Shown piece by piece: positions 1-64,000 of a stretch of DNA of 64,000 nt (the first letter of the stretch is position 1; every line of letters begins with the position of its first letter). The stretch lies in assembly GCA_018432315.1 (NCBI GenBank), contig JAHDLB010000002.1:62001-126000 (forward strand), written 5' to 3'. The stretch comes from Anaerolineae bacterium (GTDB taxonomy: Bacteria > Chloroflexota > Anaerolineae > Aggregatilineales > Aggregatilineaceae). Below the pieces are notes generated by a model. It was not told the origin of the DNA. It saw only the letters and a program-made list of their open reading frames with translations, and did no database searches. A program made the position numbers and the translations under genes.

Positions 1-695
1 TCGCCCCGGTGATCGCCGTCCACGGCAACGACGAGCTGGCCGGCGCGCCGGACGTTCTGCCGGGCCGGCAGGTGATCGCCCTGGCCGGGCGGCGGATCCT
101 GCTGGCGCACGGGCATCACCCCGATCGCGCCGAAGAGATGGCGGATCGCAAGGTGGACGACTGGCATCCCAAGCTGGCGCGCTGGGCGGGAATGGCGCGG
201 GCGGCGGGCGCGTCGATCCTCGTGTACGGCCATACGCACGTCGGCTGGGCGATCGAGCACAGCGGCGTGTGGCTGGTGAACCCGGGCGCGATTGCCGGGG
301 GCAACCACATGCTCCGGCAGGCGCGGCAGACGGTCGTCCGCATGACGCTGAACGGGGGCCAGCCGCCGAACATCACCTACCTCGATCTGGCCGAGCCGGA
401 GCGGCCCTTCGCGCCCGCCGTCGATCCGGACGCGGGCTTCCTGGCCGCGTTCGCCCACGTCGCCGAATCGATCGCCACGCCGGCCCTCGACGCGGAGCGC
501 GACTGGTGGATCGAGCACGTCTTCGCGCTCGCGCCGGACCCCGTCCGCGACGCGCTGCGCCGCGTCATGTACCGCTGCCTGGATGGGGAACTGCCGCAGA
601 TCGACCTGCCCGACCTGTCGGCGGAACTGCTGGCCGCGCCGGACGTGCCCGCCGAGGTCAAAGATCGCGTGCGCGCCCGGTGGGGTGCGGCGTAA
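1..695 (+). CDS. metallophosphoesterase, YfcE-like, 5' truncated by the window edge
   Basis: The reading frame is open from the first bases, so the true start lies upstream. The visible part has the calcineurin-like phosphoesterase motifs: HGNDE (the GN[HC][DE] metal-binding block), the histidine-rich LAHGHHP, GHTHV and NPGAIAGGN, in the order and spacing of small YfcE/MJ0936-type phosphodiesterases. The N-terminal DxH block must be outside the window. About 100 residues follow the catalytic domain and look like a small helical extension of no known role. The family hydrolyses phosphodiester or phosphomonoester bonds with a two-metal centre. It ends 77 bases before the KAS III gene and is probably separate from that operon. 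Confidence 0.8.
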   Translation, partial: APVIAVHGNDELAGAPDVLPGRQVIALAGRRILLAHGHHPDRAEEMADRKVDDWHPKLARWAGMARAAGASILVYGHTHVGWAIEHSGVWLVNPGAIAGGNHMLRQARQTVVRMTLNGGQPPNITYLDLAEPERPFAPAVDPDAGFLAAFAHVAESIATPALDAERDWWIEHVFALAPDPVRDALRRVMYRCLDGELPQIDLPDLSAELLAAPDVPAEVKDRVRARWGAA

Positions 696-772
696 CTGGC
701 GCGTAACTCGCCCGGCGTATGGTACGATCACCAAGAGAGCCGTTTTTGTTTAGCCGACCCTGGAAACACTTT

Positions 773-1795
773 ATGACAGCCATCGAACTCCCCCCGATCG
801 GCATCGCGGGCATCGGGACGTATATCCCCTCGACGGTCGTGACCGGCGCCGAGATCGCCGCGCGCACCGGCCTGCCCGAATTCGTCGTGCTGGAGAAAAT
901 GGGCATCCGCGAGATTCACGTCGCCGGGCCGGACGACACGATCACCGCCATGGCGAGCCGGGCCGCCCAGTGCGCGCTCGACGATGCCGGCCTCGATCCC
1001 GCCGAGCTCGATCTGGTGGTCTATCACGGCAGCGAGTACAAGGACCATATCGTGTGGTCCGCCGCCTCGAAGATCCAGAACCTGATCGGCGCGAGCAACG
1101 CCTACGCGTTCGAGATGTACGCGCTGTGCGCCGGGGCGCCGATCGCCTACAAAGCCGTGCGCGACATGATGCGCGTCGATCCGCGCCTGAACAACGTGCT
1201 GCTGGTGTCCGCCAGCCGCGAGAACGACCTGATCGACTTCGGCAATATGCGCACCCGCTTCATGTTCAACTTCGGCGCGGGCGGCGGCGCGACGATCTTC
1301 CGGCGCGGGCTTGAACGCAACCTCGTGCTCGAGTCGGCAGTGCGCACCGACGGCTCGCTGGCGGATACGGTCGTCATGACGCCCGCCGAGGGCGATCCGG
1401 CGCTGCTGCCCGCGGAGATGGGCACGCTACACGGGCGGCTGGACGTGCGCCACGCCGACTACATGGCCGAGCGCCTGGGCGCGGTGTCGCTCGATCGCTT
1501 CGTCGAGGTCATCACCGAGGCGGTGCAGGTCAGCGGGCGCGACCTGCGCGACCTGCGCTTCCTGGGGATCACCCACATGAAAAATTCGTTCTACCGCGAA
1601 ATCCTCGGCGCGGTCGGCCTGACGCCGGAACAGTCGGTATATCTCGACCACTACGGCCACATCCAGAGCGTGGACCAGGTGCTGGCGCTGGAGCTGGGGC
1701 TGGCCCAGGGCCGAGTCCGCGACGGCGATTTGATCGTCCTGGCCGGGGCGGGCACCGGCTACACGTGGAGCGCCACGGCGGTCCGCTGGGGCTGA
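773..1795 (+). CDS. KAS III-like (FabH/thiolase fold) condensing enzyme with altered triad
   Basis: This is a 340-residue protein of the beta-ketoacyl-ACP synthase III family, which condenses or cleaves acyl thioesters. The catalytic cysteine is C119 in YALCAGAP and the first histidine is H268 in ITHMKNS. The position of the conserved Asn (FabH YGNTSAAS) is His here (YGHIQS, H296), so the triad reads Cys-His-His. The C-terminal GAGTGYTW block is intact. I chose the ATG at 773 because residues before it in the longer frame do not resemble the family. A -10-like TACGAT lies at 723-728. It is the first gene of the run that ends with the Liv transporter. A fatty-acid FabH role is less likely given the neighbours. 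Confidence 0.82.
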   Translation: MTAIELPPIGIAGIGTYIPSTVVTGAEIAARTGLPEFVVLEKMGIREIHVAGPDDTITAMASRAAQCALDDAGLDPAELDLVVYHGSEYKDHIVWSAASKIQNLIGASNAYAFEMYALCAGAPIAYKAVRDMMRVDPRLNNVLLVSASRENDLIDFGNMRTRFMFNFGAGGGATIFRRGLERNLVLESAVRTDGSLADTVVMTPAEGDPALLPAEMGTLHGRLDVRHADYMAERLGAVSLDRFVEVITEAVQVSGRDLRDLRFLGITHMKNSFYREILGAVGLTPEQSVYLDHYGHIQSVDQVLALELGLAQGRVRDGDLIVLAGAGTGYTWSATAVRWG

Positions 1796-1809
1796 GAGGA
1801 GGACGGCAC

Positions 1810-2466
1810 ATGACACCATCGGCATTGATCGTCTATGGGGGATATGCTGGCCACGAGCCGGAGAAGACGACCGGGCTGGTCGCCGGGATGCTGGGCGCGC
1901 TGGACTTCGAAACCGTCCAGGTGCCGGCGCTCGATCCGCTGGTCGATGCGGACTACCTTGCCGGGTTCGACCTGGTCGTGCTCAACTGGTCGGTGGATAC
2001 CGTCACCGACGAGCAGGTCGCCGGGCTGGCCGCGGCGGTCGAGCGCGGGACCGGCTTCGCCGGGTGGCACGGCGGCCAGGGCGTCACGCTGGAGGGCAGC
2101 GGGTCGCTGATGTTTCTGGCCGGCGGGCGCTTCGTGGCGCACCCGGGCGGCAAGATTCGCTACACCGTCCAGATGGCCGACCGCGAGCACCCGATCACCG
2201 CCGGGCTGGACGATTTCAGCCTGCACTCCGAGCAGTACTACATGCTGGTCGACCCGTCGAACCAGGTGCTGGCGACGACGACCTTCGGCGGCGAGCACCT
2301 GCCCTGGATCGCCGGGACCGTGATGCCGGTGACGTGGGTGCGGCGCTGGGGCGCGGGGCGGATCGCGTACTGCGCGCTGGGGCACGACGCCGCCGAGTTC
2401 GAGATCCCCCAGGTGCGCGAGATGGTTCTCCGCGGGCTGCTGTGGGCGGCTCGCGCGGCACACTAA
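1810..2466 (+). CDS. ThuA-like domain protein
   Basis: This 218-residue protein matches the ThuA-like fold, a class I glutamine-amidotransferase-like family named after Rhizobium ThuA of trehalose use. Visible family features are the N-terminal YGGYAGHEP, the FDLVVLNWS strand, GFAGWHGG, the GGRFVAHP block, REHPITAGL, and the C-terminal GAGRIAYCALGHD. It has no signal peptide and is probably cytoplasmic. The start follows a strong GAGAGGAGG ribosome site, 15 bases after the KAS gene. ThuA proteins usually sit with sugar oxidoreductases, so its presence among acyl-CoA genes is odd. Its reaction here is unknown. Confidence 0.8.
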   Translation: MTPSALIVYGGYAGHEPEKTTGLVAGMLGALDFETVQVPALDPLVDADYLAGFDLVVLNWSVDTVTDEQVAGLAAAVERGTGFAGWHGGQGVTLEGSGSLMFLAGGRFVAHPGGKIRYTVQMADREHPITAGLDDFSLHSEQYYMLVDPSNQVLATTTFGGEHLPWIAGTVMPVTWVRRWGAGRIAYCALGHDAAEFEIPQVREMVLRGLLWAARAAH

Positions 2467-2484
2467 AGCGAAAGAGGGCATGTG

Positions 2485-3231
2485 ATGGACAAACGTTTAT
2501 CGAATCGCGTGGCGCTGGTCACCGGCGGCGGGGGCGGCATCGGCAAGGCGGTCGCCCTGCGCTTCGCCCGCGAAGGCGCCAGAGTGGTCGTGATCGACAT
2601 CGTCGCGGAGGCGGCGCAGGCCGTCGCGGACGAGATCGTGGCGGCGGGCGGCGCGGCGCTGGCGGTCACCTGCGACGTCACGCAGCGCGACCAGGTCGAG
2701 GCGCTGGTGAGGCAGGTGCTGGACGCCTATGGGCAGATCGACATCCTGTGCAACAACGCCGGGATCACGCGCGACGCGCGGCTGGTGAAGATGACCGAGG
2801 ATGAGTTCGATTCCGTGGTGGACGTCAACCTCAAGGGCGTGTTCAACCTGACGCAGGCCGTCGCCCCGCACATGATCGAGCGCGGCTATGGCCGCGTGAT
2901 CAGCACATCGTCGATCGTCGGCCTGTACGGCAATTTCGGCCAGACCAACTACGTCGCCACCAAGGCGGGCGTGATCGGCATGACGCGCGTCTGGGCGCGC
3001 GAGCTGGGCCCGAAGGGCATCACCGCCAACGCCATCGCGCCCGGCTTCATCGCCACCGACATGATCAAGACCGTGCCGCAGAAAGTGCTGGACGACTTCG
3101 CGGCCCGCACGCCGGTTCGCCGCCTGGGCACGCCCGAAGACATCGCCAACGCCTACCTGTTCCTGGCGTCGGAAGAGTCGTCGTTCGTCAACGGGATCGT
3201 GTTGAGTGTCGATGGTGGGCTGGTGTTGTAA
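2485..3231 (+). CDS. SDR-family oxidoreductase, FabG-like 3-oxoacyl reductase
   Basis: A classical short-chain dehydrogenase/reductase of 248 residues. It has the Rossmann motif TGGGGGIG (13-20), NNAG (90-93), the tetrad N115, S143, Y156 and K160, and the PGFIATDM segment after the active site. D38 follows the second strand (VVVID), which normally favours NAD over NADP. FabG-like enzymes interconvert 3-oxoacyl and 3-hydroxyacyl thioesters, which fits between the KAS and ligase genes. The ATG at 2485 lies about 7 bases after AAAGAGGG; a GTG directly before it is an alternative. The exact substrate cannot be told from sequence. Confidence 0.88.
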   Translation: MDKRLSNRVALVTGGGGGIGKAVALRFAREGARVVVIDIVAEAAQAVADEIVAAGGAALAVTCDVTQRDQVEALVRQVLDAYGQIDILCNNAGITRDARLVKMTEDEFDSVVDVNLKGVFNLTQAVAPHMIERGYGRVISTSSIVGLYGNFGQTNYVATKAGVIGMTRVWARELGPKGITANAIAPGFIATDMIKTVPQKVLDDFAARTPVRRLGTPEDIANAYLFLASEESSFVNGIVLSVDGGLVL

Positions 3232-3307
3232 ACTGAGAGCAGTAGCACGTCGCCGGGGCGCCCCGCGCGTCCCACGCCTTTTTTGAAAAGTCTTTTTTGA
3301 GCGAGCG

Positions 3308-4849
<1,542 letters not shown>

Positions 4850-4864
4850 ACAGGAGAGCGACAC

Positions 4865-5647
4865 ATGCCAACGGCAGCGATCGGCGATCTGAAGATGCAC
4901 TATCTCGAACAGGGGAGCGGCCAGCCCGTGGTGCTCATTCACGGCAACACGTCGAGCAGCGCGTGGTGGGAATACACGCTGGCCCGGATGGGCGGCGCGT
5001 ACCACTTCATCGCGCCCGACCTGCGCGGGCGGGGCGACACCGAGGGCCCGGCTGCCGACTGGACGATCGAAACCCTGGCGGGCGACGTGCGCGGCCTGGT
5101 GGCGCACCTGGGGCTCGGCCCGGCGCACCTCGTCGGCCACTCGCTTGGCTCGAATGTCGCGCTGCAATACGCGCTCGATGGCCCGGCGGACGTGAAAAGC
5201 CTGACGCTGTTGAATCCCGGCTGGGTGGCGGGGGATATGCCCGCCATGCTGGCGGATGCGGCGCGCATCGCGGCGATGGTCGCCAACAAGGACCAGCTCA
5301 AGCTGGCGCTGCGGGCGACGGCCATCAACCACCCGGACGATGACAACTGGAAACGCCTGGAAGCAGCCAGCCTGAAGCAGCGAGACGAGGCGAGCTTGCG
5401 CGGCCCGGCGGCGCTGCAAGCGTGGGCCGTGGCCGACCGGCTGGGCGAGCTGGACGGCATCCCGACGCTGGTCGTGCGCGGGGCCGAGGACCAATTCCTG
5501 AGCACGCGCGCCGTCTGCCAGCACATCCTGGACAACCTGCCCGGCGCGCGGTACCTGGAGATCCCCGGCGCGTCGCATTCGCCCAACGTCGAGACGCCGG
5601 ACGCGTGGGTCGCGGCCCTGCGCGAGCATCTCGCCAGCGTGGAATAG
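4865..5647 (+). CDS. alpha/beta hydrolase
   Basis: A 260-residue alpha/beta hydrolase fold enzyme. The oxyanion-hole block is LIHGNTSS (24-31), the nucleophile is S93 in GHSLGSN, the acid is probably D209 in RGAEDQF, and the base is H238 in GASHSPN. There is no signal peptide, so it acts in the cytoplasm. It could be an esterase, a thioesterase or a C-C bond hydrolase of the meta-cleavage type; the sequence alone does not decide. It starts 15 bases after the first ligase, behind AGGAGAG, and ends 10 bases before the second KAS gene, so it is almost surely co-transcribed. Confidence 0.87.
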   Translation: MPTAAIGDLKMHYLEQGSGQPVVLIHGNTSSSAWWEYTLARMGGAYHFIAPDLRGRGDTEGPAADWTIETLAGDVRGLVAHLGLGPAHLVGHSLGSNVALQYALDGPADVKSLTLLNPGWVAGDMPAMLADAARIAAMVANKDQLKLALRATAINHPDDDNWKRLEAASLKQRDEASLRGPAALQAWAVADRLGELDGIPTLVVRGAEDQFLSTRAVCQHILDNLPGARYLEIPGASHSPNVETPDAWVAALREHLASVE

Positions 5648-5657
5648 GGACCGGGCC

Positions 5658-6650
5658 ATGCCGCGTCACGCGCAGATCATCAGCACCGGGCGCTATCTGC
5701 CCGCCAGGGTGCGCACCAACGCCGAGCTCGACGCGCTGCTCGGTGAGCCGGTCGACCAGTGGCTGATCGACAACGTGGGCATCCGCGAGCGGCGGCTGAT
5801 CGGTGACGACGAGGTCACGTCCGACCTGGCGGTGCACGCCGCCCACCAGGCGCTGGACCGGGCCGGGCTGGCGCCCACCGATCTGGACCTGATCATCGTG
5901 GCGACCGATACGCCCGATTACGTCTCGCCGGGCACGGCGTCGGTCGTGCAGTTCAAGCTGGGCGCGGCCAACGCGGGCACGTTCGACATCAATAACGCCT
6001 GCGCCGCGTTCGTCACCGGCGTGGACATCGCCAGCCGCTACATCGCCACCGACGCGGCCTACAATCGCGTCCTGGTCGTCGGCGCGTATGGCATGACCCG
6101 CTTCGTGGACTGGACCAACAAGCGAACCTGCACCCTGTTCGGCGACGGCGCGGGCGCGGTGATCCTGGCGGCGGGCGACCGGCCCGGCTTCCTGGGCGCG
6201 AACGTCAAGTCCGACGGCGCGTTTCACGACTACATGGGCGTATTCATCGGCGGGACGGTGGAGCCGACCGGCGGCGACGGCACCCGCCCCCAGCGCCTGG
6301 AGATCCGCAAGCGCTTCCCGCCGGACACGAACAACAAAGGCTGGCCGCCGCTGGTCCGCGCGCTGATGGACAAGCTGGGCCGCCCGGTGGAGGCCATCGA
6401 CAAGATTTGTTTCACCCAGCTCAACCTGCGCACCATCGAGTACGTCATGCGCGAGCTGGGCCTGCCGATGGCGCGCACGCATACCACCATGGACAAATGG
6501 GGCTACACCGGCTCGGCGTGCATCCCGCTGGCCCTCGACGACGCGATCACCCAGGGCATCGGGCCGCGTCCGGGCGAGCTGGTGGTGTTCTGCGCCAGCG
6601 GCGCGGGCTACACGATGGCCGCTGCCGCGTTCGAGTGGACGGCAGACTAG
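5658..6650 (+). CDS. KAS III-like protein lacking catalytic His and Asn
   Basis: A 330-residue KAS III-fold protein, second of two in the operon. The nucleophilic cysteine is present (C115 in NNACAAF), as are FGDGAGAV and the C-terminal SGAGYT block. The His of the usual PHQAN motif is Thr (FTQLN, T253) and the Asn of GNTSAAS is Tyr (GYTGSA, Y283). With Cys-Thr-Tyr it should not decarboxylate malonyl-ACP in the standard way. It could be a transferase, a thioester-exchange enzyme, or a non-catalytic partner of the first KAS protein. The start is behind GGGACCGGGCC, a weak SD, but matches the family N terminus (ISTGRYLP). Confidence 0.83.
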   Translation: MPRHAQIISTGRYLPARVRTNAELDALLGEPVDQWLIDNVGIRERRLIGDDEVTSDLAVHAAHQALDRAGLAPTDLDLIIVATDTPDYVSPGTASVVQFKLGAANAGTFDINNACAAFVTGVDIASRYIATDAAYNRVLVVGAYGMTRFVDWTNKRTCTLFGDGAGAVILAAGDRPGFLGANVKSDGAFHDYMGVFIGGTVEPTGGDGTRPQRLEIRKRFPPDTNNKGWPPLVRALMDKLGRPVEAIDKICFTQLNLRTIEYVMRELGLPMARTHTTMDKWGYTGSACIPLALDDAITQGIGPRPGELVVFCASGAGYTMAAAAFEWTAD

Positions 6651-6669
6651 GTTTTTTGGAGATCGTCCT

Positions 6670-8211
<1,542 letters not shown>

Positions 8212-8346
8212 TAGCTGTGTGATTCGACTGTGCAACCGCACGGTAGGCTGTCGTGGAGCGAAAAGGAGGCAACGCTGAGCAGAAGCACCCTGGTTATGGT
8301 CACACTCTCTTCACTGTCCTGGTGATTATCAAAAAGGAGCTTTGAC

Positions 8347-9630
8347 ATGCGTAAAGTAACGTTAAGCCTGCTGGTTCTCGTCATGGCGCTGGCGCTGGTC
8401 GTGATGCCAGCCTACCGGGCGGACCGCATCGCCCGCGCACAGGACGGCGAGCCGCTCAAGGTCGGCCTGATCACCGATCTGTCGGCGGTGCTGGCCCTGT
8501 ACGGGATCGAGCTTCAGAACGGCTTCACCCTGGGCCTCGAATACGCGACCGAGGGCACGATGGAAGTCGCCGGGCGCCCGATCGAGATCGTGGTGCGCGA
8601 CTACGCCAACGACGCCGAGCTGGCCGCCACGCAAGCCCGCGAGCTGATCGAAGTCGAGGGCGTCGAGGTGCTGGTCGGCGCGCCGTCGTCGGGCGTCACG
8701 CTGGGCCTGGTCGATATCGCGGCGGAGTATGACGTCGTGCTGTTCGCCGCCCCGGCTGCCGACCCGCGCATCACCGGCGAGTTCTTCAAGCCGACCACCT
8801 TCCGCGTCTGCCGCAACTCGTACCAGGACGCGCTCGACATCGCCGCCTGGGCCGTCGAGAACGTGGGCAGCAAGTACGTCCAGCTCGCGCCCGACTACGC
8901 GTTTGGCTATGGCTCGGTCGCGGCGTTCGACTACGGCTTCCTGCAGAAGGGCGCCGAATTCGTGCAGGACGCGATCTACGCGCCGACCGACACCACCGAG
9001 TTCGGCCCGTACCTGCAGCAGGTTATCGACTCCGGCGCGGACGGCGTGATCATCACCTGGGCCGGCGCCACCTCGATCAACCTGTTCCAGCAGGCGACCG
9101 AGCTGGGCCTGGGCGTGGACCCCGACAAGCCCGTGATCATCACCGGCTTCAACTCCAACGACATCTTCATGGCCGTGGCGGACGAGTCGCAGATCGGCAA
9201 CATCGGCCTGATCGTCTACCACTACACCGCGCCGGATACCGAGATCAACGACTGGCTGGTCGAGCGCCACCGCGAAACCTACAGCGACGTGCCGGACCTG
9301 TTCACCGAATGCGGCTTTGCGACTGCCCAGGCGCTGGTCGCCGGTGTGGAAGCCGCCGAGGGCTCGACCTTCACCGAGGACCTGGTCCCCGCGCTGGAGG
9401 GCCTGCAGTTCGAGGGGCCGAAGGGCACCTACACGCTGCGCGCCGAGGATCACCAGGCGCTGCTGCCGATGTACGTCGTCCAGGTCGATAACGTCGACGA
9501 TCCGGACCAGGCTTTCTACACGCTGGTCGCCGAAGTGTCCGCTGAAGAAACCGCGCCGCCGTGCGAGGCGGGCGCCGACCGCAGCAGCGACACGCTCGAC
9601 TGCACGCCGCTGGTCGAGCGCGGCGAGTAG
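8347..9630 (+). CDS. branched-chain amino acid-type ABC substrate-binding protein (LivJ/K family)
   Basis: A 427-residue type I periplasmic-binding protein. An N-terminal signal of about 35 residues (charged RK, long hydrophobic stretch, then ARAQ before DGEPLKVG) precedes the mature start KVGLITDLSAV. There is no lipobox cysteine, so anchoring must be by the uncleaved helix or by another partner. The fold motifs QLAPDYAFGYG and GADGVIITWAG are visible. A short cysteine-containing tail (PPCEAGA, LDCTP) extends past the usual end. The start follows AAAAAGGAGCTTTGAC. The family binds branched amino acids, but relatives bind urea, amides and aromatic acids, and the neighbouring ligases point to a carboxylate. 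Confidence 0.9.
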   Translation: MRKVTLSLLVLVMALALVVMPAYRADRIARAQDGEPLKVGLITDLSAVLALYGIELQNGFTLGLEYATEGTMEVAGRPIEIVVRDYANDAELAATQARELIEVEGVEVLVGAPSSGVTLGLVDIAAEYDVVLFAAPAADPRITGEFFKPTTFRVCRNSYQDALDIAAWAVENVGSKYVQLAPDYAFGYGSVAAFDYGFLQKGAEFVQDAIYAPTDTTEFGPYLQQVIDSGADGVIITWAGATSINLFQQATELGLGVDPDKPVIITGFNSNDIFMAVADESQIGNIGLIVYHYTAPDTEINDWLVERHRETYSDVPDLFTECGFATAQALVAGVEAAEGSTFTEDLVPALEGLQFEGPKGTYTLRAEDHQALLPMYVVQVDNVDDPDQAFYTLVAEVSAEETAPPCEAGADRSSDTLDCTPLVERGE

Positions 9631-9651
9631 TCCCGTTCGCCTTTTCCGTGA

Positions 9652-9679
9652 TGGGGGGCGCGCCCCGGTGCGTCCCCCA
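9652..9679 (+). other. intercistronic RNA hairpin between binding protein and ATPase genes
   Basis: TGGGGG (9652-9657) pairs with CCCCCA (9674-9679), and the inner GCGC/GCGT extends the stem to 10 pairs with an 8-base loop. There is no T-run, so it is not a classical terminator. Hairpins of this kind after a binding-protein gene can stabilise the upstream mRNA and raise binding protein over membrane subunits; that role is inferred. Confidence 0.5.
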
Positions 9680-9711
9680 CGTGTCGAGCACTCAGTCAAG
9701 CGAGCAGACGT

Positions 9712-10509
9712 ATGTCGGAACAAATGCACCTCCTCGAAGGGCGCGGGCTGACGAAGGAATTCGGCGGGCTGGTGGCCGTTTCCGGCGTGGATATCCGCGT
9801 GCGCCAGGGCGATCTGCACTCGATCATCGGGCCCAACGGCGCGGGCAAAACCACGCTGTTCAACCTGCTGACCGGCAACCTGCCCCCCACCCGCGGCCAG
9901 GTGTTGTTCAAGGGGCAGGACATCACCGGCGAGCCGCTGTACCGCCGCGTGCACCTGGGGATCGGGCGGTCGTTCCAGATCACGAACATCTTCCCCAACC
10001 TGACCGTGCTGGAAAACGTCCGGCTGGCGGCCCAGGCGATGGGCGGCGACAGCGCCAAGTTCTGGTGGCATTTCCGCCGCTTCAAGCAGTACGAGGTCGC
10101 CGCGCTGGACGCCATCGCGCAGGTTGGCCTGGGCGACAAGGTCGGGATCCCGGCGCGCATCCTGCCCCACGGCGACCAGCGCAAGCTGGAGCTGGCGATC
10201 CTGCTGGCTTCCGACGCCGAGCTGCTGCTGCTCGACGAGCCGACCGCCGGCATGGCGACCGAGCAGGTGCCGGTCTTGATCGAGACGATCCAGCGCATCC
10301 AGCAGGCGACGCACAAGACGATCATGCTGGTCGAGCACAATATGAACGTCGTGATGAACATCTCGGACCGCATCACGGTGATGCACCAGGGCGAAGTGCT
10401 GGCCGAGGGCACGCCGCAGGAGATCACCCGGAACGAAACCGTCCAGAAGGCGTACCTGGGCGAGCTGTACGGCGATTTTGCCGAAATGATGGGGGGCGAA
10501 GCGCCATGA
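9712..10509 (+). CDS. branched-chain amino acid-type ABC transporter ATPase, LivG-like
   Basis: A 265-residue ABC ATPase. Walker A is GPNGAGKTT (40-48), the signature is the LivG-type HGDQRKLELA rather than LSGGQ, Walker B is LLLLDEPTAGM, and the H-loop lies in LVEHNMNVV. The C terminus ends with the LivG-style AYLGELYGDF segment. It energises the importer together with the following LivF-like protein. The stop overlaps the next start by 4 bases (ATGA), showing translational coupling. The start is the ATG at 9712; no strong SD is visible. Confidence 0.93.
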   Translation: MSEQMHLLEGRGLTKEFGGLVAVSGVDIRVRQGDLHSIIGPNGAGKTTLFNLLTGNLPPTRGQVLFKGQDITGEPLYRRVHLGIGRSFQITNIFPNLTVLENVRLAAQAMGGDSAKFWWHFRRFKQYEVAALDAIAQVGLGDKVGIPARILPHGDQRKLELAILLASDAELLLLDEPTAGMATEQVPVLIETIQRIQQATHKTIMLVEHNMNVVMNISDRITVMHQGEVLAEGTPQEITRNETVQKAYLGELYGDFAEMMGGEAP

Positions 10510-11228
10510 GCGCCACACCAACCCCGGCCCACATTCTCGAAGTGCGCGGCATCCACACCTTCATCGGCGAGTTTCACATCCTCGAAGGCGTGACGGTCGA
10601 GGTGCCGCCGGGCAGCATCACCGTGCTGTTGGGGCGCAACGGCGCGGGCAAGACGACCACGCTGCGCAGCATCATCGGCTTGGCGCCGCCCCGCGCGGGC
10701 GAGATCGCGTTCAAGGGCGTGCCGATTCACGGCCTGCGGGCGCACAAGATCGCGCAGATGGGCATCGGCTACGTGCCGGAGAAGCGGATCATCTTCCGCG
10801 ACCTGACCGTGGGCGAGAACCTGCTCATCGCCGAGCGCGACAAAGGCGACCTCGAGCGCAAGGCCGATTTCATCTTCGGCCTGTTCCCCGACCTCAAGCG
10901 GCTGTACCACCTGCCCGGCGGGCACCTGTCCGGCGGCCAGCAGCAGATGCTGGCGATTGCGCGCGCGCTGGTGGCCGACAACAGCTTGCTGCTGATCGAC
11001 GAGCCGAGCGAAGGGCTGGCCCCCGTGCTGATCGAGCACATGATGGAGGCCATCCGCCAGCTTTCGGCCAGCACGACCGTGCTGCTGGTCGAGCAGAACT
11101 TCCAGGTTGCCAGCCAGCTCGCCGAGCGCTACGTCATCATCGAGGAGGGCATCTCCGTGCACAGCGGGCTGATGGCCGACCTCGTGCAGGACAAGGCCCT
11201 GATCACGACCTACCTGGGCGTCGCGTAG
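10506..11228 (+). CDS. branched-chain amino acid-type ABC transporter ATPase, LivF-like
   Basis: A 240-residue ABC ATPase. Walker A is GRNGAGKTT (43-51), with the LivF hallmark GYVPEKRIIF, signature LSGGQQQMLAIARAL and Walker B LLLIDEPSEGLAP. The C-terminal AYLGVA-like end (TTYLGVA) is typical. I chose the ATG at 10506, which overlaps the stop of the LivG-like gene, because the frame before it does not look like the family. It forms the ATPase heterodimer with the LivG-like protein on the inner face of the membrane. Confidence 0.93.
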   Translation: MSATPTPAHILEVRGIHTFIGEFHILEGVTVEVPPGSITVLLGRNGAGKTTTLRSIIGLAPPRAGEIAFKGVPIHGLRAHKIAQMGIGYVPEKRIIFRDLTVGENLLIAERDKGDLERKADFIFGLFPDLKRLYHLPGGHLSGGQQQMLAIARALVADNSLLLIDEPSEGLAPVLIEHMMEAIRQLSASTTVLLVEQNFQVASQLAERYVIIEEGISVHSGLMADLVQDKALITTYLGVA

Positions 11229-11243
11229 GGACCGGAGGATCAC

Positions 11244-12242
11244 ATGCAAACGTATTGGACGAACCTGACGCCCCAACACCGCCGGTCGTGGCTGCTGGTG
11301 GTGGTTTACGTCGCGCTCTTGCTGGCGATCAGTTGGCTCGATTTCGGCTACAACACCGCCGGGCAGACGGTGTTCCGCGGCATTCTGTTGGGCATGCTGG
11401 TGTTCCTGGTGGCGTCCGGCCTGTCGCTGATCTTCGGCCTGCTGGACGTGCTCAACTTCGCGCAGGGCGCCTTTCTGTTGATCGGGGCCTACGTCGGCTA
11501 CGACATCTACCACTCGCTGGATGCTAGCGTCGAAGTGCGGTTCCTGGCCGCGATCGGAGGGGGGGTGCTGCTCGTGGCGGCGATCGGCGCCGTCATGGAG
11601 GCGGGGCTGATTCGCCCCCTGTACGAGCGCCCGATCTTCCAGATCGTGCTGACCTTCGGGCTGGCGGCGATCTTCCTCGACTTCGTCGAGCGCATCTACG
11701 GGCGCAACCCCAAGCAGCCCCTCAGCCCGCCGCCCCTGCTCAACGAGAAATTCACCCTGTTCCAGCAGAGCCTGAGCGTCTACCGGCTGTTCATCATCGG
11801 GCTGGGCCTCGCCATGATGATCGGCGTGTACATTCTGCTCAACCGGACCCGCATCGGGATCATCATCCGCGCCGGGGTACAGGACCCGGAGATGGTCCAG
11901 GCGCTGGGCATCAACGTGCGCCGGGTGTTCACGCTGGTGTTCATCCTCGGCTCGGCGCTGGCCGCGCTGGGCGGGATCGCGCTGGTGCCCTACCAGGGCG
12001 CGACGCTGGAGATGGGCAACCAGTTCCTGATCCTGGCGATCGTCGTGGTCGTGATCGGCGGCATGGGCAGCTACGAAGGCACCGCCGTCGCCAGCATCGT
12101 CGTCGGCCTGACGCGCGCCGTGGCCGAGCAGCTCTCGCTGGAGCACTTCGACGCGCCGGTGCTGGCCGAGACGTCGATTTTGCTGCTGATGATCGCCGTC
12201 CTGCTGGTGCAGCCGAGCGGCCTGTTTGGCAGGGGGGAATGA
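11244..12242 (+). CDS. branched-chain amino acid-type ABC permease, LivH-like
   Basis: A 332-residue inner-membrane permease with about eight hydrophobic segments. The LivH hallmarks are GLSLIFGLLDVLNFAQGAF near residue 70, the ATPase-contact loop GIIIRAGVQDPEMVQALGI and the conserved VVIGGMGSYEGT. It starts 15 bases after the LivF-like gene behind GGACCGGAGG. Its TGA overlaps the ATG of the next gene (ATGA). With the LivM-like protein it forms the translocation pore. Confidence 0.93.
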   Translation: MQTYWTNLTPQHRRSWLLVVVYVALLLAISWLDFGYNTAGQTVFRGILLGMLVFLVASGLSLIFGLLDVLNFAQGAFLLIGAYVGYDIYHSLDASVEVRFLAAIGGGVLLVAAIGAVMEAGLIRPLYERPIFQIVLTFGLAAIFLDFVERIYGRNPKQPLSPPPLLNEKFTLFQQSLSVYRLFIIGLGLAMMIGVYILLNRTRIGIIIRAGVQDPEMVQALGINVRRVFTLVFILGSALAALGGIALVPYQGATLEMGNQFLILAIVVVVIGGMGSYEGTAVASIVVGLTRAVAEQLSLEHFDAPVLAETSILLLMIAVLLVQPSGLFGRGE

Positions 12243-13768
12243 TGATCGAGCGCACCGTCTACCGCACCATCGACCGGATCGGCGACCCGGCGCTGCGCCG
12301 CGCCGCCGAATCGCTGGCGCGGCTGGTGTTGGAAAACTGGTTTTACGCCCTGGTGGTGCTGGTCTTGTGGCAGTTCCCCGCCATCGTGGCGGACCTGTCG
12401 GGCAGCGAGGTCACGCCGCGCCGCCCCACCGGCGAGTCGGCCTTCTGGCAGAGCGAGATGGCCCGCGCCCTGGTGCTGGCCTGCCTGGCGATGAGCTACA
12501 ACCTGCTGTTCGGCTACAACGGCATCATCTCGTTCGGCCACGCGCTGTTCTTCGGCGCGGGCGGCTACATCACGTTCATTCTGCTGGCGCGGGTGGACCA
12601 GTCCTACCAGCAGGAAGCGCTGATCGCCGTGCTGGCGGTGGTGCTGGCGCTGGCGATCCTCACCCGGATCACCGCCCGGCGGCTGGTGACGCTGGCGCTG
12701 GGCGGCGTGCTGCTGGTGCTGCTGCTGGTGCCGAACACCCCCGGCATGACCTTCTACCAGGCGGCGGCGCTGGCCGTGCTGGGCAGTATCGGCCTGAGCC
12801 TGATCTCCGGCGTGGTGACGCTGCGCCTGCGCGGGATCTACTTCACCATGTTCACGCTGGCCCTGGCCGAGATGTTCTTCGTGCTGGCGAAAAGCGGGAC
12901 CTTCCGCAACGTCACCGGCGCGGAGGACGGCCTCGGCTTCGGCGACCTGCTGCCCGCCGCGCTCAACCCCACCCCCACCGGCGACGGCAGCCGCTTGCAG
13001 ATGTACCGCGTGACGATCGTGTTCTTCGTGATCGTCTTCCTGGCGATCCGCCGCTACCTCAACTCGCCGGTCGGGCGCGTGATCGTCGCCATCCGCGAGA
13101 ACGAGGAACGCGCGCGGACCATCGGCTACAACACGTTTTTCTACAAGCTGCTGACGATGATCTTCGCGGGGGTGATCGCCACGCTCAGCGGCGTGCTGTT
13201 CGTCATCTGGGCGACCGACAAGCGCGTGCACCCGGAGATGCTCAGCCTCAAGTTCACCGTCGATCCGCTGCTGCACACGCTGATCGGCGGGGTGGGCACG
13301 CTGACCGGCCCGGTCGTGGCCGCGCTCGGCCTGATCCTGGGCGAGACGTACCTGCGCAACGAGACGTTCACGCTCGAAACCGAGGTGCTGGGGCTGGTGC
13401 CCCTGTGGCAGTTCGCGGTCGGGCTGATCGCCGCGCTGCTGATCCTGTTCCTGCGCCGGACCCTGCGCCCCGCGATTCACCGGCTGGCCGGGGATGGCGG
13501 GCGGTGGTCCGTCCTCGGCGCGTACCTGGCCCTGTGGATCGTTGTCAGCGCGGCGGGGCTGGTCGCCGGCGGGCAGGTCGTCCCGGACCTCGATCTTCAG
13601 GACGAGGTGTTCGACGTGTCGGACCTGTGGGACCTGTTCCTGGGGATCGTGTTCGTGATCGTGGTGATGCTGCTGCCGCACGGCATCGTCGGCACGTGGA
13701 ACCGCTTCTGGATCACTCGCCGGATTCGCCGGATGGAGCGCGCCCTGCAGCGCGAAAAAGCGCCGTAA
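12239..13768 (+). CDS. branched-chain amino acid-type ABC permease, LivM-like, extended
   Basis: A 509-residue permease and the last gene of the operon. Family landmarks are ALVLACLAMSYNLLFGY, GIISFGHALFFGAGGY, the loop VIVAIRENEERARTIGYN and HTLIGGVGTLTGP. It is longer than most LivM proteins, which are usually 320-420 residues. The extra length is an N-terminal segment of about 75 residues and a C-terminal hydrophobic region of about 100 residues ending in LLPHGIVGTWNRF, the latter a normal family ending displaced by an insert. The start overlaps the LivH stop. Confidence 0.92.
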   Translation: MMIERTVYRTIDRIGDPALRRAAESLARLVLENWFYALVVLVLWQFPAIVADLSGSEVTPRRPTGESAFWQSEMARALVLACLAMSYNLLFGYNGIISFGHALFFGAGGYITFILLARVDQSYQQEALIAVLAVVLALAILTRITARRLVTLALGGVLLVLLLVPNTPGMTFYQAAALAVLGSIGLSLISGVVTLRLRGIYFTMFTLALAEMFFVLAKSGTFRNVTGAEDGLGFGDLLPAALNPTPTGDGSRLQMYRVTIVFFVIVFLAIRRYLNSPVGRVIVAIRENEERARTIGYNTFFYKLLTMIFAGVIATLSGVLFVIWATDKRVHPEMLSLKFTVDPLLHTLIGGVGTLTGPVVAALGLILGETYLRNETFTLETEVLGLVPLWQFAVGLIAALLILFLRRTLRPAIHRLAGDGGRWSVLGAYLALWIVVSAAGLVAGGQVVPDLDLQDEVFDVSDLWDLFLGIVFVIVVMLLPHGIVGTWNRFWITRRIRRMERALQREKAP

Positions 13769-13783
13769 AAGCGTAGTAAAAGC

Positions 13784-15109
13784 TCAATCCCCGGCCAGCA
13801 CGCTGGCCCGCACGGACGCGGAGACGTCGGCCTGCTGCGCCGGCGTCTCTACGCGTAGATCGGCGGCCAGGGCGAGCGCGATCACCAGCAGGGCGCCTTC
13901 GAGAGCGAACACCGTGCCGTAGGCGATCAGCGCGTCGCCACCGGTGAGCCAGCGCACCACGTCCACCACGGCGCCGCCCAACACGCCGCCCATCGTCTGG
14001 CCGAACTCCGCCGCCATGCCCCACACGCCCATCATCAGCCCGGCGCGCGCGGTCGTCGTGTGCTCGATCACCGCCGTCAGCAGGCCCGCCATCGACAGGC
14101 CCGTGCCCAGCCCCAGGGCGAACACCAGCCCGCGGAACAGCGCCGGGCTGCCCAGCCACCCGGCCAGGATGAACCCGGCGAAGACGGCCACATTCAGCGC
14201 CAGCCCCACCCGCAGCGCGGACAGGTAGCCCACCCGCTGGATCAGCCAGCTCCCGCTGGCGATCATGGCGAGGATGGTGCCCGCGCCCCAGATCGCCGTC
14301 AGGCGCGTGGTCTGGGCGACGCGCATGTCGAGCACCAGCGCGCCGTAAGGCTCCAGCAGCACGTCCTGGGCCAGTGTGCCCAACACGCTGAGCACGACCA
14401 GCGCGAAGAACCGCCGCCCCTGCGGGTTGTCCAGCACGACCGCGCGCATCGCCTCGCGGAACGGCACCTCGGCGGCCTGGCGGCTCAGCGCGCCGATCGC
14501 GGCGCCGCGCGGCTCCTGGCGGACGACGGCCAGCGCGGCCAGCCCGGCGAACAACGCCGCGATCCCGATCACAATCGCCACCAGCCGGGATTCGTCGTAG
14601 GGGTCCAGCAGGCGGCCCAGGACGAGCGCGCCGGTGAACAGGCCGGTGAACATCGCCACCTTGTAGATCGTCACGGCGCGGGGACGCTGGGCACCGTGGA
14701 AGACGTCGGCCAGCAGCGCCTCGAAGCTGTTGCTCGCCAGCGTATAGCCGAGCGCGTAGGCCAGGAAGGCGGTCAGCGTCCCGCCGGCCAGCACGATCCC
14801 CACCGCCGCCACGTTCGTCACGATGAGGGTGGCGCCGATCACGCCCAGCCCGGCGACGATCGCGCCGAGCGCGATGTATGGCTCGCGGCGCCGCCCGCCG
14901 ACGGGGTGCGCGTCGGAGAAGTAGCCCATCCAGGCGCGGGCCGGGGCCACCGCCAGCGACACGGCGAAGAACAGCCCGACCAGCGCGGCAGGCAGCTCCA
15001 GCTCCACGATCATCACGCGGTTGAGCGTGCCGCTCACCAGCACGAGCATCAAGCCCAGGCCCAGCGGGAAGCCCGCCAGTCGAATGTAATGGATCCAGCG
15101 CAGCAGCAT
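13784..15109 (-). CDS. PucC/BCH-family major facilitator protein
   Basis: A 441-residue membrane protein with about twelve hydrophobic segments. The N-terminal block GTLNRVMIVELELPAALVGL, then APARAWMGYFSDAHP and GRRREPYIALG, is the signature of the PucC/LhaA/Bch2 branch of the MFS. In purple bacteria these proteins help assemble light-harvesting complexes or move bacteriochlorophyll. No other photosynthesis gene is visible in the window, so the role here is open: a pigment or tetrapyrrole function, or a co-opted transporter. It is convergent with the Liv operon, with 15 bases between the stops. Confidence 0.8.
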   Translation of the reverse strand: MLLRWIHYIRLAGFPLGLGLMLVLVSGTLNRVMIVELELPAALVGLFFAVSLAVAPARAWMGYFSDAHPVGGRRREPYIALGAIVAGLGVIGATLIVTNVAAVGIVLAGGTLTAFLAYALGYTLASNSFEALLADVFHGAQRPRAVTIYKVAMFTGLFTGALVLGRLLDPYDESRLVAIVIGIAALFAGLAALAVVRQEPRGAAIGALSRQAAEVPFREAMRAVVLDNPQGRRFFALVVLSVLGTLAQDVLLEPYGALVLDMRVAQTTRLTAIWGAGTILAMIASGSWLIQRVGYLSALRVGLALNVAVFAGFILAGWLGSPALFRGLVFALGLGTGLSMAGLLTAVIEHTTTARAGLMMGVWGMAAEFGQTMGGVLGGAVVDVVRWLTGGDALIAYGTVFALEGALLVIALALAADLRVETPAQQADVSASVRASVLAGD

Positions 15110-15184
15110 GGCGTTTGTCCGGATGCAGGTTTTTTCAGGTTTCCCGGTAGATTATACAGATTTTGGTGAGCAAAAGCACCCGTA

Positions 15185-16372
15185 TCACCGCACCAACGCG
15201 GACACCAGCCCGGCGACGCCCCCGCCGAGGATCAGCCAGATCGTGCTGACCTTGTAGCGAATCAGCAGGACCGCCGCCAGCGCGGCCAGCGCCACCGTGA
15301 TCCCGTCGCGCAGCGCGTCCCGGCCCAGTTCCACGGTGACCGCTGCCATCAGGCCCAGCGCCGCCACGTTGACGCCGTCCAGCAGGCCGCTGAGCCACAG
15401 CGAGTTGCGCAGGCGCGGGATGAAGGGGTTGGTCGCCAGCACGAAGACGAGCGAGGGCACGAAAATGCCCAGCGTCGCCACCAGCGCGCCGGGAAAGCCG
15501 CCGGTGACGTAGCCGATGAAGGTCGCGGTGGTGAACAGCGGCCCCGGCGTGACCTGGCCGACGGCGACCGCGTCGAGAAGCTGCTGGGTGCTCAACCAGC
15601 CGAGGCGCTCCACGAAATCGTTGCGCAAAAAGGCCAGCAGCACGTAGCCGCTGCCGTACCACACCGAGCCGATTTTCAGGAACGTGAGGAACAGGCCGCC
15701 CAGCGAGAATGCTGCCACGGTGCTGGCCGCCGGCGCCAGCAGCGCGCCGGGGATGCCCAGCGCTGCGACGGCAGACGCGCCGGTCCGCCCGCGCAGGCGC
15801 CGCAGCCGCGCCGCGTTCCGGACCAGCATGAACAGCAGGCCGCCGCCGAACAACAGCAGGATTTCGTTTAAGCCCAACAGGTACAGGGCGAACGCCGCCG
15901 CGCCGATGATCGCCAGCAGCCGCCCCTTGACGGCGGTGCGCAGCAGGCTCCCCATCGCCTGGGCGATGATGGCGATGACGACCGGCTTGATGCCGTACAA
16001 CAGCCATTCGGCGGCGGGCGTCGTGCCGTATTCGACGTACAGCACGGCCAGCGCCAGCACGATCAGCACCGCCGGCAGGGCGAAGCACACGCCCGCCGCC
16101 AGCAGCCCGCGCCAGCCCGCCCGGACGTACCCGACGTGGAGCGCCATCTCCGACGAGTTGGGGCCGGGGATCAGGTTCGTCGCGCCCAACAGGTCGAGAA
16201 AGTGCTGGTTGCTGATCCACTTGCGCCGCGTGACGACTTCGTCGCGGAACATGGCGATATGCGCGGCGGGTCCGCCAAACGCCACCGCGCCCAGCCGCAG
16301 GAACAGCAGGGCCACGTCGCGGACAGGGCCCCTGGCGTCTGGAGAAGGTTCGGCAGGCTGTGGTGCGTTCAT
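15185..16372 (-). CDS. chrA: chromate transporter family (ChrA-like) protein
   Basis: A 395-residue CHR-family membrane protein with the duplicated two-domain layout. The first half has FLRLGAVAFGGPAAHIAMF, then NLIPGPNSSEMALHVGY; the second half repeats it with FLKIGSVWYGSGYVLLAF and QVTPGPLFTTATFIGY. The paired GGP/PGP motifs are the family hallmark. ChrA exports chromate by a membrane-potential-linked route; some members move other anions such as sulfate. I chose the ATG at 16372, where family-like sequence begins shortly after. An upstream extension of 31 residues is possible but looks non-coding. Confidence 0.88.
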   Translation of the reverse strand: MNAPQPAEPSPDARGPVRDVALLFLRLGAVAFGGPAAHIAMFRDEVVTRRKWISNQHFLDLLGATNLIPGPNSSEMALHVGYVRAGWRGLLAAGVCFALPAVLIVLALAVLYVEYGTTPAAEWLLYGIKPVVIAIIAQAMGSLLRTAVKGRLLAIIGAAAFALYLLGLNEILLLFGGGLLFMLVRNAARLRRLRGRTGASAVAALGIPGALLAPAASTVAAFSLGGLFLTFLKIGSVWYGSGYVLLAFLRNDFVERLGWLSTQQLLDAVAVGQVTPGPLFTTATFIGYVTGGFPGALVATLGIFVPSLVFVLATNPFIPRLRNSLWLSGLLDGVNVAALGLMAAVTVELGRDALRDGITVALAALAAVLLIRYKVSTIWLILGGGVAGLVSALVR

Positions 16373-16418
16373 CGGCGGTGCCTCGTTTGGTCTGGTGAGT
16401 TGCGCGCAGACTGCGCGC

Positions 16419-17132
16419 CTACTCCGGCTTGGCGTAGGCCGCGACGATGTGCTCGTACATCCCACGCGGCAGGGCGCGGACCAGCGCCGCGTTCAGCCGG
16501 AAGATCAGCGGGTGGAACGCGAAATAGGTCGGGTCCTCGACGTGGTGGAAGGCGTGGCATTCCAGCCCGGCAGCGCGCGCCAGCGCCTCGATCTGGCGGC
16601 GGGTGTTGGCGCGGTACACGACCGGGAACGCGTCGGACTCCTCGCGGCCATACAGCCGGGGCACCAACCGCGCCTGCAGCGGGCGCAGCGCCCGGTTGAG
16701 CAGCGCGGCGGGGCTGTGGGCGCTCGGCGCGACGAAGAGGAACGCGCCGCCGGGCCGCAGGATGCGCGCCACCTCGCGGAAGGTCCGCGCCGGGTCGGGC
16801 AGGTGTTCGAGCACCCAGCTCGACAGCGCCAGGTCCACGCTGGCGGCGGGCAGCGGGATCGCGTCCGCGCTGGCGACGGCGCGCGGCAGGCCCGGCAGGC
16901 GGTGCTCGGCCAGCGACCGGAGATCGGGATCGAGCCCCAGCGGGCGATCCGCCGCCGGGCCGAGCTGTTCCAGCACGCCACCGCGCCCGCAGCCCAGGTC
17001 CACCACGCGCATGCCCGGGCGCAGGTGCTGGCGGATCAGGACCTCGTACTGCTCGGTGGCCGGGCGCCAGCCGGGGCGCAGCGCCGCGTAGCGGCGGCGG
17101 TAGGCATTCTGGCGGTCGAGCGACAGCGGCAT
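16419..17132 (-). CDS. class I SAM-dependent methyltransferase
   Basis: A 237-residue protein with the Rossmann-like methyltransferase motifs: VVDLGCGRGGVLEQLG (motif I, about residues 39-54), GLDPDL (motif II), IPLPAASVDLALSSWVLEHL (post-motif II) and LRPGGAFLFV (motif III). This is a ubiquinone/UbiE-like subtype. The C-terminal 100 residues resemble the substrate cap of small-molecule methyltransferases. It follows the SbcC gene by 7 bases on the same strand, so it is probably co-transcribed with it. The methyl acceptor is unknown. Confidence 0.85.
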   Translation of the reverse strand: MPLSLDRQNAYRRRYAALRPGWRPATEQYEVLIRQHLRPGMRVVDLGCGRGGVLEQLGPAADRPLGLDPDLRSLAEHRLPGLPRAVASADAIPLPAASVDLALSSWVLEHLPDPARTFREVARILRPGGAFLFVAPSAHSPAALLNRALRPLQARLVPRLYGREESDAFPVVYRANTRRQIEALARAAGLECHAFHHVEDPTYFAFHPLIFRLNAALVRALPRGMYEHIVAAYAKPE

Positions 17133-17139
17133 GGGGCGC

Positions 17140-19704
17140 TCACCCGACCGAGATCCGGCTGCCGTCGGGCGTCTTGGTGATGCTGATCTGCACCGGGAAG
17201 GCGTCGCGCAGGTCTTCGACGTGCGTGATCACCAGCAGCAGGTCGAAGTGATCCTGCACGGCAGTGATCGCCTCGACCAGCCGCTGGCGGCCCATCTCGT
17301 CCTGCGTGCCGAAGCCCTCGTCCATGAACAGCGTGCGAAGCTGCGCCCCGGCCCGCCGGGCCAGCATCTGGCTGAGCGCCACGCGGATCGCGAAGTCCAC
17401 GCGGAACGCCTCGCCGCCGGAATACGTCTCGTAGCTGCGCGTGCCCAACTCGTCGCTGATCAGGATGTCCAGCGTTTCGGCCACGCCGCCGGTGCGTTTT
17501 TCGCGCTGCGTGTCCAGCCGGACGTGCATCCGGCCATCGGTCATGCGGGCCAGCAGGTGGTTGGCGGACTCCTCCAGCTCGGGGATGGCCGCCTCGATGA
17601 TCATGGCCGGGACGCCGTTCTTGCCGAAGGCGGCGCGCAGGTCTTCGTAGATGCTCTTCTCGGCGCTCAGTTCCATCTGCCGGGTTTCCAGCTCGGCCTT
17701 GCGCTTGCGGGCGTTCTCCAGCGCCGAGAGCGCCTGCTGCGCCCGGATCACGCTCTCCTGGGCGCGCTTTTCGGCGGTGCGCCGCTGCCGGACTTCCTCG
17801 TCGCGGCGGCGGGCCTCTTCGACCTGCTCCTGCAGCCCTTCGATTTCCGCCTGGGCGGCGGCCACTTCGGCGCGCTCCTCGTCCAGCACTTTCAGCCAGC
17901 GGTCGCGCCGCGCCGACGCGTTCGCCAGCGCCGTCTGGACCTCGGGAAGCTGTTGCAGCGCGGTTTCGAGATCGCGCTGGCGGCGGTCGAAATCCTCGTA
18001 GGTGGAGAGCGTCTCGCGGACGGCGCTGTGCGTGTCCGAGTCGTAGCCCAGCGTGTCGATCTCGGCCTGGATCGCGTCGCGCTGGGCCTGCAATTCCTCG
18101 GCATACGCGCCGGACTCGATCAGTTCTTCCACCGCCGCCAGCTCGGCCTGCTCCGACCGGATCGTGTCGGCGGCGTTGCGGGCGGATTCCAGCGAGACGT
18201 TGAGCGCGGCGGCGCGGTCGCGCAGGGCTTGCAGCTTGCGCAGCTCGACCTCGATCGCCTCGATCTCGGCGCGGTGGGCGGCGATCGTCTCGGTGATCTC
18301 GGCCAGGCGCGCCTGGTTGCCCCGGTGCTGGTCGCCGCGCTCGGTGCCCTCGGCCACCAGTTCCTCCAGCAGCGCCGCCTTGTGCGCCTCGTCGAGCGGC
18401 TGGCCGCACGTCGGGCAGGTGGCCTCGGCGGCCTGCACGTCGTCGATGCGCGTCTTGATGGCCTGCATCTCGCCGTACAGCGTCTGGTTGAGCGCGCGCA
18501 GCTCGGCCTTCTCTTCGTTGAGCGCGTTGATATCCTCGCGCAGGCTGTCGCGCCGCGCCTCCTCGCTTTCGAGATGCCGGACCTCGGCCTGCACGTCGGC
18601 CAGGTCCGCCTGGAGCGCGTCCAGGTCGGCGGCGGTGCGCTGCGCGTTGGCGATGCGGTCGCGGTGCAGGTTGGCCTGCGACTCGAGGTCGGCGCGGGCG
18701 GATTGAATGCGCCCGGCCACCTCGTTCAGCCGGTCCTTGATCGTGCTCATGGCCTGCAATTTTTCGCCCAACTGCTGGTCCGCCTCGCGCGCGGCCTGGA
18801 GCTGGGCGTAGCCTTCCTGGATCGACTCGCGGTTCTCGACCACGCCCTGCAACTGCCCGATCTGCGTTTCGTAGCGCTCAAGCTCGGCTTCGATGTCGTC
18901 CAGGTCGGTCTGCCGCTGCTTGATGCGGTGCTCCGCCTGGGCCAGCCGCGCCTGGGCGGCGTTCATCTGCTCCTGCGCGCCGGCGACCTCGTTGTAGCGC
19001 GCCTCGGCTTCCTCGCGGAGCGCGGTCGCGTCGGCCAGCGCCACCGTCGCCAGCTCGAGATTGCGCACCAGGGCCGGTTCTTCGGCTTCCTGCTGGGCGA
19101 TCTCCTGCAGGCGGTAGTCGATCACACCCAGGTCGTGCTCGATCTGGCGCAGGGTTTCTTTGGCCCGGTCCTCGTAGGTCTTCCACTGGTTCAGCCCCAG
19201 GATCTCGCCGAGAATGTCCTTGCGATGGGCGGGCGTTTTGGTGGTGAAGGCGTCGGCGCGGCCCTGCTGCAAAAACGCCGAGTGGATGAAGGTGTCGTAA
19301 TCCAGCCGCAGCAGGTCGCCGATCAGCTTGTTCGTCTCCGGGATCGAGGGGGCGCTCAGCGGGCGGAACTGGTTCGCCTCGTGGTCGAAAACGAACAGGT
19401 CGAGCTGGCTGCGCCCCGCGCGCGCGGTTTTGCCCTTCTGGCGGCGGCGCACCACCCGGTAGAGCGTGTCGCCCTGCAAGAAATCGAGCTGGACGAACAT
19501 CTCGGACTGCCCCTGGTGGATCAGGTCGTCGTCGCTGCGCACGCGGGCCTTGCCCCACAGCGCCCAGGTGATCGCGTCCAGCAGCGACGACTTGCCCGCG
19601 CCGTTCGCGCCGGTCAGGCAGGCGAGGTGAATGCCGTCGAAGACGAGCGGATCGGGCTGGCGATAGGCCAGGAAATTGTACATTTCGAGTCGGGTCGGGA
19701 GCAT
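17140..19704 (-). CDS. sbcC: SbcC/Rad50-type SMC-like ATPase
   Basis: An 854-residue DNA-repair ATPase. The N-terminal Walker A is GANGAGKSS (32-40), with the Q-loop region SAFLQQGRADAF near 145. Long coiled coil runs on both sides of the zinc-hook motif CPTCGQ (C430, C433). The C-terminal half has the signature SGGEAFRVDFAIRVALS and the Walker B TLFMDEGFGTQDE. With SbcD it forms the nuclease complex that opens hairpins and blocked DNA ends. The gene follows sbcD by 81 bases on the same strand. It is shorter than E. coli SbcC (about 1048), in the range of Gram-positive and Chloroflexota forms. Confidence 0.95.
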   Translation of the reverse strand: MLPTRLEMYNFLAYRQPDPLVFDGIHLACLTGANGAGKSSLLDAITWALWGKARVRSDDDLIHQGQSEMFVQLDFLQGDTLYRVVRRRQKGKTARAGRSQLDLFVFDHEANQFRPLSAPSIPETNKLIGDLLRLDYDTFIHSAFLQQGRADAFTTKTPAHRKDILGEILGLNQWKTYEDRAKETLRQIEHDLGVIDYRLQEIAQQEAEEPALVRNLELATVALADATALREEAEARYNEVAGAQEQMNAAQARLAQAEHRIKQRQTDLDDIEAELERYETQIGQLQGVVENRESIQEGYAQLQAAREADQQLGEKLQAMSTIKDRLNEVAGRIQSARADLESQANLHRDRIANAQRTAADLDALQADLADVQAEVRHLESEEARRDSLREDINALNEEKAELRALNQTLYGEMQAIKTRIDDVQAAEATCPTCGQPLDEAHKAALLEELVAEGTERGDQHRGNQARLAEITETIAAHRAEIEAIEVELRKLQALRDRAAALNVSLESARNAADTIRSEQAELAAVEELIESGAYAEELQAQRDAIQAEIDTLGYDSDTHSAVRETLSTYEDFDRRQRDLETALQQLPEVQTALANASARRDRWLKVLDEERAEVAAAQAEIEGLQEQVEEARRRDEEVRQRRTAEKRAQESVIRAQQALSALENARKRKAELETRQMELSAEKSIYEDLRAAFGKNGVPAMIIEAAIPELEESANHLLARMTDGRMHVRLDTQREKRTGGVAETLDILISDELGTRSYETYSGGEAFRVDFAIRVALSQMLARRAGAQLRTLFMDEGFGTQDEMGRQRLVEAITAVQDHFDLLLVITHVEDLRDAFPVQISITKTPDGSRISVG

Positions 19705-19785
19705 ACGAAACCTTTTACATCATCCGGTCCAAACCATCAGAGCGACCGGCAGGCGATAGAGCGCCGCCGGTCCAGGACGTCTGGT

Positions 19786-21024
19786 TCATTCTTCCTGGGT
19801 GAAGATCCGCCGCGCGTGGTCGAGCAAGACCGCGATCCGGTCGGGCGGGACCTCTTTGCTGCCCAGGTACCGTTCGAGCAGTTGGTCGGGGTCCAGCCCT
19901 TCGGGCGAAGTGCCCAGGCGCAGCCGGGCCGGGCGCTCGACATCGCGCTGAATGGCGGCGACGTGGTTCGCGCCCGCGTCGAGCAGGGCGCTGTGAATCA
20001 GGCGATCTTGCAGCAGCAGGTCGGTTTCCGGGTCGGCGGTGACGATCACGCGCACGACGGCGTCGCGCAGGTCGTGCCGCGCGATGGTTTCGAGCACCAC
20101 CTGGTTCGGGTCCCCGGCACGGCGCACGTCCACCCGCAGCGTGACGAACGGGCGGCAGCCCACCTCGACGAACTTCCACCGGGCGCGGCCCCGCTCGACC
20201 TCGGCCCACACGAAGCCCTTCGGGTCGGCCTCTTCGCCGAAGTCGATCCGCTCCAGGCTGCCGCTGTAGACCACCGGCGGGACGTCGGCGCGGCCCAGCG
20301 TCAGGCACTGGTGCTTGTGGATGTGGCCCAGCGCCACGTAATCCCACGCCGGATCGGCCACCGTGCTGAGCATCACGGTCACGTCGCGGCCCAGCATCAC
20401 GCTGCGCTCGCTGCCCAGCACCGCCCCGGACACGCTGAAATGCCCGGTCAGGATGCGCGGCATGTCGTACGTCCCCGCCTCTTCGGCCATCGCTTGCAGC
20501 CGCCGGTCGAGGTGCTCGCCCAGGAGGCCGTCGATCTGGGCGATGGTCCGGTTGTGGGGCAGGTCGACATCGCGCAGCAGGTGATTGCGCACGGGATACG
20601 GCGCGGTGCCGACCAGCACCGGCCCGCGCTTCGTCTCGACGGTCATCAGCGCGTAGTCGCGCCCCAGGATGGTGTTGGGCACGCGCAGCGTCTCGTAGAT
20701 CTCGATGCTCGAGGCGCGCTTGTCGACGTTCGGCAGGTCGTGGTTGCCCACCAGCAGCACGACCGGGCACAGCGCGGCCAGGTCCTGGATGCGCCAGGCG
20801 AACTCGCGCTGAAAGGTCGGGTTGGGGCTGCGCGACTTGAACGCGTCCCCGGCGAAGATCGCCAGGTCGACCTCGCGCTCGCGGGCGCGATCGATCATCT
20901 CGTCCATGCGGCGCAGGAAGTCGACCACGCGCGAGCTGAGGCCGGTGGCGGGATCGGTGCGCCCGTAGTTTTCCATGCCGATATGCACGTCGGCGAAATG
21001 TAACACGCGGATCGGGTCAGTCAT
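19786..21024 (-). CDS. sbcD: SbcD/Mre11-type exonuclease subunit
   Basis: A 412-residue metallophosphoesterase. The five phosphoesterase motifs are all present: FADVHIG, FAGDAF, LVGNHD, TGHFSV and LGHIHKHQ. It is the Mn-dependent nuclease of the SbcCD/Mre11-Rad50 complex, which uses two metals on DNA ends. The C-terminal 150 residues hold the capping and SbcC-binding regions. It lies 17 bases after the HAL2-like gene and upstream of sbcC, all on the same strand. Start at 21024 matches the family N terminus (IRVLHFADVH). Confidence 0.95.
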   Translation of the reverse strand: MTDPIRVLHFADVHIGMENYGRTDPATGLSSRVVDFLRRMDEMIDRAREREVDLAIFAGDAFKSRSPNPTFQREFAWRIQDLAALCPVVLLVGNHDLPNVDKRASSIEIYETLRVPNTILGRDYALMTVETKRGPVLVGTAPYPVRNHLLRDVDLPHNRTIAQIDGLLGEHLDRRLQAMAEEAGTYDMPRILTGHFSVSGAVLGSERSVMLGRDVTVMLSTVADPAWDYVALGHIHKHQCLTLGRADVPPVVYSGSLERIDFGEEADPKGFVWAEVERGRARWKFVEVGCRPFVTLRVDVRRAGDPNQVVLETIARHDLRDAVVRVIVTADPETDLLLQDRLIHSALLDAGANHVAAIQRDVERPARLRLGTSPEGLDPDQLLERYLGSKEVPPDRIAVLLDHARRIFTQEE

Positions 21025-21041
21025 GCGTCACTCGTAACAGG

Positions 21042-22025
21042 TTAACCGCCGGCGTGGGCGATGGCGTCCAATATGGCGTCGTGCAGATACCCGTTGGTGA
21101 CCAGCACGCCGCGATTGTTCGTCATGCGGGTGCCGCTGGTCCAGTCGATGGGCTGGCCGTGGATGTCGGTCATGCGCCCGCCGGCCTCGGTCACGATGGC
21201 GTATCCGGCGGCGTGATCCCACATCTTCTCGAAGTAGGTCGTGTCGGGCACGACGCGCAGCAGGATGTCGCCCATGCCGCACGCGACCATCGCGTGTTTG
21301 TCCTGGCTGTCCAGGCCGCGCTGCGGCGCGTCCGGCCCGCGCCCCAACAGGCGCGCCACCTCGTCGATCAGGCCGAGATTGGTGTGCCCGCTCTCGAAGC
21401 TGGTGAGCAGCGTCGCCCGCGCGGGATCGCTGGTGGCCGACACGCGAATCGGCACGCGCTCGCTGCCGCCCAACGCCTCCATGAAGGCGCCACTGCCCCG
21501 GCTGGCATAGCTCAGCACGCCCAGGTCATCGGGGGGCATCTCCTCGTCGCTGTAAAAGCCGGGGCTTGCCAGCACGCCCGCCACCGGCTCGCCCTCGATC
21601 AGCAGGCCGATGGCGACGCAGTAGTGCCGCCCGCCGAGAAAGCCCTTCGTCCCGTCGATTGGATCGATCACCCAGGTGCGGCGCGCGGTCTTCTGCTTGC
21701 CGAAGTCCAGCCACGCGCAGATCTGCTCCTCGAACACGTAGCCGCCCAGCGCGTCGGTCACGAAACGCTGGACGAGCGCGCGCTGCTTGTCGTTGAGCAG
21801 CAGCATGAACTCCTCCGACCGCTCTTCGGAAAGCACGGCGTCGTCGGGGAAGTTCTCGGCCAGGGCGTTGCCGATCACGGCCTGCGAGGCGTAATCGGCG
21901 ATGGTGACCGGCTCGCGCCCGCCTTTCTGCGCGGGATCGACCAGCTCGGTCTGGATCGTCTGGCATACGGAGGCGGCCATGCGGGCGATCGTCTTGGCCG
22001 TTTCGAGTTCGTGTGACAAATTCAC
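21042..22025 (-). CDS. 3'(2'),5'-bisphosphate nucleotidase, HAL2/CysQ-like
   Basis: A 327-residue Li-sensitive inositol-monophosphatase-fold phosphatase. Metal ligands lie in LSEERSEE (E67/E68) and DPIDGTKGFL (D121, D124), with WDHAAG near the C terminus. HAL2 enzymes remove the 3' phosphate of PAP or PAPS, relieving inhibition by the by-product of sulfotransferases. I chose the GTG at 22025, which sits 8 bases after CAGGGAG; the frame continues upstream to 22073 but with no RBS there. A -10-like TACAAT lies at 22062-22067. The three sulfotransferase genes nearby make this substrate likely. Confidence 0.88.
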   Translation of the reverse strand: MNLSHELETAKTIARMAASVCQTIQTELVDPAQKGGREPVTIADYASQAVIGNALAENFPDDAVLSEERSEEFMLLLNDKQRALVQRFVTDALGGYVFEEQICAWLDFGKQKTARRTWVIDPIDGTKGFLGGRHYCVAIGLLIEGEPVAGVLASPGFYSDEEMPPDDLGVLSYASRGSGAFMEALGGSERVPIRVSATSDPARATLLTSFESGHTNLGLIDEVARLLGRGPDAPQRGLDSQDKHAMVACGMGDILLRVVPDTTYFEKMWDHAAGYAIVTEAGGRMTDIHGQPIDWTSGTRMTNNRGVLVTNGYLHDAILDAIAHAGG

Positions 22026-22061
22026 GCGGTTTGCTCCCTGATCGTCAAGAATCCGCGCGTT

Positions 22062-22162
22062 ATTGTAGCGCACCGGGCGGGCCGGCGCACCTCGCCCGGT
22101 GGCGATTGCTGCGCTGCTTTTTCGGAAGCCAGGACGTCACACGGGCCGGATTGGGTTACAAT
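22062..22162. promoter_or_regulatory. divergent promoter region with two TACAAT -10-like boxes
   Basis: On the - strand TACAAT (22062-22067) lies 37 bases before the phosphatase start. On the + strand TACAAT (22157-22162) lies 73 bases before the antitoxin-like gene. No good -35 box was found for either, so the calls are weak. Confidence 0.35.
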
Positions 22163-22234
22163 AGATTCACGTGCAAACCCGATTCATCGCGCCTGTTGCG
22201 TGGCGCTGTAAAAAACGGAGTGAGGAACACCACC

Positions 22235-22483
22235 ATGACCGTTGCCGAACTTATGGAAAAAGCGGAAGAGCTCATGGAGAAGCTGAAAGCATTGAGTCCG
22301 CAGGAACAGAGTGAGTTATATAAGTTCCTCGTTGACCGGCTTGCAGATTTCCCACGCGAATCACTCCCCCAGAAGCCGCATCGCCTATCTGACCTGCGAG
22401 GGCTGGGCGCCGAAATCTGGCAGGGAATCGACGCGCAGGAGTACGTCGACCAACAGCGTGACGAGTGGGACGCACGCCCATGA
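22235..22483 (+). CDS. small antitoxin-like protein, toxin missing
   Basis: An 82-residue charged protein. The N-terminal half is a predicted helix-rich segment (MEKAEELMEKLKALSPQEQ). The C-terminal part, LRGLGAEIWQGIDAQEYVDQ, resembles the tail shared by many small type II antitoxins, in which such a tail binds a VapC-type toxin. The ATG at 22235 follows GGAGTGAGGAACACC. Its stop overlaps an ATG (ATGA at 22480-22483), the usual arrangement of antitoxin-toxin pairs, but the second frame stops after 13 codons. The protein may be an orphan. The family call is by resemblance only. Confidence 0.55.
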   Translation: MTVAELMEKAEELMEKLKALSPQEQSELYKFLVDRLADFPRESLPQKPHRLSDLRGLGAEIWQGIDAQEYVDQQRDEWDARP

Positions 22484-22521
22484 GGCTGAGCGAGATTCTC
22501 CCCGCCACGCAGCGACTATAG
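22480..22521 (+). pseudogene. 13-codon remnant overlapping the antitoxin-like stop
   Basis: ATG at 22480 overlaps the TGA of the antitoxin-like gene, and the frame reads MRLSEILPATQRL before TAG at 22519-22521. It could be the stub of a lost toxin or chance. Nothing resembling a PIN-domain toxin follows in any frame; a tRNA terminator begins at 22540. Confidence 0.25.
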
Positions 22522-22539
22522 CAGCCACCCCGCAGCAAC

Positions 22540-22565
22540 AAAAAACGCCAGCCGGGCGGCTGGCG
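22540..22565 (-). terminator. Rho-independent terminator after tRNA-Arg
   Basis: Read on the - strand, CGCCAGCC pairs with GGCTGGCG around a 4-base loop GCCC and is followed by six T. Stem arms are 22558-22565 and 22546-22553. It lies 4 bases past the tRNA 3' end. Confidence 0.9.
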
Positions 22566-22569
22566 CGTG

Positions 22570-22642
22570 TACCCCCGGACGGATTTGAACCGCCGACGCC
22601 AGGTTTAGGAAACCTGCGCTCTATCCTCTGAGCTACGGGGGC
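22570..22642 (-). tRNA. tRNA-Arg (anticodon CCT)
   Basis: A full cloverleaf folds on the - strand: a 7-pair acceptor stem (one G-U), D arm with GCTC/GAGC, anticodon stem CAGGT/ACCTG around loop TTCCTAA, and T arm with TTCAAAT. The anticodon CCT reads AGG arginine codons. The 3' CCA is not encoded (the sequence continues CAC). It has its own promoter and terminator and lies between the antitoxin-like gene and the glycan locus. Confidence 0.96.
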
Positions 22643-22654
22643 ATGGCTGAGAGT

Positions 22655-22682
22655 AGTTTACCACGCCCGGAGCCGTTTTCAA
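22655..22682 (-). promoter_or_regulatory. promoter of tRNA-Arg
   Basis: On the - strand TTGAAA (22677-22682), a 16-base spacer and TAAACT (22655-22660) lie just before the tRNA, with 12 bases between the -10 box and the mature 5' end. The -35 box overlaps the last bases of the upstream glycosyltransferase gene. Confidence 0.7.
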
Positions 22683-23611
22683 GCGCGAGATCCCCGCCCC
22701 AGCCGCCGCTTGAGCGCCCCATACGACTCGCTGAGCCGCCGGGCCCAGCGATCCCCGAACACGTCGCGGACCAGCATCACGACACCGCGCCGCGCAGCCA
22801 GGACCGGCTGCTGGCCCAGTGCCCGCGCCCAGTAGGCCAGCCGGTGCCGGGTCCGGCCCTGCGCGCCCGCCAGGTCCGCCAGGTGCAGGTACGCTTCGGC
22901 GCGGTCGGCGCGCGTCGTCCAGCCCAGGCGCGGCAGGTTGCGCAGGATCGCCGTTTCGCGGGCGCGCAGCACGCGCGGCTTTTGCTGCCCGGTGAGCGAG
23001 GCGGCATGCTCGCGGTACAGGTACAGGTCGCGGTGCAGCGCCGCGATCGGGAAGCGGGCCGACACGCGCAGCCAGTAATCGTAATCCTCCGCCAGGTACA
23101 GGTCTTCGGCATAACGCCCGACCGCCTCCGCAACGGCGCGGCGATACAGGAAACACGGCCCCACCACGGACTTGAACATCAGGTCGCGGCGCTCCGGCGC
23201 GCGGAGCGCCCCGGTGACGTTTCCCCCCTCGTCGATCAGGCTGTAATCGGCGTACACCAGCCCCACGCCGGGATGATCCGCCAGGAAGCGAACCATCTCC
23301 GCCAGCGCGTCGGAACGGTACAGGTTGTCGTCGGACGTCCAGGTGAGCAGGTCGCCGCGCGCGGCCTCGAACCCGGTGTTGAGCGCGCCGGGCAGCTTGC
23401 GGTTCTGCGCGTGCCGGATCACGCGGATGCGCGCATCGTCCGCGGCGAAACCGGCGGCGATCTGCGGCGTGTCGTCCGTCGAGCAGTCGTCGACGACGAT
23501 CAGCTCCCAGTGCGGGTAGGTTTGCGCCCGGCAGCTCCGGATAGCCCCGGCCAGGAAGCGCGCGCCGTTGTAGACCGGCAGCACGATCGACACCAGCGCG
23601 TTCTCGCTCAT
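22679..23611 (-). CDS. glycosyltransferase family 2
   Basis: A 310-residue GT-A-fold glycosyltransferase. The N terminus VSIVLPVYNGARFL is typical of GT2; VDDCSTDDTPQ binds the nucleotide, WTSDDN is the DxD-like metal site and AEDYDYWLRVS carries the ED acceptor motif. The last 100 residues are helical with many Arg. It would add one sugar on the inner side of the membrane. The ATG at 23611 overlaps the wecB stop by 4 bases. It is the last gene of the - strand glycan run. Confidence 0.88.
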   Translation of the reverse strand: MSENALVSIVLPVYNGARFLAGAIRSCRAQTYPHWELIVVDDCSTDDTPQIAAGFAADDARIRVIRHAQNRKLPGALNTGFEAARGDLLTWTSDDNLYRSDALAEMVRFLADHPGVGLVYADYSLIDEGGNVTGALRAPERRDLMFKSVVGPCFLYRRAVAEAVGRYAEDLYLAEDYDYWLRVSARFPIAALHRDLYLYREHAASLTGQQKPRVLRARETAILRNLPRLGWTTRADRAEAYLHLADLAGAQGRTRHRLAYWARALGQQPVLAARRGVVMLVRDVFGDRWARRLSESYGALKRRLGRGSRA

Positions 23612-24729
23612 CGCGCGCCGCGCTCCAGCAGGATCGCCGTGATGCGCTCCGCGGCCCGCCCGTCGCCGTAGGGATTGCCGCCGCGCGCCATGGCCGCGTG
23701 GGCCTCCGGATCGCGCAGCAGGCGCTCGGCCTCGCTTACGATGCGCTGGCGCGAGGTGCCCACCAGCCGCGCCACGTTCGCCGCGATACCCTCCGGGCGC
23801 TCGGTCGCCTCGCGCATGACGAGCACCGGCACGCCGAAGGTCGGCGCTTCCTCCTGAATGCCGCCGGAGTCGGTCAGGACGAGCGTCGCCCGTTTGAGCA
23901 TCTGCACCAGCGAGTGGTAATCGAGCGGGTCCAGCAGGTGCACGTTGGGGGCGTCCGCCAGCAGCTCGCGGACCGGCGCCTGCACGTTCGGGTTCAGGTG
24001 GACCGGGTAGACGAACCGGACGCCTTCCGCGGCGAAACGCTCCGCCAGGTCGCGGATCGCCAGGCACAGCTCGCGGAACGGCTGGCCGAAGCTCTCGCGC
24101 CGGTGCGCCGTGACGAACACGATCCGGTCGTCCAGCGGCAGCCCGGCCAGCGGCCCCCGCGACCAGTCATAGGGCTGCGCGGCCATCTCCAACAGCGCAT
24201 CGACCACGGTGTTTCCCGTCAGGTAGACGTCCTCCGGCGGGCAGCCCTCGCGCAGCAGGACCTCCCGCGCGTGCTCGGTCGGCGCGAAGTAGGCGTCGGC
24301 GGCGAAATCGGCCACGCGCCGGAAGATCTCCTCCGGGAACGGGTGCCACTTGTCGCCGGTGCGCAGCCCGGCCTCGACGTGGCCGAACGGCACGCGCCGG
24401 AAGTGCGCGACCATCGCCGCGGCGAAGACGGTCGTCGTGTCGCCCACGCCCAGGACCCAGTCGGGCTGCACGCGCTCCACGACGGCATCCAGCTCGGTGA
24501 GCAGGGTGGCGCTCACCTCCGCCAGGTTCTGATCCGGCTCCATCACGTCCAGGCGGATGTCGGGCCGGATGGCGAACAGGTCGAGCACCTGGGCCAGCAT
24601 CTCGCGGTGCTGCCCGGTGGAGCAGGCCACCGACCGGATCGCGTCCGGGCGCCGGGCGAAGGCTTTCAGCAGCGGGGCGATCTTCACCGCCTCGGGCCGG
24701 GTGCCGAAGATGCTCAGAATGGTTAGCAT
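23608..24729 (-). CDS. wecB: UDP-N-acetylglucosamine 2-epimerase, non-hydrolysing
   Basis: A 373-residue member of the WecB/MnaA family, which interconverts UDP-GlcNAc and UDP-ManNAc. Landmarks are IFGTRPEAVKIAPL at the N terminus, GDTTTVFAAAMVA, GHVEAGLRT (catalytic and UDP-binding region), HPFPEEIFRR, TAHRRESFGQ, and the C-terminal TDSGGIQEEAP and MREATERPEG. Length matches the family. Its product could be oxidised by the dehydrogenase at 50073, giving UDP-ManNAcA for the glycan. Confidence 0.95.
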   Translation of the reverse strand: MLTILSIFGTRPEAVKIAPLLKAFARRPDAIRSVACSTGQHREMLAQVLDLFAIRPDIRLDVMEPDQNLAEVSATLLTELDAVVERVQPDWVLGVGDTTTVFAAAMVAHFRRVPFGHVEAGLRTGDKWHPFPEEIFRRVADFAADAYFAPTEHAREVLLREGCPPEDVYLTGNTVVDALLEMAAQPYDWSRGPLAGLPLDDRIVFVTAHRRESFGQPFRELCLAIRDLAERFAAEGVRFVYPVHLNPNVQAPVRELLADAPNVHLLDPLDYHSLVQMLKRATLVLTDSGGIQEEAPTFGVPVLVMREATERPEGIAANVARLVGTSRQRIVSEAERLLRDPEAHAAMARGGNPYGDGRAAERITAILLERGAR

Positions 24730-24734
24730 GACAC

Positions 24735-25724
24735 TCACTCCTGCGAACGTGAAGCCGATTTCACCACGCCCAGCCGCGCCAGCAAGGGCCGCAGCCCGGT
24801 CCGGTCGATCACGAAACGCGGCCCGGCGCGCAGCGCCTCGTCCCACGGCTTGAGCCGCTGCCGCCGCTGCCACCTCCGCCAGCGCTCGTCCGCGCCGGGG
24901 CCCCACAGCCGGTCCGCGATCTCCGGCGGCGGGTCGGCGTCCTGGCGGCCCCACTCGTCCCAACAGGCGCGCATCAGGCGCGGGTCGGCGGGCTTGAGCG
25001 CGTTCCAGTTGCCGCCGCGCAGGTGCACGATATTGTCTTCCACGTTCTGCCGGGGATCGCCGGTGCCGCTCAGGTTGCGGGCGCCCTGGGTGAAGACCCC
25101 GCCCAGGCTGTCGCCCGCGCAGAAATCGACCAGCCGCCCGGCGCGGACCAGCCACTCGAAATCGCCCGCGATGTGGAAACGTTCGTCGAACGGGCCCACC
25201 CGGTCGTAGAGCGCCCGGTCGAACAGGTAAAACGTGCCGGTGCGCGAGGTGCGCTCGAACGCCGCCCGGTCGAAGGGCCGCGCCGGGACGTCGATCATAC
25301 GCCGGGTGGTGAACAGGCCCCACCAGCGGCGCTCGCGCAGAATGACGTACGGGAAATAGACCAGGGCGCAGCCTTCGCTGATGCGGCGGTATCCCTCGAC
25401 CAGCGCGCCCGCTTCGCGCACGTCGTCGGCATTCCACACGCCGATGTAGCGCCCCCGCGCCGCCCGCACGCCGCGATTCCACGAGGCGTAAATCGTCTCG
25501 CGCGGGACGTGCAGCACCTGCACCGCCAGCTCGCCAGCCTCCCCTGCCGCCACCAGCGGGGCCAGCAGCGCGCGCTCGCGGTCGGTGGCGTCGTTGGCGA
25601 CGATCACCAGTTCCAGCGACAGGCCCGCGCTGCGCACCTGGGCGGCCACACGCCGCACGTGCCCGGTATACGCGGCCAGGTACGGCTCGGCCCGGTAGAG
25701 CGACGTGATCAGCGAGAGGTCCAC
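24735..25724 (-). CDS. glycosyltransferase, GT2-like
   Basis: A 329-residue protein with a GT-A start (LSLITSLYRAEPYL), a nucleotide-binding strand LVIVANDATDRERALL, an RGRYIGVWNADD block with a DxD-like NADD, and a later HIAGDFEWLVRAG acceptor region. The second half (TGDPRQNVEDNIVHLRGGN) is not one I recognise. It lies 5 bases before wecB and overlaps the next gene upstream by 16 bases, so it belongs to the same operon. Sugar and linkage are unknown. Confidence 0.78.
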   Translation of the reverse strand: MDLSLITSLYRAEPYLAAYTGHVRRVAAQVRSAGLSLELVIVANDATDRERALLAPLVAAGEAGELAVQVLHVPRETIYASWNRGVRAARGRYIGVWNADDVREAGALVEGYRRISEGCALVYFPYVILRERRWWGLFTTRRMIDVPARPFDRAAFERTSRTGTFYLFDRALYDRVGPFDERFHIAGDFEWLVRAGRLVDFCAGDSLGGVFTQGARNLSGTGDPRQNVEDNIVHLRGGNWNALKPADPRLMRACWDEWGRQDADPPPEIADRLWGPGADERWRRWQRRQRLKPWDEALRAGPRFVIDRTGLRPLLARLGVVKSASRSQE

Positions 25725-26803
25725 GGCTCGCCCTCCGCCGGTCCGAACGCGGCCAGCGCGCCGGACACCGTCCCATCACAGACCGCGCCGCGCTGCGTGT
25801 CGTAGGGGGCCGCGCCGGGATCGTTGCTTAACTCCAGCATGAACGCCGCGGCGGGATGCAGCGCGGGCGACCGGCGCACCACGGCGCGCTCCAGGGCGCT
25901 CGACAGGCCGCGCCAGCCGTGATACAGCCCGAATCGGCCCCGGCTGTGGCGCATCCGCTTGAGCCACCACAGCGCGCCCAGCCAGGGCCGGACGCGCTCG
26001 AAAGCGGCGCGGTCGTCGCCGTCCAGGTGGCGCTCGTAGATCGCGAGCAGCTCCGCGCGGCGGCGCCCCCCGCCGGAACCGGACTTGTGCGCGCCGTGCA
26101 GCCGGTAGCAGGCTGCCGTCGCCGGGATGGCGGCGGGACGGGCCAGCGGCGCCATGCGAATGAAAAAATCCCAGTCGAAGGTATAGGTCAGGCCCTCGTC
26201 GAGCGGCCCGGCGGCGGCCCACAGGTCGCGCGTCCACAGGCAGCCCGGCTGGTCGAAGGCCAGGACGCGCCGCAGCATCTCCGGCGCGAACGCCTCGATC
26301 CGCGGCTGGAGTCGGACCGGCGCCGCGCGAACGCCGTCCTGAAAGCGGATGACCGCTCCCCCGGCCCACGTCGCGCCCGCGCGGGTCGCGCCTTCGACCA
26401 GGGCCCGCAGCGCGCCGGGCGCGTAGCAGTCGTCGCTGTTGAGCCAGCCCAGCCAGCCGCCGGTCGCGCGGGCGAAACCCAGGTTGATCGCGTTGCTCTG
26501 GCCGCGGTCGCGCTGGCTGGTCCAATGCGCCAGCCACGGGGCGTAACGCTCGATGATCGCGGCGCTGTCGTCCGTGCTGCCGCCGTCCATCACGATGTAT
26601 TCCAGGTCCGGATACCCCTGGAGCAGCAGGGAGCGAATCGTCTCTTCGAGGAACGGCGCCTGGTTGAAGGACGGCGTCACGATCGTGATGCGCGGCCAGG
26701 GGCTGCCGTCCGGCAGCGTGGCGGGGGCCGGCGGCGCTTCGACCGTCCAGGGCCAGCCGGATCGTCCGGGCGGTGGCGCGGGCAGCTCGGCGAGAGTCGG
26801 CAC
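25709..26803 (-). CDS. glycosyltransferase family 2
   Basis: A 364-residue GT2 enzyme. ITIVTPSFNQAPFLEETIRS, YIVMDGGSTDDS and LGWLNSDDCYAPGAL (DxD-like SDD) are standard for the WcaA-type GT-A fold, and DWDFFIRMA carries the acceptor motif. About 35 N-terminal residues rich in Pro precede the fold. Its C-terminal residues run into the next gene (16-base overlap at 25709-25724). It should transfer one sugar from a nucleotide donor at the membrane. Confidence 0.85.
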   Translation of the reverse strand: MPTLAELPAPPPGRSGWPWTVEAPPAPATLPDGSPWPRITIVTPSFNQAPFLEETIRSLLLQGYPDLEYIVMDGGSTDDSAAIIERYAPWLAHWTSQRDRGQSNAINLGFARATGGWLGWLNSDDCYAPGALRALVEGATRAGATWAGGAVIRFQDGVRAAPVRLQPRIEAFAPEMLRRVLAFDQPGCLWTRDLWAAAGPLDEGLTYTFDWDFFIRMAPLARPAAIPATAACYRLHGAHKSGSGGGRRRAELLAIYERHLDGDDRAAFERVRPWLGALWWLKRMRHSRGRFGLYHGWRGLSSALERAVVRRSPALHPAAAFMLELSNDPGAAPYDTQRGAVCDGTVSGALAAFGPAEGEPWTSR

Positions 26804-26806
26804 GGC

Positions 26807-28072
26807 TCAGCCCTCCCCCGCCAGAATGGCCGCGTACAGGTCGGCGTAGCGCCGCGCCTGCACGTCGATCGCGTATTCCTGCACGGCGACCCGGCGGCAG
26901 TTCTCGCCCAGCGTGGCGCGGCGGTCCGGATCGCGCAGCAGGTTCGCCAGGGCGCGGCGCAGCCCCTCGACGTCGCCCGCCGGGGCCAGCGCGCCGGTTT
27001 CGCCGGGGCGCACCATGTCGCCCGTCCCGCCCGCGTCGAACGCAGCCACCGGCGTCCCGCAGGCGAGGGCCTCGATCACCGTGTTGGGCAGGTTGTCCTG
27101 CAGCGACGGCAGGGCGAAGACGTCGGCGGCGCTGTAGACCAGCGACAGCAGCCGGTCGCTGTCGACCCGCCCCAGGTGCAGGTGCGGGAACGGCAAATCC
27201 AGCGCCGGGCTGCTGCTCCCGATGGACAGCAGGTGCAGGTCGCGGGCGTCGTCCAGGCCGCGCAGTGCCTCGACCAGGGGGCCGAATCCCTTGCGCGCCT
27301 GGTCCATCTGGTCGGCCACGAACAGCACCGCCGGCACGCCGGGCGGGATGCCGAGCGCGTCCCGCGCCGCGGCTCGGTCGCGCGGGGCAAAGTCGCCGGT
27401 GTCGATGCCGTTGGGGATCACCGTGACCGGGAACCGGCCCAACAGCGCGCTGCGCCCGGCTTCGGCGGCCATCCAGCGGCTGGGCGCCACAATGTGCAGC
27501 CGGCCTTCCGGCACGCGCGCGAAGGCGTCCCGTTTGCGCCGCCAGATGTCCCGCGCCAGATCGTCTGGGCGGCTCGATCCGAGAGCCGGGCACGCGCCGC
27601 ACTGCCCGCTGAATTTGCCGCAGCCCCAATCGTAATGGCAGCCGCCAGTGAAGGGACTCATGTCGTGCAGCGTCCACACGACCGGCGTGCGCGCCGGGAT
27701 CGCGCCGAAGAAGGCCCGGTAATCGACGAACTGCGCGATCCAGTGCAGGTTGATCACGTCCGCCGGAGGGATGTGCCCGGCCAGCGCCGCGCCATGTTCG
27801 GTCCGGTCGTCGCTGAACCACTCGCCGCGCCGCCGGGTGGACGCGTAGCGGGCCAGGTCGCGCGCGACTCGCGCGCGGCGCAGGCGGCGCGCCAGGCGGC
27901 TGCGCAGGTCCATCGGGCGGCGGAAGGCCACCACCGACGGATCGCGACTGGCGCGGCGCTCAACCAGCATCGTCGAGTCGTGGCCGAGCGTTCGCAGCCC
28001 GTTGTGCAGGCGGTAGGCGGCGCGCGCGGCCCCGCCGGTGATGTCGTAGGTGCTCAGGTGCAGGATCTTCAT
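26807..28072 (-). CDS. glycosyltransferase family 4 (WcaC-like)
   Basis: A 421-residue GT-B enzyme. The N terminus is MKILHLSTYDITGGAARAAY, and the mid-domain TLHDMSPFTGGCHYDWGCG with four nearby cysteines (CGKFSGQCGACP) marks the WcaC-like group, in which such a cluster may bind a metal. The nucleotide-binding part holds IPNGIDTGDF and the E-x7-E region ALPSLQDNLPNTVIEALACG. It overlaps the sulfotransferase upstream by 4 bases (28069-28072). Confidence 0.87.
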   Translation of the reverse strand: MKILHLSTYDITGGAARAAYRLHNGLRTLGHDSTMLVERRASRDPSVVAFRRPMDLRSRLARRLRRARVARDLARYASTRRRGEWFSDDRTEHGAALAGHIPPADVINLHWIAQFVDYRAFFGAIPARTPVVWTLHDMSPFTGGCHYDWGCGKFSGQCGACPALGSSRPDDLARDIWRRKRDAFARVPEGRLHIVAPSRWMAAEAGRSALLGRFPVTVIPNGIDTGDFAPRDRAAARDALGIPPGVPAVLFVADQMDQARKGFGPLVEALRGLDDARDLHLLSIGSSSPALDLPFPHLHLGRVDSDRLLSLVYSAADVFALPSLQDNLPNTVIEALACGTPVAAFDAGGTGDMVRPGETGALAPAGDVEGLRRALANLLRDPDRRATLGENCRRVAVQEYAIDVQARRYADLYAAILAGEG

Positions 28073-29001
28073 GGCGTTTCACCGGGCGGCGCGACTCGCC
28101 ACGCGGGCAGATCGCGGTCGAGCAGAGCTTCCAGCCGGGCGATGTCCTCCGCGTACAGGCTGTACAGCCGGTAGGCCAGCGCCGGGTCGAGCTGGGGCCG
28201 CGGATTCTTGAACAGCCGGATCATCACCCGCCGGTCGAACTGGCGGATCGCCTCGCTCGCCCACCGCTGGAGCCGGTTTTGCTCGCGCATGCTCATGCCG
28301 GCGCCCTGCGGCTCGATGTGGTAGATCAGCCGCCGGTTGCGGAGCGCCATCAGCCGGATGCGCGGAATCGAGTACAGGCTGGCTTTAGGGCGGTCGTTCA
28401 GCGCCTGGGGCACGTAGGCATCGTCCACGCCCACGAAGCGGTAGACCTGCTGCACGATGCCCAGCCGGTCGTGTTTCAGGTCGTCGTAGATCAGGACCAG
28501 CACCCGGTCGCGGGGGAAGTAATCCAGGAAACGCGCGATCTGCTCGCCGTAAAAGCCGTAGTCGATGATCCGCGCCGGGCCGGGGTTCGCCGCCCGGTAG
28601 GCCGCGTCGAACAGCGGCGGCAGGCCCCGCTCGATCGGGCGGACGGGGGCAATCCCGTTGAGGATCTGGTGATAGTAGGCCGAAACCGCTCGCTCGACCG
28701 GGTTGCGCAGGATGGCGATCAGCCGGGCGTCGGGCACGTCGGCGGCCATGCGCGCCGGGCATTCCGGCTGGCCCAGGAAGTTCGGGCGCTTGATGCCGCG
28801 CCGTTGGTCGGGCCCGGCCCCGAACAGCAGACGCGCGAGCCAGTCCCGGTCTCGCCGCTGGTAAAACGGGTCTTCGAAAATCGGCGTTTCGTCCAGCGGC
28901 ATGTAGACCTGCGGATGCTCGCGCAGGCAGTGATGCAGGAAGGTCGAGCCGGCCTTCTGCGCGCCGATGATCACGAAATGGGGCAGGGTGAGATCAGTCA
29001 T
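28069..29001 (-). CDS. sulfotransferase
   Basis: A 310-residue PAPS-dependent sulfotransferase. The 5' phosphosulfate-binding loop is IIGAQKAGSTFLHHC (11-25) and the 3' phosphate-binding region is LIAILRNPVERAVSAYYHQ. The fold resembles heparan-sulfate/NodH-type carbohydrate sulfotransferases. It would place sulfate on a sugar of the glycan. I chose the ATG at 29001, where the conserved HFVIIGAQ begins shortly after; the longer open frame upstream has no family match. Confidence 0.87.
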   Translation of the reverse strand: MTDLTLPHFVIIGAQKAGSTFLHHCLREHPQVYMPLDETPIFEDPFYQRRDRDWLARLLFGAGPDQRRGIKRPNFLGQPECPARMAADVPDARLIAILRNPVERAVSAYYHQILNGIAPVRPIERGLPPLFDAAYRAANPGPARIIDYGFYGEQIARFLDYFPRDRVLVLIYDDLKHDRLGIVQQVYRFVGVDDAYVPQALNDRPKASLYSIPRIRLMALRNRRLIYHIEPQGAGMSMREQNRLQRWASEAIRQFDRRVMIRLFKNPRPQLDPALAYRLYSLYAEDIARLEALLDRDLPAWRVAPPGETP

Positions 29002-29035
29002 GAGCAGGTGTGTGCAAGCAGCATAATACAATCGT

Positions 29036-30148
29036 CTAGGCCAGAGTGTTCCAAACCCGCCTCCACAGCTCGTCCAGCTCTTTACTTTGACTGTCATGAT
29101 CGCGCATATATCGGTGGAAAGCCTCCATGCTTTCGGTATAGGTGGCGACTGCATTTTGCCACGGGACAGCCAGAGCATCAAACGGCGGCGATCCATGGTA
29201 CGCGTCGAAAGCGCCACGGATCAGGTTGGCCGTCAGCGGGTAGCAGGATGGAAACGTCAGGCGATAGGGTATCCTCTTCAGCTTCCACGACACGCGCCGG
29301 GCAGTGCGCATGGGGGACCAGCCTGGCTCGTCGAGGGTATGGGTGAACTCGATGACGATGTGTTTGCCCGCGCTGCGCGGCCTGATCACGTCCGAATACG
29401 GGGGCCGCCGTTCCCACGCTTCGTCCAGCCACCACGTCTGCAGGTCCCAATCCGCAGCGTGGAGGAAGTGCATCGCCTGCGCCAGAGCGTCCAGGGCCAG
29501 GGCCGCGCGCCGCGGGCCAGACGCAGCTGTGATCTGGGATCGAATCGTTTTCCCCCACTTGAGGATCGATTCGCTTTCGTCCGGGCGATTCAGAATGCGG
29601 TAATAGGCCGCGGCCCCCTGGCCAAGGTTGTTGATGACCAGCAGCAGCAGTCGCAGCGGGTGTTTGTCATAGCGCAGCTTCAGCGCCACGCGCCAGAAAT
29701 AGCCGTTCCAGATGATGGCGCTCAGGGTTTCGAGCGGGCGATGGGGCTGCTCCGCAGCATCGATCAGCGTCCGGTCGCCCCACAAGGCGCGCAACTGCGA
29801 GAACGTGTGCAGCACCCGGCCCGGCTGCCACAGCGACAGCGGAATGATGCTGGCGGGATGCCAAAACATGTACGGTCCACTGGGCAGCGCCTGGACGATC
29901 TCCTGAGACAGGGCTTCAGCCGCGGAATGGCGGTCGTCTTCCACCAGCACCAGCAGATCGATATCGGACACTCCCGGCATGTTGATCGATCCGAACTGGC
30001 CGATGAACAGCACGCCGGGCATCTGTGACATACGCTCCACGTAAGATTCAATGGCGTGTTGGTAATGGGCGCTGGAAAGGTCTATCAGATCATCCCAGAT
30101 CTGGTGTGGCTGGGGAACCATTCGAGCGAACGTGTCGAGCGGGATCAT
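29036..30148 (-). CDS. nucleotidyltransferase-fold protein of unknown role (first of two)
   Basis: A 370-residue protein. Residues 50-70 read GQFGSINMPGVSDIDLLVLVE, with G53-S54 and the metal pair D62/D64: the GS...DxD signature of the minimal nucleotidyltransferase (MNT, pol-beta) fold. Aromatic-rich helical regions follow (FWRVALKLRYDKHPLRLLLL). It starts inside the stop of the neighbour (ATGA at 30145-30148), so the two are translationally coupled. GC content here is lower than in flanking genes. I do not recognise the family. It might nucleotidylate a sugar phosphate, a small molecule or a protein. Confidence 0.6.
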   Translation of the reverse strand: MIPLDTFARMVPQPHQIWDDLIDLSSAHYQHAIESYVERMSQMPGVLFIGQFGSINMPGVSDIDLLVLVEDDRHSAAEALSQEIVQALPSGPYMFWHPASIIPLSLWQPGRVLHTFSQLRALWGDRTLIDAAEQPHRPLETLSAIIWNGYFWRVALKLRYDKHPLRLLLLVINNLGQGAAAYYRILNRPDESESILKWGKTIRSQITAASGPRRAALALDALAQAMHFLHAADWDLQTWWLDEAWERRPPYSDVIRPRSAGKHIVIEFTHTLDEPGWSPMRTARRVSWKLKRIPYRLTFPSCYPLTANLIRGAFDAYHGSPPFDALAVPWQNAVATYTESMEAFHRYMRDHDSQSKELDELWRRVWNTLA

Positions 30149-31419
30149 GGTTCGGTGCCAATGACGTGAATCAACTGATCGGCACACTCATCGGTCATGC
30201 GGAATATGGCGGAGATAACCTCGTCATTCAGAAAGGGCACGCTCTGACTACCGACCGCGGGCGAGTGATTCCGGGCAATGCGCTCGAGCACATCTCGTCG
30301 AAATGGAAGGATTCGATTGATCGTCTTCATACGTTCGACCCACCCGAAGCCGGGGCAGGTGTGCCACATCTCCCGAATGTGCGTTGCCCAGGTGATGGCC
30401 GGTGACGCTGCTTCCGACAGGATTCGCTGATGGGCGTCAATCGCGGTCCGTTTGTCGATCTGCTCGCCGCGCACCTGCAAGACCAGGGCCGGTACCAGCG
30501 AAATGCTCGACACCAGGTGTTTCAACTCATACAGGTTGAGCGTATCTCGATCCAGCTTCGTTGCAGCCTGCCGGATTGTCTGGAGATTATACCAAAGGAT
30601 TCGCTGCAACTCGGCTGTATGCTGCCGCACGGAGGCACTGAGCGCAGCGTGACCGGTCAGGAGAACCGCGTGTTCAAGGACCTTCAACGGCATGACGCTC
30701 TGATCCAGGCACACGAGATCGTAGTCCGAGAAGACCCAGTGCCCGTGGTGCTGCAGCGGATCGACGCGCTGGAAAAAGACTGCGGCGCGTTCCAGGGCCT
30801 GTACCGTTCGCCGGAGGCTCGAAAGCGATTGCCAACTTTGAGAGTGGATGATGACCAGATCGTCGATATCCGAAAAAGGCGTGTCGTCCTGGGTAGCCAT
30901 GCTGCCGTGCAAATAGACCGACACCGAATTCTCCAGAGGCGACACCATCTCCTGGATGCGCCGTGTCAGGCGCCGCTCTAGGAGCCCGGACGCCATCTGG
31001 CGAGCGGTGACGTGCACCGGCCTCGTTTCGATATCAGGGGGGCACACTGACAGAAAAGACGCGGCTTCGTTCAAAACCTGGTACAGATCAGCCAGCTTGA
31101 ACCAGCGCCGCTGTAGAAGGCGTTTCAGTTGTTGGCTGTAGACACCTTCTGGTTCGATTCGTGCAGATCCTCGCCACAGACGAGCGTCCGGATACACGTA
31201 ACGGAAGATCCAATCGCCAGGGTAACGCCGGGCAAACCGCGAACATCCATTGACGATTTCGGCCAGCCAGCGATTCACATGGGTTTGGCAGCGCAGCCAA
31301 TCGCGGGTTGAAGGCGAGTACGCCATCAAATCCCGCGCGGGATCGCTCAAGCGCCGGATTGCCGGAATTTCGTGTGGATGAACCAAAAAACCGGACTCAA
31401 CCCGATATCGGCCAGTCAT
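30145..31419 (-). CDS. nucleotidyltransferase-fold protein of unknown role (second of two)
   Basis: A 424-residue protein. VYLHGSMATQDDTPFSDIDD (168-187) carries G172-S173 and the metal pair D184/D186 of the nucleotidyltransferase fold, here in the middle rather than near the N terminus. The first 165 residues are basic and Arg/Trp-rich, with no known domain. It is coupled to the gene at 29036. The ATG at 31419 sits after ACGGAAACGGGG; a TTG at 31467 would add 16 basic residues. Codon and base use are less GC-rich than the glycosyltransferases on either side. Function is unknown. Confidence 0.58.
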   Translation of the reverse strand: MTGRYRVESGFLVHPHEIPAIRRLSDPARDLMAYSPSTRDWLRCQTHVNRWLAEIVNGCSRFARRYPGDWIFRYVYPDARLWRGSARIEPEGVYSQQLKRLLQRRWFKLADLYQVLNEAASFLSVCPPDIETRPVHVTARQMASGLLERRLTRRIQEMVSPLENSVSVYLHGSMATQDDTPFSDIDDLVIIHSQSWQSLSSLRRTVQALERAAVFFQRVDPLQHHGHWVFSDYDLVCLDQSVMPLKVLEHAVLLTGHAALSASVRQHTAELQRILWYNLQTIRQAATKLDRDTLNLYELKHLVSSISLVPALVLQVRGEQIDKRTAIDAHQRILSEAASPAITWATHIREMWHTCPGFGWVERMKTINRILPFRRDVLERIARNHSPAVGSQSVPFLNDEVISAIFRMTDECADQLIHVIGTEP

Positions 31420-31477
31420 CCCCGTTTCCGTCTTTCTCGACAGGCGCGTCTTGCGCGTGTTCGCCAACCTGGCGCGC

Positions 31478-32605
31478 TCACTTCATATACCGTTCGATGA
31501 TGCCGACCATCTCTTCCATGCGCTGGCGATAGGTGTGGTCGCGCAGCGTGCGCGCCTGCCCCGCGCGGGCGATGGCCTCGCGCTCGGCGGGATGCGCCAG
31601 ATAATACCGGATCTGCTCGGCGCATTCCTCCAGGCTGTGATACGCCACCACCTCGGTCCCCGGCTCGAACAGCTCGCCCAGGTTCTGCTTCCAGTCCGTG
31701 ATCAGCAGCGCGCCCATGCCGGTCGCCTCGTAGAGCCGCATGTTGTTGGCGTAGGGCGGCACGCCACCGTGATGGACGTTCAGCGTGATCTGGCTGCGGC
31801 CCAGCGTCCCGAACAGGTCCTGCCCCCACGCCTGTCCCTGGTAGCTGCGGCGGATCGGCGAGTCGGGGCGCAGCCGCCTGACGTCGGGCGCCCACACCCG
31901 GATCTCGAGCTGCTCGCACAGCGCCTCGACGAACTCGGTCCGGTTGCTGTGAATGTCGAAGAACGAGCCGATGAAGCTCACCGGGACGTCGCGCTCCGGC
32001 TGGCCGGTGCGGTCCAGCACGCGCGGGTCGAAGCCGTAGAGCACCAGTTCCGACGGCACGCCCCGCCCTCGGAACCAGTCCACGAACGGCGGGAACGTCA
32101 CCAGCACAAGATCATACGTCGCCCAGTCGTAGCCGTCCGGCAGCGGCGTCGAGTCGTGCAGGCCGACCATCAGCCGCGTGTAGGGGCGCATCGTCTTCAG
32201 GAAATCGGTCGGGATCTGGTTCATCGCCGGGACGAGCAGCACGTCGGGCCGGTAGTGTTTGATCTGCGCCTCCAGAATCTCGGTGATCCAGCGCTTGTTG
32301 GTGTGCCAGCGCGGCCAGGGAACCACCCCGCGCCGCAGCCGGAGGCCGGGCGTGCGGTCCGGCGAGACGCGTACGCCGCGCTCGCGGGCCCAGGCTTTTT
32401 GGGTGTGCGGGTCGTTGACGCGGATCTCGTGCGCCTCGTGGCCCAACTGCGCGAGGTTGTAGGGGTAGAACGTCGTGCCGCCGTGAAAGCCCTCGATCCG
32501 CACGCGCACCTGCTCGTCGTAGGGGCGTTTTTCCAGCCCCGGATGCGCCGCATACAGCCACTGTAGAAGCTGCTCGTAGATGCCGTTGACGATCAGGAAT
32601 TTCAT
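31478..32605 (-). CDS. glycosyltransferase with CgeB-type C-terminal domain
   Basis: A 375-residue GT-B-like protein. Its C-terminal half has the CgeB/Glyco_trans_1_2 style: VSFIGSFFDIHSNRTEFVE, LNVHHGGVPPYANNMRLYEA, TGMGALLITDWKQNL and a helical end. The N-terminal half carries MKFLIVNGIYEQLLQWLY and YRPDVLLVPAMNQIP. Donor and acceptor are unknown. Another CgeB-type enzyme lies at 40621. The start follows GAACTATG-type context and overlaps the next gene by 4 bases. Confidence 0.8.
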   Translation of the reverse strand: MKFLIVNGIYEQLLQWLYAAHPGLEKRPYDEQVRVRIEGFHGGTTFYPYNLAQLGHEAHEIRVNDPHTQKAWARERGVRVSPDRTPGLRLRRGVVPWPRWHTNKRWITEILEAQIKHYRPDVLLVPAMNQIPTDFLKTMRPYTRLMVGLHDSTPLPDGYDWATYDLVLVTFPPFVDWFRGRGVPSELVLYGFDPRVLDRTGQPERDVPVSFIGSFFDIHSNRTEFVEALCEQLEIRVWAPDVRRLRPDSPIRRSYQGQAWGQDLFGTLGRSQITLNVHHGGVPPYANNMRLYEATGMGALLITDWKQNLGELFEPGTEVVAYHSLEECAEQIRYYLAHPAEREAIARAGQARTLRDHTYRQRMEEMVGIIERYMK

Positions 32606-33771
32606 AGTTCAGGTTCCCTGTTGGGGCCGGTGGCTCCGGCCTCGCCTCGCACGAGGACGGAAACGCCATCCAGGGCCGGGAAATTCAGGAAGTAGTCGGC
32701 CACCAGGTCTTCATCTTCGACCAGCTCGGCCAGATAGAGGTGAACCAGGTTGTGCGCGTAATCGAGTTGGGGATACGCGCCCGCGCGGTTCAGCCAGCGG
32801 TTGCCGTAGCGGATGATCCGGTCCGCGGCCCGGCTGCGCGCGGGATAGGCGGCGTGCCGCACCGCCAGCGCGTGTCCCGCGGGCAGTTCCCAGAACGTCC
32901 TGACCAGCTTCCCCACCGACCGGTTCAGATGCGGCGGCTCGTCGAACACGGTGCAGCGCTCGCCGGCGGTGACCCGCTGCGCGTCGAAATCCAGGAACTG
33001 GAAGGCGAGCCGTGTGCTGGCCGCGTGTACCTGCCCCCAGTTCTCGGAATTGCGGGCGATCTCGTCCTGGTGGCGCATCCGGTGCTGCTGGATCCGTCCC
33101 CAGGCGCCCACCGGCATCAGTCCGAACGCGCGAAAGCCGGAGTGCGGGTGCCACTGGTGGAACAGGTGCGTGCGATCGTTGAGCCAAACCTCGCGCAGCC
33201 CGGCCAGCTTCAGCCGGTGGTTGAGATCGATGTCTTCGATGCCCCAGTAGCGGTAATACTCGTCGAACCCGCGGATGTGCTGCATGAGCGCCGTGGGCAC
33301 GCACTGGCAGCCGCCGTACTGCGACCGGTCGCCGCGCTCCAGGCGCGGAATGTGGCGATCGAGGTGCGCCCAGTCGTCGAAGTCCTGCGGCAGGTAGTAG
33401 GGCGAACAGTACAGGACCCGGTCCGGCGCCGCATGTTCGAGCAGAACGGCGACGAAATCGGGCGGGAAGATCATGTCCACGTCGGTCGTCATGACGAAAG
33501 CCGACTCCGCCCGCCGCACCCCGACGTTGAGCGCCCGCGAGCGGCTCCACGGATAGCCGCGCGTCTCGGAGTAGACGTAGCGGCAGAAGGCGTGCTTCCC
33601 GGCGGTGGCCTGGGCGGCGCGGGCGGTCGCCGGCGCGCTGCCATAGTCGACGACCACGACCTCGAAATCTGGCACGGTCTGGTTTGCCAGCGACGCCAGG
33701 CAGCGTTCGAGCAGGTCGATCGCCCGATCGCGGAACCCAACGACGATCGTCAGCGCGGGCGGCTCGTTCAT
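32602..33771 (-). CDS. glycosyltransferase family 2, galactosyltransferase-like
   Basis: A 389-residue GT-A enzyme. TIVVGFRDRAIDLLERCLAS and VVVVDYGSAPATARA start the fold, MTTDVDMIFPPDFVAVLL holds the DxD site (DVD), and the acceptor region GFDEYYRYWGIEDIDLNHR contains the WGxEDxD motif shared with beta-1,4-galactosyltransferases and GT27 polypeptide GalNAc-transferases. The last 100 residues are basic. It may add a hexose or HexNAc to the glycan. It overlaps the next upstream sulfotransferase gene by 4 bases. Confidence 0.83.
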   Translation of the reverse strand: MNEPPALTIVVGFRDRAIDLLERCLASLANQTVPDFEVVVVDYGSAPATARAAQATAGKHAFCRYVYSETRGYPWSRSRALNVGVRRAESAFVMTTDVDMIFPPDFVAVLLEHAAPDRVLYCSPYYLPQDFDDWAHLDRHIPRLERGDRSQYGGCQCVPTALMQHIRGFDEYYRYWGIEDIDLNHRLKLAGLREVWLNDRTHLFHQWHPHSGFRAFGLMPVGAWGRIQQHRMRHQDEIARNSENWGQVHAASTRLAFQFLDFDAQRVTAGERCTVFDEPPHLNRSVGKLVRTFWELPAGHALAVRHAAYPARSRAADRIIRYGNRWLNRAGAYPQLDYAHNLVHLYLAELVEDEDLVADYFLNFPALDGVSVLVRGEAGATGPNREPEL

Positions 33772-34565
33772 GACCGCTCGTCGTACCCGGCCAGCTCGCA
33801 GAGGTCGCGGTACACCTGCGCCGTCTGAGCGGGCACCGGCTCGCTGGACCGGCTGCGCTTGAGGCGCGCCTCCGGGAAGCTGCGGTCGATTTTAGCATCG
33901 ACGAAGGCTTCGAGCCGGTCGAGCCCCTCCGCCGTGAGAAGCTGGTTGTAGTGCAGGAACAGCCATTCGCCCCGGTGGCGGTGTTTCTCGATCACGTGGC
34001 GGTACATCAGGTTCCAATGCTCGAATCCCTCACCGGTCGAGATCGAGATGCCTTGCAAATAGTCCCGGTCACTCACCTCTTTCTGGATGCTCGCCACCGT
34101 GACCTCGGGCTCGCGAAACACGCAGATGAAGACGGTATCGTTCAGGAAGGGGCGCCACGCGGACAGCGTGTAACAGAAGATCGGCGACTTGAAGGCGTAC
34201 GGCTCGCGCTGGAGATAGGCGCGCATCCGCTCGCTGAGCTCGGGCGTGACCGCCGGCTCGCGGTCGACGGGGACCATCGCCAGCCAGCGGGTCAGGTGCC
34301 TGAGCTGCCGGTTGAATCGGGGATAGCGCATCCGTTCGCGCAGGCCCAGCCGCCGCAGCAGGCGATCCCCGTAGGACGAGACGAGCATACTCGCCAGAAT
34401 GTCTTCGTTGAGCACGCCCAGCGCGTTCGACTCGAAGTAGCCCTTCGGATTGCTCGCGTTGGGCGCGTGGAGCTTGTCGCCCATGAAATAGCCGGCGCCA
34501 TAGAGCGTCCCGGCGACCATGCTGGTGCCGCTGCGCCCGGTGCCCAGAATGAAACAGTTTCGCAT
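33768..34565 (-). CDS. sulfotransferase family protein
   Basis: A 265-residue protein with the 5' PAPS-binding loop at its N terminus, FILGTGRSGTSMVAGTL (5-21). A later CVFREPEVTVASIQKE fits the 3' phosphate-binding region of the carbohydrate sulfotransferase fold. It is shorter than the other two sulfotransferases here and of a different subfamily. It sits between a galactosyltransferase-like gene and another sulfotransferase, which argues for a multiply sulfated glycan. It overlaps the downstream gene by 4 bases. Confidence 0.77.
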   Translation of the reverse strand: MRNCFILGTGRSGTSMVAGTLYGAGYFMGDKLHAPNASNPKGYFESNALGVLNEDILASMLVSSYGDRLLRRLGLRERMRYPRFNRQLRHLTRWLAMVPVDREPAVTPELSERMRAYLQREPYAFKSPIFCYTLSAWRPFLNDTVFICVFREPEVTVASIQKEVSDRDYLQGISISTGEGFEHWNLMYRHVIEKHRHRGEWLFLHYNQLLTAEGLDRLEAFVDAKIDRSFPEARLKRSRSSEPVPAQTAQVYRDLCELAGYDERS

Positions 34566-34616
34566 ACCCTATCCTTCGCCGTCGTCGCCGGACCTGGAAA
34601 CCCGCGCTTGAGCAGG

Positions 34617-35537
34617 TCAGACGTCATACTCTGGAAACAGATCGAACACGAGACGCTCTTTCCGTCGCACGTAGTGTTTCAACTCGAGCGTATAGTATTT
34701 TCCCCATTTTTGCTCCGTCGACCGGCCACGCAAGGGCAGTATTTTTTCAGCCGACAAAATGAAATCTATTTCGTCCCTCTCGTACCCAACGCTCAACAAA
34801 AAGCGGTGCAGTTCCTGGTTGAGGTGCTCCGTGTGGATGAAATGCACGTTGTACATATCGCGCTTATACGCGCCGGACGTGATGTAGTTCGGAGTCAACG
34901 ATTTGAAGGTGTCGGCGGGATTCTTGAAGAAGAAATCGATGAACTGGTGAGTATGGAACCCCGGCGTTTCATCCGTCCCAAAGCCTGAGTCCGGCCTGGT
35001 GGAATAGATCTCGTTCATCAAGGTGACGTATTCCGCGAACGACAGGTCCGGAAAATGGGGGTAGAGGCGGCGCGCTCGATGCTTCCACAAAAAATCATCC
35101 TGCGTCCATTGCCGGTATTCGTATTGCGACACGTAGCGATCGTACGGGTTTCGCGTCGTCGCCAGGATGGGCCGGTCCAGATAGCGTTCGGGGATCATGT
35201 AGCACTTGATATGCTGGGTGACGATGCCGTCGTGGTTCGCAAGATACACCCGCGCAAACTGTGACGGGGCATCACCGTGCTCGGCCAGGACGCGTTCGGA
35301 CTCTAACCTGAGCCGCCGGCACTTTTCCCGTGACGGAATCCGGTCCGGATCGACGCCGTCGCTACGAAGCAGGTCGAGCAGCGCCCTTTTCAACCGGCTG
35401 GGTTTCTGGCTCTCGGATGCGCGGATGATTTGGACGCGATCGCCTCGCTGCTCGTGGATGCGCTGGAGGGTCTTCGCCACGAAGGTGCCGCCGGTTTTGG
35501 GGATGTGGACGTACAGAAACCTGTCGGTGATGATCAT
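34617..35537 (-). CDS. sulfotransferase family 2 domain protein
   Basis: A 306-residue protein. YVHIPKTGGTFVAKTL (10-25) is the HIPKTGGT 5' phosphosulfate loop of the heparan-2-O/chondroitin-4-O-type (Sulfotransfer_2) family, and LATTRNPYDRYVSQYEY is the 3' phosphate-binding region. It has no signal peptide. The gene is markedly AT-richer than its neighbours (24 G/C of 60 at 34741-34800), suggesting recent arrival. It is separated by 51 bases from the next sulfotransferase and by 39 from the Wzt-like gene. Confidence 0.83.
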   Translation of the reverse strand: MIITDRFLYVHIPKTGGTFVAKTLQRIHEQRGDRVQIIRASESQKPSRLKRALLDLLRSDGVDPDRIPSREKCRRLRLESERVLAEHGDAPSQFARVYLANHDGIVTQHIKCYMIPERYLDRPILATTRNPYDRYVSQYEYRQWTQDDFLWKHRARRLYPHFPDLSFAEYVTLMNEIYSTRPDSGFGTDETPGFHTHQFIDFFFKNPADTFKSLTPNYITSGAYKRDMYNVHFIHTEHLNQELHRFLLSVGYERDEIDFILSAEKILPLRGRSTEQKWGKYYTLELKHYVRRKERLVFDLFPEYDV

Positions 35538-35576
35538 GGCCCTTCTCGCTTGGCGCTTCCGTGCAGCCGGTCGCGA

Positions 35577-36893
35577 TCAACCGGCATGTTCGGCCACCCG
35601 GTGGGCCCAGTGGTGCTGCAGGACGATCAGGCCCCGGTTGTTTTTCAGGGCCATCCCGCTGCCATAGACGTCTTTCTCGGTGACGTCGACCGCGACGACG
35701 TCTTCCAGCCACACCAGCCGCTCGACCCGCTGGGCAACCAACCGGACGTCGATGTAGTACTCCCCGCCCGTCACCGGCAGCGACTCGATGGTCAGCTCGA
35801 CACACCCGCGCGGCCCCAGGCGGGGGATGTCGAAGCCGCTGATCGGCATGGTGCCGAGGCGGAAGATCTCCTGCCCGAACATCGATCGGAACCGGACCAC
35901 AAACGCCGGCACGGCGATCTCGGGGTCGGCCTCGTAGGCGATGCGCACCATGAGCGGATCGTTGGTGCGCAGCAGCCGGAGCGGCTCGCCATCGACGGTG
36001 TGCAGAGACACGTCCGTGATCCGGATGTCCGCCCGGTTTTGCGCGGCGAGCACCTCGCGGTTGACGCGATAAGCCAGGTTCGCCTCGTCCTGGTCGGGCG
36101 TGCCGGCCCGGTGCAGGTACTGGGTGATGACCTTGGGCACGTCCGTATCATCCAGCGCCACGCGGCCCTCTTCCAGCAGCATCGCCCGCGTGCAGAGATG
36201 CTCGACCGCGCCCATGTTGTGGCTCACGAACAGCACGGTGCGGCCCTCGCCGGCCACCTCGCCCATCTTGCCCAGGCACTTTTTCTGAAACTCCGCGTCG
36301 CCCACCGCCAGCACCTCGTCCACCAGCAGGATGTCCGGCTCCAGGTGGGCCGCCACGGCGAACGCCAGCCGCAGGTACATGCCGCTGGAATAGTGCTTGA
36401 CCGGCGTGTCGATGAACTTCTCGACGCCCGAAAACGCCACGATCTCGTCGAATTTGCGGTCCACTTCCTCGCGGCGCATCCCCAGGATCGCCCCGTTGAG
36501 GTACGTGTTTTCGCGCCCGGTCAGCTCCGGGTGAAAGCCGGTGCCCACTTCCAGCAGCGAGCCGACGCGCCCGCGCAGCCGGATCGTCCCCTCGGTCGGG
36601 TTGGTGATGCGCGTCAGGATTTTGAGCAGCGTGCTCTTGCCCGCCCCGTTGCGCCCGATGATCCCGACGACCTCGCCGCGCTCGACGTCGAACGTCACAT
36701 CCCGGAGCGCCCAGAACGTCTGCTTGCCCGCGTGGGCCGGGTTTTCGCGCCGCAGGAGCGCGCGGGCGATCTGCCAGGGCCGGGCGAGCGAATCGCTCAG
36801 CGTTTCGGCCAGCGTGCGCTCGCGCGCCTGGAGCGCGCCGATCCGGTATCGTTTGCCCAGCCCGGCGATCTGGATCGCGAGGTTCTCGTTCAT
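35577..36893 (-). CDS. wzt: polysaccharide ABC transporter ATPase with Wzt-type C-terminal domain
   Basis: A 438-residue ATPase of the O-antigen/teichoic-acid exporter family. The first 240 residues hold Walker A GRNGAGKST (80-88), signature YSSGMYLRLAF (168-178) and Walker B ILLVDEVLAVGD (188-199), with the extended N terminus typical of Wzt/TagH. The last 190 residues form a beta-rich domain of the Wzt C-terminal type, which recognises the glycan's terminal modification and so sets what is exported. It lies 3 bases after the permease gene, on the same strand. Confidence 0.93.
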   Translation of the reverse strand: MNENLAIQIAGLGKRYRIGALQARERTLAETLSDSLARPWQIARALLRRENPAHAGKQTFWALRDVTFDVERGEVVGIIGRNGAGKSTLLKILTRITNPTEGTIRLRGRVGSLLEVGTGFHPELTGRENTYLNGAILGMRREEVDRKFDEIVAFSGVEKFIDTPVKHYSSGMYLRLAFAVAAHLEPDILLVDEVLAVGDAEFQKKCLGKMGEVAGEGRTVLFVSHNMGAVEHLCTRAMLLEEGRVALDDTDVPKVITQYLHRAGTPDQDEANLAYRVNREVLAAQNRADIRITDVSLHTVDGEPLRLLRTNDPLMVRIAYEADPEIAVPAFVVRFRSMFGQEIFRLGTMPISGFDIPRLGPRGCVELTIESLPVTGGEYYIDVRLVAQRVERLVWLEDVVAVDVTEKDVYGSGMALKNNRGLIVLQHHWAHRVAEHAG

Positions 36894-36896
36894 GCG

Positions 36897-37775
36897 CTAC
36901 ACCACATCCGCGAAGGTTTTTTCCATGCGCCGGAAGTAATACGCCCCGCCGATCAGCAGCAGGACGGCGACCACCGCCGACACCGCGACCATCGGGCCGG
37001 GCGAGCTGCCCTTGCCGAGCAGCGTCCAGCGGAACCCTTCGACGACGCCGACCATGGGATTCAGTCCGTAGAGCGTTTTCCACGGGTCGTTGAGCAGGCT
37101 GGCCGGGTAGACGACCGGGGTGGCGTACATCCAGAACTGGGTGATGAAGCCGATCAGGTAGCGGATGTCGCGGTATTCGGCATTCAGCGCGGCGAACCAC
37201 AGCCCCACGCCCAGCGCCGTCACGCCCGCCAGCAGCAGGAACAGCGGCAGCCAGATGATCGAGGCCGCCGTCGGGTAGATGTCGTAATAGATCATCATGC
37301 CGAACAGCACGAGGAACGACAGCAGGAAATCGGGGATCCCCGCCAGCACGCCGGAGATCGGCACCACCAGCCGGGGAAAATAGACTTTCTTGATCAGCCC
37401 GGAGCTGCCGACCACGCTGCCGGCAGCGCGCGTCAGCCCCCCGGCGAAGAACGTCCACGGCAGCAGCGCGGTGTAGTTGAAGATCGGGTAGGGCATGCCG
37501 TCCGAGGGCATCTTCGCCAGCCGCCCGAAGAAGATGCTCATCACGATCATGGTGAAGACCGGCTGCAGGATGGCCCAACTGGCGCCCAACAGCGTCTGCT
37601 TGTAGCGGACCTTGATATCGCGCCACGTCAGGAAGTAGAGCAGCTCGCGGTACTGCCACAGCTCGCGCAGCCCCAGCGACACCCAGCCGTGCGCCGGTTC
37701 GATCAGGATGATGTCGTCCGAGTCATCGTCGGCGGCGGAGGGCAGCGGTTGAGGTTGGACGTTGGAGAGCGACAT
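36897..37775 (-). CDS. wzm: polysaccharide ABC-2 permease, Wzm-like
   Basis: A 292-residue permease with about six membrane segments. The family region RDIKVRYKQTLLGASWAILQP follows a cytoplasmic N terminus of about 40 residues; WTFFAGGLTRAAGSVVGS, LIKKVYFPRLVVPIS and the C-terminal EGFRWTLLG are standard for Wzm/TagG. With Wzt it exports the undecaprenyl-linked glycan. I chose the ATG at 37775; a GTG at 37811 is an alternative and neither has a clear SD. The promoter at 37854-37881 lies upstream. Confidence 0.9.
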   Translation of the reverse strand: MSLSNVQPQPLPSAADDDSDDIILIEPAHGWVSLGLRELWQYRELLYFLTWRDIKVRYKQTLLGASWAILQPVFTMIVMSIFFGRLAKMPSDGMPYPIFNYTALLPWTFFAGGLTRAAGSVVGSSGLIKKVYFPRLVVPISGVLAGIPDFLLSFLVLFGMMIYYDIYPTAASIIWLPLFLLLAGVTALGVGLWFAALNAEYRDIRYLIGFITQFWMYATPVVYPASLLNDPWKTLYGLNPMVGVVEGFRWTLLGKGSSPGPMVAVSAVVAVLLLIGGAYYFRRMEKTFADVV

Positions 37776-37853
37776 CGACAACAGGCTTTCTATGCCCCGG
37801 CGCGGGATCACATTCGCGCCGACTGCGGGCGTAAAGGTGTGAGCGTGGCGCCT

Positions 37854-37881
37854 ATTGTACCCGGCGGCATACCTCTGTCAA
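37854..37881 (-). promoter_or_regulatory. promoter of the wzm-wzt run
   Basis: On the - strand TTGACA (37876-37881), a 16-base spacer and TACAAT (37854-37859) form a near-consensus sigma-70-type promoter. Transcription would start near 37847, about 72 bases before the ATG at 37775. It probably drives wzm, wzt and the sulfotransferases and glycosyltransferases to 22679. Confidence 0.75.
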
Positions 37882-37928
37882 CCGTCGCTCGCCCGATGCG
37901 TCCCGGCGTGGAAGCTGTGATCCCGATC

Positions 37929-37958
37929 TTGACAAAACAAGGTCGTTTCGAGTTAAAT
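37929..37958 (+). promoter_or_regulatory. promoter of candidate small RNA
   Basis: TTGACA (37929-37934), an 18-base spacer and TTAAAT (37953-37958) read on the + strand, opposite to the neighbouring genes. The -35 is consensus, the -10 matches 4 of 6. It lies 48 bases from the - strand wzm promoter, pointing away from it. Confidence 0.6.
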
Positions 37959-37964
37959 AGATGT

Positions 37965-38045
37965 GTCAACAGTCGCTGCTGGCTGTTTGCGACGCGCATC
38001 ATCCTTAGCCCCGTCATTCATACCTGGACGGGGCTTTTATTTTTT
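37965..38045 (+). ncRNA. candidate small RNA with promoter and terminator
   Basis: Starting about 7 bases after the -10 box, this transcript of about 80 bases would carry a 5' hairpin (GTCGC 37972-37976 with GCGAC 37989-37993), a single-stranded linker and a Rho-independent terminator. No gene follows on the + strand: the next feature is the converging end of the gene at 38044. A 15-codon frame at 37961 (MCQQSLLAVCDAHHP) has no RBS and would begin before the predicted start of transcription. The class of RNA is unknown. Confidence 0.5.
38007..38045 (+). terminator. Rho-independent terminator
   Basis: AGCCCCGTC (38007-38015) pairs with GACGGGGCT (38027-38035), 9 pairs with an 11-base loop, followed by TTTTATTTTTT. 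The T-run is on the + strand only, so it serves the + transcript, not the - strand gene ending at 38044. Confidence 0.85.
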
Positions 38046-39939
38046 AGGGCTGCGCGTCGGGGGGGACCACCTCGTAGATGCGCGCGCCGTTGCCGTCGTA
38101 CACCAGGCGCAGGTAGGGCAGGCTCTCGATGGCCTCGGCGTGGTACGACGCGGCTTCGTCCAATGGCGGGCGCCAGCGGATCATATCCTCGAAGCGTTCC
38201 GGCTCGCCGAAGACCTGCGGCACCAGCACGTACTGCACGCCGTATTCAGCAAAGAGGTCCCGGTGATCCGCCGCGTCGTCCGCCGGGTCCAGCCAGAACG
38301 CGCGAAACGCGTCCTGCTCAGCTTCGGCCCGCTCGGTGTGGCGGAAGAACGGCTGCGGGCGGAAGAAGACCGTGTCGCGCTCGCTGATCACGGGCGCCCA
38401 GTCGGCTTCGTGCGGCCCCGGATGGTTGAGCACGCGCGCGTCTTCGGGCGCGTTGTCGCGCAGCCAGAGCATAGCATCCACGTCGGCGGCGGACGAGAAC
38501 GCGCCGTAGAACGACAGGTGCTCTTTGCTGTAGGCCAGCAGCGGATCGAAGAACACGACCGCCGCGACGATGCCCGCCAGCGCCAGCGTCGCGACCGGCA
38601 GCGCCAGCCGCCCGATCCACCGGTCGATGCGCCGCGCGCCCAGTCGGTCGATCAGCCACAACAGGCCCAGCCCGCCCAGGACGGTGTACGGGATGATCGG
38701 CCCGTGCCACGCCAGGCTGAACGGGTAATCGTACTTGAGCAGCGGCTCCATGACGTCGGGGAAATTCGACTCCAGCAGGCCCAGCGTCGAGAACTCCACG
38801 ATGCCCACCAGCCAGACGAGCATCAGCAGGTGGGCGGGCTTGCGCTGCCGCAGGCCGATCAGCGCGCCGATGGCCGCCAGCCCGACGATGATTCCGCCGT
38901 GCATGACGACCAGCGTGCGCCAATGCTGGCGGTCGACGGCGAACGGCGATTCGATGTCCGAGCCGAGCAGGTCCAGCAGGCTGTTCAGCCACGGCGAGAT
39001 GATACCCAGCGCCACCAGCGGGATCACGGCGGCGATCACCAGCCAGGACGCGGCGCGGGGCCGGGGGCGGCTGAAGACGAGCAGCACCAGCCACGGCACG
39101 TAGCCGATCATCAGGGCGATGGTCGTGTCCGGCTGGCTGAGCGGCACCCCCGCCAGGCAGATCGCGGCGAACAGCGCGCTGGACCAGCGCCACGATTGCA
39201 GAAAGCGCAGCGTGAAGAACAGGAACCCCAGCGCGAACGTCAGGCTGAGCAGCGCCGTGTAGTGCGAGTCCATGAAGGCGGTGACCATCCCCGTCCCGCC
39301 CAGCGCGGCCAGCATGAACGCGCGCCCGGCGCGCGGGCCGTCCAGCTCGCAGCCGAAGTCGTAGGCCAGCCACACGAACAACACCGCCGTCGCGGCGCCA
39401 ACCACCAGTTGCAGCGCGTGAATGCCCAGCGTGAACCGGGCGCTGAAGTGCGCGATCAGCCCGACGAAGCCCGGCGAGTAGAGATAATCCGTCTCCGGGT
39501 GCCAGGGCGCCAGCGTGGTGAAGTCTTCCCCGTCGCGCAGGGTGAGCGCCAGGTATCCGAATCCCTGCGCGTCCGTGTCGAGCGGCACCGGCAGCACCAG
39601 CACCACCGCGCCGAACAGCGCGATCACCAGGACCAGGAAGGCCATGTCCCGCTCGCCGGGCCAGCGCCACGGCGCCGGAGAAGCGACGCCGCGATAGTGC
39701 AGCGCCGTGATCCACGCCAGCAGGGCCACCAGCCCGAACGTCACGAGCCACACCGTATCGCCCAGCGCCGCCGACCACCCGACCAGGGGCGCGGCGAACC
39801 ACGTCGCGTCGACCACCACGGCCAGAAACAGCACGGCGCCCAGGCCGATGCGCGCGCCACCGGTCGGCAGGATCGACGCGACCAGGGTACCCACCCCCAG
39901 CAGCACGACAACCAGCACGAGATACGCGATAATAGCCAT
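38044..39939 (-). CDS. polytopic membrane protein, GT-C-like
   Basis: A 631-residue membrane protein with about 13 hydrophobic segments in the first 480 residues and a soluble C-terminal domain of about 130 residues. The loop PVPLDTDAQGFGYLALTL after the third or fourth helix has acidic residues, as in GT-C glycosyltransferases that use lipid-phosphate sugars. The C-terminal part (AMLWLRDNAPEDARVLNHPG) resembles the dolichyl-phosphate-mannose-type family end where WIRENTP-like motifs occur. I place it only as a probable lipid-linked glycosyltransferase. It ends on the T-run of the small-RNA terminator. Confidence 0.62.
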   Translation of the reverse strand: MAIIAYLVLVVVLLGVGTLVASILPTGGARIGLGAVLFLAVVVDATWFAAPLVGWSAALGDTVWLVTFGLVALLAWITALHYRGVASPAPWRWPGERDMAFLVLVIALFGAVVLVLPVPLDTDAQGFGYLALTLRDGEDFTTLAPWHPETDYLYSPGFVGLIAHFSARFTLGIHALQLVVGAATAVLFVWLAYDFGCELDGPRAGRAFMLAALGGTGMVTAFMDSHYTALLSLTFALGFLFFTLRFLQSWRWSSALFAAICLAGVPLSQPDTTIALMIGYVPWLVLLVFSRPRPRAASWLVIAAVIPLVALGIISPWLNSLLDLLGSDIESPFAVDRQHWRTLVVMHGGIIVGLAAIGALIGLRQRKPAHLLMLVWLVGIVEFSTLGLLESNFPDVMEPLLKYDYPFSLAWHGPIIPYTVLGGLGLLWLIDRLGARRIDRWIGRLALPVATLALAGIVAAVVFFDPLLAYSKEHLSFYGAFSSAADVDAMLWLRDNAPEDARVLNHPGPHEADWAPVISERDTVFFRPQPFFRHTERAEAEQDAFRAFWLDPADDAADHRDLFAEYGVQYVLVPQVFGEPERFEDMIRWRPPLDEAASYHAEAIESLPYLRLVYDGNGARIYEVVPPDAQP

Positions 39940-39955
39940 GAAATCCGAACGGTCC

Positions 39956-40624
39956 TTAGCGTTCCAGTGGGCGGATCACGCGGGCCGGGTTGCCCGCCGC
40001 GATCACGCCGGGCGGAATATCGCGCGTGACGACGCTCCCCGCGCCGATCACGCTGCGTTCCCCGATTGTAACACCCTTCAACACGAGCGACTGCATTCCG
40101 ATGAACGCGCCGTCCTCGATCACAACCGGCGCCGTCGCGCCGTCCAGCGGGCGGGCCAGCCGCGCCGCCAGGTCCAGCGGGTGAAAGTCGGTATCGGTGA
40201 TCGTCGTGTTGGCCCCGACCCACACATCATCCCCGATGGTGATCGACTCCTCGACGCAGATCGTGCCGCCGGTCATGCCGAAGCCGCGCCCGATCACCAG
40301 CCGCGCCCCGGCCCGCCGCGTGGAGAGGATCACCGGGTGGAACGGCCCCAGCGCGTTGCTGTGCGGGGTGGAGCGCAGCTCCAGGCCATCGCCGATCAGC
40401 ATCGTGCTGCGGCGGTGTTTCTGCACGATGGGCACGCCGTAAAACCGCCAGCCGCGCCCCCAGGGCACCCCGGCCAGCGCGAAGACCAGCCGCGCCACCG
40501 GCCAACTGACCAGCCGGCGCAGTTCCAGCCGGGCGCGCCAGGGCGTGTCGAGCGCCATCCGGGCAGCCTGGGGCGATAGCATCGACGGGGGCGGCGCGGC
40601 GTCGTGATCGGGCGGCTCGCTCAT
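39956..40624 (-). CDS. left-handed beta-helix acyltransferase
   Basis: A 222-residue hexapeptide-repeat protein. After about 100 residues it enters the repeat series VIGRGFGMTGGTICVEES, ITIGDDVWVGANTTITD, VVIEDGAFIGMQSLVLKG and VTIGERSVIGAGSVVTRD, ending with PPGVIAAGNPARVI, the classic WcaF/Maa-type close. Such enzymes acetylate sugars of surface glycans with acetyl-CoA. The ATG at 40624 overlaps the stop of the CgeB-type gene by 4 bases. Confidence 0.88.
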   Translation of the reverse strand: MSEPPDHDAAPPPSMLSPQAARMALDTPWRARLELRRLVSWPVARLVFALAGVPWGRGWRFYGVPIVQKHRRSTMLIGDGLELRSTPHSNALGPFHPVILSTRRAGARLVIGRGFGMTGGTICVEESITIGDDVWVGANTTITDTDFHPLDLAARLARPLDGATAPVVIEDGAFIGMQSLVLKGVTIGERSVIGAGSVVTRDIPPGVIAAGNPARVIRPLER

Positions 40625-41808
40625 AGGTATCCCTCGATCGTGTCTACGAGCTGGCGGGCGCGGTGGCGGAAGGTGTGCTCTTTGAGCAGGCGCTCGCGCG
40701 CGGCGGCGCCGATGGCGCGGCGGGCCTCGTCGTGGGCCAGCAGCCAGCGGTAGCGCTCGATGGCTTCCTCGGCGCTGCGCACCAGGATCAGCTCTTTCTC
40801 CGGCTCGAACCAGGTTTCGATGCCCTCGTACGGGCTGCAGACCATGCACGCGCCCAGCGCGGCCAGCTCGAAGGGCCGCGAGCTGGACGAGGCGAAGACC
40901 GACGCGTGCGCCTTGCGCGTGATCACGAGGTTGAGCTTGCTGCGGCAGGCGTACTCGCGCAGCTTGCTGAACGACAGGTAGGGCAGCAGCGTCACCCGGC
41001 CCAGGTCGCCCAGGTTCGTGCCGCGCACCGCGAACGACATCTCCGGCAGCGCCCGGCTCGCGTCGCGCAGCAGGGCATCGATCCACTCGCCACGATATTC
41101 GCGCCCGTGCCCGTAGAAGAACGCGTCCACGTCCTGCGGCACGTCCAGCGGCGCGAACAGGTCCGGGTCGGCACCGTAATACAGCGTGTGGACCTCGCGC
41201 GCGCCGAGCGCCCGCAGCCCTTCGGCGCCGCCCAGGCTGTTGCTGAAAAAGGCGGTGTACTCGGCGGGGTCCGCGCCCTGGTAAATGCGAAAGCCGGACG
41301 CAAACCCGCGAAAGTTGGGCAGGCTGGCGGGCACGTCGCCGTCGTAGAAAAAGACCGGCGTGCCGTGGCGCTCGGTGATGTGGCGGGCCAGCCCGGCGAT
41401 GTGGTTGAGCGGCACGGTGATGATCAGCACGGCGTCGATGTCCGGCTGGGCGGCGAGAATGCGATCGACGTGGCGCCGCCAGCGCGGCCCGATGACCGTC
41501 TGCGCGACGCGCCGCACCAGCCGGTCGGAGGCGCTCTCGGCTTCGGTTTGCGCGCCGGTGGCCTGGGCCTCGCGCGCGCCGCCGATCCGCCGCCAGCTAT
41601 CGCGCAGCAGCTTGAAGGCGTCGCCCTCGCGCCGGGCGGGGTTGGGCGCGGCGCGCCACCACGGCGCCTCGATGGCCGGGCCCTGGTACGGCGTGGCGAT
41701 GACCTCCGCGCCGATCTCGTACAGCCCCTTGAACAACTGCCACCAGGCGGGCGTGGCGCTGAATGGCTGGGTGAGGTCCAGCGACGAGACGATCACGAGC
41801 AGTTTCAT
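40621..41808 (-). CDS. glycosyltransferase with CgeB-type domain
   Basis: A 395-residue GT-B-like protein. Its N-terminal domain starts MKLLVIVSSLDLTQPFSATP; the C-terminal half has FYGHGREYRGEWIDALLRD, SKLREYACRSKLNLVITRK, SSSRPFELAALGACMVCSPY and EGIETWFEPEKEL, typical of CgeB-type glycosyltransferases. The middle is basic. The ATG at 41808 lies inside the stop of the SGNH gene (4-base overlap); the frame is open further upstream but only as a GC-rich shadow. Confidence 0.82.
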   Translation of the reverse strand: MKLLVIVSSLDLTQPFSATPAWWQLFKGLYEIGAEVIATPYQGPAIEAPWWRAAPNPARREGDAFKLLRDSWRRIGGAREAQATGAQTEAESASDRLVRRVAQTVIGPRWRRHVDRILAAQPDIDAVLIITVPLNHIAGLARHITERHGTPVFFYDGDVPASLPNFRGFASGFRIYQGADPAEYTAFFSNSLGGAEGLRALGAREVHTLYYGADPDLFAPLDVPQDVDAFFYGHGREYRGEWIDALLRDASRALPEMSFAVRGTNLGDLGRVTLLPYLSFSKLREYACRSKLNLVITRKAHASVFASSSSRPFELAALGACMVCSPYEGIETWFEPEKELILVRSAEEAIERYRWLLAHDEARRAIGAAARERLLKEHTFRHRARQLVDTIEGYL

Positions 41809-43004
41809 GGGGCGTCCTCCTCCGCGATCAGGCCCACCTCGCGCAGCCAGCTCGCCAGCAACTGCGCGGTGAGCGCGTGCCCCGCCGGGGTGAAATGCCC
41901 ATCGCCGGGGAAGTACAGCCGCTCGCTCGCCACGCGAAACGGCTCCAGCAGGTTCAGCGCCGGGATGTCCTGCGCCGCCAGCAGCGCGACGGCGGTATCG
42001 GTCGGGCGGTCGCGGTCCAGCGCGGCGGCGTCGAGGTCGGGCAGGCGGTCGAGCGTGGCGTCCCACTCCTCGTCGTAGACCTGCCGCCGGTCTGGGATCA
42101 GGAACACACCGAGCCGCGCCCCGTCCGCCTCGACGGCCCGCTTCAATTCGGCGAAGGCGTGATCCGTCACCGCCCAGCCATCCTCCCAGGTGGCGTCCGG
42201 CGGCAGGTACGCGCCCATCGGCACGCGCAGCGCGGCGGCGCTCACCTCGTCGGCGCCGCCCACCTCCACTCGTTCGGCGCTGCCGCCCTCGCCCAGCGCC
42301 CGCGCCGCCAGGTGGCCCAGCGTCGTGTTCTGGCGCAGCCACGTCAGGATGCGCCGCCCGGTCGCCATGCCCGGCTGGTGGAGCGTCCCATCCGGCGAAA
42401 AGGTCGGGAACTCGACGGTGGACACGTCGTTCCAGGCTTTGATCAGCGGCGCGTGGTTGTCGACCACGTCGTTCCCGGCGTAGAAGCCCACCAGCACGAG
42501 GTCGGGATCGTAGCGCCGCCCCTCGACCGTGTAATACAGGTATTCCTGCGTCGTGCCCAGGCCGAACTGCCCCGCGTTGATCACCTCGAAGGTCCGCCCG
42601 GCGGGCGCGTCCTCGTCGAGGGCCGCCTCCAGCCGCCGCGCGAAATTCGCCTCGATGGGGACCTCGCGCGCCTGCCCGTACGAATCGGACAGGATCAGAA
42701 TGCGGAACACCCCCGGCGGCTTGTCGAGCGCGTGCTCGACGTCGTGCAGGCCGCGCGCGTTGGTGCGGACCTCGTTCTCGAATTCGCCGTCGCTGCTGGC
42801 GTAGGTGTACGCCTCGTGCGGGCGCAGCTCGTAGCCAACGCGGCTGTAAAAATCCTGGGCCCAGCCGGGCAGCGGCTCGAATCCCAGCGCGGCCCGCCCG
42901 GCGATCTCGATCAGGGCCAGCGCGAGGACCAGCCCGAAGATCAGCGCCAGGACGCGCCCCCGGACGGACATCCCACGGGCAGCGGCGGGGCGGGTATCAG
43001 CCAT
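41805..43004 (-). CDS. SGNH/GDSL-family hydrolase, membrane-anchored
   Basis: A 399-residue protein with one N-terminal membrane helix (VLALIFGLVLALALIEIAG) and an extracytoplasmic SGNH domain. The nucleophile is S108 in ILILSDSYGQ (GDS variant), GFYAGNDVVDN is the conserved Gly/Asn block, and PGDGHFTPAGH near the C terminus supplies Asp/His. In glycan clusters such enzymes add or remove O-acetyl groups, like AlgJ/AlgX. It overlaps the next glycosyltransferase by 8 bases. Confidence 0.83.
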   Translation of the reverse strand: MADTRPAAARGMSVRGRVLALIFGLVLALALIEIAGRAALGFEPLPGWAQDFYSRVGYELRPHEAYTYASSDGEFENEVRTNARGLHDVEHALDKPPGVFRILILSDSYGQAREVPIEANFARRLEAALDEDAPAGRTFEVINAGQFGLGTTQEYLYYTVEGRRYDPDLVLVGFYAGNDVVDNHAPLIKAWNDVSTVEFPTFSPDGTLHQPGMATGRRILTWLRQNTTLGHLAARALGEGGSAERVEVGGADEVSAAALRVPMGAYLPPDATWEDGWAVTDHAFAELKRAVEADGARLGVFLIPDRRQVYDEEWDATLDRLPDLDAAALDRDRPTDTAVALLAAQDIPALNLLEPFRVASERLYFPGDGHFTPAGHALTAQLLASWLREVGLIAEEDAP

Positions 43005-44268
43005 CGGCCCGCTTCCTCCCGCGCCGGCGGGTCATCGCCCGCTCGTAAACGGCCAGCATGTTCGCCACCTGGTGCTCCAGCGTGAATTCCCGTTCGATCC
43101 GTGCCCGGCCCGCGGCGGCCATGCGGCGGCGCAGCGCCTCGTCGCTCAGCAGGCGGGCCAGCCGGTCGGCCAGCGCGTCGATGTCGTACGGGTTCACCAC
43201 GAAGCCGGTCTCTCCGTCCTGCACCAGCTCGCGCCCGCCGCCAAAACACGACGTGACCGGCACCGCCCCGGCGGCCATGCCCTCCAAGTTCACCGTCGGG
43301 AACGAGTCGAAGCTCACCGACGGCGAAACGACCACGTCCGCCAGCCGGTAGGCCGCCGCCAGCTCGCCGCCTTCCAGCCAGCCGCCGAGCACGATCTGCT
43401 CGCCCAGGTCGGAATTCTCGCGCAGCATGCGCTCGGTGTAATCGGACGGGCGGGCCAGCACCAGCACGGCGACGTCCGGCACGCGCTGTTTGACGTGGCG
43501 CAGCGCGGCGAACAACTGCCGGTCGCCTTTGTGCTCGCTCAGCCGCCCACCGAACACGATCACGCGCCGTCCTTCCAGCCGGTAGCGCTGGCGCAGCACC
43601 TGCACGCTCACGTCGGGAATGTCGTACGCGTCCAGGTCGATCCCGTTGTGCACCACCTCGAACGGTGGCAGGCGGTTGGCCCGCAGCGCGTCGCTCAGCG
43701 CCCCACTCACGGCCACGCGGGCGTGGGTGTAGTAGGTCATGGTGTGCCGGATCGACAGATTGCGCGCCGGGTTCCAGCGCAGCCGCATCTGCCGGATATT
43801 GTAGCCGAACGGCAGCCGGTAATCCCACCCGTCACATTGATCGGGCCGCTCCGGGTCGATGAAGCGCGTCAGCTTGGTGTAGGCGAAGGGCATCACGTCG
43901 TGCGCGGTGAACACCACTCCCGCCCGGACGCGCCGCGCCAGCACCAGGCTGTGATAACTCAGGTGGTGGTGGATGTTGTGCGCGTTGACCACATCCGGCT
44001 TCAGCTTGTGCAGCAGGCGGCTGAGCCGGAACACGGTCTGCGGATTCGCCAGGCTGTACCACGCGACCCAGCGCTCGGCATAGCGCGAATGGACCGCGTA
44101 GACCGGGATGCCCTGGCGGTCTTCCTGCGTGGACGGCCCGCGCGTGCTGGTCACGAACGTGACGCGATGCCCGGCGGCGATCAGCCCCTGCCCAAGCTGC
44201 CAGGCGATTTTTCCGGCCCCCCCTGGGCTGTCGGGGGGCAGCGTGTCGCTCAGGATGACGATGTGCAT
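42997..44268 (-). CDS. glycosyltransferase family 4
   Basis: A 423-residue GT-B enzyme. The N terminus IVILSDTLPPDSPGGAGKIA (with GGAGK acceptor/Gly loop), VNAHNIHHHLSYH, HDVMPFAYTKLTR, EVVHNGIDLDAY, VIVFGGRLSEHKGDRQLF and SPSVSFDSFPTVNLEGMAAG (E-x7-E type) are all GT4 marks. The 57 bases upstream separate it from the next glycosyltransferase, the largest gap in this half of the locus, and hold a weak TATGCT box (44304-44309), so a second promoter is possible. Confidence 0.88.
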   Translation of the reverse strand: MHIVILSDTLPPDSPGGAGKIAWQLGQGLIAAGHRVTFVTSTRGPSTQEDRQGIPVYAVHSRYAERWVAWYSLANPQTVFRLSRLLHKLKPDVVNAHNIHHHLSYHSLVLARRVRAGVVFTAHDVMPFAYTKLTRFIDPERPDQCDGWDYRLPFGYNIRQMRLRWNPARNLSIRHTMTYYTHARVAVSGALSDALRANRLPPFEVVHNGIDLDAYDIPDVSVQVLRQRYRLEGRRVIVFGGRLSEHKGDRQLFAALRHVKQRVPDVAVLVLARPSDYTERMLRENSDLGEQIVLGGWLEGGELAAAYRLADVVVSPSVSFDSFPTVNLEGMAAGAVPVTSCFGGGRELVQDGETGFVVNPYDIDALADRLARLLSDEALRRRMAAAGRARIEREFTLEHQVANMLAVYERAMTRRRGRKRADG

Positions 44269-44325
44269 CAGGACTACCAGTTTGGGACGCTCAAAACGCC
44301 TTTAGCATAACACACGCCGCAGCGG

Positions 44326-45432
44326 TCAGGCCAGAGCCGCGTAGACGTCCTGCACCCGCGCCGCCACGGCGGACCAGTCCTGTGTCCGGGCATAGTCACG
44401 CCCGGCGGCGCCCATCCGCGCCCGCAGCGGCTCGTCCCGCAGCAGCCGCGCGATCGCCCCGGCCAGCGCGCCGGGATCGTCCTGGGGCACCAGCAGGCCG
44501 GTTTCGCCCGCGATGATCGCCTCTTCGACGCCGCTGCCGGTCGTGCCAATCACCGGCAGGCCGCTGGCGCTGGCTTCCAGGAATACCAGCCCGAAGCCCT
44601 CGAACCGCCCGCCGACGGCGAGCGACGGCAGGGCGAACACGTCCGCGCCCTGGTACCAGCCGAGCAGCGCGTCGCCGGGAATCTGCCCGGTGAGGTGGAC
44701 GTGGTCGCCCAGGCCCAGCGCCGCGATCTGCGCCCGCACCTCCGCCAGGTAAGCCGGGTCTTCCTGGTGGCCGGTCACCACGAGCTGGACGTCCGGCACC
44801 TGCTCGCGCACCTGGGCCAGCGCCGCCACCAGCAGGTGCGTGCCCTTGCGCCGCTTGACGCCGCCGGACGCCAGCACGGTCGGGCCGCGCTTCTCCGGCG
44901 CGGGGGCGGGCGCCTGGAACCGGGCGAAGGTCACGCCGTTGTGAATGACGAGCGGGTCGCTGCCCGGCAGCGCGGCGCGGACCTGTTCGGCGGTGTAGCG
45001 GCTGACGGCGATCAGGCGGGCGCGGCGATACGCGGCGCGGTACAGGCCGCCCACCCACCGCCGCCGGATCGTCTGGGGAACGTACGTGCCGTGAGCCGTC
45101 ACCACCAGCGGGCGGCGCCCGGCGATCCACGCGCCCAGCGGGGCGTAAGGCTCCGCGATGACGTGCAGCAGGTCGCACCCGGCGGCGGCGCGGCGCGCGC
45201 GGGGAATGCCGATCAGCGAACGGGCCAGGAATCCGCGTGGCGCGGGGACCAGCGCCGGCAGGGCAGGCTCGACACCGGCCAGCCAATCGTGGTCGGCGGG
45301 CAGGGCACCGCCCGGCTGCGTCAGCGCGACGACCTCCACGCCCCGCTCGCTGAGGGCGCGCGCCAGGTCGAGCGCGTAGCTCGCCCAGCCGTAGCTCGCG
45401 CTGAGATCGGGCGTCAGGAATCCCACGCGCAT
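44326..45432 (-). CDS. glycosyltransferase family 4
   Basis: A 368-residue GT-B enzyme. MRVGFLTPDLSASYGWASYA, VVTAHGTYVPQTIRRR, VIHNGVTFARFQAP, GVKRRKGTHLLVAALA and LPSLAVGGRFEGFGLVFLEA (E-x7-E) place it in GT4. I chose the ATG at 45432, which shares one base with the stop of the neighbour (TGATG). The longer frame upstream is not family-like. Substrate unknown. Confidence 0.88.
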   Translation of the reverse strand: MRVGFLTPDLSASYGWASYALDLARALSERGVEVVALTQPGGALPADHDWLAGVEPALPALVPAPRGFLARSLIGIPRARRAAAGCDLLHVIAEPYAPLGAWIAGRRPLVVTAHGTYVPQTIRRRWVGGLYRAAYRRARLIAVSRYTAEQVRAALPGSDPLVIHNGVTFARFQAPAPAPEKRGPTVLASGGVKRRKGTHLLVAALAQVREQVPDVQLVVTGHQEDPAYLAEVRAQIAALGLGDHVHLTGQIPGDALLGWYQGADVFALPSLAVGGRFEGFGLVFLEASASGLPVIGTTGSGVEEAIIAGETGLLVPQDDPGALAGAIARLLRDEPLRARMGAAGRDYARTQDWSAVAARVQDVYAALA

Positions 45433-46622
45433 CAGCCGCCCCCTTCGATGAACGCCCGGATGCGCACCGCCCGCGCGTCCCAGGTGTAATGTTGCGCGTC
45501 CCGTTGAGCCTGCGCGCCCAGCCGCGCGCACAGATCGCGGTCGCCCCACAGCCGGAGCAGCGCGGCGGCGAACGCCGCGACGTCGCCCGGCGGGGGCAGC
45601 AGCGCCGACTCGCCATCGCGCACGACTTCCGCCGTGCTGGGCAGGTTCGAGGCCAGCACGGCGCAGCCCGCCGCCATGTACTCGAACAGCTTGATGGCCG
45701 AGGCGTAATAGGCGAAATGCTCGGTCCAGGGCAGCGGCATCGCGCCCACGTCCATCGCCGCCAGGTGACGCGGCACGTCATCGGGCGGGACCTGTCCTAC
45801 GGTGTGCAGCCGGTCCGGCGGCAGGCCGAGCGCGGCCCACTGCTCGCGCAGAAGCTGCACGCCCGCCTCCGGCCCGCCGACCAGCAGCAGGTGAATGTCC
45901 GCCCCGGCCCCCGCGGCGCGGGCGATGGCGTCGACCAGCGTGTCCAGCCCTTTCGACATCGCCATCGTGTGCAGCCGCCCCGCGTAGCCCACCACGAACG
46001 CCTCCGGCACGATGTTCAGCGCCCGCTTGGCGTCCGCCCGCGCGGGCAGATCGGCGAACCGGGCGCGCCGGATGCCGTCGTGCTCGACCCGGACGCGCCG
46101 CGCCCCGAGCGCGCGCACCTGTTCGGCCAGATGCCCGGTGATCGGGATCGCGACCGACCGCCGCAGCACGAATCCCTGGACGCGCCGCCCCAGCCCGGAC
46201 CGGTGCAGTTGGTGGACCTCGTAGGCCAGCGTGGCGCGCGGGCGGGTGAGCGCGATCAGCAGGCCGATGAACAGGTCGCGCGTGTAGAAAACGTCCGCCC
46301 GGCGCGGCACCAGCCACACCGCCAGGGCCAGCAGGTAGGTGAGCGTCTGGATCAAGAACGCGACGTGCGGGATGCGCTCGGCGGGAATCAGGCGGAACAG
46401 GTCCAGGCACGGCAGGCGGCGCAGCGCGAAGGTCCGGTCGATGCCGTAATAGGTCCACAGGTCCCCGGCGGCGCGCATCTGCGGCGTGTTGGCGCGGCGG
46501 GCGGTGACCAGCGTCACGGCGTAGTCGGCCCCGGCGAAGGCTTCGCACATCTGCGCGATCTGCAGGCCGTTGGCTTTTTCGGTGGGCAGGCGGCTGTTCG
46601 CCAGGTAGAGCAGGTCAGGCAT
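45432..46622 (-). CDS. glycosyltransferase family 4
   Basis: A 396-residue GT-B enzyme. LLYLANSRLPTEKANGLQIA, DVFYTRDLFIGLLIALTR, GYAGRLHTMAMSKGLDTLVD and KLFEYMAAGCAVLASNLPS are typical of GT4, with the K-x-x-EYMA nucleotide-binding block. A hydrophobic stretch (FLIQTLTYLLALAVWLVPRR) may associate with the membrane. It overlaps the next gene by 8 bases. Confidence 0.88.
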   Translation of the reverse strand: MPDLLYLANSRLPTEKANGLQIAQMCEAFAGADYAVTLVTARRANTPQMRAAGDLWTYYGIDRTFALRRLPCLDLFRLIPAERIPHVAFLIQTLTYLLALAVWLVPRRADVFYTRDLFIGLLIALTRPRATLAYEVHQLHRSGLGRRVQGFVLRRSVAIPITGHLAEQVRALGARRVRVEHDGIRRARFADLPARADAKRALNIVPEAFVVGYAGRLHTMAMSKGLDTLVDAIARAAGAGADIHLLLVGGPEAGVQLLREQWAALGLPPDRLHTVGQVPPDDVPRHLAAMDVGAMPLPWTEHFAYYASAIKLFEYMAAGCAVLASNLPSTAEVVRDGESALLPPPGDVAAFAAALLRLWGDRDLCARLGAQAQRDAQHYTWDARAVRIRAFIEGGG

Positions 46623-47682
46623 GGCCCGCTTCCTCGCGCATCAAGGCGGCCAGCCGGTCCATCAGGCCGTCGAGCGAATGGGCGGCCAGCGCCCGCGCGC
46701 GCAGCCCCGCGCCGAGCGCGGCGCGCTCGTCCGGCGACAGCGCCAGCAGGCGCGCCAGCCGGTCCGCCAGATCGCCGTCGGAGGCGTCGGGCGGCAGCAG
46801 CAGCCACTCGCCCGCCTCGCCGAGCAGCGGCAGGAAGTCCGGGTTGGTGACGATGGTGGGCTTGCCGGCCAGCATCGGCTCCAGCGCCCCTTTGTCGAAC
46901 AGGCCGGGCGGGCTGAGGTTGACCGCCGCCGCGCAGCCCCGGATCAACTCGGCGACGCGGCTGTGCGGCAGCGCCCCGGTGAAGGCCACGTCCGGCGCGG
47001 GATCGAGCGATTCGGCCAGACGGCGCAGCGCGGGGAGGACGTCCGGCTCGTGCTCGACCGCCCCGCCGATCAGCGCGACGCGGAAGGGGCCGGTCGCGCC
47101 GCCCGCCAGCGCTCTCGACGCGGCGCGCAGCAGCCAGTCCTGGCGCTTGATGCGCGACAGCCGCCCGATCATCAGCACCTCCGGCGGGGCGCTTTCGCCC
47201 GCGCTGGCGGGGAATAAATCGGCCTCGATGCCGTGGCCCATCACGGCCACCTTCGGCGAGGGCAGCGGGAAACTGCCCGGCGCGGCGGTCAGGATGTGCG
47301 TGGCGAGCCGGTGCGCCAGCCGCAATTCGAGCGTGACCTGACGGTGGGTGTACCAGAAGAACAGCGGCTTGCCGCCCAGCCGGGCCCACGGCGCGGCGAA
47401 GATCACGTAGCGCGGGATCATGTGGCAGAACACGCCGTCCGCGCCCGGCACCAACCGCCGCAGATGCCCGGTGAAGCGCGCCGCCTGCGCGACCCGCCCC
47501 GCACCGGATTCCTTGCCCATGCTGCTGACGGTCACGTTGGCGGGCAGCGGCGGGTTGGCGCTTTCCTGGCAGATCACGTCGAGGCGATCCAGCCGGGCAG
47601 CGAGCGCCTCGACCCAGCGGGTCACGAACCCCGCCCGGTCGTCGGCGGGATCGAGCTTGCGGGTGATCATCAGCCAGCGCAT
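46615..47682 (-). CDS. glycosyltransferase family 4
   Basis: A 355-residue GT-B enzyme. MRWLMITRKLDPADDRAGFV, VFCHMIPRYVIFAAPWAR, VMGHGIEADLFPASAG, LMIGRLSRIKRQDWLLRAAS and the C-terminal NLSPPGLFDKGALEPMLAGK place it in GT4, although the second E of the E-x7-E motif is changed. It sits 1 base before the next gene and overlaps the previous one by 8 bases. Confidence 0.86.
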   Translation of the reverse strand: MRWLMITRKLDPADDRAGFVTRWVEALAARLDRLDVICQESANPPLPANVTVSSMGKESGAGRVAQAARFTGHLRRLVPGADGVFCHMIPRYVIFAAPWARLGGKPLFFWYTHRQVTLELRLAHRLATHILTAAPGSFPLPSPKVAVMGHGIEADLFPASAGESAPPEVLMIGRLSRIKRQDWLLRAASRALAGGATGPFRVALIGGAVEHEPDVLPALRRLAESLDPAPDVAFTGALPHSRVAELIRGCAAAVNLSPPGLFDKGALEPMLAGKPTIVTNPDFLPLLGEAGEWLLLPPDASDGDLADRLARLLALSPDERAALGAGLRARALAAHSLDGLMDRLAALMREEAGHA

Positions 47683-47683
47683 G

Positions 47684-48841
47684 TCACCGCCTCGCCCGCG
47701 CCAGATCGCGCGTCCGCCGGAAGGTGGCGATCACCGCGTCCAACTGGCGCTCGTAGTCAAACCGGGCCAGGGCGTCCGCCTGCCCCGCCGCGCCCAGCGC
47801 CCGCGCCCGCGCCGGATCGCGCAGCAGGCCCAGGATCGCGTCGCCCAGCGACTCCGGCGTGTGATCGGCCAGCAGGCCATTCTCGCCGTGGCGGACGATA
47901 GCCTCCGCGCCGTCGCTGCGCGTCGCCACGACCGGCGTCCCGGCGGCCAGCGCCTCGACCAGCACCTTGCCGAAGCCCTCGTAGCGCGAGCTGTGGGCGT
48001 AGACGTCCGCCAGGGCGTAAAGGGGCGGCAGGTCCTCGTGGGCCACGCGTCCCGCCAGCCGGACGGCATCGCGATCAATCCGCGCCGCCAGATCGGGCCG
48101 CCCGGAAAAATCGCCCGCCAGCACCAGCCGCGCGGCGGGCAGGGCATCATGAACGCGCGCGAAGGCGTCCAGCAGCAGTTCAACGTGCTTGAACCCGACC
48201 GGCAGCCCGACCCACAGCACGACCGGGTTCTCCGGCGACAGGTCGAGCCGGGCGCGCAGCGCGTCGAGGGCCGCCTGGGGCACCGGCGCGGCGAAGATGT
48301 CCACGTGCGTCGGCGTGGGGAGCACCGTCACGCGCTCGTCGGGGATGCCCATCGCCCGGTAGTGGCGCTTCTCGCCCTCGGTCAGCACGCGGTTGGTGTC
48401 CGCGCGCCTGACGACGAACCTGCCCAGGACGTGAAATACCCGGTTGCGCAGCGGGCGCTCGCGGATCCAGTCCCGGTTGTTGAAGAACGAGCTGTGATTC
48501 TGCACGTCGAGCGGGATGCCGAAGCGCCATTTCAGCGCCAGCCCGACCAGCCCGGTCGAGAAAGGGTCCTGCGTGGTGACGACGTCGGCGGGGCGCTCGC
48601 GGTGGACCCGCGCCGCGATGCGAAAGGCCGGGGCCGGGAACAGCAGCGGCGCCGGCACGTTCGCCGGGTAGACCGCCAGGTGCTCCGACAGCCGCGTGAC
48701 GGGCTTCGCCTGCGACGATGGATTGTACACGACCACCGACACGTCACCGGCGCGCCGGGCGTATTCGACGTGGCGCTGCACGGTGTTGCCGTGCGGATTG
48801 CCGAGCAGGCTGGTGTCGAGGCTGATCATCAGGACGTGCAT
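47684..48841 (-). CDS. glycosyltransferase family 4
   Basis: A 385-residue GT-B enzyme. It starts MHVLMISLDTSLLGNPHGNT, has the QDPFSTGLVGLALKWRFGIP domain, VLPTPTHVDIFAAPV, VLWVGLPVGFKHVELLLDAF and the E-x7-E region SSRYEGFGKVLVEALAAGTP. The C-terminal HGENGLLADHTPESL is standard. Overlap of 13 bases with the upstream GT4 gene shows tight packing. Confidence 0.9.
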   Translation of the reverse strand: MHVLMISLDTSLLGNPHGNTVQRHVEYARRAGDVSVVVYNPSSQAKPVTRLSEHLAVYPANVPAPLLFPAPAFRIAARVHRERPADVVTTQDPFSTGLVGLALKWRFGIPLDVQNHSSFFNNRDWIRERPLRNRVFHVLGRFVVRRADTNRVLTEGEKRHYRAMGIPDERVTVLPTPTHVDIFAAPVPQAALDALRARLDLSPENPVVLWVGLPVGFKHVELLLDAFARVHDALPAARLVLAGDFSGRPDLAARIDRDAVRLAGRVAHEDLPPLYALADVYAHSSRYEGFGKVLVEALAAGTPVVATRSDGAEAIVRHGENGLLADHTPESLGDAILGLLRDPARARALGAAGQADALARFDYERQLDAVIATFRRTRDLARARR

Positions 48842-49968
48842 ACGCTCTCCAACACGCGCGCTGTCTGGTCGACCAGCGTCTCCCAGCGAAAACGCTCCAG
48901 GCCGGTGGCGGTTCCGGCGGCCAGACGCGCCCGCACGTCGCCGGAGAACGCCGCGCGGATCGTCTCGACCAGCGCGCCTATATCGACGTAGGGCACCAGC
49001 AGCCCGTTCCGGTCGTGATACACTACCTCGGGGTTGCCGCCCTTGTCGCTGGCGATGACGGGCGTTCTGGAGCGCAGCGATTCGAGCAGCGTGTGCGACA
49101 GCCCCTCGTATCCCGAATAGAGGACGGTGTAATCCGCCGCGCGAAAATAGATCGCCAGCCGGTCGCGCGGCACCAGCCCCAGGAAGATCACCCGGTCCGC
49201 CACGCCCTCGGATTCCGCCTGGGCGCGCAGGGCCATCTCGTCGGGCCCGTCACCGGCCACCACCAGCCGCACCTCCGGCACCTGGGCGACGGCGCGGATC
49301 AGGTGCGCGACGCCTTTCCAGGCGGTCAGCCGGGCGACGGTCAGCAGCAGCGGCCCGGCGGACAGCTCCAGGGCCTGCCGCGCGTCGGCCTGCGAAAGCG
49401 TGCACACCGGGGCATCGGCATCCAGCGCGTTGTAGATCAATTCCACGCGCTGGGGCTGGACGCCCCAGCCGAGCACCATGTCGCGCAGGTACCGGCTCGG
49501 CACGATCACGCGGTCCATGCGGCGCACTTCGCGCGCGTGCTGCGCCTTGAACCATTCCACGCGCCAATCATAGCGCCTGTGCTGGAAAAGGTCGATGTCC
49601 GTGTCCGGCGCGATCCACCGGCGGCGTACGGCGCGCTCCCACGCCAGGTCGCCCACGATCTTCAGCACGCGGGGCCGAGTCCGCGCGCTGGGCCAGATGG
49701 GCAGCCCTACGCTGTTGATATAGATCAGGTCGGCCTGGGGGATCGCCCGGCGCGAAGCCAGCGCATAGTCGAGATTGCGGCGGAGATAGCCCCGGTAGCG
49801 CGAAATGCGCTGCACCGGGTAGGGGTACCCGGCGACGGGATCGTCACCGAACGCCAGCACGCGCACCGTGTGGCCGCGCGCCTGCAATTCCGGCAGCAGC
49901 CGGTACAGGTACGTCGCCGGGCCGCCGGATTCGGGATGGAAGATGCCGGAGGCGATGAAAAGATGCAT
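48829..49968 (-). CDS. glycosyltransferase family 4
   Basis: A 379-residue GT-B enzyme. MHLFIASGIFHPESGGPATY (Gly-rich acceptor loop), PRVLKIVGDLAWERAVRR, VIVPSRYLRDMVLGWGV, ELIYNALDADAP, LLTVARLTAWKGVAHLIRA and YSGYEGLSHTLLESLRSR (E-x7-E) are present. The KIVGD/LIYNA pattern is shared with GT4 enzymes that extend lipid-linked glycans. The ATG at 49968 is taken because the frame before it is a GC shadow. A 104-base gap to the dehydrogenase gene shows no clear element. Confidence 0.9.
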   Translation of the reverse strand: MHLFIASGIFHPESGGPATYLYRLLPELQARGHTVRVLAFGDDPVAGYPYPVQRISRYRGYLRRNLDYALASRRAIPQADLIYINSVGLPIWPSARTRPRVLKIVGDLAWERAVRRRWIAPDTDIDLFQHRRYDWRVEWFKAQHAREVRRMDRVIVPSRYLRDMVLGWGVQPQRVELIYNALDADAPVCTLSQADARQALELSAGPLLLTVARLTAWKGVAHLIRAVAQVPEVRLVVAGDGPDEMALRAQAESEGVADRVIFLGLVPRDRLAIYFRAADYTVLYSGYEGLSHTLLESLRSRTPVIASDKGGNPEVVYHDRNGLLVPYVDIGALVETIRAAFSGDVRARLAAGTATGLERFRWETLVDQTARVLESVCTS

Positions 49969-50072
49969 GGCACGGTCGCCGATCCGTTCCGAGCCGGGGC
50001 GGCGGGGGCGTCGGGTGTGGTGCGCCCCCGCGCGCTGCCAACCAGCCGGCGGCGGTTGGCCCGGTTGCGGAC

Positions 50073-51389
50073 TTACAGGCGGACGACGCGGGCGCTGCCG
50101 GCGTGGTCGCGCGTGGCGTTGCGCGTGTCGACCACCAGCCGGGCGCGCTGCAAAATGTCGTCGTAATCGTACGCCGAGTGGTTGGTCACGATCACCACGC
50201 AGTCCTGCGCCGCCAGCCATTCCGCCGATAGCGGCACGCTCTGCGCCGTCCGCTCGCCGGAGAGCCGCACCGACGGCACGTGCGGATCGTTGAAGCTCAC
50301 CTCCGCGCCCTTTTCTTCGAGCAGTTCGTAGATGTCCAGCGCCGGCGATTCGCGCACGTCGTCGATGTCCTTCTTGTAGGCCATGCCCAGCACGCCCACC
50401 TTCGCGCCCTTCAACGCCTTGCCGTCTTCGTTCAGCGCCTCCATCACCAGGTCGACCACGTAATATGGCATCTGCGTGTTGATCTCGCTCGCCAGGTCGA
50501 TGAAGCGCGCCGTGTAGTTCAGCGCCCGCAGCTTCCAGCTCAGGTACAGCGGGTCGATCGGGATGCAGTGGCCGCCCAGGCCGGGGCCCGGATAGAACGG
50601 CATGAACCCGAATGGCTTGCTCGCCGCCGCCTCGATCACTTCCCACACGTCGACGCCCAGCCGCGCGCACATCAGCGCCATCTCGTTCACCAGCCCGATG
50701 TTCACCGCGCGGAACGTGTTTTCAAGCAGCTTGACCATCTCCGCCGCCGCCGTCGACGACACGGTGACGACCTGCGAAACGGCGGGCGCGTACAGCGTGC
50801 TGACCATCTCCACGCAGGCCGGCGTCACGCCGCCGACGACCTTGGGCGTGTTGTGCACGCCGTAGGTCGGGTTGCCGGGGTCCACCCGCTCCGGCGAAAA
50901 CGCCACGAACACATCTTCGCCCACCGTCAGCCCGTTGCCCAACAGCCGCGGCAGGATCACCTCGTCCGTCGTGCCCGGATACGTCGTGCTCTCCAGCACC
51001 ACCAGCAGCCCCGGATGGCAGATCTCCGCCACCGCGTCCGCCGCCGTGATCACGTAGCTCATGTCCGGGTCTTTGGTCTTGCGCAGCGGCGTCGGCACGC
51101 AGATGCTGATCGCGTCCGCGTCCCGCAGATCGTCGTACGACGTGGTCGCCCGCAGATGCCCCGACGCGACCAGCGGCGCCAGTTCCGCCGTGGACACGTC
51201 CGGGATGTAACTCTCGCCCCGGTTGAGCTGGTCGACCTTGTCCGGCAGTACGTCCAGCCCCACCACCTTGTAGCCTGCCTTGGCGAATTCCACCGCCAGC
51301 GGCAGCCCTACGTAGCCCATCCCGATAATCCCCACCTTCGCCGTCCGCGATTGCAGACGTTCCCGCAGTTGCTGCTTGTAGTCAGGCAT
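50073..51389 (-). CDS. nucleotide sugar dehydrogenase (UDP-GlcNAc/ManNAc 6-dehydrogenase type)
   Basis: A 438-residue member of the UDP-glucose/GDP-mannose dehydrogenase family. The Rossmann start is KVGIIGMGYVGLPLAVEFAK (18-37), VLESTTYPGTTDE holds the catalytic loop, KLLENTFRAVNIGLVNE the conserved Lys/Asn, and GPGLGGHCIPIDP the catalytic Cys (C275). The overall pattern is closer to WbpA/TviB/WecC than to UDP-glucose dehydrogenase. It makes a UDP-uronate, perhaps from the WecB product UDP-ManNAc. It is the first gene of the - strand glycan locus. Confidence 0.93.
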   Translation of the reverse strand: MPDYKQQLRERLQSRTAKVGIIGMGYVGLPLAVEFAKAGYKVVGLDVLPDKVDQLNRGESYIPDVSTAELAPLVASGHLRATTSYDDLRDADAISICVPTPLRKTKDPDMSYVITAADAVAEICHPGLLVVLESTTYPGTTDEVILPRLLGNGLTVGEDVFVAFSPERVDPGNPTYGVHNTPKVVGGVTPACVEMVSTLYAPAVSQVVTVSSTAAAEMVKLLENTFRAVNIGLVNEMALMCARLGVDVWEVIEAAASKPFGFMPFYPGPGLGGHCIPIDPLYLSWKLRALNYTARFIDLASEINTQMPYYVVDLVMEALNEDGKALKGAKVGVLGMAYKKDIDDVRESPALDIYELLEEKGAEVSFNDPHVPSVRLSGERTAQSVPLSAEWLAAQDCVVIVTNHSAYDYDDILQRARLVVDTRNATRDHAGSARVVRL

Positions 51390-51463
51390 CGTCCTATTGT
51401 CCTGTTGGCTAGTTGTCGGACAGAGTGAAACAGACTCGTGTAATGAGCGAAAACTGCGCGAGA

Positions 51464-51492
51464 ATTATAGCCCGCCCGCGGGCGCTCGACAA
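51464..51492 (-). promoter_or_regulatory. promoter of the - strand glycan locus
   Basis: On the - strand TTGTCG (51487-51492), a 17-base spacer and a consensus TATAAT (51464-51469). The predicted start of transcription is near 51457, about 68 bases before the dehydrogenase ATG. AGGACG precedes that ATG. Confidence 0.65.
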
Positions 51493-51532
51493 TGACCATT
51501 GACAGGCGCTCGTCTGACGGTTGTCACCATAT

Positions 51533-51548
51533 TGTGAAAAATATCACA
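51533..51548. promoter_or_regulatory. CRP/FNR-like operator between divergent genes
   Basis: TGTGA (51533-51537), six bases and TCACA (51544-51548) form a perfect copy of the CRP half-site palindrome in an AT-rich setting. It lies about 36 bases before the YchF -10 box and about 84 bases upstream of the - strand start. A CRP-family regulator could act on either gene; no regulator gene is in the window. Confidence 0.5.
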
Positions 51549-51583
51549 TTTGGTTCGCTCTCGCACAATCCCCCCCGGCGCGC

Positions 51584-51589
51584 TATACT
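51584..51589 (+). promoter_or_regulatory. -10 box of ychF
   Basis: TATACT, 5 of 6 to consensus, 69 bases before the ychF ATG. The expected -35 position (TCGCAC) is poor, as is usual at activator-dependent promoters, which fits the palindrome upstream. Confidence 0.45.
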
Positions 51590-51658
51590 GAAAAATCGAC
51601 TGACGCCTTCGCGACCGGCATTGCCCGGTCGCGCTATGCTACACCAGGATTGAGCATC

Positions 51659-52741
51659 ATGCGACTGGGGATCATTGGCTTGCCCAACAGCGGCAAGACG
51701 ACCATTTTCAACGCGCTGACTGGCGCCACGCTGCCCACCGAGCCGTTTTCGTCCGGCCAGCTCGAAGTACATACCGCCGTGGTGAACGTGCCCGACGTGC
51801 GCGTCGACCGGCTGAGCGCGGTCTTCGCGCCCAGGAAGACCACCTACGCCACCGTCACCTATACCGACATCGGCGGGCTGGACAAAGGCATCGGGCAGGG
51901 CGGCCTCAGCGGGCCGATGCGCAACGAACTCCAGCAGGTGGATGCGTTCGTGCACGTCGTGCGCGCGTTCGCGGATGATGCCGTGCCGCACCCCCAGGAG
52001 ACGGTCGACCCGATCCGCGACCTGGAAACCATCGACAGCGAGTTTTTGCTGGTGGACCTGATCAGCGTCGAGAACCGGCTGGCGCGGCTGGAGGAGGAGC
52101 GCAAGAAGGGCAAGGTCGAGAACCGGCAGCAAAACGCCCTCGAAACCGCGCTGCTCGAACGGCTGCACGCCCAGCTCGAAGCCGAGCAGCCGCTGCGCGA
52201 CGTCGATCTCACGCCCGAGGAGCACAAGTCGCTGCGCGGCTACGGGTTTCTGACGCTCAAGCCGGTGCTGGTCGTCTTCAACGCGGGCGACGACAACAGC
52301 GACCCGGCGGCGGGCCTGGACTACGCTCACCGGCAGACGCAGGTGATCACGCTGCGCGGCCAGCTCGAAGCCGAGATCGCCCAGCTCGACGATCCGGACG
52401 ACGTGGCGCTGTTCCTCGAAGAATACGCGATCGACAGGCCGAGCCGCGAGCGGGTGATTCACCTGTCGTACGAGCTGCTGGGCATCCACAGCTTCTTCAC
52501 GTATGGGGACGACGAGGTCCGCGCCTGGAGCCTGCGCAAAGGCGGGACCGCGGTCGAGGCCGCCGCCACGATTCACACCGACCTGGCGCGCGGGTTCATC
52601 CGCGCCGAGGTCATCGCCTACGAGGATTTCATCGCCGCCGGCAGCGTGAACGAAGTCAAAGCGCGCGGCAAAATGCGCCTCGAAGGCAAGGAGTACGTCG
52701 TCCACGACGGCGACATGATCATCATCCGCTTCAACGTGTGA
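51659..52741 (+). CDS. ychF: YchF/OLA1-family GTP/ATP-binding protein
   Basis: A 360-residue Obg-superfamily P-loop protein. G1 is GLPNSGKTT (7-15), the YchF switch region is TYTDIGGLDKGIGQGGLSG, and a long coiled segment (ENRLARLEEERKKGKVENRQ) is the family hairpin. The TGS domain lies at the C terminus (HSFFTYGDDEVRAWSLRKG, then FIRAEVIAYEDF). YchF binds ribosomes and ATP and affects stress responses. I chose the ATG at 51659 because MRLGIIGLPN is the conserved start and CAGGA precedes it; the frame is open upstream without family match. Confidence 0.95.
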   Translation: MRLGIIGLPNSGKTTIFNALTGATLPTEPFSSGQLEVHTAVVNVPDVRVDRLSAVFAPRKTTYATVTYTDIGGLDKGIGQGGLSGPMRNELQQVDAFVHVVRAFADDAVPHPQETVDPIRDLETIDSEFLLVDLISVENRLARLEEERKKGKVENRQQNALETALLERLHAQLEAEQPLRDVDLTPEEHKSLRGYGFLTLKPVLVVFNAGDDNSDPAAGLDYAHRQTQVITLRGQLEAEIAQLDDPDDVALFLEEYAIDRPSRERVIHLSYELLGIHSFFTYGDDEVRAWSLRKGGTAVEAAATIHTDLARGFIRAEVIAYEDFIAAGSVNEVKARGKMRLEGKEYVVHDGDMIIIRFNV

Positions 52742-52746
52742 TGCCG

Positions 52747-52769
52747 GGTCCGGGGCGCGTCCCCGGACC
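52747..52769 (+). terminator. hairpin after ychF
   Basis: GGTCCGGGG (52747-52755) pairs perfectly with CCCCGGACC (52761-52769) around CGCGT, 5 bases after the ychF stop, followed by GTTCATTT. The T tail is short, so it is a probable but not classical terminator. Confidence 0.6.
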
Positions 52770-52839
52770 GTTCATTTCCGCCCCGCGAAACCCCTGACCC
52801 GCCGCGGAATTAATCCACGATTATATCAAATTCGATTGT

Positions 52840-52869
52840 TTGATTTTGCACTGATGTTAATGGTTTAAT
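52840..52869 (+). promoter_or_regulatory. promoter of the 40-residue membrane protein gene
   Basis: TTGATT (52840-52845), an 18-base spacer and TTTAAT (52864-52869) in a sharply AT-rich patch (about 52795-52880). The untranslated leader would be about 70 bases. Confidence 0.55.
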
Positions 52870-52945
52870 ATAGGTAAGGACGCAGCTCGTTAGCGCCCGC
52901 CTGTTCGCACCGGTACCTCAGCGGTTAGCATGAGGAGGTGCAGCC

Positions 52946-53068
52946 ATGTTCGAGAATGAGGTCCTGGTCTTCTGGTTGATTCACGTTGTCATCGGGGTGG
53001 TAGTGCCGGCGCTGGCGTATTTCGGCTGCTGCCGGGCCGATGAACCCGACCCACACGAAATGTTGTAG
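52946..53068 (+). CDS. 40-residue single-span membrane protein, unannotated type
   Basis: This small gene has a near-perfect ribosome site, GAGGAGGTG, 5 bases before the ATG, a promoter upstream and two hairpins downstream. The protein has a short acidic N terminus (MFENE), one hydrophobic helix of about 22 residues (VLVFWLIHVVIGVVVPALAY), a Cys pair followed by Arg, and an acidic tail (ADEPDPHEML). I do not recognise it. Such proteins often bind a membrane enzyme or transporter. It is too short for standard gene calling and would easily be missed. Confidence 0.7.
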   Translation: MFENEVLVFWLIHVVIGVVVPALAYFGCCRADEPDPHEML

Positions 53069-53079
53069 CTAGTACGAGC

Positions 53080-53133
53080 GGCCTGCAATCAGGCCGATAC
53101 GAATCAGGCAAACCGGGCATGTCCCGGTTTGCC
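53080..53133 (+). terminator. tandem hairpins after the small membrane protein gene
   Basis: First hairpin: GGCCTG (53080-53085) with CAGGCC (53090-53095). Second: GGCAAACCGGG (53107-53117) with CCCGGTTTGCC (53123-53133), 11 perfect pairs, followed by GCGTTTA. It lies between convergent genes and may stop both. Confidence 0.6.
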
Positions 53134-53137
53134 GCGT

Positions 53138-54022
53138 TTAGAGGCCCTGCTCGAACCACGCCACCACCCGCGCGTGGTACGTGGCCGGGTGGCGGTCGAA
53201 AACCTGGCGGTGCCCCGCGCCGGGCACGCGCCACAGCCGCGCCGGGCCGCGCACCTGGGCGGCCAGCGCCTCGATCTCGTCTGGCGAGACGAACGGGTCC
53301 TCGTCGCCGTGAATGAACAGCACCGGCGCGCGAATCCGCGCGGCGACGTCGACCGGGTTGGCGCGGTCCATCCGGCAGCGGGCGCGGGCCGACCCGGCCA
53401 GGATCAACGCCCAGGCCATCGCGTTCGCCGCCGGGCGCGGCATCCCGCGCGCCGTGCCCCAGCCGCTCAGCAGGCGATCCAGCCGCGTGTAAGCGCCATC
53501 GAGCGCCAGCGCCCCGATGCGCTCGTCCTGCGCTGCCGCCAGCAGCCCCACGCCCGCCCCCATGCTGAAGCCGAGCACGCCCGCCCGCAGCACGCCGCGC
53601 TCCCTCGCCAGCATATCCAGCGCGCCGAGCAGGTCGCGCCGTTCGAGCGCGCCGAAGGTGACCAGCTTCCCGCCGGACAGGCCATGCGCCCGGAAGTCGA
53701 ACATCAGCACGTTGAATCCCGCCCGGTGCAGCGGCACGGCGTGGACCAGATCGTCGTTCATGCTGGCGCGCTGGCCGGGGCAGAGGATCACCGTGCCGCG
53801 CGGCGCTGCCGGGGCGGGAATCCACCACCCGCCCAGCCGCGTCCCGTCCCGGCTGGCGAACCGGACCGGCTCGAACGGCAGGCCGAAATCGGCGGGCGTG
53901 TCCGGGCTGCCGGGCGCGCGGCGGCGCATCAGCGGGATGGTCAGCGCCACGCTCACCCCCGGCACCGCCACCAGCCCGATCGCGGCGATCCGCAGCAGGC
54001 CGGCTGCACAGCGATTCGTCAT
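53138..54022 (-). CDS. alpha/beta hydrolase, membrane-anchored
   Basis: A 294-residue protein with an N-terminal hydrophobic segment (GLLRIAAIGLVAVPGVSVAL) and an alpha/beta hydrolase domain. The nucleophile lies in LGFSMGAGVG (GxSxG), the acid in FIHGDEDPFV and the base in GAGHRQVFD. The pattern resembles the BEM46/YfhR-like or serine aminopeptidase S33 families. The substrate is unknown. It overlaps the epimerase gene upstream by 4 bases, so they are co-transcribed. Confidence 0.85.
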   Translation of the reverse strand: MTNRCAAGLLRIAAIGLVAVPGVSVALTIPLMRRRAPGSPDTPADFGLPFEPVRFASRDGTRLGGWWIPAPAAPRGTVILCPGQRASMNDDLVHAVPLHRAGFNVLMFDFRAHGLSGGKLVTFGALERRDLLGALDMLARERGVLRAGVLGFSMGAGVGLLAAAQDERIGALALDGAYTRLDRLLSGWGTARGMPRPAANAMAWALILAGSARARCRMDRANPVDVAARIRAPVLFIHGDEDPFVSPDEIEALAAQVRGPARLWRVPGAGHRQVFDRHPATYHARVVAWFEQGL

Positions 54023-54975
54023 GATTCCCCGTGGGTGGCCCACCACTCGGTCGACCACGCGACCGCTTTGGGGATGCCCTCTTCGAGCGTGGTCGTCGGG
54101 TTGTAGCCCAGCAGCGCGTGCGCCTTGCCGATGTTCGCCACGTAGTGAGTCACCTCGCCCACGCGCGCCGGCTCGATCGTCATGTTCGGCTCGACGCCCA
54201 GCGCCTTGCCGACCAGTTTCGCCATCGTGACCAGGCTGTTGCCCTGGCCGTAGGCGAGATTGATCGTGTGGCTGCCCGCGCCGCCGCCCACCAGGTAATC
54301 GATCCCCCGGCAGATGCCATCGACGCAGTCGTCGATGTACGTGAAGTCGAGCACCTTGTCCTCGCCGTAGATCGTGATCGGCTCGCCCCGGTTGATCTTG
54401 CGGATGAACAGCGGGATCACGCGCTCCATGCGCTCGAGATCGTTGTCGTAGCGGCCATACACGTTGCTGAACCGGAACACCAGATAGCGCAGGTTGTAGC
54501 ACTGCGCGTAGGAGTAGATCAGCGCCTCGCCGGAGATCTTGCTGGCCGAATACGGGCTCTCGGTGAAGGCGAAGTCGGCGTAGGATTCCTCGGTGATGTA
54601 GCGGTGGATGTCGCCGTAGACCTCACGCGAGCTGCTGAAGATGACCGGCAGGTTGTTGTGGCGGCAGAATTCCAGCACGTTGAACGTCATCACGATGTTC
54701 TTCAGCGCGCGGTCGGGCTGCTCGACCAGCTCGTGCACTTTGGCGTTGGCCGCCAGGTGCACCACCACGTCCAGGTTTTTCGGGTAATCCACCCCGCCGA
54801 TGCCCTTCTCGTTGCGCTGGTAGGGCACGCTCAGGTCCTGCAGCAACGTCTCGATCTCGTGCGTCCAGGTGTTGGGGCGCTGGTCCACGCCGAAGACGTA
54901 ATGCCCTTCCTGCTGCAAGCGGAGCCCCAGGTTGGTGCCGATCTGCCCGCTCGAACCGGTGATTAGAATACGCAT
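54019..54975 (-). CDS. NAD-dependent sugar epimerase/dehydratase
   Basis: A 318-residue extended SDR protein. The Rossmann motif is TGSSGQIG (6-13), VVHLAANAKVHE and the catalytic pair YSASK follow IFSSSREVYG. The substrate region has RFSNVYGRYDND and DFTYIDDCVDGI. It is similar to UDP-glucose 4-epimerase and dTDP-glucose dehydratase relatives and would make a sugar nucleotide for the glycan. I chose the ATG at 54975, which lies 6 bases after a consensus GGAGGA site; the frame starts earlier without RBS. Confidence 0.9.
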   Translation of the reverse strand: MRILITGSSGQIGTNLGLRLQQEGHYVFGVDQRPNTWTHEIETLLQDLSVPYQRNEKGIGGVDYPKNLDVVVHLAANAKVHELVEQPDRALKNIVMTFNVLEFCRHNNLPVIFSSSREVYGDIHRYITEESYADFAFTESPYSASKISGEALIYSYAQCYNLRYLVFRFSNVYGRYDNDLERMERVIPLFIRKINRGEPITIYGEDKVLDFTYIDDCVDGICRGIDYLVGGGAGSHTINLAYGQGNSLVTMAKLVGKALGVEPNMTIEPARVGEVTHYVANIGKAHALLGYNPTTTLEEGIPKAVAWSTEWWATHGES

Positions 54976-55021
54976 GAATCCTCCTGCTTGTCGATTGCGA
55001 AGTGCGTGTGACAACCCGCGA

Positions 55022-56302
55022 TCACGGGCCGCCGTCCCCGGTGATCGTGACGCCGATCACGCGGTCGCCCGGCGGCGGATTCGGGAAGTTGATCGGGTCG
55101 TTGGCGTTGCGCGGCGCCAGGCTCTGCACGACGTCCAGGCCCTCGACCACCACGCCGAAGATCGTATACTGCCCGTTCCATTCTTCGGGCGGCGCCAGTG
55201 GTGCCAGCGTGATGAAGAACTCGCTGCCCGCGCCATCCGGCGTGCCCGGCGGGTGAGCCATCGCCACCAGCCCCGCCCGGTCGAAGGTCAGGCCGTTGTC
55301 GTGCTCGCCGGGGATGGTATAGCCCGGCCCCCCGCGCCCGGTGCCGCTGGGATCGCCGGTCTGGGCGAAGTAGCCCGGCAGCACGTAATAGAACGTGTTG
55401 CCGTCGTACCAGCCGTTTCGCGCCAGGAACACGAAGTTGTTGACCGTCACCGGGGCATCGCGCGGGAACAGGTCGATCACGATGTCGCCCTTCTCGGTGG
55501 CGATGGTCGCGCGCAGCGGCCCCGCCGGGTCGATGGTGAGCGGCGGGGCGGCGGCGAACTGGCGCGGCCTCAACAGCGCCAGCCGGACCTCTTCCTCGAA
55601 CCCGAACAGGTCATCGCGCCCGCTGTAGGGGATGCCGTTGAACAGCAGCGTCGGCGCGCCGACGAGCTCCAGCGCGGCGGCATCCTCCAGCGCCGCGTCG
55701 ATCAGCGGGGCGTAGTCGCCCGCGTCCAGCTCGGCATCGAAGCGGGCCACGTCCAGCCCGACTGTCGCGGCGTAGCCGCTCAGCACGGCGCGGAAAGCGT
55801 CCGGCGCCAGCTCGCGCCATTCGGCCTGGTGGGTGAAAAGCTGGTCGTGCATCGGCCAGAACTGCCCCTGGGCGGCGGCGGCTTCGCTGGCCTGGAGCGC
55901 CAGCGCCGCTTTGTCGTGGGCGCGCGTGTCGGGCAGGTGCCGCCAGATCAGGCGCATGGCGTCCGGGTAGCGGCTGCGCAGCACTTCGAGATCGCGCGCG
56001 TAGCGGGCGCACGGCTCGCACTGGAAATCGCCGTACATGACCACCGTCAGCGCGGCGTCCTCTGGGCCGAGGGTGTGCCCCTCCAGCGGCGTGTAGTCGT
56101 CGCCGGGCGTGGCGGTCGGTCCCGTTTGGGTTGGCTCGGCGGTGGGCGGGATCGCGGTCGGGGCGGGCCGGGTGGCGGTTGCAGATGGCGCAAGCGTCAC
56201 GGTCGGGGCGGGCGTCGCCGTCGCCGTTGGATCGCTGCCGTTCTCGGATGATCCGCACGCGGCCAGCGCCAGCAGCGCCAGCAGGGCTATCCAGCGGCGC
56301 AC
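55022..56302 (-). CDS. lipoprotein fusing DsbA-like thioredoxin and cyclophilin PPIase domains
   Basis: A 426-residue secreted protein. The GTG start at 56302 follows GGGAGACTAGCC. A signal peptide ends at lipobox LAAC (C16), then a Thr/Pro/Ala linker (about 24-66). A DsbA-like domain (about 70-245) has CEPC (C95, C98) and cis-Pro in GAPTLLFNG. The cyclophilin-type domain (about 258-420) has EKGDIVIDLFPRDAPVTV and GSEFFITLAP, but the Arg of FHRV is Tyr (FYYV, Y306). It may join disulfide and proline chemistry outside the cell. The gene follows pfkA by 2 bases. Confidence 0.85.
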   Translation of the reverse strand: MRRWIALLALLALAACGSSENGSDPTATATPAPTVTLAPSATATRPAPTAIPPTAEPTQTGPTATPGDDYTPLEGHTLGPEDAALTVVMYGDFQCEPCARYARDLEVLRSRYPDAMRLIWRHLPDTRAHDKAALALQASEAAAAQGQFWPMHDQLFTHQAEWRELAPDAFRAVLSGYAATVGLDVARFDAELDAGDYAPLIDAALEDAAALELVGAPTLLFNGIPYSGRDDLFGFEEEVRLALLRPRQFAAAPPLTIDPAGPLRATIATEKGDIVIDLFPRDAPVTVNNFVFLARNGWYDGNTFYYVLPGYFAQTGDPSGTGRGGPGYTIPGEHDNGLTFDRAGLVAMAHPPGTPDGAGSEFFITLAPLAPPEEWNGQYTIFGVVVEGLDVVQSLAPRNANDPINFPNPPPGDRVIGVTITGDGGP

Positions 56303-56304
56303 GG

Positions 56305-57426
56305 CTAGTCTCCCATGTTGGTGCCCAGACGCCGGGCGCTGATGATCCACGGGTGATCGGGCGGGACGGTCTTGCGCTTGCCGGCCACCTGGTCCAGCGG
56401 GACCGGCTCGGTGCCGTCGCCGCGCGCCGCGACCATCACCCCATAGATGCCATCCTGGATCATCTCGGCGCAGGCGGTGCCCAGCCGGGTCGCCAGCAGG
56501 CGATCCGCTGCGGAGGGCGTGCCGCCGCGCTGCAGGTGTCCCAGGATCGTCACGCGCGATTCGAGCCGGGTGAGGTCTTCGAGCTGGCGGGCCAGCCGGA
56601 CGGTGTGCTCGGCTTGCGTGGCGGTCAGCTCGCGCAGCCGGGCGTTGGCGGCCTTTTTCTGTTTCTTGCTGCTGGCGTTGGCCTTTTCCTCTTCCAGCTC
56701 GCGGATCTGGACCGCGTCTTCTTTCGAGAGCGCGCCCTCGGACACAACCACGATGCTGAAGCGCTTGCCGCCCTGGCTGCGCTGGAGAATCGCCCCGGCC
56801 ACGCTCTCGACGTCGTACGGGATTTCGGGGATCAGGACCACGTCCGCGCCGCCGGCCATGCCCGCCCCCAGCGCCAGCCAGCCCGCGTTGTGACCCATCA
56901 CCTCCACCACGATGATCCGGTGGTGGCTGTGGGCGGTGCTGTGCAGGCGGTCGACCGCTTCGGTGGCGATGCCCAGCGCGGTGTCGAAGCCGAAGGTGGT
57001 GTCGGTCATCGCCACGTCGTTGTCGATCGTCTTGGGCAGGGTGATGATGTTGAGCCCTTTTTCCAGCAGGCGATACGCGTTTTTCTGCGTCCCGCCGCCG
57101 CCCAGACACACCAGCGCGTCCAGGTTGTGGCGGTGGTAATTGTCGACGATCACGTCGGTCATATCCAGATATTCGTTGCCCATTGGCATCTTGTGCGGCT
57201 TGTCGCGGCTGGTGCCCAGAATGGTGCCGCCCACGGTGAGAATGCCGGACAGCGCGCTGCCTTCCAGGCGCATGACGCGGTTTTCCATCAGGCCGCGGAA
57301 GCCATCGCGAAAGCCGATCACGTTCATGTCGAATGAGTTCTGCGCCGCTTTGCCCACGCCGCGAATGGCCGCGTTGAGGCCGGGACTGTCGCCGCCTGCC
57401 GTCAATATGCCAATGTGTTTTGCCAT
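56305..57426 (-). CDS. pfkA: 6-phosphofructokinase, atypical active site
   Basis: A 373-residue PFK. The fold marks [18 protein letters not shown] (6-23), DNDVAM after PKTIDND (131-137, D135 catalytic), [13 protein letters not shown], and [18 protein letters not shown] are all present. The donor-specificity motif GGDG is GGGG here (LGGGGT, 108-113) and K132 is the Lys seen in PPi-dependent or group III enzymes. It may therefore use PPi or a different donor than ATP. An extra basic helix (about 245-265, [14 protein letters not shown]) is inserted. It shares an operon with the fusion lipoprotein. Confidence 0.9.
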
Positions 57427-57509
57427 GCCGGTTATGTCCTCAACTCTTATCCTGATGTGCGGGACGCCTCTACTATAACTTTCCTGGGATGATCCGTCTA
57501 TTGGGCCGT

Positions 57510-58055
57510 TTATTTGAGCAGTTCGCGCCAGATCACCTCGCCATCGACCGTGGGGATGGGCGCGAGGGCCACGACGCCCAGCGCCACGTTCATCACGCCG
57601 AACGAGTCGATCAGCGATCCCTCGACGACCTGCCCGGCGATCAGCGCGAGGGCGCCCGCCACCAGGTTCATGACCGGGCCGCCCAGCGCCCGCCCCAGAT
57701 GGACGCGCCGTGGCAGGTGGCCCTGGTGGCCGCGGTAGATATTGATGTGGCGCGTCGCGGTGACCAGGTTGGCATCCATCGGGTGGCCGGCCCACTTGCC
57801 GCCGATGATGTGCCCCACGCTGTGCAGCACGTTGGCGATCAGCAGCAGGACGCCGTAGCCCAGGCCCAGCACGGCTCGTTCTTCGCCGGTCTCACCGGCG
57901 CCGGCGATCACCGCCAGCACGATTCCCGCGGCGAGGAAGGCCGGCACGCTGGCCCATGCCCAGGGCGTCGCCAGCCACGGCACGCCCCACAACGTGAACA
58001 ACCGGCGGCGAGGGGCGGTCTTGACGTTTTCGAAGACCATGAGCGGGTTGCCCAT
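57510..58055 (-). CDS. M50-like (site-2 protease fold) membrane protein without catalytic Glu
   Basis: A 181-residue membrane protein with about four hydrophobic segments. The zinc motif HExxH reads HSVGH (78-82), so the catalytic Glu is Ser. The second motif, PIPTVDG (167-173), keeps the Asp that completes the metal site. It may bind zinc but should not cleave by the usual route, a pseudopeptidase or a regulator. I chose the ATG at 58055, 9 bases after GGAGGGA. A - strand TACAAT lies at 58103-58108. It is divergent from the glycan operon. Confidence 0.7.
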
Positions 58056-58102
58056 TGCACACATTCCCTCCATTTCCAGACATACACGCGTCGCATACCG
58101 CT

Positions 58103-58136
58103 ATTGTAGCCCGATTTGTGCCTGGCACGGTACAAT
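58103..58136. promoter_or_regulatory. divergent -10-like TACAAT boxes
   Basis: A - strand TACAAT (58103-58108) lies 48 bases before the M50-like gene. A + strand TACAAT (58131-58136) lies 65 bases before the glycan operon. No convincing -35 boxes were found, so this is tentative. Confidence 0.4.
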
Positions 58137-58200
58137 GCGGACGGCCCGGAATTGCACTGCATTCCGGGGCTGCATCCATCGCACCAAGCCGGGAGTGACC

Positions 58201-59457
58201 ATGCTGAAAAGGATGACCGCGCTGCGCTGGTTGGGCCTGATCGTGCTGCTGGCGGTGGCGGGGCGGCTGGCGTTCATCGTCCTGTTCGACGACACGCTCT
58301 CGCTGCAAACGTCGGGCTACGACACCTACGCCGTCAACCTGATCGACGGGCGCGGCTATACCCGCTTCGACGACCGCGACGCCGACTCCGACCTGCCGCC
58401 GTTGTACCCGTTCTTCCTGGTGGGCGTCTACGAGGTCTTCGGGCGCGACCCGATCCCGGTGGCGCTGGTCCAGACCGGCCTGGACGTGCTGACCGTGCTG
58501 CTCGTCTACTGGATCGGGCGGCGCGTGGCCGGGGAGGCGGCGGGACTGCTGGCCGCGGCCTTCTATGGCCTGTACCCGTACCTGCTCTACCAGAACCTGA
58601 CGCTCAACGATACCGGCCTGTTCATCCTGCTGCTGGCGGCGGGCATCGCCTGGGCCTACCACGCGCGCGACCGGCGCGACTGGCGCGGCGCGGCCCTGCT
58701 CGGCGCGCTGTTCGGGCTGGCGGCGCTCACCAAGGCGTTCGTCCTGCTGATGCTGCCCCTGCTGGCGCTGTGGTGGTGGTGGCAGATCGGGCTGCGGGCG
58801 GCGATCCGGCTCGCCCTGGCGGCGGGAGTCGCCGCCGCGCTGGTGCTCGCCCCGTGGGTGATCCGCAACGTCCGGCTGCACGACGCGTTCGTCTTGATCA
58901 GCACCAACGGCGGCAGCAACCTGCACCAGGGCAACAACGCCTGCGTGGCCGATTACCTGGCGCGCGGCTGGGACGCGCAGTGGGTCAACTGCATCGAGGC
59001 GCCGCCGGACGGGCTGAGCGAGGTCGAGGCCGACCGCTGGCACCGCGAGCAGGCGCTCGACTACCTGCGCGCGAATCCCGGCGACTGGCCGCGCCTGTTC
59101 TGGACCAAGCTGTGGGTGCTGTGGAGCCCGGCGATCATGCCCTACGACCTGCCGCCCGACCCGTACCTGATCGACGATGCCGTGCTGCAATACCACTCGA
59201 CGGCGTTCGAGGTCGCCCGCGTGGTGCACGTGGCGTATTTCGGGCCGCTGTGGGTGCTGGGTATGGCCGGCCTGTGGATCGCGTGGCGGCAGCGCCTGAC
59301 AATCGGCCCGCTGGAGATCGTGATCGTGACCGTCACGCTCACCTACCTGGTCTTCCACCCCTCGACGCGCTACCGGTCCCCGGCGGACCCGTTCGTGTTC
59401 ATCCTGGCGGCGGTGGCGCTGGTCCGGCTGTGGGAGTGGTGGAGGCAGCGCCGGTGA
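58201..59457 (+). CDS. GT-C family membrane glycosyltransferase (GT39/PMT-like)
   Basis: A 418-residue polytopic protein with about ten hydrophobic segments. After the first helix comes a loop with the acidic and Tyr-rich start GYDTYAVNLIDGRGYTRFDD, then PPLYPFFLVGVYEVFG, as in GT-C enzymes that use polyprenyl-phosphate sugars. FHPSTRYRSPADPFVFILAA near the end is also family-like. It may transfer a sugar on the outer face of the membrane. The ATG at 58201 follows CGGGAGTGACC. It opens the second glycan operon. Confidence 0.83.
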   Translation: MLKRMTALRWLGLIVLLAVAGRLAFIVLFDDTLSLQTSGYDTYAVNLIDGRGYTRFDDRDADSDLPPLYPFFLVGVYEVFGRDPIPVALVQTGLDVLTVLLVYWIGRRVAGEAAGLLAAAFYGLYPYLLYQNLTLNDTGLFILLLAAGIAWAYHARDRRDWRGAALLGALFGLAALTKAFVLLMLPLLALWWWWQIGLRAAIRLALAAGVAAALVLAPWVIRNVRLHDAFVLISTNGGSNLHQGNNACVADYLARGWDAQWVNCIEAPPDGLSEVEADRWHREQALDYLRANPGDWPRLFWTKLWVLWSPAIMPYDLPPDPYLIDDAVLQYHSTAFEVARVVHVAYFGPLWVLGMAGLWIAWRQRLTIGPLEIVIVTVTLTYLVFHPSTRYRSPADPFVFILAAVALVRLWEWWRQRR

Positions 59458-60665
59458 ACCTGCTGCACGTGATCCCCTACTACGCGCCCGCCTGGGCCTA
59501 CGGCGGCGTCGTGCGGGCGGCAACCGACCTCACTCGCGCGCTGGCGGCGGCGGGCCATACCGTCTGGGTGCTGACGACCGACACCCTCAGCCCGGCGGCG
59601 CGAATTGCTGCCCGCGAGGAGACGATCGACGGCGTGCGCGTGATGCGCGTCCGCAACGCGAGCAACGCCCTGCGCGGGCGGCTGAACCTCGCCTCGCCGC
59701 TGGGCATGGGCCGCGCTGCCCGCCGCCTGATCCGCGAGCAGGGGATCGACGTGGTGCACTGCCACGAGCTGCGCACCGTCGAGAATCTGGCCGTGGCGCC
59801 GGTGGCGAATGCGCTGGGCGTCCCGCTGGTCGTCTCGCCGCACGGCACCCTGCCGCTGGACACCGGGCGCCCGGCGATCAAACGCGGCTGGGACCGGCTG
59901 GTGGGGCGCGGGCTGATGCGCCGCTTCGACCACGTGATCGCGCTGACCGCCGACGAGGCCGCCGACGCCCGCGCGATCTGGGCGGCGCGGGGCGCCCCCC
60001 TGCCCGGCGACCGGATCAGCGTGGTGCCCAACGGCGTGCACCTCGCCGAGTTCGCGGCGCTGCCGTCCGGCGAGGCGTTCCGCGCCCGGTGGAACCTGGG
60101 CGGCGGGCCGGTCGTGCTGTTCCTGGGGCGGCTCCACGCGCGCAAGGGGCTGCACCTGCTGATCCCCGCCTTTGCCGGGGCCGTCAGGGACGCGCCGGAC
60201 GCCCGCCTGTTGATCGCCGGGCCGGACGAGGGTATGCTGGCGGCGCTGCGCGATCTGGCCCGCGCGCACGACGTGGGCGAGCGGGTGATCTTCACCGGGA
60301 TGCTGGCCGGGCAGGACAAGCTGGCGGCGCTGGCGGCGGCGGACGTGTTCGCGCTGCCCGCCGTGGGCGAGGGGTTCTCGATGGCCGTGCTCGAAGCGAT
60401 GGCTTGCAAGCTGCCCGTCGTGCTGACGCCCGGCTGCCACTTCCCCGAAGTGGAGCCCGCCGGAGCCGGGCTGGTCGTCGAGCGCGCGGTCGAGCCGCTG
60501 CGCGAGGCGCTGCGGGCGCTGTTGACCGATGCCCCGCGCCGCGCTAGTATGGGGCATTCGGCGCGCGAGCTGGTCGGCGCGCGCTTCACGTGGCCGCAGG
60601 TGGTCGCCCGGCTGGAAGCCGTGTACGACCGCGTGGCGAGCCGCCAGAAAGGAGCTTCGCAGTGA
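59454..60665 (+). CDS. glycosyltransferase family 4
   Basis: A 403-residue GT-B enzyme. LLHVIPYYAPAWAYGGVVRA, VVSPHGTLPLDTGRPAIK, VVPNGVHLAEFAALP, VLFLGRLHARKGLHLLIPAF and LPAVGEGFSMAVLEAMACK (E-x7-E) are typical. The GTG start at 59454 overlaps the previous stop (GTGA) and follows GGAGG by 8 bases, so the pair is translationally coupled. It ends by overlapping the cupin start. Confidence 0.9.
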   Translation: MNLLHVIPYYAPAWAYGGVVRAATDLTRALAAAGHTVWVLTTDTLSPAARIAAREETIDGVRVMRVRNASNALRGRLNLASPLGMGRAARRLIREQGIDVVHCHELRTVENLAVAPVANALGVPLVVSPHGTLPLDTGRPAIKRGWDRLVGRGLMRRFDHVIALTADEAADARAIWAARGAPLPGDRISVVPNGVHLAEFAALPSGEAFRARWNLGGGPVVLFLGRLHARKGLHLLIPAFAGAVRDAPDARLLIAGPDEGMLAALRDLARAHDVGERVIFTGMLAGQDKLAALAAADVFALPAVGEGFSMAVLEAMACKLPVVLTPGCHFPEVEPAGAGLVVERAVEPLREALRALLTDAPRRASMGHSARELVGARFTWPQVVARLEAVYDRVASRQKGASQ

Positions 60666-61000
60666 GCGCTATCAAACAGGCCGAGGTCGCCCGCGAAACC
60701 ATCGCGCCGGGGCGCACCCGCTACCTGGCCCACACCGATCACCTGATGATGGTGGTCATCGACTTCGAGGATGGCCCGGCGAGCCAGCCCGATCCGCCCC
60801 ACTCGCACCCGCACGAGCAGGTGACGTACGTGGCGGCGGGCGAGCTGCTGTTCTTCCTGGACCAGGAACCCCACCGGCTGGGGCCGGGCGACATGATCAC
60901 CGTCCCGCCGGACGTGCCGCACACCATCCAGCTTTTGAGCGAGCGCGTGCGGCTGGTGGATACTTTTTCGCCGATCCGCGAGGACTTCCTGAAGGCGTAA
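60662..61000 (+). CDS. cupin-domain protein
   Basis: A 112-residue single-domain cupin. The metal-binding motif is PPHSHPHEQVTYVAAGELLF and the second motif is LGPGDMITVPPDVPHTI, with three His and a Glu. The start is a GTG at 60662, overlapping the glycosyltransferase stop and 8 bases after GGAG. Small cupins in glycan clusters may isomerise sugars, act as dioxygenases or bind a ligand; the exact role is not clear. Confidence 0.83.
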   Translation: MSAIKQAEVARETIAPGRTRYLAHTDHLMMVVIDFEDGPASQPDPPHSHPHEQVTYVAAGELLFFLDQEPHRLGPGDMITVPPDVPHTIQLLSERVRLVDTFSPIREDFLKA

Positions 61001-61006
61001 GCGCCC

Positions 61007-62545
61007 ATGCTCGATACCGTGCCCGGCCTGCCGGAGTCCGGCGAGCCTGTCCCCGGATTCTCGTCGGCGGTTGCCAAGCGCGCGGCCCGCAACGCGACGG
61101 CGCTGGCGCTGTCCGCCATGGCCGCCAAGGGGCTGATGTTCGTCTGGCAGTTGGTCCTGGCGCGCTGGCTTGGCTCGGAAGGGTACGGCATCTACGGCAC
61201 GATCGGGGCGCTGCTGGCGGTGGGCGCGGCCATCCCGGAGTTCGGCATGGGCATGATCGTCGTGCGCGACGTGGCCCAGCGCCCGGCGGAGGCCGCCCGC
61301 TACCTGGGCGCGACGCTCAGCATGCAGCCGCTGCTGGCGGGCGCGGGCTACGCCGTCCTGACGCTGGCGGCGATCCTGCTCGGCTACGACGCCGAGATTC
61401 GCGCGCTGCTGGCCTTCGCCGCGATCAATTTGCTGGTCGACGCGCTGGGGAACATGTGCCACAACCAGCTCCTGGCCGCCGAGCGCATGGTCATCCCGGC
61501 GATCATCAGCACGGCGCACATCATCGCGCTGGTGATCCTGGCCGGGACGGCGCTGGCGCTGGACGGCGGGCTGTGGGGCCTGTACGTGGGCACGCTGATC
61601 GCGGGCCTGCTGCGGACCAGCGCCTACTGGATCGTGCTGCTGCGGTCCGGCGTGCGCCCGGCCTTCCCGGTCGATCGCGCGGTGGCGCTGGGGCTGCTGG
61701 TCAACGGCGCGCCGATCGCGCTGACGTCGTTCCTGGCGCTGGCCTACACGCACACCGACAAGCTGATCACGACCGCGATGATCGGCACCGAGGGCACCGG
61801 CCAGCTCACGGCGGGCTTCGTGATCGTGTTCGGCGTGATCGAGCTGCTGAGCACCACGGTGCTGGTCGCCGTCTTCCCGATGATGTCGCGCGCCTATGCC
61901 GACCGGATGCGCGCCATGTTCGAGTTCATGATCGAGAAGCTGTCGTTCTTCACGCTGGTGATCAGCCTGCCGATCGGCATCTTCACGTCGCTGCTGGCCG
62001 TACCGCTGGCGGCGCTGCTGTTCGGCTCGGAATACACGCGCACCGCCGACGTGCTCCAGATTCTGATCTGGTACACGGTGGTGACGATGGTCGCCAACGT
62101 GTTCGCCCAGGCGCTGCTGATCGAAAACCGCCAGCGCCGCACCCTGGCGATCCGCAGCGCGGGGCTGGCGATCAACATCAGCCTGAACGTGCTCCTGCTG
62201 CCGCGCATGGGCGTGCCGGGGGCGGCGGTCGCCAGCCTGATCGCGGAGTGCATCGTGCTGGCGCTGATGGTCCGGTCGTTCACCTTCCCCGCCGGCTGGT
62301 GGGCCAACGTCACCCACCGCCTGACCCGGCTGGCGGCGGTCGGCGCGGTGCTGGCCGCGCTCGTGTTCGCGCTGCGCGGGGTGCATCCGCTGGTGGCGGC
62401 GGGCGTTGGCGCGCCGGTCTACGCCGCGCTGGTGCTGGTCAGCGGGGCCATCGCCAAAGACGACTGGGACCTGATTTACCGGCTGGCAATTGCCATGCCC
62501 GGCGGGACGGTGATCGGGCGCTACTGGCAGCGGCAGTTAGGATGA
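61007..62545 (+). CDS. Wzx-type polysaccharide flippase
   Basis: A 512-residue MOP-superfamily flippase with about 14 hydrophobic segments. After a 25-residue polar N terminus the family start is ARNATALALSAMAAKGLMFV, then QLVLARWLGSEGYGIYGTIG and IPEFGMGMIVVRDVAQRP. FAYTHTDKLI-like ALAYTHTDKLITTAMIGTE and the terminal repeat GVPGAAVASLIAEC are also present. It flips lipid-linked glycan units to the outside. It lies 6 bases after the cupin gene. Confidence 0.9.
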   Translation: MLDTVPGLPESGEPVPGFSSAVAKRAARNATALALSAMAAKGLMFVWQLVLARWLGSEGYGIYGTIGALLAVGAAIPEFGMGMIVVRDVAQRPAEAARYLGATLSMQPLLAGAGYAVLTLAAILLGYDAEIRALLAFAAINLLVDALGNMCHNQLLAAERMVIPAIISTAHIIALVILAGTALALDGGLWGLYVGTLIAGLLRTSAYWIVLLRSGVRPAFPVDRAVALGLLVNGAPIALTSFLALAYTHTDKLITTAMIGTEGTGQLTAGFVIVFGVIELLSTTVLVAVFPMMSRAYADRMRAMFEFMIEKLSFFTLVISLPIGIFTSLLAVPLAALLFGSEYTRTADVLQILIWYTVVTMVANVFAQALLIENRQRRTLAIRSAGLAINISLNVLLLPRMGVPGAAVASLIAECIVLALMVRSFTFPAGWWANVTHRLTRLAAVGAVLAALVFALRGVHPLVAAGVGAPVYAALVLVSGAIAKDDWDLIYRLAIAMPGGTVIGRYWQRQLG

Positions 62546-62557
62546 GCGAGTAGACCT

Positions 62558-64000
62558 ATGTGCGGAATCGTCGGCATCATCGATCAACGGGGCGCCGGGC
62601 GCGCCGATCCCGCGCTGGTCCGCGCTATGAGCCGGACCATCGCCCACCGCGGGCCGGACGGCGACGGGTTCTTCCACTGGCCCACCTCCGCGCCGCGCGT
62701 GGCGCTGGGGATGCGCCGCCTGAGCATCATCGACTTGAACACTGGCGACCAGCCGATCTTCAACGAGGATCGCAGCGTGGCGCTGGTCTTCAACGGCGAG
62801 ATTTACAACTACGTCGAGCTGCGCAAAGAGCTGGAAGCGCGCGGCCACACCTTCCGCACCCAGGCCGACACCGAGACGCTCGCCCACGCCTACGAGGAAT
62901 TCGGGCTGGACGTGTTCGGCCACCTGCGCGGCATGTACGCTTTCGCGCTGTGGGACGAGCGCGCCGAGCGGCTGGTGCTGGCCGTCGATCACGTCGGGAT
63001 CAAGCCGCTGTACCTGACCGAGCACGATGGGCGGCTGTTGTTCGCGTCCGAGGCCAAAGCCCTGTTCGCCGATCCGGCGCTGCCGCGCCGCCTGAACCTG
63101 GACACGCTCGACACGTTCCTCAGCTTCGGCTACATGATCGGGACCGACACGCTGTACGAGGGGATTCGCCGCCTGCCGCCCGGCCACGCGCTGATCGTCG
63201 AGGGCGACCGCTCGCGGCTGATCGAGCACTGGAACACGAGCTACCCGACCCCGCTCGACCGCCCGACCGACCGGGAAGCCGTGGTGGCCGAGGCCCGCGA
63301 GCGGCTGATCGAATCGGTGCGGCTGCACCTGCGCAGCGACGTGCCGCTGGGCCTGTTCCTGAGCGGCGGGATCGACTCGGCCACTATGCTGGCGCTGATG
63401 AGCCGCCTGGAGCCGGGGCGGATCAAGACCTTCTCAGTAGGCTACGACGTGGGGCGCGGCGCGGACAATCCCGACGACGAGACGCTCATCGCCCGGCGCA
63501 TCGCGGGGCATTTCGGCGCGGATCACCACGAGCGGATCATCACCGCCGATGACTGGTGGCGCTTCCTGCTGGCCTACGTCTACCACCATGACGAGCCGAA
63601 CGCCAACCCGTCGATCATCTCGCTCCAGGCGCTGGCCGAGGTCACCGCCCAACACGTCAAAGTCGTGCTCAACGGGACCGGCGGCGACGAATTGTTCTGC
63701 GGCTACCGGTCGCACCGCCGCTTCCCGTGGGTGATCCACACCGCCGCCGCGCTGGACCGGCTGGTCCCACGCGGGACGCGGCGCCGGCTGGTCGGCGGCC
63801 CGTGGAAGCACGTCGAGGCGCTGTATCCCGCGCTGCGCCGCCGCCGGATCATCGGCGCGCTGCCCGCTTACCTGCCGGAGTGGCGCGCGCTGTTCCTGCC
63901 GCTGGACGACGGGCTGCGCCGGCTGGCGTCGTTCGAGGGACTGGCTTTTTCGGACACGCTGCGCGACCGGCTCTACGGCCCGGCGCTGCGATCCGCCTGG
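62558..64000 (+). CDS. asnB: asparagine synthase (glutamine-hydrolysing)-like, 3' truncated by the window edge
   Basis: 481 codons are visible. The N-terminal MCGIVGIID gives the Cys2 nucleophile of the class II amidotransferase domain, with HRGPDGDG, GMRRLSIIDL and FNGEIYNYVELRKELEARGH. The synthetase domain follows, with SGGIDS (PPi loop), SVGYDVGRG and TGGDELFCGYR. It makes asparagine from aspartate in standard cases. In glycan operons similar proteins amidate sugar acids (WbpS-type), which fits the UDP-uronate enzyme in the first locus. The start lies 12 bases after the flippase stop. Confidence 0.9.
   Translation, partial: MCGIVGIIDQRGAGRADPALVRAMSRTIAHRGPDGDGFFHWPTSAPRVALGMRRLSIIDLNTGDQPIFNEDRSVALVFNGEIYNYVELRKELEARGHTFRTQADTETLAHAYEEFGLDVFGHLRGMYAFALWDERAERLVLAVDHVGIKPLYLTEHDGRLLFASEAKALFADPALPRRLNLDTLDTFLSFGYMIGTDTLYEGIRRLPPGHALIVEGDRSRLIEHWNTSYPTPLDRPTDREAVVAEARERLIESVRLHLRSDVPLGLFLSGGIDSATMLALMSRLEPGRIKTFSVGYDVGRGADNPDDETLIARRIAGHFGADHHERIITADDWWRFLLAYVYHHDEPNANPSIISLQALAEVTAQHVKVVLNGTGGDELFCGYRSHRRFPWVIHTAAALDRLVPRGTRRRLVGGPWKHVEALYPALRRRRIIGALPAYLPEWRALFLPLDDGLRRLASFEGLAFSDTLRDRLYGPALRSAW

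Follow-up and report, generated by a model that had tools for sequence, protein, structure and literature searches.

The window analyzed here, a 64,000-nucleotide stretch of DNA from an Anaerolineae bacterium, contains on its + strand, at positions 37929–38045, an element which is well supported as a free-standing small RNA gene. Comparison among genomes has shown that it is an independent non-coding RNA gene, conserved across the family to which the window belongs, and the RNA is probably a real, previously undescribed regulator. The explanation favored as a whole, to which we assign a probability of about 0.62, is that of an independent small RNA gene whose product would pair in trans with other transcripts through a conserved core, without the help of Hfq.

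The element runs from promoter to terminator between wzm (36897–37811, − strand) and a gene encoding a GT-C/DUF6541-like membrane protein of 631 aa (38044–39939, − strand), the latter assigned on a Pfam DUF6541 match. The −35 element, TTGACA (37929–37934), is followed by a −10 element, TTAAATA (37953–37959), which can be read either as TTAAAT (37953–37958, 18-nt spacer) or as TAAATA (37954–37959, 19-nt spacer), the second option having the spacing of most relatives (18–19 nt, mostly with TACAAT). The predicted small RNA, of ~80–85 nt, occupies positions 37965–38045, its 5′ end being placed 6–7 nt downstream of the −10 element. It is matched at 84.6 bits by covariance model R1 (G000:C2:99959-100045, corresponding to window positions 37958–38044). 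This RNA would comprise a 5′ hairpin, CAGUC-GCUGCU-GGCUG (37970–37985), a nearly invariant core, TGCGACGCGCATCATCC (37988–38004), which is the candidate pairing region, and an intrinsic terminator (38007–38045) made of a 9-bp stem, AGCCCCGTC/GACGGGGCT at 38007–38015/38027–38035, an 11-nt loop and a T-rich tail, TTTATTTTTT. Downstream, the + strand carries no gene, the next one being the converging GT-C/DUF6541-like gene. The promoter, 5′ hairpin, strong terminator and lack of a following sense gene, on which the first-pass annotation had based its proposal of a small RNA, were all found at this place. A generic promoter and terminator scan had missed the site because its −10 element lacks an A at position 2 and its terminator has an 11-nt loop.

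The distribution of the element was established in two steps. First, 171 bases of DNA were used to search 61 related genomes, and nine others belonging to the family proved to have the same layout. A covariance model was then trained on these ten transcripts, with the promoter left out. The first-pass annotation had suggested such a covariance search and had considered that a lack of conservation of promoter and stems in close relatives would speak against the RNA. The transcript-only model returned one strong copy per genome, at 53–85 bits, in 15 of the 18 family genomes, and promoter, stems and core all proved to be conserved in close relatives, a degree of conservation which places the element beyond chance. 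Outside the family, no strong match was obtained in 154 genomes of the order, nor in evenly drawn samples of the class (396 genomes) and of the phylum (400 genomes). The next best model scores in the order or class did not exceed 31 bits, and those inspected were attributable to chance: the order matches at 20–31 bits, where loci were given, corresponded to tRNAs, coding sequence or other terminators. One match of the class sample (L178, 29.9 bits) lay outside the inspected set. Among the family genomes without the element, two (G003 and G012), which are only 73–77% complete, have no GT-C neighbor gene either, and the third, G006, has kept the GT-C gene with a different sequence past its 3′ end. 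Viral contigs were rejected as carriers, five pattern matches having at most 11.2 bits or no score with the model, and a search for the element in phage records gave no match. The public contigs bearing the element, as recognized from its pattern and from the model score, are labeled Chloroflexi, Anaerolineae, Anaerolinea or Thermoflexus. Two public MAGs which carry the RNA, L050 (DYGX01000008.1, Thermoflexus sp.) and L094 (DYEN01000544.1, Anaerolinea sp.), are nearly identical at this locus, so that at least one of the genus labels is probably wrong.

The promoter is itself a conserved part of the element. TTGACA stands at the matching position in 15/15 family copies, and a TACAAT −10 element is present in 12 of them, with a 19-nt spacer in ten and an 18-nt spacer in two; the −10 element is weaker in the three others, including the window copy. 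Although the promoter lay outside the model, the five members that only the model detected all have TTGACA at the right distance, and four of them TACAAT, which counts in favor of a real small RNA gene; four of these five members share their genus with one training sequence and hence do not represent five independent confirmations. The spacer measures 19 nt in ten copies (window 37929–37959, L105–L115), against mostly 16–18 nt at the other TTGACA-N-TACAAT sites of the window genome. Since some activator-dependent promoters characteristically have a long spacer of fixed length, the one observed here may reflect regulated transcription of the RNA.

Structure prediction and covariation support the same transcript. 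The predicted RNA has a folding energy of −33.3 kcal/mol (z = −4.4), and none of 200 dinucleotide shuffles was as stable. In a 14-sequence alignment, 92.6% of the cells pair and 6 of 14 pairs show compensatory changes on both sides, while the covariation score, 0.244, exceeds those of all 500 shuffles (mean 0.157) and of all slid versions (maximum 0.084). This signal comes mostly from the terminator, in which four pairs show compensatory changes and whose assignment is based on these changes and on the side of its tail. Nearly every copy has its T-rich tail on the + side (only a weak one in L105 and L116) and the − side has no T-run, which points to the + strand as the RNA strand. When the copies are aligned by hand, all 15 retain the 5-bp stem of the 5′ hairpin, in which compensatory substitutions turn CAGCC/GGCTG into CGGTC/GACCG, GCCAT/ATGGC or GCAAC/GTTGC; the automatic alignment has 86% of the cells of this stem paired.

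The most constrained part of the transcript is the 17-base core, TGCGRCGCGCATCATCC, with the RNA consensus UGCGRCGCGCAUCAUCC. Its pairwise identity reaches 91%, versus 54% in the rest of the transcript, and its mean column conservation over 15 genomes is 95%, versus 55–59% in leader, loops and tail. In the predicted folds, the 3′ part of the core, UCAUCC, is mostly unpaired and the 5′ part is often engaged in local pairs. The fold predicted for the window copy also allows some of the core to pair with the start of the leader, provided that these first few positions are transcribed; the likely 5′ end of the RNA coincides with them or lies downstream of them. Separately, at three loci of genus g2 (L220, L199 and L182), GGCGCGCATCATCCC or GGCGCACATCATCCC comes after a hairpin in intergenic sequence, with no TTGACA promoter; this may be what is left of a second copy of the RNA that has decayed, or a chance resemblance.

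Several other readings of the locus have to be weighed. A short ORF which passes through the core in the window copy alone (ATG at 37961, 15 codons, seen by eye) could suggest a coding element, specifying a small protein or a leader peptide, instead of a non-coding RNA. This is highly improbable, as no start codon is shared by all 15 copies in any frame that crosses the core, the ends and lengths of these frames vary widely, no sense gene follows, and the window-copy ATG falls at or before the likely RNA 5′ end. The adjacent wzm/wzt glycan exporter, which the first-pass annotation had proposed as a regulatory target, has just as little chance of being the partner. A divergent promoter-like site of wzm, TTGACA-16-TACAAT (37854–37881, − strand), does lie ~50 bp from the element in this genome; however, wzm adjoins the element in this genome alone among the 15 copies. 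When duplex energies with the core were calculated for 48 crude gene starts of the window, wzt ranked 12th, wzm 42nd and the GT-C gene 48th, and the best energy equaled that of shuffled cores, so that predicted pairing with wzm, wzt or any other window gene is no better than chance. What survives of the earlier proposal is thus the free-standing small RNA, with its conserved promoter, stems and core, and not its link to the glycan exporter. The constant neighbor is the GT-C/DUF6541-like gene, which is convergent with and abuts the element in 15/15 copies (65–69% identity over the part seen); the promoter-side genes show no homology between genera, while partial conservation is seen beyond the GT-C gene. 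Since this neighbor is constant and the other flank variable, the RNA and the GT-C gene together form the conserved unit, which borders a glycan gene cluster. Such an arrangement could point to a cis element, the RNA or its transcription acting on the GT-C mRNA at its 3′ end, by pairing or by blocking read-through, all the more so as no T-run terminator belonging to the GT-C gene precedes the element and as GT-C orthologues outside the family lack this arrangement, being followed by other sequence with no related element. We nevertheless regard this as quite unlikely: antisense complementarity is automatic in this geometry and leaves unexplained why the 17-nt core stays constant while stems and loops change, and G006 keeps the GT-C gene without the element. 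One in-frame stop was noticed in the GT-C-like gene of G005 (G005:C637:10727-12604) and of G006 (G006:C620:2791-4656) (L139, L149), from either sequencing error or gene decay.

Because cis-antisense pairing with the GT-C mRNA requires no fixed core, a partner in trans, RNA or protein, is more likely. A real RNA acting through a protein, which the core would bind or sequester instead of pairing with RNA, would account for an almost invariant core sequence, and it would fit the outcome of the target search, in which no conserved mRNA target emerged from the loci and window genes inspected. Allowing G-U pairs, each genome contains between one and twelve 14-base complements of the core (~100 places in the 18 genomes), counting, in most genomes, the antisense strand of the RNA gene itself; none recurred at orthologous start codons in the ~60 loci inspected. 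The recurrent complements were rejected as targets, since they fall within coding regions that are themselves conserved (peptide WMMRVSQQ of a solute-binding protein), as was a near-perfect match at a glycosyltransferase start codon in G014, which is absent from the sister species G001. Yet no known protein-binding family of Rfam matches the element, and pairing sRNAs usually have just the layout seen here, being small, with a single core enclosed by two hairpins and with an intrinsic terminator. The protein-based reading is thus rather unlikely, and pairing of the core with RNA in trans is preferred.

According to this preferred explanation, an RNA gene of ~80–85 nt would have descended vertically within one family of Anaerolineae (Chloroflexota) and would be transcribed from its own sigma-A-type promoter to its own intrinsic terminator, as suggested by their sequence and conservation. 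Two stable hairpins would flank the exposed, nearly invariant 17-nt core, which would base-pair in trans with one or more transcripts and so alter their translation or stability, in either direction. A search of the 18 family genomes gave no hfq gene, the control search being positive in five known genomes, and the RNA would therefore act without Hfq. More speculatively, the core might coordinate several mRNAs across the family in this Hfq-independent manner, perhaps those of the cell-surface glycan pathway that the gene borders.

Small RNA regulation is almost unstudied in Chloroflexota, and the literature searched, with partial coverage, contained no sRNA described in Anaerolineae and no trans-acting sRNA described in Chloroflexota. 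An RNA conserved in single copy, whose candidate pairing core is precisely delimited, offers a concrete point of entry to Hfq-independent RNA regulation in this phylum. The locus also illustrates that the reading of a single genome can spot a real RNA gene and still misassign its partner, the wzm neighbor being accidental and the GT-C gene conserved.

Identity with a known RNA family was rejected, as all Rfam scores fall below gathering. No Rfam 15 family reaches its gathering score over the element (best 17.2 bits versus 50), and over the whole window only a tRNA located elsewhere does so. RF00519 (suhB/mmgR sRNA) is likewise a small free-standing RNA with a hairpin and a terminator, but the element scores 13.6 bits with it, a chance-level value against a gathering score of 41 bits. 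RF02278 (Betaproteobacteria toxic small RNA) gives a weak 17.2 bits across the core and terminator, while its gathering score is 50 bits and E = 0.44 in a 351-base search. Judged on sequence features, the element is a new RNA family which shows what is expected of a trans-encoded sRNA: its own conserved promoter, an intrinsic terminator on the RNA strand, and neither an encoded protein nor a sense gene downstream. It departs from trans-encoded sRNAs in general, and from the Hfq-dependent ones in particular, by the absence of a detectable Hfq in the 18 family genomes and by its restriction to a single Chloroflexota family. With the trans-encoded base-pairing sRNAs of bacteria it shares an intergenic location, a promoter of its own, a length of ~80–100 nt, and a hairpin followed by a partly single-stranded conserved core and an intrinsic terminator.
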